From assembly GCA_035651955.1 (NCBI GenBank), contig DASRES010000045.1, positions 1 through 39,150 on the forward strand: DNA of 39,150 nt. Reading direction: 5' to 3'. The notes beneath the pieces were generated by a model. That model had not been told where the DNA came from. It saw only the letters and a program-made list of their open reading frames with translations, and did not search any database. The first letter of the stretch is position 1, and every line of letters starts with the position of its first letter. The position numbers and the translations under genes were made by a program. The DNA comes from Acidimicrobiia bacterium. Lineage in GTDB: Bacteria; Actinomycetota; Acidimicrobiia; IMCC26256; JAMXLJ01. Positions 1 through 39,150 of this stretch are shown piece after piece.

Positions 1-303
1 ACCCGACAACGCGATCGACCCGCTGTCCTTCACATCCACCGCGCGCTGGATCGTGTCCCCCGCCGCGATGTTGCTCGCCCCCACACTCAACCGGTTGTTC
101 GCCTGGTTCACGTTCACCGGCACCAACGTCACCGTGCCGGACCCAATCGACTGCGACACCGACTGCGTATCCGTGAACAACGCGAACGCGCCCACACCCA
201 CAACCGTCGCCGCAACCACCAACAACGCGACCGACAACACGACCTTCTTCGACACCGCGCCGCGGCGAGCTCTCCGCCCCGCGCAGACCCGGGTGGTGTC
301 CAT
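1..303 (-). CDS. SipW-dependent-type signal peptide protein, TasA/CalY-like (3' end outside window)
   Basis: Only the N-terminal 101 codons are inside the window; the gene runs off the left edge. After a basic stretch there is one hydrophobic segment (residues 20-41, VVLSVALLVVAATVVGVGAF) followed by ALFTDTQSVSQS and a beta-rich region. This is the layout of TasA/CalY-type secreted fibre or camelysin-like proteins processed by SipW-type signal peptidases (family knowledge; the exact function is unknown). The start is uncertain: ATG at 303 follows GGAAAGGG, an in-frame ATG lies at 360, and an in-frame GTG at 255 would give MSKKVVLSV, the most typical signal peptide start. All seven Leu codons visible are TTG, whereas PAC2 next to it uses CTC/CTG, so the gene may be acquired or under different codon selection. 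Confidence 0.6.
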   Translation of the reverse strand, partial: MDTTRVCAGRRARRGAVSKKVVLSVALLVVAATVVGVGAFALFTDTQSVSQSIGSGTVTLVPVNVNQANNRLSVGASNIAAGDTIQRAVDVKDSGSIALSG

Positions 304-496
304 GTGCGCAATGACCCTTTCCGTCGACTTCCCAGGGCGTCCCCGACGCTCCGTAGTCATCGGCGGCTCGGCGGATGCATTGAGCGAAGGGGGCCGCTTG
401 CGTAGTTACCTCGGTCCCGAATCCCCACAGAGCCGAGCAGGCACGGCGAAAGGGACAGACCGCTCGAAGCGCGGGCGCCCGTCCGCCAGAGACGCG
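304..496. other. intergenic gap upstream of the TasA-like gene
   Basis: This is 193 bp between two minus-strand genes. It must hold the promoter of the SipW-type gene, but I could not recognise a convincing -35/-10 pair, terminator or riboswitch. A possible in-frame upstream ATG at 360 would place 57 bp of it inside the coding region. Confidence 0.4.
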
Positions 497-1324
497 CTAC
501 TGCTCGTCGCGCAGGAAGCGCTCGATCTCGGAGACCAGCTGGTCCCCGTCGGGCACCTGGTCCGCCTGGGCGGCGTCGAGCTGGCGCACGATCTCGGCGA
601 CGTCCGGTCGCTCCGAGAGGTTCTGCTCGAGCAACGCGACGTACCCGTCGACCTGCTGGTCGAGCGGTGCGAGGTCCACGTCGACGCGGGCGATGTCGCG
701 CACGCGCTCGAGCAACGCGCGCACCGCGGCCGGTGACGCGGTCGTCCCCACGTAGTGCGGGACCTGCGCCCACAATCCGACGGCCGGGATGCCGGCCTCA
801 CCCAGCGCGACCTGCAGGACCGTCTGCAACCCGGTCGGGCCGGCGTAGTCGGGGCGGCTCTCGCCGACCTCCTGGAGCACCGAGTGGCGCGTCGCGGTCG
901 CGAGCACGCCGACGGGCCGCCGGTGGGACACCGGTGCGGGGATGCCCCCGAGCATGACGGCCATCGAGACGCGCAGCTCGCGCGCGAGCCCGACGATCTG
1001 CTCCGTCACCGCGCGCCAGCGGATGGACGGCTCGGGACCGAAGCACACGACGACGTCGCGGCCCGCGCTGCCCGCGAGGAACTGGATCGCGGGCCAGTCG
1101 ATCGCCCGGCTGACGCCGTCGACGAGCCGCACCGTCGGTCGGACCTGTTGGAGGTCCATGAGGTCCGCGAGCTCGAGGCGCGCGAAGGGCCGTGCCGTCT
1201 GCTGCATCTGCTCCGCGAGGTACGCGATCGCGCCCGCCCCGGCGAAGCCCGCGTCGACCCAACCGGTGAGCGCGACGACCATGACCGGGTCGCGCAGATC
1301 GGGGCGTCGCTCGACGTGCAGCAC
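497..1324 (-). CDS. PAC2 family protein
   Basis: 275 residues. The N-terminus (LHVERRPDLRDPVMVVAL, then TGWVDAG) and the later GGIPAPVSHRRPV and LQTVLQVALGEAGIPAVGLWAQVPHYV segments match the PAC2 family, named after a proteasome-assembly chaperone; actinobacterial members are common cytoplasmic proteins of unsettled function, proposed to be proteasome-associated. A longer reading frame reaches GTG 1390. I chose GTG 1324 because a TACAGT hexamer lies 6 bases upstream (1331-1336), the family homology begins there, and the longer version would run into the start of the divergent oxidoreductase. It is probably leaderless. Its stop at 497 is 193 bp from the next minus-strand gene. Confidence 0.85.
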   Translation of the reverse strand: MLHVERRPDLRDPVMVVALTGWVDAGFAGAGAIAYLAEQMQQTARPFARLELADLMDLQQVRPTVRLVDGVSRAIDWPAIQFLAGSAGRDVVVCFGPEPSIRWRAVTEQIVGLARELRVSMAVMLGGIPAPVSHRRPVGVLATATRHSVLQEVGESRPDYAGPTGLQTVLQVALGEAGIPAVGLWAQVPHYVGTTASPAAVRALLERVRDIARVDVDLAPLDQQVDGYVALLEQNLSERPDVAEIVRQLDAAQADQVPDGDQLVSEIERFLRDEQ

Positions 1325-1330
1325 ACGGTC

Positions 1331-1362
1331 ACTGTACGGCGTCGGTGGCGGACCGATAGGTT
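1331..1362. promoter_or_regulatory. divergent leaderless promoters of PAC2 and LLM oxidoreductase
   Basis: On the minus strand TACAGT (1331-1336) ends 6 bases before the PAC2 GTG. On the plus strand TAGGTT (1357-1362) ends 8 bases before the oxidoreductase GTG at 1371. Neither gene has a Shine-Dalgarno sequence in the 46 bp between the two starts. Spacing fits transcription starting at or next to the start codon. Confidence 0.55.
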
Positions 1363-1370
1363 GCGCCTCC

Positions 1371-2303
1371 GTGCTCCTGCGGATCTTCACCGAGCCCCAG
1401 CAGGGCGCGTCCTACGACGAGCTGCTGACGCTCGCGACGCTCGCCGAGGAGCTCGGGTTCGACGCGTTCTTCCGGTCCGACCACTACCTCCGCATGGGTC
1501 CCGGCGACCCCGGCCCCGGTCCGACCGACGCGTGGACGACGCTCGCAGGCCTCGCGCGTGACACGACGACGATCCGCCTCGGCACGCTCGTGTCGCCGGT
1601 GACGTTCCGGCTCCCGGGACCGCTGGCGGTCACGGTCGCGCAGGTCGACGCGATGAGCGACGGCCGTGTCGAGCTCGGGATCGGGAGCGGCTGGTTCGAC
1701 GAGGAGCACCGCGCGTACGGCATCCCGTTCCCGCCGACACCGGAGCGCTTCGACATGCTCGAGGAGCAGCTCGAGATCGTCACCGGGATGTGGCGCACAC
1801 CGAAGGGCGAGAAGTTCTCGTTCTCGGGCGAGCACTACACCGTCGAGAGCTCCCCCGCGCTCCCGAAGCCCGTCCAGGAACCGCACCCGCCGGTCGTCGT
1901 CGGCGGGTACGGGCAGCGACGGACGCCGCGCCTCGCGGCGAGGTTCGCCTCCGAATTCAACCTGCCCTTCCCGCCGCTGGACGTCTACCGCGATGCCGTC
2001 GAACGCGTGCGCGCGGCGTGTGAGCGCGAGGGTCGTGATCCGCGAACGCTCCGGACGACCGTCGCGCTGGTCGTGTGCTGCGGCGCCGACGACCGTGAGA
2101 TCGCGCGACGGGCCGCGGCGATCGGCCGCGACGTCGACGAGCTGCGAGCGAACGGCGCGGCCGGAACGCCGGCCGAGGTCGTCGACAAGCTCCGCATCTA
2201 CGAAGAGGCGGGCGCGGAGTCCGTCTACCTCCAGGTGCTCGACATCCGCGACCTCGATCACGTGCGGCTCCTCGCCTCCGAGGTCATGCCGCGAATCTCA
2301 TGA
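1371..2303 (+). CDS. LLM class F420-dependent oxidoreductase
   Basis: 310 residues with the TIM-barrel pattern of the luciferase-like monooxygenase family: LRIFTEPQQGASYDELLTLA at the N-terminus, FRSDHYLRMG, RLGTLVSPVTFRLPGPLAV, GRVELGIGSGWFDEEHRAYG and PHPPVVVGGYGQ. Actinobacterial members with this layout mostly use deazaflavin F420 as hydride carrier; the substrate cannot be read from sequence. The open frame extends to 942, but that part is a shadow of PAC2. The GTG at 1371 is chosen because a TAGGTT -10 box ends 8 bases upstream. The stop overlaps the next gene by 4 bases (ATGA), so the two oxidoreductases are translationally coupled and may act in one pathway. Confidence 0.88.
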   Translation: MLLRIFTEPQQGASYDELLTLATLAEELGFDAFFRSDHYLRMGPGDPGPGPTDAWTTLAGLARDTTTIRLGTLVSPVTFRLPGPLAVTVAQVDAMSDGRVELGIGSGWFDEEHRAYGIPFPPTPERFDMLEEQLEIVTGMWRTPKGEKFSFSGEHYTVESSPALPKPVQEPHPPVVVGGYGQRRTPRLAARFASEFNLPFPPLDVYRDAVERVRAACEREGRDPRTLRTTVALVVCCGADDREIARRAAAIGRDVDELRANGAAGTPAEVVDKLRIYEEAGAESVYLQVLDIRDLDHVRLLASEVMPRIS

Positions 2304-3226
2304 GTGAGCGAGCGGAGCCGCGTGTCCGCTTCGGCGTGCACGCCGGCCTGCAGAACACGACGCTCGCCGACCTCCAGGCCCTCTGGCGGCGTGTGGAGTC
2401 GGCCGGCTTCGACTGGATCTCGGTGTGGGACCACTTCTACGCAGCCGACGCGAGCGGCAGCGCGGTGTGTCTCGAGGCGATTGCGACGCACGCCGCGCTC
2501 GCCGCAACGACCAGGCACGTGCGGTGCGGGAGCCTGGTCTATTCGGTCGGGTACCGGCACCCGGCCGTCCTCGCGAACGCGATGGCGACGCTCGACCAGC
2601 TCGCCGGCGGGCGCGTCACGCTCGGCCTCGGCGCGGGATGGCACCAGACGGAGTACGAGGCGTACGGGATGCCCTTCCCGCCCGCGCCCGTCCGGCTCCG
2701 TCAGCTCGATGAAGCACTGACGTGCGTGCGCGGGCTGCTCACCCAGGACGCCACCAGCTTCGACGGTGAGTTCTTCACGTTGCGTGACGCGCGCTGCGAG
2801 CCGAAGCCCGTGCAGTCACGCCTGCCGATCTGGGTCGGTGGCGGCGGCGAGAAGGTGACGCTGCGTCTCGTCGCGCGTCATGCCGACGGTTGGAACATCC
2901 CGTTCGTCGCGCCGGAGACGTACGCGCACAAGGTGCGCGTACTCGACGCGCACTGCGAGCGGGTGGGACGGGACCCCGCGACGCTGACGAAGTCGGTCAA
3001 CGTGGGCCTCGCGTTCACCGACGACGACCTGCGCGCGCAGTTCTCGACGATGGCCGAGTTCGTCCGTCCGGGCGTGCTCACGGGGAGCACGCAGGCGATC
3101 GTCGACCGGGTCGGGGCATACCACGACGCGGGCGCGTCGTGGGTCATCCTCGCGGTCCGCGCGCCCTTCGACCCGGACGCGATCGAGCAGTTCGCGACCG
3201 AGGTCTTCCCTGCGTTCGATCACTGA
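2300..3226 (+). CDS. LLM class F420-dependent oxidoreductase (second copy)
   Basis: 308 residues. It has the same luciferase-like fold markers as its upstream neighbour: GFDWISVWDHFY, GSLVYSVGYRHPAVLANAMA, GRVTLGLGAGWHQTEYEAYG, and LPIWVGGGGEK. The resemblance between the two (both have GxGxGW followed by E-YG-PFPP) suggests an old tandem duplication with strong divergence. Start ATG at 2300 overlaps the upstream stop (ATGA), with only a weak GAGG 17 bases upstream, so translation probably depends on reinitiation. F420 use is inferred from the family; FMN is the alternative. Immediately after its stop a series of hairpins begins. Confidence 0.88.
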   Translation: MSERAEPRVRFGVHAGLQNTTLADLQALWRRVESAGFDWISVWDHFYAADASGSAVCLEAIATHAALAATTRHVRCGSLVYSVGYRHPAVLANAMATLDQLAGGRVTLGLGAGWHQTEYEAYGMPFPPAPVRLRQLDEALTCVRGLLTQDATSFDGEFFTLRDARCEPKPVQSRLPIWVGGGGEKVTLRLVARHADGWNIPFVAPETYAHKVRVLDAHCERVGRDPATLTKSVNVGLAFTDDDLRAQFSTMAEFVRPGVLTGSTQAIVDRVGAYHDAGASWVILAVRAPFDPDAIEQFATEVFPAFDH

Positions 3227-3384
3227 CGCTTCAGTGAAGCACCAGTCGGTTCTGGACCGACTGTGCGCTCGATGAAGCGCCACTGGTGTGGCGTGGTCAA
3301 GCCGGTCAGCGCATCCCGCTCTTGGCAGCGCTGCGCGCTGCCGGGTCGCTCGGGCCACTGCTCCCGCCCGGCCGTCGGCCGGGC
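3221..3384. terminator. cluster of tandem hairpins between convergent genes
   Basis: Five inverted repeats follow one another: CACTGA/TCAGTG (3221-3236, includes the stop codon); CAGTCGGT-tctgg-ACCGACTG (3243-3263, 8 bp); CGCCAC-tggt-GTGGCG (3278-3293, 6 bp); GGCAGCGC-tgc-GCGCTGCC (3324-3342, 8 bp); GCCCGGCC-gtc-GGCCGGGC (3366-3384, 8 bp). The region lies between the stops of the second LLM gene and the DUF6159 gene and probably ends transcription from both sides. No run of T follows any stem. Confidence 0.6.
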
Positions 3385-3402
3385 TCGCTCAGCGCATCCC
3401 GC
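3306..3402. repeat. 14-bp direct repeat flanking two hairpins
   Basis: TCAGCGCATCCCGC occurs at 3306-3319 and again at 3389-3402. The second copy encodes the last codons and stop of the DUF6159 gene. The 69 bp between the copies (3320-3388) hold two perfect 8-bp hairpins. This looks like a target-site duplication around a small inserted element, or a slippage duplication of the gene end. Confidence 0.5.
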
Positions 3403-4297
3403 CGCCGCTGAAGCCGCCCGGACCGCCGAAGCCTCCGAACCCGCCACCGAAGCCGCGGCTCGTACCCGTGTCACGCCGGGGCGCGAACGCCTGCGGGAGC
3501 GACGTGCCCTGGAACGGTGCGGGAACCTCGCCGTCCGCGGCGTAGCGGTACAGCGCGGTGCGGAAGATGCCGCTCAGCGCGTTGACGACCGCCATCGCGA
3601 CCGCGAACCACGCGATCGCGATCGCGATCGTGATGACGACGATCGCGCCCACGCCCGTCGCCGCGCCGATGGCGCCGATTGCGACCGCGGGGAGCATCGC
3701 GACGAACCCCAACGCGCCGAGCCCGAACTGCAGCGCGAGGTTCTCGCCCCACGTCCGCACGAACAGGTCCTTCGAGCGCTTCAGCGCGTTCCCCGGACCG
3801 AGGTCCTCGAGCATGATGATCGGGACGGTCAGGAACGTCAGCACGTTCCACGCGACGCCGAGGATCGAACCGACCACGCGTCCGATCCAACCCTGGCGCT
3901 CGAGCGCGTTGAGGATGATCGTGACGGTCGCGGTCACGACGGCCCACGGCAGCAACCGGTGCAGCCGCTGGTTCGCGGCCTGGAGCGCGTTGCCCACGCT
4001 GGGGTGCCCGCCGCGCAGGACCTCGTCGGCCGCGGCGACGAGCGCGCCGAGGAAGTAGACGCCGACGAACGCGACCGCGACGTAGCCGACGACGATGAAG
4101 ACGTAGCTCATCGGGCCGAGCTGGAAGTGACCGTTCACGTCCTTGCTGCCACCGACGTAGACCAGGCCGGCGGCCGCGCCCATGACGGCGAGCGTCGCGA
4201 GGAACGAGATGACGGGCAGCCACACGAGCTGCTTGTCCGACTTCAGGACCGCCCACGACGCCTTGGCGATCTCGAGGGACCGCTGCAAACGACTCAT
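3389..4297 (-). CDS. DUF6159 family membrane protein
   Basis: 302 residues. Start MSRLQRSLEIAKASWAVLKS is typical of DUF6159 proteins. It has about six membrane segments, at roughly residues 26-50, 64-90, 118-136, 142-165 and a long hydrophobic stretch around 190-245 that probably forms two. Between them lie EVLRGG and ALKRSKDLFVRTWGENLA. The C-terminus is a Gly/Phe-rich tail (about residues 275-302). Function unknown; an integral membrane protein of unknown role. ATG at 4297 is preceded by GATAAT 7 bases upstream and no Shine-Dalgarno site, so it is likely leaderless. It is divergent from galactokinase with 66 bp between the starts. The open frame on the opposite strand is a shadow. Confidence 0.85.
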   Translation of the reverse strand: MSRLQRSLEIAKASWAVLKSDKQLVWLPVISFLATLAVMGAAAGLVYVGGSKDVNGHFQLGPMSYVFIVVGYVAVAFVGVYFLGALVAAADEVLRGGHPSVGNALQAANQRLHRLLPWAVVTATVTIILNALERQGWIGRVVGSILGVAWNVLTFLTVPIIMLEDLGPGNALKRSKDLFVRTWGENLALQFGLGALGFVAMLPAVAIGAIGAATGVGAIVVITIAIAIAWFAVAMAVVNALSGIFRTALYRYAADGEVPAPFQGTSLPQAFAPRRDTGTSRGFGGGFGGFGGPGGFSGGGMR

Positions 4298-4328
4298 GAC
4301 GAGCATTATCGGCGATCGGGGCGAGAAG

Positions 4329-4355
4329 TTGACGGCGCGGGTCCTGCCGTAGGCT
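4329..4355 (+). promoter_or_regulatory. galK promoter (TTGACG / TAGGCT)
   Basis: TTGACG at 4329-4334 and TAGGCT at 4350-4355 are 15 bases apart; the -10 box ends 8 bases before the ATG at 4364. The spacer is short for a sigma70 promoter, but this is one of the few -10 boxes here with a recognisable -35. Confidence 0.5.
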
Positions 4356-4363
4356 CGCCGCGC

Positions 4364-5488
4364 ATGCCGTCGATCGACGACCTCGCCCGCCGGGCGGCCG
4401 CGACGCTCGGTCCCGGCGCCGGCGTGCGATGCCTGGCGGCACCCGGCCGGGTGAACCTGATCGGCGACCACACCGACTACTGCGAGGGCTTCGTCCTGCC
4501 GCTCGCGATCGACCGTGCGTGCGTCGTCGCGTGGCGCGAGCGCGGCGACGGACGGGTCGCGGTCCGGTCGCTCGACCGGGACGGCGTCGCCGCGGTCGCG
4601 GCGGACGGGGCCGACGACCCCGCCGCGGTCGAACCCGGCTGGGCTCGCTTCGTCGCCGGCGTCGTGCGCACGCTCGGCCGCGCGGGGCGCGCGCCCGTCG
4701 GGCTCGACGCGGTCGTCGCGTCGTCGGTGCCGCCCGGGGCCGGGCTGTCGTCCAGCTCGGCGCTCACCGTCGCGCTGACGATGGCGGCCGGCGCGGCGGG
4801 GAAGCTCGATCTCGACCGCCGAGACCTCGCACGCGCCGCGCTCGAAGCCGAGGTCCTCGCGACGGCCGTCCCCGGTGGCCTGATGGACCAGCTCGCGTCG
4901 CTGTTCGGACGGGCCGGTCACGCGTTGCTGATCGACTGCCGCACGCTCGACGTCGAACCCGTTCCGCTCCCCGAGACGCACGCGGTGCTCGTCGTGCACT
5001 CGGGCGTCGAGCGGACGCTCGGGAACAGCGCGTACGCGCAGCGGCGCGCCTCGTGCGAACGCGCCGCGTCGCGGATCGGTGTGCGTGCGCTGCGCGACGC
5101 GACACTCGCGGACGTGGGCGACGACCCGTGCGCCCGCCACGTCGTCTCGGAGAACGCTCGCGTGCTCGACGCCGCGTCCGCGTTGCGCTGCGGCGACATC
5201 GGGCGTGTCGGCGCGCTGATGGTCGCGAGCCACACGAGCCTCCGGGACGACTTCCGGGTGTCCACCCGCGAGCTCGACCTGCTCGTCGAGCTGCTGCTGG
5301 CGACGGGCGCGGTGGGCGCGCGGCTGACCGGTGCGGGGTTCGGCGGGTGTGTCGTCGCGCTCGTCCAGCGGAACCATGCCGACGACGTCGCCGCGAAGAC
5401 GGTGCTCGCGTACCGCAAGGAGACGGGTCGCGACGCGACGGCGTTCGTCGTCCGTGCGGCCGGAGGCGCGGGACCCGTCGCGCTCTGA
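4364..5488 (+). CDS. galK: galactokinase
   Basis: 374 residues, normal for the family. Galactokinase phosphorylates galactose at C1 (Leloir pathway). The GHMP-kinase marks are all present: the substrate motif GRVNLIGDHTDYCEG (about residue 29), the ATP-binding PPGAGLSSSSAL (about 125), and the C-terminal GARLTGAGFGGCVVAL (about 314). D38-like and other catalytic residues sit in the expected places. The frame is open far upstream, but that part is antisense to DUF6159; ATG 4364 is preceded by a TAGGCT box and starts where the family starts. No galT or galE is adjacent. It could also act on a related sugar such as N-acetylgalactosamine. Confidence 0.9.
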   Translation: MPSIDDLARRAAATLGPGAGVRCLAAPGRVNLIGDHTDYCEGFVLPLAIDRACVVAWRERGDGRVAVRSLDRDGVAAVAADGADDPAAVEPGWARFVAGVVRTLGRAGRAPVGLDAVVASSVPPGAGLSSSSALTVALTMAAGAAGKLDLDRRDLARAALEAEVLATAVPGGLMDQLASLFGRAGHALLIDCRTLDVEPVPLPETHAVLVVHSGVERTLGNSAYAQRRASCERAASRIGVRALRDATLADVGDDPCARHVVSENARVLDAASALRCGDIGRVGALMVASHTSLRDDFRVSTRELDLLVELLLATGAVGARLTGAGFGGCVVALVQRNHADDVAAKTVLAYRKETGRDATAFVVRAAGGAGPVAL

Positions 5489-5591
5489 CGCGCCCGCGTC
5501 GTGACGAGCCGCGCCGCGCCTGCGTACCCTTCGCGGCGCGCCGGTGAGGGGACCCGAGGGGTCGGGCGACGGGCGCGGCGAGGCAAGGGCG

Positions 5592-6551
5592 ATGACGCGG
5601 ATCGAGGTACCCGGGGCGCGCGCCGCGACGCCCCGGTCGGCAAGCCACCCGTCGTATGGGCGACGGGCGAGCGCGTGCCCGGCGTGCGGGTGCCGAGTGC
5701 GCCATCCGCTGTTCGCGCCGGGCGGCTATCGGTACGTCGAGTGCCCGGGCTGCGGGCTGGCGCACCTCGATCCGCTGCCGACCGACGACGAGGCGCGCGC
5801 GAACTTCCCCGACGGGTACTTCGCGGGCGCGATCCCCGGTGGTTACGACGACTACCTGGCCGACGAGATGTTGCACCGGGCGAACGCCCGTGAGCGTCTC
5901 GCCCTGCTCGAGCAGCGCGGCGCCCGCGCGCCGGGCCGGTTGCTCGACGTCGGGTGCGCGCACGGGTTCTTCCTCGACGAGGCGTGTCGCGCGGGCTGGC
6001 GCGGCGAGGGCGTCGAGGTGTCCGCAGGTGCCGCGGAATTCGCACGGACGCGCCTCGGTCTCGACGTGACCGACGATCTCGCCGGCGTCGCCGCCCACCA
6101 ACCCGGCGCCTTCGACGTCATCACGATCTTCCAGGTGCTCGAGCACGTCGGGTCGCCGGCGGAGATGCTCGGTCTGGCGCGGCGTTGCCTCCGGCCGTCG
6201 GGGACGCTCGTGATCGAGACGTGGGACCGCTCGAGCCTGGTCGCGCGCGCCCTGCGGTCGCACTGGCAGGACGTCGCGCCGCCGTCGGTCATCTGGCTGT
6301 TCGACCGCCACAGCCTCGGCCTGCTGCTCGGCACGGCGGGCTTCGGCGCGGGCGAGATGCACCACACCGCGAAGCGGGTGAGCATGCGGTTCGTCGCGTC
6401 GCTCCTCGACGACCACGGCGGCGCGTTCGGACCGATCGGGCGCGCGATCCGCCGCAGCCCGCTGCGCGAGCGATCGTTCCGGTACCGGCTCGGCGACCTC
6501 GTCACCGTCGTCGCGACGCCCGCACGCGAGGCGGCCGCCGGCGCTGCTTGA
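5592..6551 (+). CDS. class I SAM methyltransferase with N-terminal zinc ribbon
   Basis: 319 residues. An N-terminal C-x2-C...C-x2-C pair (CPACG and CPGCG) forms a likely zinc ribbon at about residues 32-60. It is followed by a class I methyltransferase domain with motif I LLDVGCAHGFFLDEA, FDVITIFQVLEHV and an LRPSGTLVIETWD strand (about 115-220). Proteins of this layout often methylate sugars or small acceptors in surface-polymer pathways; the substrate here is unknown. I chose ATG 5592 because GAGG lies 8 bases upstream; an in-frame GTG at 5544 is the alternative and would follow a TACCCT box (5525-5530). It lies 103 bp after galK. Confidence 0.82.
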   Translation: MTRIEVPGARAATPRSASHPSYGRRASACPACGCRVRHPLFAPGGYRYVECPGCGLAHLDPLPTDDEARANFPDGYFAGAIPGGYDDYLADEMLHRANARERLALLEQRGARAPGRLLDVGCAHGFFLDEACRAGWRGEGVEVSAGAAEFARTRLGLDVTDDLAGVAAHQPGAFDVITIFQVLEHVGSPAEMLGLARRCLRPSGTLVIETWDRSSLVARALRSHWQDVAPPSVIWLFDRHSLGLLLGTAGFGAGEMHHTAKRVSMRFVASLLDDHGGAFGPIGRAIRRSPLRERSFRYRLGDLVTVVATPAREAAAGAA

Positions 6552-6563
6552 ACGGCGCTGCCC

Positions 6564-7274
6564 TCATACGTCGAGCGACCGGCGGACGCGCGTCACCGCG
6601 TCGCGCGTGCGAACGCCCCACCAGAACAGGTCCTGGCCGTCGACGAGCACGACGCGCGCGCCCGGCACCGCCCGCGCCACCTCGTCGACATGACGCTCAC
6701 GGAACCGGTACGGCTCGCTCGGGAGCAGGACGAGGTCGGGCGCGGCGGCTGCGACGTCGCCCAGCGACAGCTCGGGGTACCGGTCGGGTACCCCGGCGAA
6801 CGCGTTCGCCACGCCCGCGCCCCCCAGCACCGACGAGCCGTAGGTGTCGGCGTTGATCGCCATCCACGGGCGTCGCCAGATCAACACCACGGCACGGCGA
6901 CCGGGCGCGGCGGGCGACGTCTCGGCGAGCCACGTCTCCCACGCGCCTTCCACGTACGCCTCCGGCACGGCGACCTCGACGGCGCGCGCCAACGCGCGCA
7001 CGGCGGGACCGACGTCCTCCACCGAGCGCGGCGACATGTCGTGGAGACGCACTCCCGCGCGCGCGAGCGCATCCGCGTCCTCACGACGGTTCTCCTCGTC
7101 GTTGACGACGACGAGGTCCGGCCCGAGCGCGACGATGTCGTCGACGTGCGGGTTCTTCGTACCGCCGACGGTCGGGATCCCCGGTTGCAGGCAGAAGCGC
7201 GTGCACGCGACGGGGACGACGCCGAGCGCGAGCAGCGTCTCGGTGGCGGACGGCACGAGCGAGACGACGCGCAT
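6564..7274 (-). CDS. helical-backbone metal receptor / cobalamin-binding-like protein
   Basis: 236 residues, fold of the periplasmic-binding-protein family that binds cobalamin, haem or siderophores (PF01497 type). The opening MRVVSLVPSATETLLALG, then GGTKNPHVDDIVALGPDLVV and APDLVLLPSEPYRF are diagnostic. There is no signal peptide or lipobox, so this copy is probably cytoplasmic, unlike true BtuF. No ABC transporter genes are adjacent. ATG 7274 lies 17 bp after the stop of the PH/SHOCT gene, so they probably share a transcript. No clear Shine-Dalgarno site was seen. Ligand unknown. Confidence 0.78.
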   Translation of the reverse strand: MRVVSLVPSATETLLALGVVPVACTRFCLQPGIPTVGGTKNPHVDDIVALGPDLVVVNDEENRREDADALARAGVRLHDMSPRSVEDVGPAVRALARAVEVAVPEAYVEGAWETWLAETSPAAPGRRAVVLIWRRPWMAINADTYGSSVLGGAGVANAFAGVPDRYPELSLGDVAAAAPDLVLLPSEPYRFRERHVDEVARAVPGARVVLVDGQDLFWWGVRTRDAVTRVRRSLDV

Positions 7275-7291
7275 GCGCCCGCGGGCGCGGT

Positions 7292-7927
7292 TCACATCCG
7301 CTGCAGCAGCTCGGCCTTCTTCGCCTCGAACTCGGCCGGGGTGATGTGGCCGGCGTCGCGCAGCTGGGCGAGCTGCTGGATCTGCTCGGGGATGGATGGC
7401 CCGGCCGCGGGGGCGTCGACGCGCGGCGCGGCCCACGACGCCTGCCGCCGCGCGTTGACCTCCATCTGCCGGTAGATCTCCTGCTGCACGCCGTCGGGAT
7501 GGCGAACGTTGTCGAACGTCGTCTGGCCCTCCCGGCCGGCAGACTCGATCGCGAGGTCGCCCGCGCCGATCATCCGGTTCCAGATGTTCTGGTTGAAGTT
7601 GATGTTGTTGATCCGCTCGAGCGGGATCTCGACGCCGTGCTTCGCGAGGACACCCGTGCGGAACACGACGCGCTGGTCGGTGACGACGAAGTACGTGAAG
7701 CGCCACTGCAGGTACTTGAGCGCGAGCCAGACCGCCCACGCGAGCAACAGGACGATGTAGACGTACGCGCTGTACTTGCGGACCGTCCCGTGCACCTGGA
7801 ACAGCAGGATCAACAGCACGAACAGCGGGATCCCGGTGAAGATGTGCTTCGAGAAGTACCACCAGTGCGGCCGCAGGTCGAGCACGACCGTCTCGCCCTG
7901 GTTGACGAGGTTCTTCGGGTACGGCAT
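7292..7927 (-). CDS. PH (bPH2/DUF304) domain protein with C-terminal SHOCT domain
   Basis: 211 residues. Two membrane segments (about residues 30-46 and 54-71) are followed by a bacterial PH domain (FTYFVVTDQRVVFRTG, then EIPLERINNINFNQ). After a linker comes a short SHOCT domain, IQQLAQLRDAGHITPAEFEAKKAELL, at the C-terminus. Such proteins are membrane-bound and of unknown function; SHOCT is an oligomerisation module. ATG 7927 is preceded by TACTGT (7936-7941) with 8 bases between, so it is probably leaderless. The open frame extends upstream across the oxidase gene, which is a shadow. Confidence 0.85.
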   Translation of the reverse strand: MPYPKNLVNQGETVVLDLRPHWWYFSKHIFTGIPLFVLLILLFQVHGTVRKYSAYVYIVLLLAWAVWLALKYLQWRFTYFVVTDQRVVFRTGVLAKHGVEIPLERINNINFNQNIWNRMIGAGDLAIESAGREGQTTFDNVRHPDGVQQEIYRQMEVNARRQASWAAPRVDAPAAGPSIPEQIQQLAQLRDAGHITPAEFEAKKAELLQRM

Positions 7928-7935
7928 GGCGCCAA

Positions 7936-7941
7936 ACAGTA
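7936..7941 (-). promoter_or_regulatory. -10 box of PH/SHOCT gene
   Basis: TACTGT on the minus strand ends 8 bases before the ATG at 7927. No -35 recognised. Confidence 0.45.
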
Positions 7942-7947
7942 AAGCGC

Positions 7948-9261
7948 CTACGACGGCGGCCCGAGCACACGGTCGAGGTAGGCGTTGCGGAACCGCCCGT
8001 CGGGATCGAGCTTCGCCCGCACCGCCTGGAAGCGTGCCCACTCCGGATAGCGCGGCGCGAGCGTCGCTGCCGTCTGGTAGTGCATCTTCCCCCAGTGCGG
8101 CCGGCCGCCGACGCGGTCCATGATGTCCTCGACGCCGCGGAAGTAGCGCTCGAACGGCGTCCCCGTCGGCAGGTGGCACGCGAGGTACGCGTTCTCGCGC
8201 CCGTAGCCGGTGCTGAGCGGGATGTCGTCCGGTCCGGTGACGCGCACCTCGACCGGGAAGGCGACCTTCAGGTCCTCGCGCTCGATCAGGTCGCGGATCG
8301 CGAGCAGGCACGCACCCGCTTCGTGGCGCGGCACCTCGTACTCCATCTCGACGAAGCGCACGAGCCGCGGCGTGCAGAACACCCGGTCGCTGCGGTCGAC
8401 CTTCTCGCTCCGGCCGACGTTCGCGACGACGAACTGCGCGAGTCGCGGGACGAGGCCGGGCGCGATCTGTCCGGCCCGGCACACCGCACCGAACAGGTAG
8501 TTCGTCATCAGGATCTCGTCACGCCACTTCTTGAACCCCTCCTTCGCGTGGACGGGGTCGTCGGTGCGGTTGTTGCACTTGACGGTCGCGACGTCGGTGT
8601 GCGGGAACCAGTACGCGTCGACGTGGTCGTTCGTCTCGACGATCGTGTCGAACCGCTCGAGCATCTCCGAGAGCGGCATCGGGACCTCGAGCGAGTGCAG
8701 CCGGAAGGCGGGCTCGCACTGCAGCGTCATCTTCGTCACGATGCCGAGCGCACCGAGGCCGATGCGCGCGCACGCGAACACCTCGGGCTCCTCGCGCTCG
8801 GAGCAACGCAGGAGCTCGCCGTCGGCCGTCACCATCTCGATCTCGCGCAGCATCGTCGCGAGCCCACCGAGCTTCAACGCGGTGCCGTGCGTCCCGGTCG
8901 AGAGCGCACCCGAGATCGTCTGCCGGTCGATGTCACCGAGGTTGGTGAGCGCGAGGTTCCTGATCGCGAGCTGCTGGTTCAGCTTCCACAGCGGGATGCC
9001 CGCCTCGACCGTGACCGTGTGCGCGTCGCCGTCGACCGCGACCACGCGATCGAGATGGCCGAGCCGCAACATGCGGCCGTCGGTGCACGCGGTGTCGGTG
9101 AAGGAGTGGCCCGACCCGACCGCGTGCACGGTCTGCCCCGCGTGCTTCGCGGCGCGCACCGCCTCGACGACCTCGAGCTCGCTCTCGGGATCGGTCACCG
9201 CGACCGGCTCGCAGCGTTGGTTGCGGCCCCAGTTCTGCCAGAACGTCGCGCCCTTCGCCAT
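7948..9261 (-). CDS. FAD-linked oxidase, L-gulonolactone / D-arabinono-1,4-lactone oxidase family
   Basis: 437 residues, a normal size. The N-terminal FAD-binding (PCMH-type) domain has VGSGHSFTDTACTDG, whose His is the usual covalent FAD attachment site, then ALTNLGDIDRQTISGALSTG and THG (about residues 50-130). The C-terminal ALO domain includes the substrate/FAD motif HWGKMH. Family members oxidise aldonolactones or alditols with oxygen as acceptor. ATG 9261 follows TACGCT (9268-9273) by 6 bases, so it is likely leaderless. Only 20 bp separates its end from the start of the PH/SHOCT gene, but that gene has its own -10 box inside this space. The true substrate could be a sugar alcohol. Confidence 0.88.
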   Translation of the reverse strand: MAKGATFWQNWGRNQRCEPVAVTDPESELEVVEAVRAAKHAGQTVHAVGSGHSFTDTACTDGRMLRLGHLDRVVAVDGDAHTVTVEAGIPLWKLNQQLAIRNLALTNLGDIDRQTISGALSTGTHGTALKLGGLATMLREIEMVTADGELLRCSEREEPEVFACARIGLGALGIVTKMTLQCEPAFRLHSLEVPMPLSEMLERFDTIVETNDHVDAYWFPHTDVATVKCNNRTDDPVHAKEGFKKWRDEILMTNYLFGAVCRAGQIAPGLVPRLAQFVVANVGRSEKVDRSDRVFCTPRLVRFVEMEYEVPRHEAGACLLAIRDLIEREDLKVAFPVEVRVTGPDDIPLSTGYGRENAYLACHLPTGTPFERYFRGVEDIMDRVGGRPHWGKMHYQTAATLAPRYPEWARFQAVRAKLDPDGRFRNAYLDRVLGPPS

Positions 9262-9267
9262 CGTCGA

Positions 9268-9273
9268 AGCGTA
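9268..9273 (-). promoter_or_regulatory. -10 box of FAD-linked oxidase gene
   Basis: TACGCT on the minus strand ends 6 bases before the ATG at 9261; no Shine-Dalgarno site is present. Confidence 0.45.
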
Positions 9274-9297
9274 CGACGAAGCTGCGAGAAAAGGCTC

Positions 9298-9326
9298 TTG
9301 ACCCTCTGCGCGCTCGTCCGTACCAT
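9298..9326 (+). promoter_or_regulatory. strong sigma70-like promoter (TTGACC-N17-TACCAT)
   Basis: TTGACC (9298-9303), a 17-base spacer and TACCAT (9321-9326) make the best complete promoter in the window. It fires into a stretch without a convincing reading frame, about 320 bp before uvrD2. Confidence 0.65.
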
Positions 9327-9332
9327 CGCCCT

Positions 9333-9600
9333 ACCGGTTCGGCTGGTCCGTTCGGTCGAACGCTCTGGTCGGTCGCTGTGGCGGCCGTTCGGGAGCGGCG
9401 ATGCGATCGGGCGAGTGGTCCCGGTGGAGCCACTGCCGTACGACGATCGGGTCTCGACCCGGTCGGCGTGGCCGAAGGTGCGACGTCCAGTCGGGCGGCG
9501 TGCCGGGCCGAGGCAGCGGTCGCGAAGGGGAGCCCCGAGGAGATCGGAGCTGCGACGCAGCGAAGACTACTCGGGGCCTCTTCGCGTCCCGGACGCCTGA
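9333..9600 (+). ncRNA. candidate structured small RNA or long leader
   Basis: The only gap over 300 bases (9262-9647). Downstream of the 9298-9326 promoter lie several hairpins: CGTTCG/CGAACG (9349-9362), a bulged GGC.AGTGG/CCACTGCC (9410-9437), CGGGTC/GACCCG (9448-9461), GCTGC-gac-GCAGC (9549-9561), CGAAGA/TCTTCG (9561-9584) and GCGTC-ccg-GACGC (9584-9596). Reading frames across it are Arg-rich and look like noise. The helicase gene downstream has its own -10 box, which argues for a separate transcript rather than a leader. I do not recognise the RNA family; ends are approximate. Confidence 0.4.
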
Positions 9601-9635
9601 CCGCGAGGGTCCACCGCCGTCACCGCGCGCGTCGG

Positions 9636-9641
9636 TACGGT
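9636..9641 (+). promoter_or_regulatory. -10 box of uvrD2-like gene
   Basis: TACGGT ends 6 bases before the GTG start at 9648, with no Shine-Dalgarno site; a leaderless start is likely. Confidence 0.45.
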
Positions 9642-9647
9642 CGGCCG

Positions 9648-11648
9648 GTGGTCGCGTCCGCCGCCGACTCGCTGCTGCAGGGCCTCGACCCGTCGCAGCG
9701 CGCCGCCGTCGTCGAACCGGCGCGGCCGCTCGCGATCCTCGCGGGCGCCGGCTCGGGCAAGACGCGCGTCCTGACCCGGCGCATCGCGTGGCACGCCGCG
9801 ACCGGGCGCATCGACGCGGAACGCGTCCTGGCGGTGACCTTCACACGCAAGGCCGCGCGCGAGCTCGTGCACCGGCTCGCCCGTCTCCCGATCGGCGGCC
9901 GCGTGACCGCCGGGACGTTCCACGCGCTCGCGCTCACCCAGCTGCGGCGGCGATGGCAGGAACGAGGACGGGTCCCGCCCGCACTCCTCGAACGCAAGGC
10001 GCGGATCGTGGTCCCGCTGCTCGTCGCGGACGGGTGGACGGGCGAGGCCGCGACCGAGCGCGCCGCCGACGTGGCGAGCGAGATCGAGTGGGCCAAGGCC
10101 CGTCTCGTCTCGCCCGACGGGTACGAGCAGGCAGCGCGCGACGCGGGACGCCAGCCCGCGATCGCGCCGTCCCGGCTCGCCTCGCTCTACGACGCGTACG
10201 AGCGCGAGAAGCACCGTCGCCGTCTCGTCGACTTCGACGACCTCGTCTGGTGGTGCGTGCGCGCGCTGGAGACCGACGGCGACTTCGCGGCGGCGCAACG
10301 GTTCCGGTTCCGGCACCTGTTCGTCGACGAGCTCCAGGACGTGACACCCGCTCAGTTCCGTCTCCTGCGCGCGTGGCTCGGCGATCGGGACGACCTCTGC
10401 GCGGTCGGTGATCCGGACCAGTCCATCTACCGGTTCGCGGGCGCAGAGCCCGACCACCTCACCCGGTTCGTCGAGCACTTCCCCGGCGGCAAGGTCGTGC
10501 GCCTCGAGGCGAACCACCGGTCCAGCGCGCAGATCGTCGACGCGGCCGCCGCCGTTCTCGGCCGCCGCGACGCGCATGCCGTCCGCACGCCGCGCGGCGA
10601 CGGCCCGCGTCCGACGCTGCGCGCCTACGCGTCGGACGCCGACGAGGCACGCGCAGTCGCGCGAGCGCTCCGCGACGCGCACGCGACCGGTGTGGCGTGG
10701 TCGTCGATGGCGGTGCTCTACCGCACGAACGCGCAGTCCGCGCTGTTCGAGGACGCGCTGGCCGCACAGCAGATCCCGTTCCGCGTCCGCGGCGGGATGC
10801 GGTTCCTGCAACGAGCAGAGGTCCGCGCGCTGCTCGACGGGCTCGAGGACGCCGCGCGACGCGCGCCCGGTCGCCCGTTCGCCGAGCACCTCGTCGACGT
10901 ACGAGCCGACGTCGACGCCCTGTCGCCCGAACGGCGCGAGCACGCCGACGCGCTCGTCACCCTCGGACGGGAGTACGTGGCGCACGACGGCGACGGCGGC
11001 ACGGTCGCCGGGTTCCTCACCTGGCTGCGCGCGACGCTGCGCTCCGACGACGGCGACCTCGCGTCGGGCGACGCCGTGGAGCTGCTGACGTTCCACCGCG
11101 CCAAGGGCCTCGAGTACGAGACCGTCTTCGTCACGGGCGTGGAACGGGGGCTCGTGCCCGTCGCGTACGCGTCGTCGCCGGTCGATCTCGACGAGGAGAG
11201 GCGCCTGCTGCACGTCGCCATGACGCGCGCCGGCACGGCGTTGCACATGAGCTGGGCCCGGACCCGCACGGTCGGGTCACGCGTGTCGGAGCGCGAGCCG
11301 AGCCCCTGGATCACGGCGCTTCGCGCCGCGGGCGTCGTGGACGACGCGGCGACGACGGCGTCGGCGCACGCGGGCACACGTCGAGCGTTGGGTGCGCGCG
11401 GACCCAGGCCGCGCGCCACCGACGACGCGCTGCTCACCGCGCTCCTGGAATGGCGGCGAGGCGTGGCGCGGGCCGCGGCCGTCCCCGTCGCGGCCGTCGC
11501 GAGCGACGCGACGCTGCGGGCGATCGCGACGCGCCGGCCGCGCTCGCGCGCCGCGCTCGCGTCGGTCCCCGGCCTCGGCCCTTGTCGCCTCGCCACCCAT
11601 GGCGAGGCGATCCTCCGGCTCGTCGCGGGGGCCCCGGCCGCCCGTTGA
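9648..11648 (+). CDS. uvrD2: ATP-dependent DNA helicase, UvrD2-like (SF1A)
   Basis: 666 residues. Superfamily 1A helicase motifs appear in order: Q-motif LDPSQRAAVV, Walker A LAGAGSGKTRVL, Ia VTFTRKAARE, Walker B FVDELQDVTPAQ, III AVGDPDQSIYRFAGA, IV LEANHRSS, V FHRAKGLEYETVFVTG, VI RRLLHVAMTRA. The C-terminus (about residues 590-666) resembles an HRDC domain, with SVPGLGPCRLATHGEAIL; the helicase-HRDC arrangement is that of mycobacterial UvrD2. It unwinds DNA in repair. The frame is open back to 9378, but that part is Arg-rich noise; GTG 9648 fits the family start and the TACGGT box. The symbol is given by architecture, not by alignment. Confidence 0.88.
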   Translation: MVASAADSLLQGLDPSQRAAVVEPARPLAILAGAGSGKTRVLTRRIAWHAATGRIDAERVLAVTFTRKAARELVHRLARLPIGGRVTAGTFHALALTQLRRRWQERGRVPPALLERKARIVVPLLVADGWTGEAATERAADVASEIEWAKARLVSPDGYEQAARDAGRQPAIAPSRLASLYDAYEREKHRRRLVDFDDLVWWCVRALETDGDFAAAQRFRFRHLFVDELQDVTPAQFRLLRAWLGDRDDLCAVGDPDQSIYRFAGAEPDHLTRFVEHFPGGKVVRLEANHRSSAQIVDAAAAVLGRRDAHAVRTPRGDGPRPTLRAYASDADEARAVARALRDAHATGVAWSSMAVLYRTNAQSALFEDALAAQQIPFRVRGGMRFLQRAEVRALLDGLEDAARRAPGRPFAEHLVDVRADVDALSPERREHADALVTLGREYVAHDGDGGTVAGFLTWLRATLRSDDGDLASGDAVELLTFHRAKGLEYETVFVTGVERGLVPVAYASSPVDLDEERRLLHVAMTRAGTALHMSWARTRTVGSRVSEREPSPWITALRAAGVVDDAATTASAHAGTRRALGARGPRPRATDDALLTALLEWRRGVARAAAVPVAAVASDATLRAIATRRPRSRAALASVPGLGPCRLATHGEAILRLVAGAPAAR

Positions 11649-11779
11649 CTCGGCCGCCGGCGCGGCGCACGATGAGCGGACAGACGGTGGGCAACGTGGA
11701 CGGTGGGCGGCGCGGACGACGGACCCACGACGAGCCGAGCGACGGCGACGCACGGACCGAACGGACGGAAGGACGCCGG

Positions 11780-12151
11780 ATGCCCCCGACCCATTCGACC
11801 TTCCCGCTCTTCCCCACCGACGACGGGTGGCCCTACCCGGACCGGGACGGCGGGCTCGGGGTCGACGGTCAGGGCCTCGAGGCCGACGTCGCGGCGATCA
11901 CGCCGCGCCGGTTCGACGAGTCGAGCGACGACGACGTCGACCTCGACGCGATCGAGCTGCGCGCCGGTGGGCACGCGTTCGACTCGCTCACACCCGAGGA
12001 GTACGTCGTGCTCTCCCGCCGCTTCGGCCTGGCCGGGCCGCCGTGCTCGATGAAGGTCATCGCGCGCGACCTCGGGTGCAGCCACGCGGACGCGCGCGAC
12101 GTGCTCGGGCGTGCCATCGACAAGATGCGGACGCGTCTCACGGAAACGTGA
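11780..12151 (+). CDS. small sigma-70 region 4-like HTH protein
   Basis: 123 residues. The first 75 residues are acidic and low in structure (ESSDDDVDLDAIELR). The last 50 read SLTPEEYVVLSRRFGLAG, then SMKVIARDLGCSHADARDVLGRAIDKMRTRL, which follows the sigma-70 region 4 pattern (LTpeEr.VL..RFGL...ti.eia..lg.s...vr.i...al.klR). There is no region 2, so it is not a complete sigma factor; it may be a stand-alone DNA-binding or RNA-polymerase-binding protein. ATG 11780 has a good site, GGAAGGA, 6 bases upstream. A longer start at 11672 has no such site. It lies 131 bp after uvrD2 and may be cotranscribed. Confidence 0.72.
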   Translation: MPPTHSTFPLFPTDDGWPYPDRDGGLGVDGQGLEADVAAITPRRFDESSDDDVDLDAIELRAGGHAFDSLTPEEYVVLSRRFGLAGPPCSMKVIARDLGCSHADARDVLGRAIDKMRTRLTET

Positions 12152-12169
12152 CGAGAGGGCGCGCGCCCG

Positions 12170-12664
12170 TCACCGCGCCGGGCACGCGCTCCACAACCCG
12201 GCGCCCGCGCGGCGTGCCGCCAGCTCCTCGCCGAGCATCGTGCGCGCGTACATCCCGTTCGGCGGGATGACGAGGAGCCGCGCGTAGCCCCGCCGCAGCA
12301 ACTCGTCGTTGAAGCGGTGGCCGTCGACGACGACGTACGCGAGCAACCTGCCATACCGGTCGTGGCGCTCGACGTCCGTCTCGAGCCGGACGGTCCGACC
12401 CGTCAGCGCCGCCTTCGTGAACGCGGAGGCCTCGGGGCCGTAGCACTGGACCGGCTCGTCGGGATGGACGGTCTCGGGCGTGTCGACACCGAGGAGACGG
12501 ACGGTCGTGTCGCGGCCACGGTCGTCGACGACGATCGTGTCGCCGTCGACGACGTGCACCACGCGGACCGTGTGGGTGGAGCCGGCTCGTGACCGGCCGA
12601 GCCACCAACCTCCGAGCGAGGCGGCGGTCAGCACGACCACGACCACGGCTCGGAGGCGAGCCAT
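12170..12664 (-). CDS. secreted or membrane-anchored thermonuclease (SNase) family protein
   Basis: 164 residues. An N-terminal signal anchor (MARLRAVVVVVLTAASLGGWW) precedes a staphylococcal-nuclease fold. VRVVHVVDGDTIVVDD, VRLLGVDTPETVHPDEPVQC and ERHDRYGRLLAYVVVDG carry the Arg, Glu and Arg catalytic positions and Ca-binding Asp of the family. It should cleave DNA/RNA outside the membrane. The frame extends to 12739, but ATG 12664 fits the signal peptide and has TACGGT (12672-12677) 7 bases upstream. It is divergent from the LemA-like gene and convergent with the sigma-4-like gene (18 bp). Confidence 0.87.
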   Translation of the reverse strand: MARLRAVVVVVLTAASLGGWWLGRSRAGSTHTVRVVHVVDGDTIVVDDRGRDTTVRLLGVDTPETVHPDEPVQCYGPEASAFTKAALTGRTVRLETDVERHDRYGRLLAYVVVDGHRFNDELLRRGYARLLVIPPNGMYARTMLGEELAARRAGAGLWSACPAR

Positions 12665-12671
12665 GCGCCAC

Positions 12672-12728
12672 ACCGTAGCGGTGCCCTGTGACGCTATCGA
12701 CGGTCGCGCGCGGGCGCGCCGGTAGGGT
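12672..12728. promoter_or_regulatory. divergent leaderless promoters of SNase and LemA-like genes
   Basis: Minus strand: TACGGT (12672-12677), 7 bases before ATG 12664. Plus strand: TAGGGT (12723-12728), 9 bases before ATG 12738. No Shine-Dalgarno sites on either side and no clear -35 boxes. Confidence 0.5.
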
Positions 12729-12737
12729 GACGGCGCC

Positions 12738-13298
12738 ATGCTCCGCCGTGCGCGGCGCCTGCTGGTGCTGCTCGTCGTCCTCGTCGTCTTCGTCGCCGCG
12801 GCGGCCGTCGTGCTCGGGAGCCGACCCGCGCTCGATCACGCGCGCACGAAGATCGACGACCGCTGGGCGGCTCTACGCACACCGCTGAGCGCGCGGTACG
12901 AGAAGCTCGGGGCCGTCACCGTCGCGCTCGCCGCCGACGTCGGCCGCGACCACACGCTGCCGCGCGAGCTCACGGCCGCGCTGACGAGGTGGAACGCGCT
13001 GATGCGCCGGCACGACCCGAGCGCGGAGGTCGAGACCGCGAACCAGCTCGAAGGCCTCGCGTCGCGCGCGACGACGACCGCGCAGTCCACCGACAAGCTG
13101 CGAGGCGACGCGAACCTGCAGCAGGCGGTGCAGTCGTTCATGAAGGCGTCGGTGCCCCGCGCGGACGTCGACGCGTACAACGCCGCGGTGAACGGCTACC
13201 AGCACGACCGGACGAGCGGGATCCGGCGCCTGACCGCGTCGTTGTTCGGCTACGGACCTCGCCGGACGTTCGAGCCGGTCACCAGCGCGACCGCCTGA
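12738..13298 (+). CDS. LemA-like membrane-anchored protein
   Basis: 186 residues. Basic N-terminus, one transmembrane segment (about residues 8-27, LVLLVVLVVFVAAAAVVLG), then an all-helical domain. The C-terminal end, YNAAVNGYQHDRTSGIRRLT then SLFGYGPRRTFEP, matches the LemA family ending (YNxxVRxYN...SLFGFxPrxyFE). The central helices RWNALMRRHDPSAEVETANQ and DANLQQAVQSF also fit. LemA proteins are membrane-anchored coiled-coil proteins of unknown role. The first half is diverged, so the call rests on the last 60 residues. ATG 12738 is preceded by TAGGGT by 9 bases. Confidence 0.65.
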   Translation: MLRRARRLLVLLVVLVVFVAAAAVVLGSRPALDHARTKIDDRWAALRTPLSARYEKLGAVTVALAADVGRDHTLPRELTAALTRWNALMRRHDPSAEVETANQLEGLASRATTTAQSTDKLRGDANLQQAVQSFMKASVPRADVDAYNAAVNGYQHDRTSGIRRLTASLFGYGPRRTFEPVTSATA

Positions 13299-13310
13299 CC
13301 GGTCGCCGCG

Positions 13311-14441
13311 CTACGGGACGACGAGAGCAGTGAGCGCGGACAGCGCGGGCTTCGCGGTGCCGTTGACGCGCGTCAGACCGAGGTTGGAGCTCCAGTCCGA
13401 CGCGTCGTTCGCGCCGTCACGGAGCTCGAACACGAACAGCGGCCCGGTGTAGGGCCACGTGTTCCACTGCAGGTACTCGTCCACGATCGACTGGCCCTGG
13501 ACGCTGTCGCTGACCGACATCGACGAGGACCCGGTCGGCACGCCGAACTCGGTGCCCCAGATCTGCTTCGCGCCGTCGCCGTTGGCGACCATGATCCCGT
13601 GGAGCGTGGCGGTCTGGAGCAGCGCGTTCCACCCGGCCGAGCCGGGCGTCGTCGGCGCGTAGGGGCTGGGCGGGTACGGGTGGTGGCCGAGCGCGTCGAA
13701 GGAGCCCTTGGCGCCCGCCGCGTACATCGCCTTCACGAAGTTGACCGGGCTGAGCGGGTCGTCGGGCGTCTGGCCGAGGTCACCGTGCGGGGACAGACCA
13801 CCGCTCACGACGAACGCGTGCGGGTCTGCCGCGTGGATCGCGGGGTACGCCGCCTTCAGGAGCGCGACGTAGCTCGCGGCGTTGACGGGCTGGAAGAAGG
13901 ACGGGTTGTTGGGCTCGTTCCAGATCTCCCAGTCGTGCACGCCCTTCGGTGCGTAGTGCGCCGCGACGCGCGCGGCGAACGCGCCGTATTCGGCCGCGCT
14001 CCGCGGCGCGCAGAACATGCCGGAGTGATCGGCGAAGTTGCAGCCGGGCGCCGCGGCCCAGTTCGGCGTGTAGTCGATGATGCCGAGGATCTGCAGGCCC
14101 TGGGCGCGCGCGGCGTCGACGAGCGTGTCGGTGTGCGCCCACCACGTGGCCTGGCCGGGCGCCTTGAGGCCCGGGCCGTACGACTCGAGCTTCGACCAGT
14201 CGAACTGCAGGCGCACCCAGCGCGCGCCCGTGCGCTTGATCGCGGCGAGGTCGGCCCTGATCTGCGCCGCGCTCTGCCACTCGAACCAGCCGTCCGCCGA
14301 GAAGCCGACCTTCGCAGCCGGGACGCCCGGACGGGGCGCCGCCGCCGGCGCAGTGGTCGCCGCGCAGGCCGCACCGACGACGAGCACGAGGAGCGACACC
14401 GCGACCGCCGACAGGCGCGCCCGCACAACCCGCTTGTTCAC
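13311..14441 (-). CDS. secreted clan GH-A glycosidase (cellulase / PslG-like family)
   Basis: 376 residues. An N-terminal signal peptide (about residues 8-27, ending near GAACAATTAP) is followed by a TIM-barrel glycosidase. WEIWNEPN (171-178) carries the acid/base Glu at 176, and WGTEFGVP has the nucleophile Glu at about 298. HHPYPPSPY matches GH5/GH39 barrel loops. Similar actinobacterial proteins resemble PslG, an exopolysaccharide hydrolase. The lipobox is poor (Gly at -3), so ordinary secretion is more likely than lipid attachment. The start is GTG 14441, with GGAG 4 bases upstream and AGGGGA further upstream. It converges with the LemA-like gene, 12 bp apart. Substrate unknown. Confidence 0.85.
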   Translation of the reverse strand: MNKRVVRARLSAVAVSLLVLVVGAACAATTAPAAAPRPGVPAAKVGFSADGWFEWQSAAQIRADLAAIKRTGARWVRLQFDWSKLESYGPGLKAPGQATWWAHTDTLVDAARAQGLQILGIIDYTPNWAAAPGCNFADHSGMFCAPRSAAEYGAFAARVAAHYAPKGVHDWEIWNEPNNPSFFQPVNAASYVALLKAAYPAIHAADPHAFVVSGGLSPHGDLGQTPDDPLSPVNFVKAMYAAGAKGSFDALGHHPYPPSPYAPTTPGSAGWNALLQTATLHGIMVANGDGAKQIWGTEFGVPTGSSSMSVSDSVQGQSIVDEYLQWNTWPYTGPLFVFELRDGANDASDWSSNLGLTRVNGTAKPALSALTALVVP

Positions 14442-14546
14442 GTTGCTCCGTTCCCCTGCTCGCTGCCCTCGGGCCTCTCACTCGGAGGGATCGCGGCGCA
14501 GTTGAGGGAACCGCGACGTCCGGGCGCGATTCGCTAGACAGTCCGG

Positions 14547-15677
14547 ATGGCGGAGACGAGCCTCCCGGTCGACGCGCCCGTGCTCGCCGTGCTCGGCGGC
14601 GGGCAACTGGGGCGGATGCTCGCGATCGCGGGGATCCCGCTCGGCGTGCGGTTCCGGTTCCTCGATCCGTCGCCGGACGCGCCCGCGGCGGCACTCGGCC
14701 CGCTCGTGGTCGGCGCGCTCGGAGACGCGTCGGCGCTCGACGAGACGGCGCGCGGCGCGGACGTCGTCACCTACGAGTGGGAGGGCGTCCCGGGCGACGC
14801 GGCCGCGCGACTCGCGGCGCGCGTGCCGGTGCACCCGTCGGTTCGTGCGCTCACCGTCTCGCAGGACCGGCTGCGCGAGAAGCAGCTGTTCACGTCGCTC
14901 GGCATCGGTGTGCCGCGCTTCGAGCCGGTCGACGACCGCGACTCACTGGCACGCGCGGTCGCGGAGATCGGCGTCCCGGTCGTCGTGAAGACACGGACGG
15001 GCGGCTACGACGGGAAGGGGCAGGCGGTCGTGCGGACCGAGCGCGACGCCGACCCCGCGTGGGACGCGATCGGCGGCGTGCCCTTGCTCGTCGAGCAGCT
15101 CGTCCCGTTCACGCGCGAGCTGTCGGTCGTGGGCGTGCGCGGCGCCGGCGGCACGACGCGCTGCTGGCCGCTCACGGAGAACCGGCACGAGCGCGGGATC
15201 CTGCGCCGCTCCGTCGCACCAGCCGCGGACGTGTCACCCGAGCTGCAGGCCCGCGCCGAGACGTTCATGTCGCGGCTCCTGGACGAGCTCGACTACCGCG
15301 GTGTGCTCGCGCTCGAGCTGTTCGAGGTCGACGGCGCGCTCCTGGCGAACGAGATGGCGCCACGCGTGCACAACTCGGGTCACTGGACGATCGAGGGCGC
15401 GCGCACGAGCCAGTTCGAGAACCACGTGCGCGCGGTGCTCGGCTGGCCGCTCGGTCCCACCGACGCGCGCGGCGTCAGCACGATGGTGAACTGCATCGGC
15501 GCGCTTCCCGACCCCGCCGCCGTGCTCGCCGTCGAGGGCGCGCACCTCCACCGCTACGGCAAGTCGCTGCGGACGGGCCGCAAGGTCGGTCACGTCACGG
15601 TCGTGGCGGACGACCGCGACGAGCTCGCGCGCCGCGTCGCCGCGCTCGAGCGCGTGCTCCCCGCGGACAACGGCTGA
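14547..15677 (+). CDS. purK: 5-(carboxyamino)imidazole ribonucleotide synthase
   Basis: 376 residues, normal for PurK, which carboxylates AIR with ATP and bicarbonate in de novo purine synthesis. Visible: the N-terminal LAVLGGGQLGRMLAIAG, the ATP-grasp glycine loop RTGGYDGKGQ (about residue 153), LVEQLVPFTRELSVV, LTENRHERGILRRSVAP and the metal/phosphate segment NEMAPRVHNSGHWTIEG. PurE is not adjacent in this window. A TAGACA hexamer ends 6 bases before the ATG, an imperfect -10 box. It is divergent from the glycosidase gene (105 bp) and converges with the CoA-transferase gene (18 bp). Confidence 0.92.
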   Translation: MAETSLPVDAPVLAVLGGGQLGRMLAIAGIPLGVRFRFLDPSPDAPAAALGPLVVGALGDASALDETARGADVVTYEWEGVPGDAAARLAARVPVHPSVRALTVSQDRLREKQLFTSLGIGVPRFEPVDDRDSLARAVAEIGVPVVVKTRTGGYDGKGQAVVRTERDADPAWDAIGGVPLLVEQLVPFTRELSVVGVRGAGGTTRCWPLTENRHERGILRRSVAPAADVSPELQARAETFMSRLLDELDYRGVLALELFEVDGALLANEMAPRVHNSGHWTIEGARTSQFENHVRAVLGWPLGPTDARGVSTMVNCIGALPDPAAVLAVEGAHLHRYGKSLRTGRKVGHVTVVADDRDELARRVAALERVLPADNG

Positions 15678-15695
15678 CGGCTTGATTCGTGGGGG

Positions 15696-16835
15696 CTACT
15701 TGATCGCGCCGGTCTCGCGCAGCTTGGCGACGTCCTTCGCGCTCAGCCCCCAGTCGCGCAGCGCCTCGTCGGTGTGCTGACCGGGCCACGCGGGCGGACC
15801 CTGGATCGCGCTCGGCGTGCGGGAGAAGCGCGGTGCGGGTGCCGGCTGCTGCACGCCGCAGTCCTCGACGATCGTGTCGCGCGCACGCACGTGTGGGTGT
15901 TCCGCGGCCTCGCTCATCGTCAGGACCGGCGCGAAGCACGCGTCGGTTCCCTCGAGGAGCTCGCACCACTCGTCGCGCGTCTTGGTCTTGAACAGCGCGG
16001 TGAGGCGCTCGCGGAGCAGCGGCCAGCCGTTGCGGTCCATCTGCGCGGACAGGCCTTCCGTGTCGACGCCCGTGCGCGCGAGAAGCTCCGCGTAGAACTG
16101 CGGCTCGAGCGCGCCGACGGCCACGAACCTGCCGTCGGCCGTCTCGTACGTCTCGTAGAACGGCGCACCGGTGTCGAGCACGTTGACGCCGAGACGCTCG
16201 TCCCACGCGCCCATCGCCCGCACGCCCCAGATCATCGTCATCAGCAGCGCGGAGCCGTCGACCATCGCGGCGTCGACGACCTGCCCCTGCCCCGACGTGC
16301 GTGCTTCCAAGACCGCGCACACGACGCCCAGCGCGAGCAGCATCCCGCCGCCGCCGAAGTCCCCGATGAGGTTGATCGGCGGGGTGGGCTTCCCGCCTTC
16401 GCGACCGAGGTGCGCGAGCACGCCCGCGAGCGCGATGTAGTCGATGTCGTGGCCGGCCGCCTGCGCGTACGGCCCGTCCTGCCCCCAGCCCGTCATCCGC
16501 CCGTACACGAGCTTCGGGTTGCGGGCGAGGCAGGCGTCCGGGCCGATGCCGAGCCGCTCGGTCACACCCGGGCGGAAGCCCTCGATCAGCGCATCCGCCT
16601 GCTCGACGAGCCGCAGGAGCGTCTCGACGCCGTCGGGGTTCTTGAGGTCGATGCCGACGGACCGCCGCCCGCGGTTCAGGACCTCCTTGTTCTCACGCGC
16701 GAAGTCACCGGTGACCGCCTGCGCGCGGTCGACGCGCAGCACGTCGGCGCCCAGGTCCGACAGGACCATCGCCGCGAACGGACCCGGGCCGATCCCCGCG
16801 AGCTCGATGATCCTCACGCCATGCAAGGGCCCCAC
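15696..16835 (-). CDS. CaiB/BaiF CoA-transferase family III protein, AMACR-like
   Basis: 379 residues. MGPLHGVRIIELAGIGPGPF, then LSDLGADVLRVDR, the NRGRRSVGIDLKNPDG segment and RMTGWGQDGPYAQAAGHDID belong to the family III CoA transferases. His129 and Asp159 (NLIGDFGGGG) lie 30 residues apart, as the catalytic pair of alpha-methylacyl-CoA racemase does, so racemisation of 2-methylacyl-CoA is more likely than CoA transfer (inference). Two adjacent GTG codons (16838, 16835) are possible; I chose 16835 because GGAGG lies 6 bases upstream. A TATCGT box at 16880-16885 on the minus strand may be the promoter. It likely serves fatty-acid or sterol side-chain oxidation. Confidence 0.88.
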   Translation of the reverse strand: MGPLHGVRIIELAGIGPGPFAAMVLSDLGADVLRVDRAQAVTGDFARENKEVLNRGRRSVGIDLKNPDGVETLLRLVEQADALIEGFRPGVTERLGIGPDACLARNPKLVYGRMTGWGQDGPYAQAAGHDIDYIALAGVLAHLGREGGKPTPPINLIGDFGGGGMLLALGVVCAVLEARTSGQGQVVDAAMVDGSALLMTMIWGVRAMGAWDERLGVNVLDTGAPFYETYETADGRFVAVGALEPQFYAELLARTGVDTEGLSAQMDRNGWPLLRERLTALFKTKTRDEWCELLEGTDACFAPVLTMSEAAEHPHVRARDTIVEDCGVQQPAPAPRFSRTPSAIQGPPAWPGQHTDEALRDWGLSAKDVAKLRETGAIK

Positions 16836-16988
16836 CACGAACCTCCGGACGCTCAGTGCGGTCGCGCGAAGACGTCGACGATACGAGATCCCTGACCCGC
16901 ACGTCAGATTCGCGCGCGTCGCGCGCGCGGTCGTCCACGCGGGCGCGCCCGGTTGGCGATCGGGTGCGAAATCGGGTAGACGCATCGC

Positions 16989-18380
16989 GTGAACGTCTTG
17001 CCCGACCGTCCCGTCCTCACCCTCGACGACTACCTCGAACGCGGCGGGGGTCAGGGGTTCACGACCGCGCATCGCGTCGGCGCCGACGCGACGATCGACG
17101 AGGTCGGGAAGGCGGGCCTGCGCGGCCGAGGCGGCGCCGGGTTCCCGACCGCGGTGAAGTGGCGCTCCGTGCGCGAGGCGCCGGGCACCGAGAAGTTCGT
17201 CGTCGGCAACGGCGCCGAGGGCGAGCCCGGCACGTTCAAGGACCGGACGATCATGCGGTACGACCCGTACCAGATCGTCGAGGGCGCCGCGATCGCCGGC
17301 TTCGTCGTGAACGCCCGTGCCATCTACATCGTGACCAAGCGCAGCTTCACGCGCGAGGTGATGCGCCTGCACCGCGCCGTCAGCGAGCTCGAGCACGCCG
17401 GCCTCGCCGGCGACATCCCGATCCACGTCGTCGAGGGGCCCGACGAGTACCTGTTCGGCGAGGAGACCGGAGCGCTCGAGGTGGTGGAGGGCAACGACCC
17501 GCTCCCGCGCCACGTCCGCCCGTTCGAGCACGGTCTGTTCGCGACGGCGCCGCAGCTCGGCTGGTGGCCGCACGACCCCCAGCCGGGCCAGCGCGGCGTC
17601 TTCACGACGAACCCGACGGTCGTCAGCAACGTCGAGTCGATGTCGCACGCGAACTGGATCATGTCGTTCGGTGCCGACGAGTTCCGCAAGGTCGGGCCCG
17701 AGCGGTGCCCCGGGACGATGGTCTTCACGATCTGCGGCGACGTCGCGATGCCGGGCGTGTACGAGCTGCCGATGGGCACACCGCTGCGCACGCTCGTCGA
17801 GGTCGTCGCCGCGGGGACCGAATCGGGCCGGCCCGTCAAGATGATGCTGTCGGGCGTCGCGAACGCGGCCCTCACCGTCGACGACATGGACACCGCGCTC
17901 GACTTCAACTCCATGGCCGCGATCGGCAGCGGGCTCGGCTCCGGCGGGTACGTGGTGTACGACGACGCGATGTGCGCGGTCGCGGTCGCGCGCGCGTTCT
18001 CACGCTTCCTGGCCGTGGAGTCGTGCGGGCAGTGTCCGCCGTGCAAGCTCGGATCGACCCGCATCACCGAGACGCTCGAGATCATCGAGGAAGGGAAGGG
18101 CGACGCCGTCGACATCGGCGTGCTGCAACGGACGCTCGCGACCGTGACGGACGCGAACCGCTGCTTCCTCGGACAGGAGGAGCAGCGGGTCGTCGGGAGC
18201 CTGCTCGAGAAGTTCCCCGAGGACTTCGAGGCCCATCTCGCCGGCACCTGCCCGCTCCGCCACGACGTCATGGTCCCGAAGATCAAGGACTTCGACTCCA
18301 CCGGTCATTTCGTGTACGACGAGCGCCAGCTGTACAAGCGTCCTGACTGGTCGTACGCCGACGTCCCCCTGTACACGTGA
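16989..18380 (+). CDS. NuoF-family NADH-binding flavoprotein (orphan)
   Basis: 463 residues. GLRGRGGAGFPTAVKW (about residue 44) and GNGAEGEPGTFKDR form the FMN/NADH site of the NuoF/HoxF/FdsB family. SCGQCPPCKLGS (about 346-352) with a later Cys in NRCFLGQEE binds the 4Fe-4S cluster N3. In complex I this subunit oxidises NADH. No nuoE, nuoG or other complex I gene is present in the window, so it is likely part of another NAD-linked dehydrogenase or a standalone diaphorase-type protein. No thioredoxin-like NuoE domain is fused. The GTG at 16989 follows TAGACG, an imperfect -10 box, by 6 bases. Confidence 0.88.
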   Translation: MNVLPDRPVLTLDDYLERGGGQGFTTAHRVGADATIDEVGKAGLRGRGGAGFPTAVKWRSVREAPGTEKFVVGNGAEGEPGTFKDRTIMRYDPYQIVEGAAIAGFVVNARAIYIVTKRSFTREVMRLHRAVSELEHAGLAGDIPIHVVEGPDEYLFGEETGALEVVEGNDPLPRHVRPFEHGLFATAPQLGWWPHDPQPGQRGVFTTNPTVVSNVESMSHANWIMSFGADEFRKVGPERCPGTMVFTICGDVAMPGVYELPMGTPLRTLVEVVAAGTESGRPVKMMLSGVANAALTVDDMDTALDFNSMAAIGSGLGSGGYVVYDDAMCAVAVARAFSRFLAVESCGQCPPCKLGSTRITETLEIIEEGKGDAVDIGVLQRTLATVTDANRCFLGQEEQRVVGSLLEKFPEDFEAHLAGTCPLRHDVMVPKIKDFDSTGHFVYDERQLYKRPDWSYADVPLYT

Positions 18381-18510
18381 CCGGTGGGCACTCGTTTCGC
18401 CGGGCGGGTGTCGGGCATGATGAGACGCGAATCGCAAGGACCGACGTGGACGTCACGCGCTCGCACTGCGCGTCCGCAACGAGAGCGTCCCCAGGAGAGA
18501 AGGAGTCGCA

Positions 18511-19119
18511 GTGAGCTACCAGCTGCCGGACCTGCCCTACGACTATGCGGCGCTCGAGCCGCACCTCTCGGGCCAGATCCTCGAACTGCACCACGACAAG
18601 CACCACGCGGCGTACGTGAAGGGCGCGAACGAGACGCTCGAGAAGCTGGGCTCGGCCCGCCAGGCCGGTGACTTCGGCGGCATCGTCGGGCTCGAGAAGA
18701 CGTTCGCGTTCAACCTGTCGGGCCACGTGCTCCACTCGCTGTACTGGAACAACATGTCGCCCGACGGCGGCGGCAAGCCGGAGGGTGAGCTCGCGTCCGC
18801 GGTCGACGAGGCGTTCGGCTCGTTCGACAGCCTGAAGAAGCAGCTGACCCAGGCGACGTCGACCGTGCAGGGCTCCGGGTGGGGCGCGCTGATGTGGGAC
18901 CCGCTCGGTCAGCAGCTCTACACCGCGCAGATCTACGACCACCAGAACAACTTCGGGCAGGGCTCCACGCCGTTGCTCGTCATCGACATCTGGGAGCACG
19001 CGTTCTACCTGCAGTACAAGAACGTGAAGGCCGACTACGTCGAGGCGTTCTGGAACATCGTCAACTGGAACGACGTCGCGAAGCGGTTCGACAAGGCGCG
19101 CAAGAACGCGCTCGTCTGA
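18511..19119 (+). CDS. sodA: Fe/Mn superoxide dismutase
   Basis: 202 residues. Cytoplasmic dismutation of superoxide. Metal ligands appear in the usual order: His27 in [11 protein letters not shown], the His of [14 protein letters not shown], and Asp and His of [23 protein letters not shown] is also typical. Whether it prefers Mn or Fe cannot be told. The start is GTG 18511 with an excellent site, GAAGGAG, 5 bases upstream, in contrast with the leaderless neighbours. A 130-bp leader region separates it from the NuoF homologue. A strong hairpin follows the stop, and a putative Fe/Mn transporter gene lies next. Confidence 0.93.
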
Positions 19120-19131
19120 CGCACCGCGCTG

Positions 19132-19175
19132 GCTCGGACGCGTGACGGCCGCCCGTTGCCGTCACGCGTCCGGGC
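19132..19175 (+). terminator. strong hairpin terminator after sodA
   Basis: GGACGCGTGACGGC (19136-19149) pairs perfectly with GCCGTCACGCGTCC (19158-19171), loop of 8 bases; flanking bases extend the stem to about 18 bp with one G-T pair. No T-run follows. It begins 12 bases after the sodA stop. Confidence 0.75.
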
Positions 19176-19189
19176 GCGCGGCGACGCGC

Positions 19190-19195
19190 TAGCGT
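19190..19195 (+). promoter_or_regulatory. -10 box of VIT-family gene
   Basis: TAGCGT ends 7 bases before the GTG at 19203, just after the sodA terminator, so the transporter has its own leaderless promoter. Confidence 0.5.
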
Positions 19196-19202
19196 CGGCT
19201 CC

Positions 19203-19937
19203 GTGGCACGAGCCCGGGCGCTCCGCCGTCCGTTCACCGAGCGCCGGCCGCACCCCGAGCGTCACGGGACGTCGCGCATCGGGTGGTTGCGGGCCGCGGT
19301 GCTCGGCGCCGACGACGGCGTCGTGTCGACCGCGAGCCTGATGATCGGCGTGGCCGCGACCTCCGCGAGCCGCACGTCCGTCATGGTCGCGGGCATCGCC
19401 GGCCTCGTCGCCGGTGCAGGGTCGATGGCGGCGGGCGAGTACGTGTCGGTGAGCGCGCAACGCGACGCCGAGATGGCCGACATCGCGCGTGAGCGGCGTG
19501 AGCAGCTCGTCGCCCCAGACCACGAGCTCGACGAGCTCACGCAGATCTACGTCGAGCGCGGTCTCGACCACGACCTCGCCCGCAAGGTGGCCGTGCAGAT
19601 GCACGAGGCGGACCCGCTCGGGAGTCACCTCCGCGACGAGCTCGGGATCACCGAGGCGATGCACGCGCGCCCGGTCCAGGCTGCGATCGTCTCGGCGTTC
19701 AGCTTCGCGACGGCCGCGCTTGTCCCGATCCTCGCGATGCTCGTGTCTCCGCGAAGCGCGCGCGTCGCGATCATCGCGGCCGCGGGGCTCGTCGCGCTGG
19801 CCGTGCTGGGCGCGGCCGGCGGCCGCCTCGGTGGCGCACCGCGCGGGCGCGCGGCGTTCCGTGTCGTCGTGGGCGGCGGGCTCGCGATGGCGGTCACCGC
19901 GGCGATCGGCGCACTCATCGGCGCCGCCGGCTATTAG
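19203..19937 (+). CDS. VIT1/CCC1 family Fe/Mn transporter
   Basis: 244 residues. AAVLGADDGVVSTASLMIG, then AGSMAAGEYVSVSAQRDAE and a soluble EL..EL.QIYVERGL segment are diagnostic of the VIT family, which moves Fe2+ or Mn2+ out of the cytosol. Five membrane helices are expected, with the cytoplasmic metal-binding domain between the second and third (about residues 88-160), rich in Glu/Asp/His (MHEADPLGSHLRDELG). The first 25 residues are Arg-rich and may be overlong, but no better start is visible. Position next to sodA suggests a shared role in iron/manganese and redox balance (inference). It ends 12 bp before the phosphotransferase gene. Confidence 0.87.
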   Translation: MARARALRRPFTERRPHPERHGTSRIGWLRAAVLGADDGVVSTASLMIGVAATSASRTSVMVAGIAGLVAGAGSMAAGEYVSVSAQRDAEMADIARERREQLVAPDHELDELTQIYVERGLDHDLARKVAVQMHEADPLGSHLRDELGITEAMHARPVQAAIVSAFSFATAALVPILAMLVSPRSARVAIIAAAGLVALAVLGAAGGRLGGAPRGRAAFRVVVGGGLAMAVTAAIGALIGAAGY

Positions 19938-19949
19938 GTCCCGGCACGT

Positions 19950-20954
19950 GTGACGGCCGCGGCACCGGACCCGGAACGACTCGCGCGTGCGCTCGCGCGC
20001 GTGCTCGGCCCGGTCACCGTCGACGGGATGCGGCGCCTGTCCGGCGGCGCGTCGCGTGAGACCTGGGCGCTCGACGCATGCAGCGCCGGCGGCGCGCGCC
20101 ACGAGCTCGTGCTGCGCCGCGATCCGGGCGGCCACGCGGGGAGCACGTCGCGCGCGACCGAGTACGACGTGCTGTGCTCGGCGCACGCGGCCGGTGTCGC
20201 CGCGCCCGAGCCGGTGCTCCTCCTCGAGCCGGGCGACGGGCTCGGCGACGGGTTCGTGATGCGGCGCGTGGCGGGCGAGACGATCGCCCGGAAGATCCTC
20301 CGCGACGAGGAGTTCGCCGCGGCGCGTGCCGGTCTCGCGCAGCAGTGCGGCGAGCAGGCGGCCCGCATCCACCGGATCGACGTCGCGACCGTCGCCACGT
20401 CCACGCTCCAGGTGCTCGGCGCGCGCGAACAGCTCGCGCAGTACCGCGGCGTGCTCGACGCGCTCGGCGAGCCGCACGCCGCGTTCGAGCTGGGGCTGCG
20501 CTGGCTCGACGAGAACGTGCCCGTGCCGAGCGACGGGCAGCCGAGGCTCGTGCACGGCGACTTCCGCAACGGCAACCTCGTCGTCGGGCCGGACGGGCTG
20601 CGCGCCGTGCTCGACTGGGAGCTCGCGCACCTCGGCGATCCCGTGGAGGACCTCGGCTGGCTGTGCGTGAAGTCGTGGCGCTTCGGCGCGACGGACCGGC
20701 CCGTCGGCGGGTTCGGCGACTACACGACGCTGCTCGACGCGTACGCGGCCGCCGGGGGTGGGCGCGTGGAGCTCGACGCGCTCCGGTACTGGGAGGCGTT
20801 CGGGACGCTGAAGTGGGGGGTCATCTGCGCGATGCAGGCGACGTTGCACACGTCGGGCCGGGTCCGCTCCGTCGAGCTCGCCGCGCTCGGGCGGCGTGTC
20901 GCCGAGATGGAGTGGGACCTGCTCGCGCTGCTCGACGAGTTGGCGCGCGGCTGA
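19950..20954 (+). CDS. aminoglycoside-phosphotransferase-fold (ACAD10/11-type) kinase
   Basis: 334 residues. Protein-kinase-like fold: SGGASRETWALD near residue 32, LVHGDFRNGNLVVGP (about 200), catalytic loop Asp, and VLDWELAHLGDP metal-binding Asp (about 222). Members of this branch, found beside DUF6285 and acyl-CoA dehydrogenases, are related to ACAD10/11 kinase domains that phosphorylate 4-hydroxyacyl-CoAs (family knowledge; not shown here), rather than antibiotic resistance enzymes. GTG 19950 follows a TATTAGGTC sequence, in part the previous gene's stop. It overlaps the next gene by one base (TGATG). Confidence 0.85.
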   Translation: MTAAAPDPERLARALARVLGPVTVDGMRRLSGGASRETWALDACSAGGARHELVLRRDPGGHAGSTSRATEYDVLCSAHAAGVAAPEPVLLLEPGDGLGDGFVMRRVAGETIARKILRDEEFAAARAGLAQQCGEQAARIHRIDVATVATSTLQVLGAREQLAQYRGVLDALGEPHAAFELGLRWLDENVPVPSDGQPRLVHGDFRNGNLVVGPDGLRAVLDWELAHLGDPVEDLGWLCVKSWRFGATDRPVGGFGDYTTLLDAYAAAGGGRVELDALRYWEAFGTLKWGVICAMQATLHTSGRVRSVELAALGRRVAEMEWDLLALLDELARG

Positions 20955-21310
20955 TGGCACAGGACCGACCCACCGCGGACGAGCTGCTCGAAGCGGTCGC
21001 CGAGTTCCTCGCGCGCGACGTCGTCCCCGGCACCGACGGACGGCTGTCATTCCACGCGCGCGTCGCCGCGAACGTCGTCGGGATCGTCCGGCGCGAGCTC
21101 GCGTCCGGCTCGGCGCTCGACGACGAGGAGCACGCGCGGCTGCGCGCGCTGCTCGGCCACGACGGCACCCGCGACGAGCTCGACGCCGAGCTCGCGCGCC
21201 GGATCCGCGACGGGAGCCTCGACGACCAACGCGACGCGGTCGTGGACCACGTCCGTCGGACGGTGCGCGCGAAGCTGACGATCGCCAACCCGCGCTACCT
21301 GGAGACGTGA
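20954..21310 (+). CDS. DUF6285 domain protein
   Basis: 118 residues. Opening MAQDRPTADELLEAVAEFLA, then LSFHARVAANVVGIVRRELA and the ending KLTIANPRYLE match DUF6285, a helical protein of unknown function that usually follows an ACAD10/11-like phosphotransferase gene. The ATG overlaps the phosphotransferase stop by one base, so the two are translationally coupled and probably work together, for example as partner subunits. It ends one base before the start of exonuclease III. Confidence 0.85.
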   Translation: MAQDRPTADELLEAVAEFLARDVVPGTDGRLSFHARVAANVVGIVRRELASGSALDDEEHARLRALLGHDGTRDELDAELARRIRDGSLDDQRDAVVDHVRRTVRAKLTIANPRYLET

Positions 21311-21311
21311 C

Positions 21312-22100
21312 GTGAGGATCGCGACCTGGAACGTCAACTCGCTGAAGGCCCGTCTCCCGCGCGTCGAGGAGTGGCTGGCGTACGCGCGACCCGACGTGCT
21401 GTGCCTCCAGGAGACGAAGCTCGCCGACTCCGCGTTCCCGCAACTGTCGTTCGCGTCGCTCGGCTACGAGTCCGTGCACCACGGGCAAGGGCGGTGGAAC
21501 GGGGTCGCGATCCTCTCGCGCGTCGGGATCGACGACGTGTCGACCGGCTTCGGCGACATCGACGACCCGTACGTGGGCGACGCGCGGCTGCTGGCCGCAA
21601 CGTGTGCCGGCGTCCGGGTCGTCACGGTGTACGTCCCGAACGGCCGCGAGGTCGGCAGCGAGTTCTACGAGCGGAAGCTGACGTGGCTCGGGTGCCTGCG
21701 TGACTGGCTCGCGGCGACCGCCGACCCGTCGCGGGACCTCGCGCTCCTCGGGGACTTCAACGTGGCCCCGGAGGACCGCGACGTGTGGGACCCGAAGGCG
21801 TTCGTCGGTGCGACGCACGTGACGGACCCCGAGCGCGCGTCACTCGCCGCGCTCCGCGAGTGGGGCCTCGTGGACGCGTTCCGGCGCGTCTACGAGGACG
21901 ACGGGCTCTTCACCTACTGGGACTACCGGGCGGGCGACTTCCACCAGGGCCGGGGCATGCGGATCGACCTCGTGTACATGACCGAGCCGCTCGCCGCGCG
22001 GGCGACGTTCGCGCTCGTCGATCGCAACGCCCGGAAGGGCAAGGCGCCCTCGGACCACGCGCCCGTCCTCGTCGACCTGTCGGAGCTCGCCGAGGCGTGA
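21312..22100 (+). CDS. xth: exodeoxyribonuclease III
   Basis: 262 residues. A member of the exonuclease III/APE1 family, with AP-endonuclease and 3'-exonuclease activity in base excision repair. RIATWNVNSLKARL (N-terminal), the metal Glu in LCLQETK, tyrosine loop VTVYVPNGREVGSEFY, LLGDFNVAPEDRD (Asp and Asn), RIDLVYM and the terminal SDHAPV (Asp-His) are all intact. GTG 21312 is one base after the DUF6285 stop, with GGAG 7 bases upstream, so it is read on the same transcript although the functions differ. Confidence 0.93.
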   Translation: MRIATWNVNSLKARLPRVEEWLAYARPDVLCLQETKLADSAFPQLSFASLGYESVHHGQGRWNGVAILSRVGIDDVSTGFGDIDDPYVGDARLLAATCAGVRVVTVYVPNGREVGSEFYERKLTWLGCLRDWLAATADPSRDLALLGDFNVAPEDRDVWDPKAFVGATHVTDPERASLAALREWGLVDAFRRVYEDDGLFTYWDYRAGDFHQGRGMRIDLVYMTEPLAARATFALVDRNARKGKAPSDHAPVLVDLSELAEA

Positions 22101-22133
22101 CGACGGGACGGCCACGGCGCGCGGAACGCGCCG

Positions 22134-22139
22134 TATCCT
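22134..22139 (+). promoter_or_regulatory. -10 box of the SpoIIE-type gene
   Basis: TATCCT lies 37 bases before the TTG start. The leader that would result contains GAGAGGGAG (22157-22165), so this gene would have a Shine-Dalgarno leader. Confidence 0.45.
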
Positions 22140-22176
22140 GTCCCGCACGCCCCGTCGAGAGGGAGCACGCTCCTCG

Positions 22177-25100
22177 TTGAGACGCCGGTCCCGCCCCGAG
22201 CACGACGACCGCCTCGCACGCGCGCTCGCGACGCTCGGCGACGCGGTCCTGCTGACGGACGACCGCACCGTCGTCGGCTGGTGCAACGCGGCCGCCGAGC
22301 GGCTGTTCGGCCGGACGGGCGGCGAGCTCGTCGGCCGGACGCTGCGGTCGCTGCTCACCGCGTCGTCCGCGCAGGAGCTCGCCGAGCGCCTCTCGAGCGC
22401 CGGGAGCACGCCGTTCACCCTGCAGGCCGAGATCGAACGACGCGACGGCGTCAGCCTCACTCTCGCGCCGGTCGAGCTGACCGTACGACGCGAGCCGGGA
22501 TTGCACGACGCCATGGTCACGGTCCTGGCCCGCCCCGCGCCGACGGCCGAGGTGTTGCACGAGGTCGACGAGACGCTCGCGCGGCGTGCGCGGCAGCACG
22601 AGGTCGTCGCGGACCTCGGCCGCGCCGCGCTCCTTGGCCGCGGGCTCGACGACCTGTACGACGACGCGGTCGCGGCCGTCGCGGAGGTGCTGTCGGTCGA
22701 CATCGTGGTCGCCAGCGAGCTGACGCCCGCGCGTGACGCGCTCGTGCTGCGCGCCGCGATCGGCTTCGACGACGCCGCCGCGGTCGGCTCGACCGGCGCG
22801 GTCGGGGGCCTCGACGCACCCGCGGGCATCACGCTCGCGACCGGGACGCCGTCGGTCTTCGACGACCTCGCGCGCGACGAGCGGTTCAAGGCGCCGGAGA
22901 CGCTCGTGCGACTCGGGGTCGTCAGCGGCGCGATCGTCCCGCTGCGCGGCGCGCACCGTCCCGCCGGGTTCCTCGCGGCCTACTCGCGCACGAGACGCCA
23001 CTTCGACGACGAGGACGTCGTCTTCCTCCGTGGTGTGGCGAACGTCGTCGCCGCCGCGACGTTGCGCCAGGTCGCGGAGGACGAGCTGCAACGCCGCGAG
23101 ACCGAGGCCCGCCTCGCGTTCGACGCCGGCGAGATGGGCACGTGGACGTGGGACCCGACGACCGGCCACACCACGTGGTCCCCGGAGCTCGAACGGCTCG
23201 CCGGTCTCGCCGAGGGGACGTTCCGCGGCACGTTGCGCGCCCTCGTCGAGCGGATCCATCCCGACGACCGGGAAGCGGCGATGCAGGCGATCGCCGAGGG
23301 CGAGGCGCGCGGCGAGATCGTCACGGAGTACCGGCTCGTCCGCCCCGACGGTGAGGTCCGCTGGGTCGAGAGCCGGGGACGGCCCCTCCCGGGCCCCCCG
23401 CCGGCCCGCTGGATCGGGGTCACGATCGACATCACCGACCGGCGGCGCGCCGAGGAGGAGGTGCGCGTCCGCGACACCGTCGCGCGGCTCGCCCTCGACG
23501 CCGGCGGCATCGGCGCGTGGGCGTGGGACCCGGACACGAGGACGGTCCAGCTCTCGGAGGAGCTGCAGGCCGTGTTCGGCCTCGAGCCGGGGACGTTCCC
23601 GGGCACGGTCGACGCGTTGTTCGCGCTGATCGACCCCGAGGACCGCGACCGCGTGCGCCGCGCGCTCGTGGCGGGCGCGTCGACGGGTGAGCTCGTCGTC
23701 GAGGCCCGGCTGCTGCGCCCCGACGACCGCGTGGTGTGGATCGAGGCACGCGGGAGCCGCTTCCCGGGCCCGTCGGCGGCCTGGGTGGGTGTCGGGATCG
23801 ACATCACCGCGCGGAAGGCGGCCGACGAGGAGCTCCGCCGCGTGCTCGAGGCCGAGCGGCGCGCGCGAGCCGACGCCGAGGCCGCGACGCAGGCCCTGAC
23901 CGAGACGGTCGCGCGCCTCGACACGCTCCTGCAGCACGCGCCGATCGGGCTCGCGTTCTTCGACCTCGACTTCCGGATCGTGCGCGTGAACGATCCCCTC
24001 GCCGGGCTCGACGTCAGCCCCGCCGGCGAGCAGGTCGGCCGGCCCGTCGCCGAGGTCGCGCCTGGCCTGTGGCCCGCGCTCGAGGCGCCGTTCCGCGAGG
24101 TCGTCGCGACCGGGCACCCGGTCGTCGGCATCGAGATCGGCGGGCAGACGGCGGCGCGCCCCGGCATCGAGCGCTCGTTCCTCGCGTCCGTCTACCCGGT
24201 CGTCGCGCCGGACGGGCGGCTCATCGGCATCGGTCTCACCACCGTCGAGATCACGGACCGCAAACGGGCCGAGCGCGCGGCGATGCTCATCGCGGCCGCC
24301 AACGAGCTGTTCTCGTCGTCGTGGAGCGTCGACGACATGCTCGAGAAGGTCGGCGAGATCGTGGTTCCGCGCTTCGCGGACTCGTGCAACGTCTACCTGC
24401 GCGCGACGCGCCAGGAGCCGCGCCACGTCGCGGTGACGCACGTCGACCCCGCGTTGCGCGCACAGCTCCTCGCCGCGGATCGTCGCTGGCCGTTCGACCC
24501 CGCCGGTGAGGATCCCGTCGCCACCACACTCGCCCGCGGCGCCGTCCTCATGGAGGAGGTCACCGAGGACATGCGTGCGACGATGGCCGGCGGTGACGCC
24601 GACCATCTCGCGGTGATCGAGGCGCACGGCGTGCGGTCCGCGATCTCCGTACCGCTCGAAGCGCACGGCGAGCGGTTCGGGTTGATGATCCTCAACTACA
24701 CGACCGCGTCCGGCCGCCGGTACGAGCCCGAGGACGTCGACCTCGCGCACGAGCTCGCCCGCCGCTTCGCGCAGGTCATCGAGACGTCGCGGCTCCGCAG
24801 CGACGCGCAGCGCGCCCAGGAGCGACTGCGGTTGCTCGCGCGCGTCGGCGAGCTGATCACCGTCGAGCTCGACTCGCAGGCCCGGTTGCACAGCGTCGCC
24901 CACATGACGATCCCGACGTTCGCCGACAGCTGTTCGGTGTTCGTCGCCGACGCCGACGGGCGCGTGCGCCTCGCCGCGTTCTCACACGTCGACGCGAGGG
25001 TCCAGGAGTTCATCGACTCGCATCCCGAGCACATCGTGCTGGAGCCCGGGAGCGAGGCACCGCCGGCCGTCGCGGTCCGGACCCGCGAGCCGGTGTTCAT

Positions 25101-26451
25101 GCCCGTCGCACCACCCGACCTCGCGGAGCGGATCACCGCGGACCCGAGCGAACGCGAGCGCGCACGGGCGGCCGGCATCACGTCGCTCATCGCGGTCCCG
25201 TTGCTCGATCCCGCGGGCCCGTTCGGCGCGCTCGTGTTCTCCTACGCGGAGTCCGGCCGCCGCTACACCGACGACGACGTCCCGCTCGCGCAGGAGATCG
25301 CGCGCCGCGTCGCGCCGGCCGTCGAGAACGCCATTCGGTTCGAGCGCGAGCAGCAGTTGGTCGAGGTGCTCCAGCGCAGCCTCCTGCCCGAGGCCCTCCC
25401 CGACCTCCCCGACGCCGAGCTCGCCGCGCGGTACCTGCCCGGCACGTCGGGCGTGAAGATCGGCGGCGACTGGTACGACGTCGTGCGCGTCGCCGACGGT
25501 CGTCTCGTCCTCGCGATCGGCGACGTCGTCGGGCACGGCGTGCGCGCCGCCGCCGCCATGGGTCGGTTGCGCCACACCGTGCAGTTCTGCGCGCTCGAGG
25601 GTCTGTCGCCCTCGCAGATCCTGACGCGCGTCAACGCGTACCTGATCGACGCCGGCAGCTCCGACATGGCGACGCTGCTCGTCATGTCGTACGCGCCCGA
25701 GACGGGCACCGTGCGGCTGTCGACCGCGGGACACCCGCCGCCCCTCGTGCGCGAGCCCGACGGCACGCTCACCTACCTGCCCGGCGGACGCGGGATGCCG
25801 CTCGGCGCGTCCTCGTCCGCCCGCTACACCGAGGAGCGCGCGGTGCTCGCGCCGGGCGCGGTCCTCGTGCTCTACACGGACGGGCTCGTCGAACGCCGCC
25901 ACGAGCCGCTCGACGTCGGATTCCTGCGCCTGGGCGAGACGGTCGCGCGCGCACCCGACGATCTCGAGAAGCTCGCGGACCATCTCCTCGACGAGCTGCT
26001 CGACGAGTCCGGTCCGGCCGACGACGTCGCCGTGCTCGTCATGCGGCCTCGCGCCGCGCGGAGCGCGCTCCAGCTCTCGCTCCCCGCCCGACCCGAGCAG
26101 CTCGGTCCGCTGCGCCGCACCTTGCACGACTGGCTCGCCGGCCTCGGCGCGTCGCCGGCCGAGACGTACGACGTGACCGTCTCCGTGAACGAGATCGCGA
26201 GCAACGCGATCCAGCACGCGTATGGTCTCGGCGATGCCCACTTCTCGGTCGACGGTCGTTGCGACGCCGGCGACCTCACGCTCGTCGTGCGGGACTTCGG
26301 GAGGTGGCGCGAGCGGAACGAGTCCCGCGCCAACGGCGGGCGCGGGCTCGACATCGTGCGCGCGCTGATGGACGACGTCGTCGTCGACCGCGGCACCGAC
26401 GGCACGGTCGTCCGGATCCGTCATCGCCTGCGGAGGACGAACGAGGCGTGA
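22177..26451 (+). CDS. multidomain PAS/GAF SpoIIE-type phosphatase with HATPase domain
   Basis: 1424 residues, no membrane segment. Order: PAS (about 12-110), GAF (140-295), PAS (305-425, with a PAS_3-like HPDDR), PAS (432-550), coiled coil, PAS (575-690), GAF (700-870), GAF (880-1050), PP2C/SpoIIE phosphatase (1060-1285) with GGDWYDV, GDVVGHG, TDGLVERR and ADDVAVLV metal sites, then a RsbW-like HATPase (1295-1424) with VNEIASNAIQHAYG and GRGLDIVRAL. It can in principle sense signals, dephosphorylate an anti-anti-sigma factor and act as anti-sigma kinase. The start is TTG 22177 with GAGAGGGAG upstream at a slightly long 11 bases. It overlaps the STAS gene by GTGA. Confidence 0.9.
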   Translation: MRRRSRPEHDDRLARALATLGDAVLLTDDRTVVGWCNAAAERLFGRTGGELVGRTLRSLLTASSAQELAERLSSAGSTPFTLQAEIERRDGVSLTLAPVELTVRREPGLHDAMVTVLARPAPTAEVLHEVDETLARRARQHEVVADLGRAALLGRGLDDLYDDAVAAVAEVLSVDIVVASELTPARDALVLRAAIGFDDAAAVGSTGAVGGLDAPAGITLATGTPSVFDDLARDERFKAPETLVRLGVVSGAIVPLRGAHRPAGFLAAYSRTRRHFDDEDVVFLRGVANVVAAATLRQVAEDELQRRETEARLAFDAGEMGTWTWDPTTGHTTWSPELERLAGLAEGTFRGTLRALVERIHPDDREAAMQAIAEGEARGEIVTEYRLVRPDGEVRWVESRGRPLPGPPPARWIGVTIDITDRRRAEEEVRVRDTVARLALDAGGIGAWAWDPDTRTVQLSEELQAVFGLEPGTFPGTVDALFALIDPEDRDRVRRALVAGASTGELVVEARLLRPDDRVVWIEARGSRFPGPSAAWVGVGIDITARKAADEELRRVLEAERRARADAEAATQALTETVARLDTLLQHAPIGLAFFDLDFRIVRVNDPLAGLDVSPAGEQVGRPVAEVAPGLWPALEAPFREVVATGHPVVGIEIGGQTAARPGIERSFLASVYPVVAPDGRLIGIGLTTVEITDRKRAERAAMLIAAANELFSSSWSVDDMLEKVGEIVVPRFADSCNVYLRATRQEPRHVAVTHVDPALRAQLLAADRRWPFDPAGEDPVATTLARGAVLMEEVTEDMRATMAGGDADHLAVIEAHGVRSAISVPLEAHGERFGLMILNYTTASGRRYEPEDVDLAHELARRFAQVIETSRLRSDAQRAQERLRLLARVGELITVELDSQARLHSVAHMTIPTFADSCSVFVADADGRVRLAAFSHVDARVQEFIDSHPEHIVLEPGSEAPPAVAVRTREPVFMPVAPPDLAERITADPSERERARAAGITSLIAVPLLDPAGPFGALVFSYAESGRRYTDDDVPLAQEIARRVAPAVENAIRFEREQQLVEVLQRSLLPEALPDLPDAELAARYLPGTSGVKIGGDWYDVVRVADGRLVLAIGDVVGHGVRAAAAMGRLRHTVQFCALEGLSPSQILTRVNAYLIDAGSSDMATLLVMSYAPETGTVRLSTAGHPPPLVREPDGTLTYLPGGRGMPLGASSSARYTEERAVLAPGAVLVLYTDGLVERRHEPLDVGFLRLGETVARAPDDLEKLADHLLDELLDESGPADDVAVLVMRPRAARSALQLSLPARPEQLGPLRRTLHDWLAGLGASPAETYDVTVSVNEIASNAIQHAYGLGDAHFSVDGRCDAGDLTLVVRDFGRWRERNESRANGGRGLDIVRALMDDVVVDRGTDGTVVRIRHRLRRTNEA

Positions 26452-26816
26452 AGCCGCTCGCCCAGGTCCGCATCGACGACGTCGACGGCGTGCTCGTGGC
26501 CCACCTCGTGGGCGAGATCGACCTGTCGAACGTCGACGAGATCCGCGCCCTGGTGATCGCGCGGGCGTCGCAGGAGACGGGCGCGCTCGTGCTCGACCTG
26601 ACCGAGACGACCTATCTCGACAGCACGGGCGTCCGGTTGCTGTTCGAGCTCGCCGAGCGTCTGCAGTCGCGTCGCCAGCAGCTGCGCCTCGTCGTCACCG
26701 ACGAGGCGCTCGTGCGCCGGGTGATCCTGCTGACGAAGCTCGACGAGCAGGTGCCGCTCGACGACACCGTCGAGCGAGCGGTCGCCGCGGCTCGCCCGAG
26801 CAACGCCGACGCGTAG
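26448..26816 (+). CDS. STAS-domain anti-anti-sigma factor
   Basis: 122 residues. A single STAS domain: VLVAHLVGEIDLSNVDEIRA, LVLDLTETTYLDSTGVRLLF with the phosphorylatable Ser in LDSTGV, and a C-terminal helix. It resembles RsbV/SpoIIAA. The start GTG overlaps the phosphatase stop (GTGA) and GGAGG lies upstream at 26431-26435, so both proteins are made together. It is the most likely substrate of the SpoIIE and HATPase domains next to it. The sigma factor it finally controls is not in this window. Confidence 0.9.
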   Translation: MKPLAQVRIDDVDGVLVAHLVGEIDLSNVDEIRALVIARASQETGALVLDLTETTYLDSTGVRLLFELAERLQSRRQQLRLVVTDEALVRRVILLTKLDEQVPLDDTVERAVAAARPSNADA

Positions 26817-26855
26817 CGCGTCGACCCAGGCCGACGGTCGGGCGCCGGATCACGT

Positions 26856-26930
26856 CACTGACGTTTCATTGACACGTGACTACTGCCTGACGACGGAATT
26901 CGCTCAATGAGCGTTCGGCGCCCGCGCGCC
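26856..26930. terminator. convergent hairpins between STAS gene and etfA
   Basis: CGCTC-aat-GAGCG (26901-26913) and GGCGC/GCGCC (26917-26930) lie between the two converging stops. Further left, CACTGACGTTTCATTGA (26856-26872) differs at two positions from the sequence at 3221-3237, also in a convergent gap. Confidence 0.45.
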
Positions 26931-26935
26931 GCGCG

Positions 26936-27904
26936 TCAGCTGCGGGACTTCAGCGCGTCGATGAGCTTGGGGACGACCTTGTGCACGTCGCCGACGACGC
27001 CGAGGTCGGCGATGGAGAAGATCGGCGCCTCCGGGTCCTTGTTGACCGCGACGATGTTGTCCGAGCCCTTCATGCCGACCATGTGCTGCGTCGCACCCGA
27101 GATGCCGAGCGCGATGTACACCTTCGGCTTCACCGTCTTGCCGGTCTGGCCGACCTGCTTCGCGTACGGCACCCACCCCGCGTCGACGATCGCACGCGAC
27201 GCGCCCGACGCGCCCTTGAGCAGCTTCGCGAGCTCGTCGACGAGCGGCTCGTAGTTCTCCGCCGCGCCGATGCCGCGACCACCCGACACGACGACGGTCG
27301 CGTCCTCGAGCTTCGGACCCTCGCGCTCCTCGACGTGACGGTCCCGGATCTGCGCCTCGCCCGCGCGGCCGACGTCCGCGACGTCGAGCCGCTCGATCTC
27401 CGCGGCGCCCGAACCGCCCGGCTCGGCGGCGAACGACTTGGGGCGGATCGCGGCGAGGTACGGCTTCGGCCCGGTGAACGTCGTGTCGACCAGCTGGCTG
27501 CCACCGAAGATCGCGGTGCCGACCTTCACGTCGTCACCCTCGACGCTCAACGCGGTGCCGTTCGTGAGCACCGGCCTGTCGATCTTCGCCGAGAGGCGCG
27601 CGATCGCGTCACGCCCGTCGTAGCTCTGCGCGAACAGGATCAGGTCGGGCTGGTGCTGCTCGACGAGCTCCGCCAGCGCGGCCGCGCCGACGACACCAGT
27701 CAGCGTCTGCCCCGGGTCCGCCGTGTACACCTTCGCCGCGCCGTACTCGCCGAGCTTCGGCGCGACCGTGTCGGCGTCCGCGCCGATGAACACGGCCTCG
27801 ACCGTGTCGCCGATCTCACGCGCCTTGGTGAGCAGCTCGAGCGTCGCGGACAGCGGCGTGCCGCCCTCGGCCTCGGCGAACACCCACACCTTCGAGAGAG
27901 CCAT
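26936..27904 (-). CDS. etfA: electron transfer flavoprotein, alpha subunit
   Basis: 322 residues. Binds the FAD of ETF, which takes electrons from acyl-CoA dehydrogenases. The C-terminal FAD domain is complete: [56 protein letters not shown] and [21 protein letters not shown] 27904 has AAAGGAAG 9 bases upstream. It lies 43 bp after etfB in the same direction, so it forms an etfBA operon. Together with the CaiB-like and phosphotransferase/DUF6285 genes it points to fatty-acid oxidation, though they are not adjacent. Confidence 0.95.
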
Positions 27905-27947
27905 CGCGGGTTGCTTCCTTTCGCGCTCGTTCGCGTTCCGACGCGGA

Positions 27948-28727
27948 TCAGATGACCTTGAGCTGCTCGAGGAACTGCACGATGCGCTCGTACGCGTCGC
28001 CCTCGTCCTCGATCTTCTCGCCGGCCTCACGCGCGGGCGCGGGCTCGACCTTCGTGATCTCCTGGCGCGCGCCGGACCAGCCGACCTGGTCCGCGGACAG
28101 CCCCAGGTCGCTCACACCGACCTTGTCGACGGGCTTGTTCTTCGCGGCCATGATCCCCTTGAACGACGGGTAGCGCGGCTCGACGACACCGGCGGTCACG
28201 CTCACCACCGCGGGCAGCGACGCGTCGACGACGTCGTAGCCCGCCTCGGTCTGACGCTCGATCGTGACCTTGCCGTCGTCGACCTCGACCTTGCGTGCGT
28301 ACGTGAGGGACGGCCAGCCGAGCAGCTCGGCGACCTGGGGCGGCACGGTGCCCGTGTACCCGTCGGTCGACTCCGTCGCGGCGAGCACGAGGTCGACCTC
28401 ACCCGCGCGCTCGATCGCCTTCGCGAGCACCTTCGCGGTGCTCAGCGCGTCCGACCCGGCGAGCGCGTCGTCGGAGACGAGGATCGCCTTCGCGGCGCCC
28501 ATCGCGAGCGCGGTGCGCAACCCCGACACCTCGTCGTTCGGCGCCATCGAGACGAGCGTCACCTCGCCGCTGCCCGCCTTGTCGACGAGCTGCAGCGCCA
28601 TCTCGACGCCGAAGCTGTCGGACTCGTCGAGGATGAGCTTGCCCTCGCGCTTCAGCGTGTTGTCGCTGTCGAGCGCGCCGGGCGTGGCCGGGTCGGGGAT
28701 CTGCTTGACGCAGACGACGACGTTCAC
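27948..28727 (-). CDS. etfB: electron transfer flavoprotein, beta subunit
   Basis: 259 residues. MNVVVCVKQIPDPATPG start, VEMALQLVDKAG, LRTALAMGAAKAILVSD, VLAATESTDGYTGTVPPQVAELLG, and a late VEPRYPSFKGIMAAKNKPV, the ETF-beta signature region with the AMP site. ETF-beta pairs with EtfA. The start is GTG 28727 with GAGGAG 5 bases upstream. No promoter could be recognised with confidence in the 217 bp upstream, which also contains the tail duplication of the conservon GTPase. Confidence 0.95.
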   Translation of the reverse strand: MNVVVCVKQIPDPATPGALDSDNTLKREGKLILDESDSFGVEMALQLVDKAGSGEVTLVSMAPNDEVSGLRTALAMGAAKAILVSDDALAGSDALSTAKVLAKAIERAGEVDLVLAATESTDGYTGTVPPQVAELLGWPSLTYARKVEVDDGKVTIERQTEAGYDVVDASLPAVVSVTAGVVEPRYPSFKGIMAAKNKPVDKVGVSDLGLSADQVGWSGARQEITKVEPAPAREAGEKIEDEGDAYERIVQFLEQLKVI

Positions 28728-28846
28728 TCTGGCTCCTCGGTCGGCTGGCGGAGGACGCGCCGAGCGAGAGCCGCCGGCGCCTGGACCGTCCGTGATTCTG
28801 GCGCGAGGACCCGCTGACGTGCGAAATCGAGGTTGAGCGCCCCGGA

Positions 28847-28894
28847 TCAGGGAGTCGCGCTCGGCGCGACGCCGCGCGCGCGACGCAACGCCTC
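28847..28894 (-). pseudogene. degenerate duplicate of the CvnD gene end
   Basis: After the CvnD stop at 28945, the minus strand holds a second tail reading ...EALRRARGVAPSATP-stop, 15 codons plus the stop. The CvnD tail reads EALRRARGAAPTAAP-stop: twelve of 15 residues identical and the same stop. No start or body of a second gene is attached. It is probably what remains after deletion of a tandem paralogue, or a tail duplication. Confidence 0.5.
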
Positions 28895-28944
28895 GATGTC
28901 CTCTGCGGCGCCGACGGAGTCGGAGCGCGACGAGCCGGTCGGCG

Positions 28945-29565
28945 TCAAGGGGCCGCGGTCGGCGCGGCGCCGCGTGCGCGGCGCAGAGCCTCCTCGACCA
29001 GCATGACGAGGACCGACTTCACGGAGCTGCGGTGGCGGGCGTCGCACAGGACGATGGGGACGTCCTGCGGCACGACGAGCGCCTCGCGGACCTCCCACGG
29101 CGTGTGGCGCGCGAACCCGTCGAAGCAATTCACCGCGACGACGAACGGCACCGAGCGCGACTCGAAGTAGTCGACCGCCGGGAACGAGTCCTCGAGCCGG
29201 CGCGTGTCGACGAGCACCACGGCACCGACCGCGCCGCGCGTGAGCTCGTCCCACATGAACCAGAACCGGTCCTGACCCGGTGTGCCGAACAGGTAGAGCA
29301 CGATGCCGCCGTCGAGCGTGATGCGACCGAAGTCCATCGCGACGGTCGTCGCGGTCTTCGTCGTCGAGACGGGGCCCGCATCGTCGACGCCGATGCTCAT
29401 GGACGTCATCGCGGCCTCGGTCGTCAGCGGCGTGATCTCCGAGATCGACCCCACGAACGTCGTCTTCCCGACCGCGAAGCCGCCCGCGACGAGCAGCTTC
29501 ACCGACAGCGGGGTGGCCTCCGCCTGCCGCGGGACGAGGTCGTCGTCAGAGTGCGCGAATGCCAT
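28945..29565 (-). CDS. conservon GTPase (CvnD type, MglA-like)
   Basis: 206 residues. The P-loop GGFAVGKTTFVGS (about 28-40), a DFGRITL then FGTPGQDRFWFMWDELTRG (G3), and VAVNCFDGF (G4, with an N-x-F-D in place of NKxD) define the small GTPase that ends each conservon. In Streptomyces, conservons are membrane signalling units resembling G-protein systems. ATG 29565 has AGAGG 7 bases upstream and lies 20 bp inside the end of the CvnC gene. The last residues are Arg/Ala-rich and recur as a degenerate copy just downstream. Upstream open frame to 29688 is a shadow. Confidence 0.92.
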   Translation of the reverse strand: MAFAHSDDDLVPRQAEATPLSVKLLVAGGFAVGKTTFVGSISEITPLTTEAAMTSMSIGVDDAGPVSTTKTATTVAMDFGRITLDGGIVLYLFGTPGQDRFWFMWDELTRGAVGAVVLVDTRRLEDSFPAVDYFESRSVPFVVAVNCFDGFARHTPWEVREALVVPQDVPIVLCDARHRSSVKSVLVMLVEEALRRARGAAPTAAP

Positions 29566-29914
29566 CCAGCAACCTCTCGAGGAGAGCGACGTTGTCCTGC
29601 TCGTCGCGACTCGCGGTGCGTCCGAGGGTGACGAGGCCGGTCGCGGCGAGGTCGGCCACGAGCACGCGCGCGACGCCGACGGGCACACCCGTGCGCGCGG
29701 CGAGCTCCGCGACCGACAGCGAGTCGTGTGCGAGGCGCAGGATCTCGCGCGCCTCGGTCGGCGCGTACGACGGCAGGTCGCTGACCGGCGCGACCGCGGT
29801 CACGATCGTCTCGATCGGCAGCTCGTCGCCCGGCGCGTGCGTTCGCCCGCCCGTGACGACGTACGGACGGACGAGCGACCCGGGGCGCGGCTCGCGCTCG
29901 GCGTCCTCGTTCAC
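29546..29914 (-). CDS. DUF742 conservon protein (CvnC type)
   Basis: 122 residues. SLVRPYVVTGGRTHAPGDELP at the N-terminus and LSVAELAARTGVPVGVARVLVADLAATGLV in the middle, a winged-helix-like motif, define DUF742. It is the third component of a conservon, of unknown biochemical role. GTG 29914 overlaps the upstream stop (GTGA). Its own stop lies 20 bp downstream of the CvnD start, so the reading frames overlap. Confidence 0.92.
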   Translation of the reverse strand: MNEDAEREPRPGSLVRPYVVTGGRTHAPGDELPIETIVTAVAPVSDLPSYAPTEAREILRLAHDSLSVAELAARTGVPVGVARVLVADLAATGLVTLGRTASRDEQDNVALLERLLDGIRAL

Positions 29915-30333
29915 TGCGGGAGCGAGGCCTTGAGCTCGGCGACGAGACGGGGCGTCAGCGCGGGTCCCGCCTTCTCGACGAGCAGGGCCATCTCGTACGC
30001 GACGAGACCGATGTCGCACGGGCGCGTCGCGGTGACCGCCAGCGCGGAGCCGTCGCTGATGCACATGACGAGCAGGAGCGCGCGCTCCATCTCGATGATG
30101 ATCTGGCTCACGGCCCCGGCGTTCATCGGCTGACCCGCACCGCGGGCGATGCTGATGAGCCCGGCCGCCACCGCCGCGAGGCGGTCGCCGCTCGCACGGT
30201 CGAATCCGTCCGACATCGCGATGAGCAGCCCGTCCGACGACACGACGACGGCCTCGGTGACCGACGGGACGCGCTCGACGAAGCTGGCGACGAGCCAGTT
30301 GAGGTTGCGGGCGTCGCTGCTCAGCGTCTGCAT
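29911..30333 (-). CDS. roadblock/LC7 conservon protein (CvnB type)
   Basis: 140 residues. LNWLVASFVERVPSVTEAVV, then VSSDGLLIAMSDGFDRASGDRLAAVAAGLISIARG and LVMCISDGSALAVTA are the roadblock/LC7 fold. These proteins usually regulate the partnered MglA-like GTPase (as MglB does in gliding bacteria; inference for conservons). ATG 30333 has a strong site, GGAGGA, 6 bases upstream, and shares one base with the CvnA stop (TGATG). The stop overlaps CvnC (GTGA). Confidence 0.93.
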   Translation of the reverse strand: MQTLSSDARNLNWLVASFVERVPSVTEAVVVSSDGLLIAMSDGFDRASGDRLAAVAAGLISIARGAGQPMNAGAVSQIIIEMERALLLVMCISDGSALAVTATRPCDIGLVAYEMALLVEKAGPALTPRLVAELKASLPQ

Positions 30334-33251
30334 CAGCGCTCCTCCGTTCCGTCCACGCCTGCCGGCTCCCCTGCGGTCGAACCGTCGGCGTGCGCCGCGG
30401 TCACGCCCCGGCGTCGTCCGGCCTCGTACCGGGCGAGCAGCTCGAACACCTGCTCTGGCGCGCGCTGCGTCGGGGCGGCCGCGACGGGTGCCGGCTCCGC
30501 GGGTGGGGCTTCGACGTGCGACCCCCGTACGCGTTGGGGCAGTCCGGAGGGCGTCGTCGGGACCGGTTCGGCCGGGCGCGGTGTCGTGACCGCGGTTGCC
30601 GTGTCCGTGGGCGCGACGGACGCGGCGTCGCCGTCGTCGGGGACGAGCCACGAGAGGTGGTCGTCGTCGTCGTGCCACCCCTCGGGCTCCAACCACGCGT
30701 CGGGCTCGTGCGCGTGACGTCGCCGCAACGAGAACGACGGTCGCGTCCGCGAGCCGCGCGGCGCGCGGGACGTCGACGGCGCGTGCGGACGGTCGACCCG
30801 TGGGAGGAAGTCGTCGGCTGCGTACGCGCGCTCGGCCCGCATCGGCGCGTCGGCCACGTCGTCGTGCGCGGGCGCGGCGCTCGCCGCGGGCGCGGCAAAG
30901 GGCGCGGGCGCGGCAAAGGGCGCGAACTCGGTGGAGGGCGCGGGCTCGATCGGTGGCGGTGGCGCGAGCGGCACGGGGTCGACGCCCGGGTGGTTGACGA
31001 CGGGCTGATCGAGGACGGGCTGATCGACGAGCATGCGCTCGGGCGTTTCGTCGGCCGCGGGTGCCGGCTCGCGCGGCGTCTCGGTCGGCTCGAAGGTCAG
31101 CTCGGGCCCCGGCACCGGCCGCCGCCGCGGCAGGCCCGCCGGTGTCTCGTCGCGCTCCTCGACCGGCGCGGGCGATCGGCTCGCGGCCACCGCGTCGTCG
31201 ACGGGCGCGGACGCATGCGCGACGAATGCGTCGACGTCCGCCGGCGGCGCGGGCGGCACGGGTGGCGCGGCGACCGGGGGCGACGCGGGGGACTCGACGA
31301 CGACGGGCGGGACGGGGGGCGGCGCGACCACGGGCTCCGAGAGGACCGGCACTGGCACGGGCGGCGCCGGCGCGTGCAGGACGTTGGCCGGCAACGCGAC
31401 CAGCGCGACCACACCCGGCGCGCCCGCGCGCAGCTCGACGCTCACCCCGACGCGCGCCGCGAGGTGCGCGACGACGAACAGGCCGAGCGAGCGCGACAGC
31501 GCGAGCCGCGGGGCAGGAGGCTCGGCGAGCAACGCGTTGGCGGCCGCGAGCCGGTCGTCCGCCATGCCGATCCCCTGGTCGGTGATCGACAGCACGTACG
31601 TGGTCCCGTACCACGTCCCGCCGACGACGACGCGCGACTCGGGTGGCGAGAACGACGTCGCGTTCTCGAGCAGCTCGGCCAGGAGGTGCGTCAGGTCGAT
31701 GACGGCTGCGCCGACGACGTTCACGCCGTCGAGCCCTTGCACGTCGACGCGCGCGTAGTCGGTGATCTCCGACGCCGCCGATCGCACGACGTCGAGCACC
31801 GGGACCGGGCTCCCCCATCGGCGCACCTGCTCGGCGCCGGCCAGGACGAGCAGGCTCTCGGCGTTGCGGCGCATGCGTGTCGCGAGGTGGTCGACGTGGA
31901 ACAGCGAGTCGAGCCGATCGGCGTCGGTCTCGTCCCGCTCGAGGTCGTCGATCGCACGGATCTGGCGGTCCAGCAGGCTCTGGTTGCGGCGCGCGAGGTT
32001 GACGTACAGCTCGCTGACACCCTGCCGGAGCAGGTTCCCCTGCTCGCGCGCGACCTCGACGACGGCGTCCTCCATCGCGTTGAACGCGCGCGCGAGCTCG
32101 CCGATCTCGTCACGCGACTCGACCGGTACCGCGCTGATCGCCTCGAGCTCGCCCGACGCGCCCCCGGCGCGCACGGCGTCGAGCAGCGCCGGGAGCTGCT
32201 GCTCGGACAGCTCGTGGGCCGCACGTGTCAGCCGGCCCAACGGGCGCGTGGTCGCCCGCGCGATCGCGATCGCGAGAGCGAGCGCCAGCAGCAGCACGCC
32301 GACCGCTCCCGCGCCGTACGCGAGCATCGCCTGCTTCGCGGCGTGCTTCCGGTCGAGGCCGACCTGGTTCGCGCGGTCCAGCACCGCGTGGGCAGCCGCG
32401 TAGAGCTGCTCACCCTGCTGCGTGCTCGCGTCGTACCACTCGCGCGGGGTGACACCGTGGTCGGAGAACCGGCCGTTCAACGCCTGGCTGCGCAGCGCTC
32501 GGACCCGATCCCGGACCGCGCTGCCGGCGCGCAGCCGCGCGTCGAACGCCTGCCGGAGCTCGCCGCCGGCCTGGGCCTCGAACGACGCCTGATACGCGTC
32601 CTGCGCGGCGACCGCGCCGATCACGTCGTTCACGAGCCCCGGCGCGAGCGAGCGCTGCGCGAACCCGGCAGTCAGGATGGCGCGCTCCTCACCCGCCGCC
32701 GTCGCGATGCGCAGCACCGTCGCGAAGTCACGCAGGTTGGCGACCTGGGTCGCGTCGTGCAACGACGTTCCCATCGAGTCGACGACCTGCAGCAGCTGCT
32801 GCACGGTGTCCTGGTAGAAGCCCGTGACCGAGTCGATCGGCACGACGCGCACGTCGACGAACTGGCGCTGCTGGCCGATCAGGTCGAGCCCGGCGACGAC
32901 CTGCGCGAGCCGCGACGCCGCGCCCCCTGCACCGGCGCGGCGGAGCTCGGTCGTCTGCCCGCGCAACGCCGCGAGCTCGCGGTCGGTCTGCACGCGCGCC
33001 GACGCGAGCAGCTGGTGCACGGCGGGGTCGCCGCTCCCGACGTACCAGTTCGACAGCGCGTTCTCGTTGTCGAGGCCCTGCACCATCGTCGTGATCGCGT
33101 TCGCGGGCGCCTGGAGGTGCTGCGCGCGCGTCTCGGCGTTGACGACGTCGAGACGGCTCGTGAACCCCGGCACGGTGACGCCGATCAGCGCGCACAGCGG
33201 CAGCCCGACGAGGAGCACGAGCTTCGAGCGGAACTTCATGTTGCGGATCAC
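30333..33251 (-). CDS. conservon sensor histidine-kinase-like protein (CvnA type)
   Basis: 972 residues. N-terminal membrane helix (about 11-27), extracellular NIT-type sensor region (about 45-320), second helix (about 327-350), HAMP-like linker (350-405), then DHp-like SELYVNLARRNQSLLDRQIR and FHVDHLATRMRRNAESLLVLAG with a His, and an HATPase with LLAELLENATSFSPPE (N-box) and DQGIGM (about 470-640). From about 650 to the end is a Pro/Ala/Glu-rich, disordered tail of over 300 residues with short tandem repeats. The start is uncertain: GTG 33251 overlaps the previous stop (GTGA) and has AAGGGG 5 bases upstream; ATG 33239 is the alternative. Confidence 0.9.
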   Translation of the reverse strand: MIRNMKFRSKLVLLVGLPLCALIGVTVPGFTSRLDVVNAETRAQHLQAPANAITTMVQGLDNENALSNWYVGSGDPAVHQLLASARVQTDRELAALRGQTTELRRAGAGGAASRLAQVVAGLDLIGQQRQFVDVRVVPIDSVTGFYQDTVQQLLQVVDSMGTSLHDATQVANLRDFATVLRIATAAGEERAILTAGFAQRSLAPGLVNDVIGAVAAQDAYQASFEAQAGGELRQAFDARLRAGSAVRDRVRALRSQALNGRFSDHGVTPREWYDASTQQGEQLYAAAHAVLDRANQVGLDRKHAAKQAMLAYGAGAVGVLLLALALAIAIARATTRPLGRLTRAAHELSEQQLPALLDAVRAGGASGELEAISAVPVESRDEIGELARAFNAMEDAVVEVAREQGNLLRQGVSELYVNLARRNQSLLDRQIRAIDDLERDETDADRLDSLFHVDHLATRMRRNAESLLVLAGAEQVRRWGSPVPVLDVVRSAASEITDYARVDVQGLDGVNVVGAAVIDLTHLLAELLENATSFSPPESRVVVGGTWYGTTYVLSITDQGIGMADDRLAAANALLAEPPAPRLALSRSLGLFVVAHLAARVGVSVELRAGAPGVVALVALPANVLHAPAPPVPVPVLSEPVVAPPPVPPVVVESPASPPVAAPPVPPAPPADVDAFVAHASAPVDDAVAASRSPAPVEERDETPAGLPRRRPVPGPELTFEPTETPREPAPAADETPERMLVDQPVLDQPVVNHPGVDPVPLAPPPPIEPAPSTEFAPFAAPAPFAAPAASAAPAHDDVADAPMRAERAYAADDFLPRVDRPHAPSTSRAPRGSRTRPSFSLRRRHAHEPDAWLEPEGWHDDDDHLSWLVPDDGDAASVAPTDTATAVTTPRPAEPVPTTPSGLPQRVRGSHVEAPPAEPAPVAAAPTQRAPEQVFELLARYEAGRRRGVTAAHADGSTAGEPAGVDGTEER

Positions 33252-33973
33252 GACGTCCCCTTGCTGCTGGGCTCTTCCACGACGCGCGTGTCGATGGGCT
33301 GTTCCACGACGCCGGTGTCGGTCTCTTCGTCGACCGTGACCGCGCCGGGGTCGGTCTCTTCGTCGACCGTGACCGCGCCGGCGTCGAGGAGGCGACGGAC
33401 GGCGCGGCACGTTGCGAACGTTCCGATGCCGGTCGTGCGGGTCAGGCGCGCGACCGACGCGCCGCCGTCGAGCGCACCGAGGACGCGCCAGCCATCGGCG
33501 TCGATCGTGACCGGGCGGGTGAGGTCGGACGCGCGCCGCAGCACCGCACCCGCGCCCGGGAGACCGGCGACGATCTCCTTCCACTCGCGGACGCGCGCCG
33601 TCTTCGTCGCGAGCACGTCGTCGACCGCGAGCGCCGCGCCCCCGACGGTCGCCGCGTCGACGCCGGGCACGAGCTCGAAGCAGCCGGTGCCCGCCGCCTC
33701 GACCTCCAGCTCGAGGAGCACGTCGACGACGCGGTCGAGCCCGGCCGGCTGGCTGCACGCCGCGTGGCCCGCCACGTCTGCGCCGACGATGCGGCCGTCC
33801 CTGAACGCGACCCGCCCGGCGCGCGCTCCCTCGACGTGCACGGTTGCGGTCCGGGCCGTCGACGCGGCGAAGCGGAGCATCTCGTCGAGCGTGAACGTCC
33901 CGTCGGTGACGCGCATCCCGCGCGCCTCGGTGTCGGCGTCCCGCGCCTCGTCGGCCGTCTCGAACGCGGTCAT
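33248..33973 (-). CDS. DUF4388 domain protein
   Basis: 241 residues, cytoplasmic. FTLDEMLRFAASTARTATVHV, then GRVAFRDGRIVGADVAG and LDRVVDVLLELEVEAAGTGCFELV match DUF4388 (PatA-N-like), a domain found with two-component and GTPase signalling. A middle-to-C-terminal helical part (DGWRVLGALDGGASVARLTRTTG) resembles winged-helix DNA- or protein-binding folds. The end is acidic and contains a tandem repeat of GAVTVDEETDP/T (11 residues twice). It overlaps the lipoprotein gene (ATGA) and CvnA (GTGA), so it is a built-in member of this operon. Confidence 0.85.
   Translation of the reverse strand: MTAFETADEARDADTEARGMRVTDGTFTLDEMLRFAASTARTATVHVEGARAGRVAFRDGRIVGADVAGHAACSQPAGLDRVVDVLLELEVEAAGTGCFELVPGVDAATVGGAALAVDDVLATKTARVREWKEIVAGLPGAGAVLRRASDLTRPVTIDADGWRVLGALDGGASVARLTRTTGIGTFATCRAVRRLLDAGAVTVDEETDPGAVTVDEETDTGVVEQPIDTRVVEEPSSKGTS
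33318..33381 (-). repeat. 33-bp tandem repeat at the end of the DUF4388 gene
   Basis: The 31-base sequence at 33318-33348 recurs exactly at 33351-33381 (offset 33). In protein it gives GAVTVDEETDP then GAVTVDEETDT, followed by two more degraded units (VVEQPIDT, VVEEPS). It keeps the frame, so copy number can change without breaking the gene. Confidence 0.85.
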
Positions 33974-35277
33974 CGCGGCGTCGAGTCCTTCAGCGCGACG
34001 ACGTTGTCCGGCGAGCACGAGAACCCGCGCGCCGGGAACGCGCGCACGAACTGCCCGTTGCGGACCTGCAGGTACATGAAGCACCCGAGCTGCCGGTTGC
34101 CGCCGGGATCGGTCGGGATGTGGATGCCGTTGCCGTCCCAGTGGTGGATGTTGCGCAGCGCGTCGAGCAGGCCGGCGCGCGTGACGTTCGAGCCGAGCGA
34201 CTTCAACGCGTCCGCGAAGAGCAGACCCGCGGACCATCCCTGCACCCCGAGCGCCGTCGGTTGCGCGCCCGGGTGCGTGACCGCGAGCCAGTGCAAGTAC
34301 CGCTGCATCTCGGGCGACGACGCCGCCTCGGAGAACGGGACGGTCGTCGCGAGGACGTACGTGCCCTCCACCGCCGCGCCGCCCTGCTTGACGTACGCGG
34401 GGTCATACGCCTGCTGACCCGCGTCGACGATCGTCGGCTTGATGCCTCTCGCCGCGAGCGCCTGCTGCACCGAGATGAGGTCGGTGAGCTCACCCTGGAC
34501 GTAGACGTACCCGAGCGGCTGGTGCAGCTTCGCGACGATCGAGCCGAAGTCCGCGCTCACCACGTCGAACGGAACCTGGTCGACGAACCGGAACCCGACG
34601 CCCTGGTAGCTCTCCATCTGGCGGCGCGCCTGCACGAGCGTCACGCCGACGCTGCTGTAGAGCATCGCCGCGTGCTTGACCGCGTCGGGGAACCGCTGCG
34701 CGAGGTAGCGACCCGGTCCGACGGGATAGCTGTCGGGCGGGTTCGGCAACGGCTGCACGACGTTCGACGCGGACGCGTGCTGCGGCTCCGCGCTGAACGC
34801 GGGGATGTCGGGGATGCCGCAGTCCGCGCCGCTCTGCGCGCCTGCACCGTCGAGCGCGGCCGCGGATCCGACGAGCGCGAACGCGCTGTCGCACGCGAGG
34901 ATCGTCTGCGCGCGCTGGTCGAACAGCGCGGAGTCCAGCTTCACGAGGCGGAGCTGGCGGCCGTTGACGCCGCCGAGGCTGTTGCAGAACGCGACGAACG
35001 CGTCCATCGCCTGCCAGTTGCCGAGGAAGAGGTTCGGCCGCACGCCGCCGACGTCGGCGATCGTCGCGATCGTGATCGTCCGGTCGTCGACGCCGGTGTC
35101 GGTCGCGCCGTGCGCGGTGCCGGGCCCGCACGGCTCGACGTGCGGCGCGGGGCCCGTGGACGCGGTCGCGGCCCGCGCCGGCGTGGCACGCGACCCGCTG
35201 CCGTCGCCGCCGAACAGGCTGCATCCCGATGCCGCGAGCGCCACGACGAGTGCGATCCCGATGACGCGACTGCGCAT
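33970..35277 (-). CDS. branched-chain amino acid-type solute-binding lipoprotein
   Basis: 435 residues. Signal peptide with lipobox LAASGC, Cys19 lipidated. The mature part is the periplasmic-binding-protein type I fold (LivJ/urea/BCAA type): RTITIATIADVGGVRPNLFLG, NSLGGVNGRQLRLVKLDSA, PDIPAFSAEP and VQGWSAGLLFADALKSLG. No ABC permease or ATPase gene is nearby; instead it is the first gene of the conservon operon. It may work as a sensory input. ATG 35277 has GGAGG 4 bases upstream. The open frame on the other strand is a shadow. Confidence 0.88.
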   Translation of the reverse strand: MRSRVIGIALVVALAASGCSLFGGDGSGSRATPARAATASTGPAPHVEPCGPGTAHGATDTGVDDRTITIATIADVGGVRPNLFLGNWQAMDAFVAFCNSLGGVNGRQLRLVKLDSALFDQRAQTILACDSAFALVGSAAALDGAGAQSGADCGIPDIPAFSAEPQHASASNVVQPLPNPPDSYPVGPGRYLAQRFPDAVKHAAMLYSSVGVTLVQARRQMESYQGVGFRFVDQVPFDVVSADFGSIVAKLHQPLGYVYVQGELTDLISVQQALAARGIKPTIVDAGQQAYDPAYVKQGGAAVEGTYVLATTVPFSEAASSPEMQRYLHWLAVTHPGAQPTALGVQGWSAGLLFADALKSLGSNVTRAGLLDALRNIHHWDGNGIHIPTDPGGNRQLGCFMYLQVRNGQFVRAFPARGFSCSPDNVVALKDSTPR

Positions 35278-35355
35278 GTCCCTCCGGCGTCGAGCGCGGC
35301 CTCACGTTGCGCGGTCTATCGACCGGAACCGGCGTCGTTCTTGAGCACTCCGGGC

Positions 35356-35373
35356 CGAATCCGCCCGGATTCG
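35356..35373. promoter_or_regulatory. inverted repeat between divergent operons
   Basis: CGAATCC-gccc-GGATTCG, 7-bp arms, lies between the starts of the lipoprotein-conservon operon (35277) and the flavoprotein gene (35420). It may be an operator. A second, weaker arm pair CGGTC-tatc-GACCG lies at 35311-35324. Confidence 0.35.
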
Positions 35374-35407
35374 CCGTCACGACGCGTGGCGATGCACCCG
35401 GCTTGGA

Positions 35408-35413
35408 TAGCGT
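35408..35413 (+). promoter_or_regulatory. -10 box of the geranylgeranyl-reductase-like gene
   Basis: TAGCGT ends 6 bases before GTG 35420, without a Shine-Dalgarno site. Confidence 0.45.
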
Positions 35414-35419
35414 CGGCCG

Positions 35420-36628
35420 GTGACCGCGGCCCGGGAGGAGCTCGACGTCGTCGTCGTGGGAGCCGGACCGGCCGGGTGCGCGGCGGCGATCACCGCGGTC
35501 CGCGAGGGGCTGCGCGTCCTCGTCGTCGACAAGGCCACGTTCCCCCGCGACAAGACGTGCGGCGACGGGCTGACCACGGCGGCCCTGCGCGACCTCGAAC
35601 GGCTCGGGCTGTCGCTGGGTGTCCTCCCCTCGGCGATGCCCGTGCACGAGACCGTGCTCGTGTCGCCGAGCGGCCGCCGGGTGACGTTGCCGATGCCCGG
35701 CGGCGGGCTGCACACGGTCGTCGTCCCTCGCCTCGAGCTGGACGCCGCGCTCGTCGCGCTGGCCCGGTCCGTCGGCGTCGACGTGCACGACGGCGTCGCG
35801 CTCGAAGGGCTGGTCGACGGCGATCCGGCGGTCGCCCGGCTGTCGAACGGGTTCACCGTGCGAACGAGGTGGGTGATCGCGGCGGACGGGCAGTATTCGC
35901 CGACGCGCCGCGCGCTCGGTGTCCGGAGCGGACCGGAATTGGGGACGTGGCACGCGGTGCGCCAGTACTTCAGCGGTGTCGACGACGCACGCCTGTCCGT
36001 GCTGTTCGAGGCGGACCTGCTGCCCGGCTACGCCTGGGTGTTCCCGCTCCCGGATGGTCGCGCGAACGTCGGGTTCGGAGTCCTGCGCGACGGACGCGCG
36101 CGCGGCAAGGAGCTGCGCGCGCTGTGGCCCGACGTCCTGGCACGCGCGTCGATGCGCGAGGCCCTCGGGCCGCGCGCGTGCCCGGAGGGCGCTCACCGCG
36201 CCTGGCCGATCCCGAGCGTGTACGACCCGGCCCGGCTCGCCGCCGGTCCCGCGCTCTTCGCCGGCGACGCGGCGTCGGTCGTCGACCCGTTGACCGGCGA
36301 GGGCATCGCGCAGGCGCTCGAGACGGGGATGCTGGCGGCAACGTCGATCGCGCGCGCCGGGTCGCGCCCGACGGTGCGGGCGCGGTATGTGTCCCTCGTC
36401 GACCGCGCCCTCGGGCGCGATCTGCGCTTCGCGGGGAGGTTGCAACGGTTGCTGCGGTCGCCGCTCGGCGCGCGCGCGTCGATCCGGGCGGCCGGCCTCA
36501 CCCCGTGGACGCGCCGCAACTTCGCGCGCTGGATGTACGAGGACTATCCGCGCGCGCTGATCCTGACGCCCGACCGGTGGGGACCGCGCATGTTCACGCC
36601 TCCGGGCGCGTACGGTTCGTCGTCGTGA
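35420..36628 (+). CDS. geranylgeranyl reductase family FAD-dependent oxidoreductase
   Basis: 402 residues. FAD Rossmann motif VVVGAGPAGCAAAITA, then KATFPRDKTCGDGLT, the substrate/FAD segment RVTLPM, and LFAGDAASVVDPLTGEGIAQALETG. This is the family that saturates isoprenoid chains (menaquinone or lipid tails); the real substrate is not readable. It could also be a related halogenase/hydroxylase-like flavoprotein. GTG 35420 with the TAGCGT box fits the family start. It overlaps the rhodanese gene (GTGA). Confidence 0.87.
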   Translation: MTAAREELDVVVVGAGPAGCAAAITAVREGLRVLVVDKATFPRDKTCGDGLTTAALRDLERLGLSLGVLPSAMPVHETVLVSPSGRRVTLPMPGGGLHTVVVPRLELDAALVALARSVGVDVHDGVALEGLVDGDPAVARLSNGFTVRTRWVIAADGQYSPTRRALGVRSGPELGTWHAVRQYFSGVDDARLSVLFEADLLPGYAWVFPLPDGRANVGFGVLRDGRARGKELRALWPDVLARASMREALGPRACPEGAHRAWPIPSVYDPARLAAGPALFAGDAASVVDPLTGEGIAQALETGMLAATSIARAGSRPTVRARYVSLVDRALGRDLRFAGRLQRLLRSPLGARASIRAAGLTPWTRRNFARWMYEDYPRALILTPDRWGPRMFTPPGAYGSSS

Positions 36629-36999
36629 CCGCGCGCCGCAGCATCGACGACCTCCTCGCCGAGGCCCGGACCCGCCTCGTGCGCGTCCGGCCCGAGGATC
36701 TCGACGCGCGCATGGCGACCGGTGCGCTCGTCGTCGACATCCGATCGGCCGAGCTGCGCGACCGCGACGGCGAGCTGCCGGGCGCGCTCGTCGTCGACCG
36801 CAACGTGCTCGAGTGGCGGCTCGACCCGTCGAGCGCTCATCGCATCGCCGAGACGGGGTACGAGCGCGACGTGATCGTCGTGTGCAACGAGGGCTACCAG
36901 TCGAGCCTGGCCGCCGCGACGCTGCAGGATCTCGGGCTCACACGCGCGACCGATCTCGACGGCGGCTACCAGGCCTGGCGCGCGCTGCACGACGGTTGA
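36625..36999 (+). CDS. rhodanese-like protein
   Basis: 124 residues, single rhodanese domain. LVVDIRSAELRDRDGELPGA, then VIVVCNEGYQSSLAAATLQD with the active-site Cys, and the end LDGGYQAWRAL. Rhodaneses transfer sulfane sulfur. The start GTG overlaps the flavoprotein stop by 4 bases. A TACGGT hexamer at 36611-36616, 8 bases upstream, could be an additional internal leaderless promoter, but it lies in coding sequence, so chance is possible. Confidence 0.85.
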   Translation: MTARRSIDDLLAEARTRLVRVRPEDLDARMATGALVVDIRSAELRDRDGELPGALVVDRNVLEWRLDPSSAHRIAETGYERDVIVVCNEGYQSSLAAATLQDLGLTRATDLDGGYQAWRALHDG

Positions 37000-37010
37000 G
37001 CGCGCGGCGG

Positions 37011-37026
37011 CGGTCCCGCGGGACCG
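37011..37026 (+). terminator. GC-rich hairpin after the rhodanese gene
   Basis: CGGTCC-cgcg-GGACCG, 6-bp stem with 4-base loop, begins 12 bases after the stop. It is a plausible end of the flavoprotein-rhodanese transcript. Confidence 0.4.
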
Positions 37027-37101
37027 GCGCACCAGCAGCCGGCTTCAGTTCTCCGCCCCGGTTCGCCGATCAGAACGATCGAGTGACCCGAGGAGGGACC
37101 G

Positions 37102-37371
37102 ATGAGCTCAGTCGTGGACGCCATACGGCACGTCGCACAGCACAAGGAGCGCTTCACGAGCGACGATGTGTGGCCTCACTTCGTACCGCCGCCTGCGAAC
37201 CCCAACGTCATCGGCGCAGGCTTCCGCGAGGCGAATCGCCTGGGCATCATCAGGCCGACAGGTCAGTTCGTGATGAGCGCGCGTCACCAAGCGCACCGGC
37301 GACGCGTGCAGGTCTGGGAGAGCGCGATGTACGCAAGAAGGCCTCGTAGCGCGGCCTACGCGACGTCGTAG
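37102..37371 (+). CDS. small winged-helix-like protein of phage/defence type
   Basis: 89 residues. ERFTSDDVWPHF, then IGAGFREANRLGIIRPTGQF and RVQVWESAMY suggest a small winged helix, similar to proteins encoded in phages and mobile regions. Function unknown. ATG 37102 has a strong GAGGAGGGA site with 5 bases after the GGAGG. It uses codons that are rare in the rest of the window (ATA, AGA, AGG, GTA, ACA), which points to transfer. Its last 16 bases overlap the end of the converging methyltransferase gene. Confidence 0.6.
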   Translation: MSSVVDAIRHVAQHKERFTSDDVWPHFVPPPANPNVIGAGFREANRLGIIRPTGQFVMSARHQAHRRRVQVWESAMYARRPRSAAYATS

Positions 37372-39150
37372 ACCTGCATCACCTCGTCGCCGTAGTGGTT
37401 GATGACCTTCACGGCGATCTTCCCGGTGCTCGGCGGGTCGAACGGTCGGCTCACGGTCGAGTACAGGCTCTCCCACGCGACCGGGTCGATCTCGGCCTTC
37501 AGCGCGCGCTTCAGTCGGTCGTAGGGGTCGTTCGCGCCGGTGAAATACGCGTGGCGGACGAAGAAGCTCTCGTCGTTGTAGTCGGTGTCGAGGAACCAGC
37601 ACGCGATGTCGTCGGTGTCGTTCGACCGCACCTGACCGGTCGTCGGGTCGTAGACGTCCACGCCGCGGATCTCGACCGTCACCTTGCCGTCCTCGCTCTT
37701 GACGAGCACGTCCGGCTCGCCGAACACCATGAAGAGGTTGCCGCTGCCGGTCTTCTTCAAGACGTCGCCTGGCATCGTCAGGTCGGGGTTGATCTTGGCG
37801 GGCAGCACCGCGAGCCGGCCGAAATCCCTCGCCGTCTCCGGGACGTGTGGATCGAACGCGAGCCCGCACACGACGAGCACGTCAAAGCCGATGCCCTTGA
37901 CGGCCTCCTTCGCCGCCTCCTTGACCTGCTGAGGCGTGACCGTCCCGTACTGCGGGCCGACGCTCACCGCGACCCGCTTGGTTGCTCCCGCCTTGTCCGT
38001 GTACTCGCCTTCGGCGTTGATCCACTCGCCGGGGAAGGGCTCGAGCCGGTCGAACACGAGCCGTTCCTGCTTCACCGTGTTCTGGACGCCGGCCTTGCGG
38101 AGGTCGAGGATCAGCGGCACGAACTGCTCGGCTTCCGGATCGTGCTCGGTGAGCTCCGTCGCGGGCCGTTCCGCGTCCGCGTCGAGGACACGGTGAGGCG
38201 ACAGGCTCTCGACCGTGAATCGCCCGGTGACGCGTACGCGCTTCGTGTCCTCGTAGGGCTGGTCGACGAGGAGTTCCTGCTCCGCGTGACGTGCGATCGC
38301 GCGGTCGATCTCGTCACGCGTCATGCCTTCGTGGATGTCGGGGTTCTGCGCGATCGACTTCAGCGTGACGTGCGGGACGCGCTTGTAGACGAAGCCCTTG
38401 CGCACGTCCCGCTCGAACGGCCCTTCGGTTGCCGGCCGTCCCGTGATCTCCGCTTCCTTCGCCGCGCCTTCCGGAGAGTCGGCGAGCAGGTACGACGGGA
38501 ACTTGGCCGACATGAGCCGCGTCCGTGCGAGCGCGAGCGCGACACGTGACGTGTCGATCGTGATCCAGCGCCGCCCCCACTGCTCGGCAACGTACGCCGT
38601 CGTCCCCGACCCGCACGTCGGATCGAGCACGAGGTCACCCGGATCGGTCGTCATGAGCAGACACCGCTCGATGACCTTCGTGTTCGTCTGCACGACGAAG
38701 ATCTTTGGATCGCCGAATCCCGCAGTTGTCGTGTCATCCCACAGGTTGGTGAATGGGAATGCAGGAAAGTCGTCCAGGTATCGAACGTAACGCAAGGAAT
38801 TTCCGAAGCCGGTGAGTCGATTCGCGAGTTTCAGCCGTTCCATGCCGGCTCGGTTGCTCTTCCACCCACCCTTGCCGGGGAGGAACGTATGACCTTCGAT
38901 TTCGATCGGGAACACTGTCGTCTGCGCCTCGCGAACCGTTTGCGACGTCGTCGGACTCGCACCGAACAAGCGCCCGTCGACTACTCCGGTCGCCAGTTCC
39001 TCCGGCGTCGCGCGCCGACGAGAACCATCCGGCTCCTCAACGAACGTGTATCCCGAGGTGCCCGGACCGCCAAGCGCCTTGTCGCGATGGAGCTGCCGAT
39101 ACTTCACGCGTTCGATGTCCCGCGCGTACCAGAGTAAGTAGTCGTTCGTG
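37356..39150 (-). CDS. site-specific DNA methyltransferase, type III Mod-like (N-terminal part outside window)
   Basis: About 598 codons; the reading frame continues past the right edge (it reads LLWYARDIERVKYRQL around the edge), so the start is missing. The SAM motif DLVLDPTCGSGTTAYVAEQWGRRWITIDTS and the LWDDTTTAGFGDPKIFVVQTNTK target-recognition-side segment fit N6/N4 methylases of the beta class. The catalytic DPPY-type motif should lie beyond the edge. A long C-terminal part (over 350 residues), ending HYGDEVMQVYDVA, is typical of Mod-like subunits that pair with a helicase-nuclease. The protein may belong to a restriction or defence system; the partner would lie outside. GC is visibly lower around 38660-38900. 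Confidence 0.85.
   Translation of the reverse strand, partial: TNDYLLWYARDIERVKYRQLHRDKALGGPGTSGYTFVEEPDGSRRRATPEELATGVVDGRLFGASPTTSQTVREAQTTVFPIEIEGHTFLPGKGGWKSNRAGMERLKLANRLTGFGNSLRYVRYLDDFPAFPFTNLWDDTTTAGFGDPKIFVVQTNTKVIERCLLMTTDPGDLVLDPTCGSGTTAYVAEQWGRRWITIDTSRVALALARTRLMSAKFPSYLLADSPEGAAKEAEITGRPATEGPFERDVRKGFVYKRVPHVTLKSIAQNPDIHEGMTRDEIDRAIARHAEQELLVDQPYEDTKRVRVTGRFTVESLSPHRVLDADAERPATELTEHDPEAEQFVPLILDLRKAGVQNTVKQERLVFDRLEPFPGEWINAEGEYTDKAGATKRVAVSVGPQYGTVTPQQVKEAAKEAVKGIGFDVLVVCGLAFDPHVPETARDFGRLAVLPAKINPDLTMPGDVLKKTGSGNLFMVFGEPDVLVKSEDGKVTVEIRGVDVYDPTTGQVRSNDTDDIACWFLDTDYNDESFFVRHAYFTGANDPYDRLKRALKAEIDPVAWESLYSTVSRPFDPPSTGKIAVKVINHYGDEVMQVYDVA

Follow-up and report, generated by a model that had tools for sequence, protein, structure and literature searches.

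Introduction

Elsewhere in the actinobacteria the niche of 6S RNA is filled by Ms1 (PMC4191392, PMC9130861) or by CoRP (PMC11077062), both of which bind RNA polymerase. These RNA-polymerase-binding RNAs are encoded by single genes of ~230-500 nt (PMC4191392, PMC9130861, PMC11077062), and the Ms1 gene combines a sigmaA-like promoter with a putative terminator (PMC4191392, PMC9130861). It has been proposed that each bacterium has one abundant polymerase-associated RNA, which may escape searches (PMC11077062).

The window analyzed here is a stretch of 39,150 nt, contig DASRES010000045.1 of an Acidimicrobiia genome (GCA_035651955.1). Acidimicrobiia are common in soil, in the sea and in activated sludge, and few genetic tools are available for them. 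Judged from its sequence, the locus described below is a previously uncatalogued RNA of ~255 bases, with its own predicted promoter and an elaborate terminator-like hairpin, that is common to many Acidimicrobiia. A literature search, which did not extend to a 2017 survey of 224 candidate RNAs, returned nothing relevant on a uvrD-linked or Acidimicrobiia RNA.

The RNA gene and its promoter

The predicted gene and its surroundings are laid out as follows:

7948-9261, minus strand: FAD-linked D-arabinono-1,4-lactone oxidase, divergent, a neighbor only
9298-9326, plus strand: sigma70/sigmaA-type promoter of the RNA (-35 TTGACC at 9298-9303, spacer of 17 nt, -10 TACCAT at 9321-9326)
9332-9588, plus strand: non-coding RNA gene, ~255 nt, with a predicted start at 9332-9334 (UACCGG) and a predicted 3' end at ~9583-9590
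9332-9426, plus strand: long irregular hairpin at the 5' end, in which the first transcript bases form the closing pairs (UACCGG with CCGGUG); alike in most homologues, where it spans 60-165 nt
9429-9520, plus strand: middle domain closed by CCACUGCC/GGCAGCGG; optional, missing from the shortest homologue, L006
9521-9588, plus strand: 3' terminator-like hairpin with a conserved irregular upper helix; its outer stem and tail also occur in plain actinobacterial terminator hairpins
9533-9576, plus strand: core of the 3' hairpin, CCCCGAG-GAGAUCGGA-GCUGCGACGCAGC-GAAGACUA-CUCGGGG, with the tail UCGCGUC
9618-9641, plus strand: separate leaderless promoter of the helicase, CGTCAC...TACGGT; the start codon, at 9648, comes 6 nt after its end
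9648-11648, plus strand: UvrD2-like helicase (UvrD N, UvrD C and HRDC by domain assignment), outside the RNA gene

An earlier note on this DNA had called TTGACC-N17-TACCAT the best promoter of the window, and the comparison bears this out: the site is unique in the contig and conserved at 28 of 28 homologous loci. A promoter scan of 8500-10500 returned it as the single sigma70-like site (mean of 0.0 in shuffles). Of the 17 matches to TTGACN-N17-TANNNT in the 4.1-Mb genome it is the only one on the 39-kb contig, and another lies ~0.4 kb upstream of a 16S rRNA gene; the reversed control pattern has no match. At all 28 loci of the order the core ends 140-310 nt downstream of a TTGA(C/T)-type promoter on the same strand, whose boxes are 16-18 nt apart, and the strict TTGACN-type pattern is found at 25 of the 28, against 0.02 expected from shuffles. 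Kept immediately upstream of the -35 in L086, L098, L099, L149 and L197 is an AT-rich block, gtggataaccctgtggatttt, which resembles an UP element and suggests high expression.

The more than 300 bases beyond the promoter had also been described as lacking a credible frame, and indeed no credible gene was found among the reading frames of 9327-9647. The helicase frame is by chance open back to 9378, while similarity to helicases begins near 9660 and an in-frame stop separates RNA and helicase in 10 of 25 homologues. A conserved reading frame across the gap, which the note had named as evidence against an RNA, was not found in the homologous intergenic regions.

A covariance search of Rfam 15 at gathering thresholds assigned the RNA to no family, in agreement with the earlier failure to recognize one, and at E values up to 10 the sole weak matches were to microRNA models, which we took as noise. 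A tRNA/tmRNA search found none, and RNase P was rejected because the genome has a clear gene for it elsewhere, so that the stretch must be another RNA. 6S RNA (RF00013) was absent at its curated threshold from the window, its genome and 13 homologous loci, and from 197 of 198 genomes of the class. The lone above-threshold match (L274, G048:C52:15956-16130) has a U-run terminator and neighbors the gene of a 4Fe-4S protein. The assembly is 5% contaminated, and the match probably comes from a foreign contig.

The 3' hairpin

The bases at 9533-9539 (CCCCGAG) pair with those at 9570-9576 (CUCGGGG) in all homologues, enclosing a near-invariant upper helix with purine-rich internal loops (CCCCGAGRAG...RRYUACUCGGGG in short form). 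The full consensus reads CCCCGAG-RAG-NYY-(G)GA-stem-loop-GAA-RRY-UACUCGGGG, followed by the UCGCGUC tail. The earlier reading had missed this main terminator stem, as well as the breadth of the RNA's occurrence. Among the tight hairpins that it had listed, the one at 9549-9561 corresponds to the apical stem GCUGC-GAC-GCAGC, the one at 9561-9584 is not a conserved pairing and gives way to the outer stem, and the one at 9584-9596 can form but is not conserved.

The compensatory stem changes for which the note had proposed a search are present in the homologous regions, where the hairpin is kept with covarying stems. The order set has 98.5% of its cells paired and 14 double-change cells, compared to 4.2 in shuffles; 9 of its 12 outer pairs are invariant and so neither support nor oppose the fold. 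In the class set of 68 sequences, partly selected by a pattern that fixes the outer pairs and leaves the inner stem free, 89.9% of cells pair and 57 double changes compare with 21.8 after shuffling; both counts were taken on related sequences. The inner stem covaries, including G-U changes, and its UUCG, GCAA and GAAA loops replace one another. High sequence identity across the order and a near-palindromic stem are also what would be expected if the hairpin were a DNA element, such as a protein-binding palindrome or a recombination site. This is extremely unlikely, however, as in the order the hairpin is always preceded on its own strand by a consensus promoter, RNA-type loops (UUCG, GNRA) are kept, and the changes in the inner stem are compensatory or to G-U.

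No U-run follows the hairpin, and the terminator scan was negative. R1, the covariance model built on the 3' hairpin, gave weak matches across the phylum (E about 1e-3) that were discarded, being mostly plain hairpins of the form GGCCCCGG...CCGGGGCCUUYUCGCGUC, which we take to be the usual intrinsic terminators of the lineage. These GC-rich actinobacterial terminators (GGCCCCGG...CCGGGGCCUUCUCGCGUC) share their outer stem and UCGCGUC tail with the hairpin of the RNA, but carry a short loop where the RNA has an inserted irregular upper helix, fixed across families. We infer from this sequence likeness that the 3' hairpin terminates transcription.

Predicted fold of the transcript

The stretch 9333-9606 has a fold z-score of -2.80, and homologous bodies without the terminator average -3.2 against dinucleotide shuffles, with values below zero in 35 of 36. 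The 5' hairpin accommodates part of the pairing that the note had marked at 9349-9461, namely that falling within 9332-9426; the remainder lies outside it. In the middle domain L002 shows a compensatory change (CCACUACC/GGUAGCGG), and an eight-member group of homologues has 73 consensus pairs, 12 of them with double changes. The minimal member, L006, is reduced to a single 5' hairpin and the terminator hairpin. UUCG and GCAA caps are frequent in the bodies. Among 79 non-redundant bodies, 16 contain the hairpin-cap 8-mer CCUUCGGG (0.4 expected) and 17 contain CCGCAAGG (0.7 expected). Internal loops near the base of the predicted consensus fold measure ~4-6 nt per side; a large central single-stranded bubble was not seen.

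Body length and sequence differ among families, as they do in base-pairing sRNAs, and several families have tandem duplicates. Together with the outer stem and tail that are shared with plain terminators of other actinobacteria, these features lend themselves to the main rival explanation, in which the RNA is an sRNA that reaches mRNA targets through variable loops and the 3' hairpin is merely a terminator or stability element. Speaking against it are the highly structured body, with few open stretches and stable tetraloop caps, and the position of the conserved part inside the hairpin helix, where conservation exceeds the needs of termination. We consider an sRNA of this kind possible, though rather unlikely.

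Relationship to the downstream helicase

At 26 of the 28 order loci the helicase gene begins within ~40-210 nt of the RNA and runs in the same direction, and attenuators likewise place a terminator-like hairpin ahead of a gene. Both would fit a cis-acting leader of the UvrD2-like helicase, with the 9298 transcript crossing a regulated terminator into the gene. Beyond that terminator, however, the helicase has a separate leaderless promoter, and the -10 box that the note had placed at 9636 was recovered at 9636-9641. In at least five relatives (G012, G023, G009, G020 and G047) the helicase and its promoter are kept with no RNA between. L007 has the RNA in inverted orientation, with a divergent helicase; in L017 the next gene downstream of the RNA is convergent, and many class-level loci have convergent or unrelated neighbors, with the caution that class-level ORF calls are contaminated by antisense frames, which makes statements on neighbors in other families provisional. 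A conserved antiterminator pairing was not seen.

The separate and retained helicase promoter, the inverted RNA in L007 and the unrelated neighbors elsewhere indicate an independent RNA gene rather than a helicase leader. We therefore rejected the leader, which is very improbable given that the position upstream of the helicase is not constant and that the helicase promoter persists without the RNA. The earlier suggestion that the 9298 promoter serves a separate RNA is supported by the covarying hairpin in homologues and by a helicase promoter that stands apart and is kept where the RNA is absent. The stretch is almost certainly an independent, conserved non-coding RNA gene, whose expression we infer; its boundaries (as predicted ends), its independence from the helicase, its conservation and structure, and the absence of 6S RNA are well supported.

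The helicase promoter is RecA-NDp-like in relatives. The motif TGTCR-N11-TANNNT lies between RNA and helicase at 11 of 28 loci in strict form and 16 of 28 in loose form, compared to 0.02 and 0.06 expected. Its spacing agrees with that of the RecA-NDp DNA-damage consensus, tTGTCRgtg-8 nt-TannnT (PMC5656591), through which PafBC acts (PMC6789036), and the copy in the window is spaced 2 nt longer than the consensus. Leaderless helicase promoters of the RecA-NDp/PafBC type were noted at 9618-9641 of the window and in the gaps of L004, L006, L012, L016, L018, L019 and L023, which suggests that the RecA-NDp/PafBC DNA-damage response may extend to the Acidimicrobiia. In L018 and L021 short repeats, GTTCCGGCGTTCGTTTTCCGCTGGATCGCCGGTAGAAGCACGCC, are inserted after the terminator and before the helicase promoter.

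Distribution

A search of 60 relatives with 9262-9660 showed the core (~9532-9579) to be 75-100% identical in many of the order's families, with diverged flanks. R1 matched 34 of 58 genomes of the order and 76 of 296 of the class, mostly once per genome, and a pattern scan of named genomes found at least 119 stretches, nearly all in Acidimicrobiia, including Ca. Microthrix. The RNA was absent from ~40% of sampled order genomes and is thus not essential, with the reservation that some of these genomes are incomplete and that many of those sampled are MAGs, in which absence from a given genome can reflect incompleteness.

Matches outside the class were few: L063 and L064 (family f68, with a comparable promoter), families f75 and f88, and L122 and L139. 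The last two, from MAGs labeled Chloroflexi, have the hairpin GAGRAGCUGAGUAGG...GAAAGGUUACUCGGGG with TTGACA-17-TATNNT promoters 220-300 nt upstream, and this hairpin is possibly a relative of the RNA from outside the phylum. Matches in Flavobacterium, Desulfurococcaceae and Armatimonadota MAGs were taken as chance, and a MAG contig labeled 'Bifidobacterium breve', of the helicase-linked type, is probably a mis-bin.

Two or three tandem copies, 285-330 nt apart, some near-identical, and of the variant GAGAGGG...CUCCCUC, were observed in L108, L118 and L120, and pairs at wider spacing in L100, L102 and L107. Some tandem copies adjoin the same bacterial PH-domain gene that is seen near loci of the order, a shared neighbor that suggests common descent of the tandem and order copies.

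Discussion

The explanation that we favor, at a probability of roughly 60%, is a free-standing gene for a stable, trans-acting RNA that binds protein, with the transcription machinery as likeliest partner. We propose a stable protein-binding RNA because 6S RNA is missing from nearly the whole class and several features match those of the RNA-polymerase-binding RNAs of actinobacteria. RNA polymerase carrying the housekeeping sigma factor would start at 9332-9334 and make ~255 nt, stopping at a terminator hairpin, the upper helix of which would have been remodeled into the conserved irregular element. The transcript would fold into the 5' long irregular hairpin, the optional middle domain and the 3' hairpin, and would work as a stable, trans-acting RNA. 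For the near-invariant upper helix (GRAG...RRYUACUC) the simplest role would be that of a protein-binding site, and its partner would most likely be the transcription machinery, as with the 6S, Ms1 and CoRP RNAs. From the conserved hairpin it seems likely that the RNA binds a protein; that this protein is RNA polymerase, the leading candidate, is a tentative suggestion made by analogy. More speculative still, and unlikely as it stands, is the idea that the Acidimicrobiia RNA might be a further independent RNA-polymerase-binding regulator whose hairpin both terminates transcription and binds the polymerase or another partner.

A structured RNA that is found class-wide and missing from Rfam is a gap in the bacterial RNA map, and the Acidimicrobiia RNA is a concrete candidate polymerase-associated RNA for a class not covered in PMC11077062. 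With covariance models, 28 annotated loci and natural relatives that lack the RNA, the question is directly testable.

The RNA matches the Ms1/CoRP kind in size, single-gene layout, sigmaA-like promoter and terminator, and departs from it in its neighbors and, as far as the model matches and the predicted fold show, in sequence and the lack of a large bubble. Ms1 (MTS2823 in M. tuberculosis, scr3559 in Streptomyces) is likewise an RNA of the Actinomycetota, ~230-300 nt long, with a sigmaA-like promoter, a putative terminator and a long irregular hairpin, from a lineage without a recognized 6S RNA. Shared phylum, similar size, a long irregular hairpin at the 5' end, a sigmaA-like promoter and a terminator of its own, and the absence of 6S RNA from both lineages (PMC4191392, PMC9130861) would all be explained if the RNA were a true Ms1 homologue whose sequence similarity and gene order are no longer recognizable. 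This is improbable, however. The neighbor of the RNA is the UvrD2 helicase and that of Ms1 a HAD-IB hydrolase; HAD genes lie on other contigs of the genome, no homologue of the RNA was seen beside one, and identification as Ms1 by neighborhood was rejected. The predicted fold lacks a clear central bubble and the RNA has a unique conserved 3' hairpin, and no sequence link to Ms1 was found in an indirect comparison through models R1 and R2, which matched just a few genomes outside the class.

Like 6S RNA (RF00013), the RNA would be a stable structured RNA, and some members, such as L098, form a long irregular hairpin. RF00013 itself gives no match, however; the predicted fold has no large bubble, and its 5' end pairs internally and not with the molecule's 3' end. 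The tandem copies in L108, L118 and L120 recall the duplicated 6S RNAs of some firmicutes. CoRP of Corynebacterium is set apart by its description, being ~500 nt long, located among tRNA genes and shown to bind RNA polymerase (PMC11077062), but it resembles the Acidimicrobiia RNA as a lineage-restricted RNA of an actinobacterial group without Ms1 and 6S.
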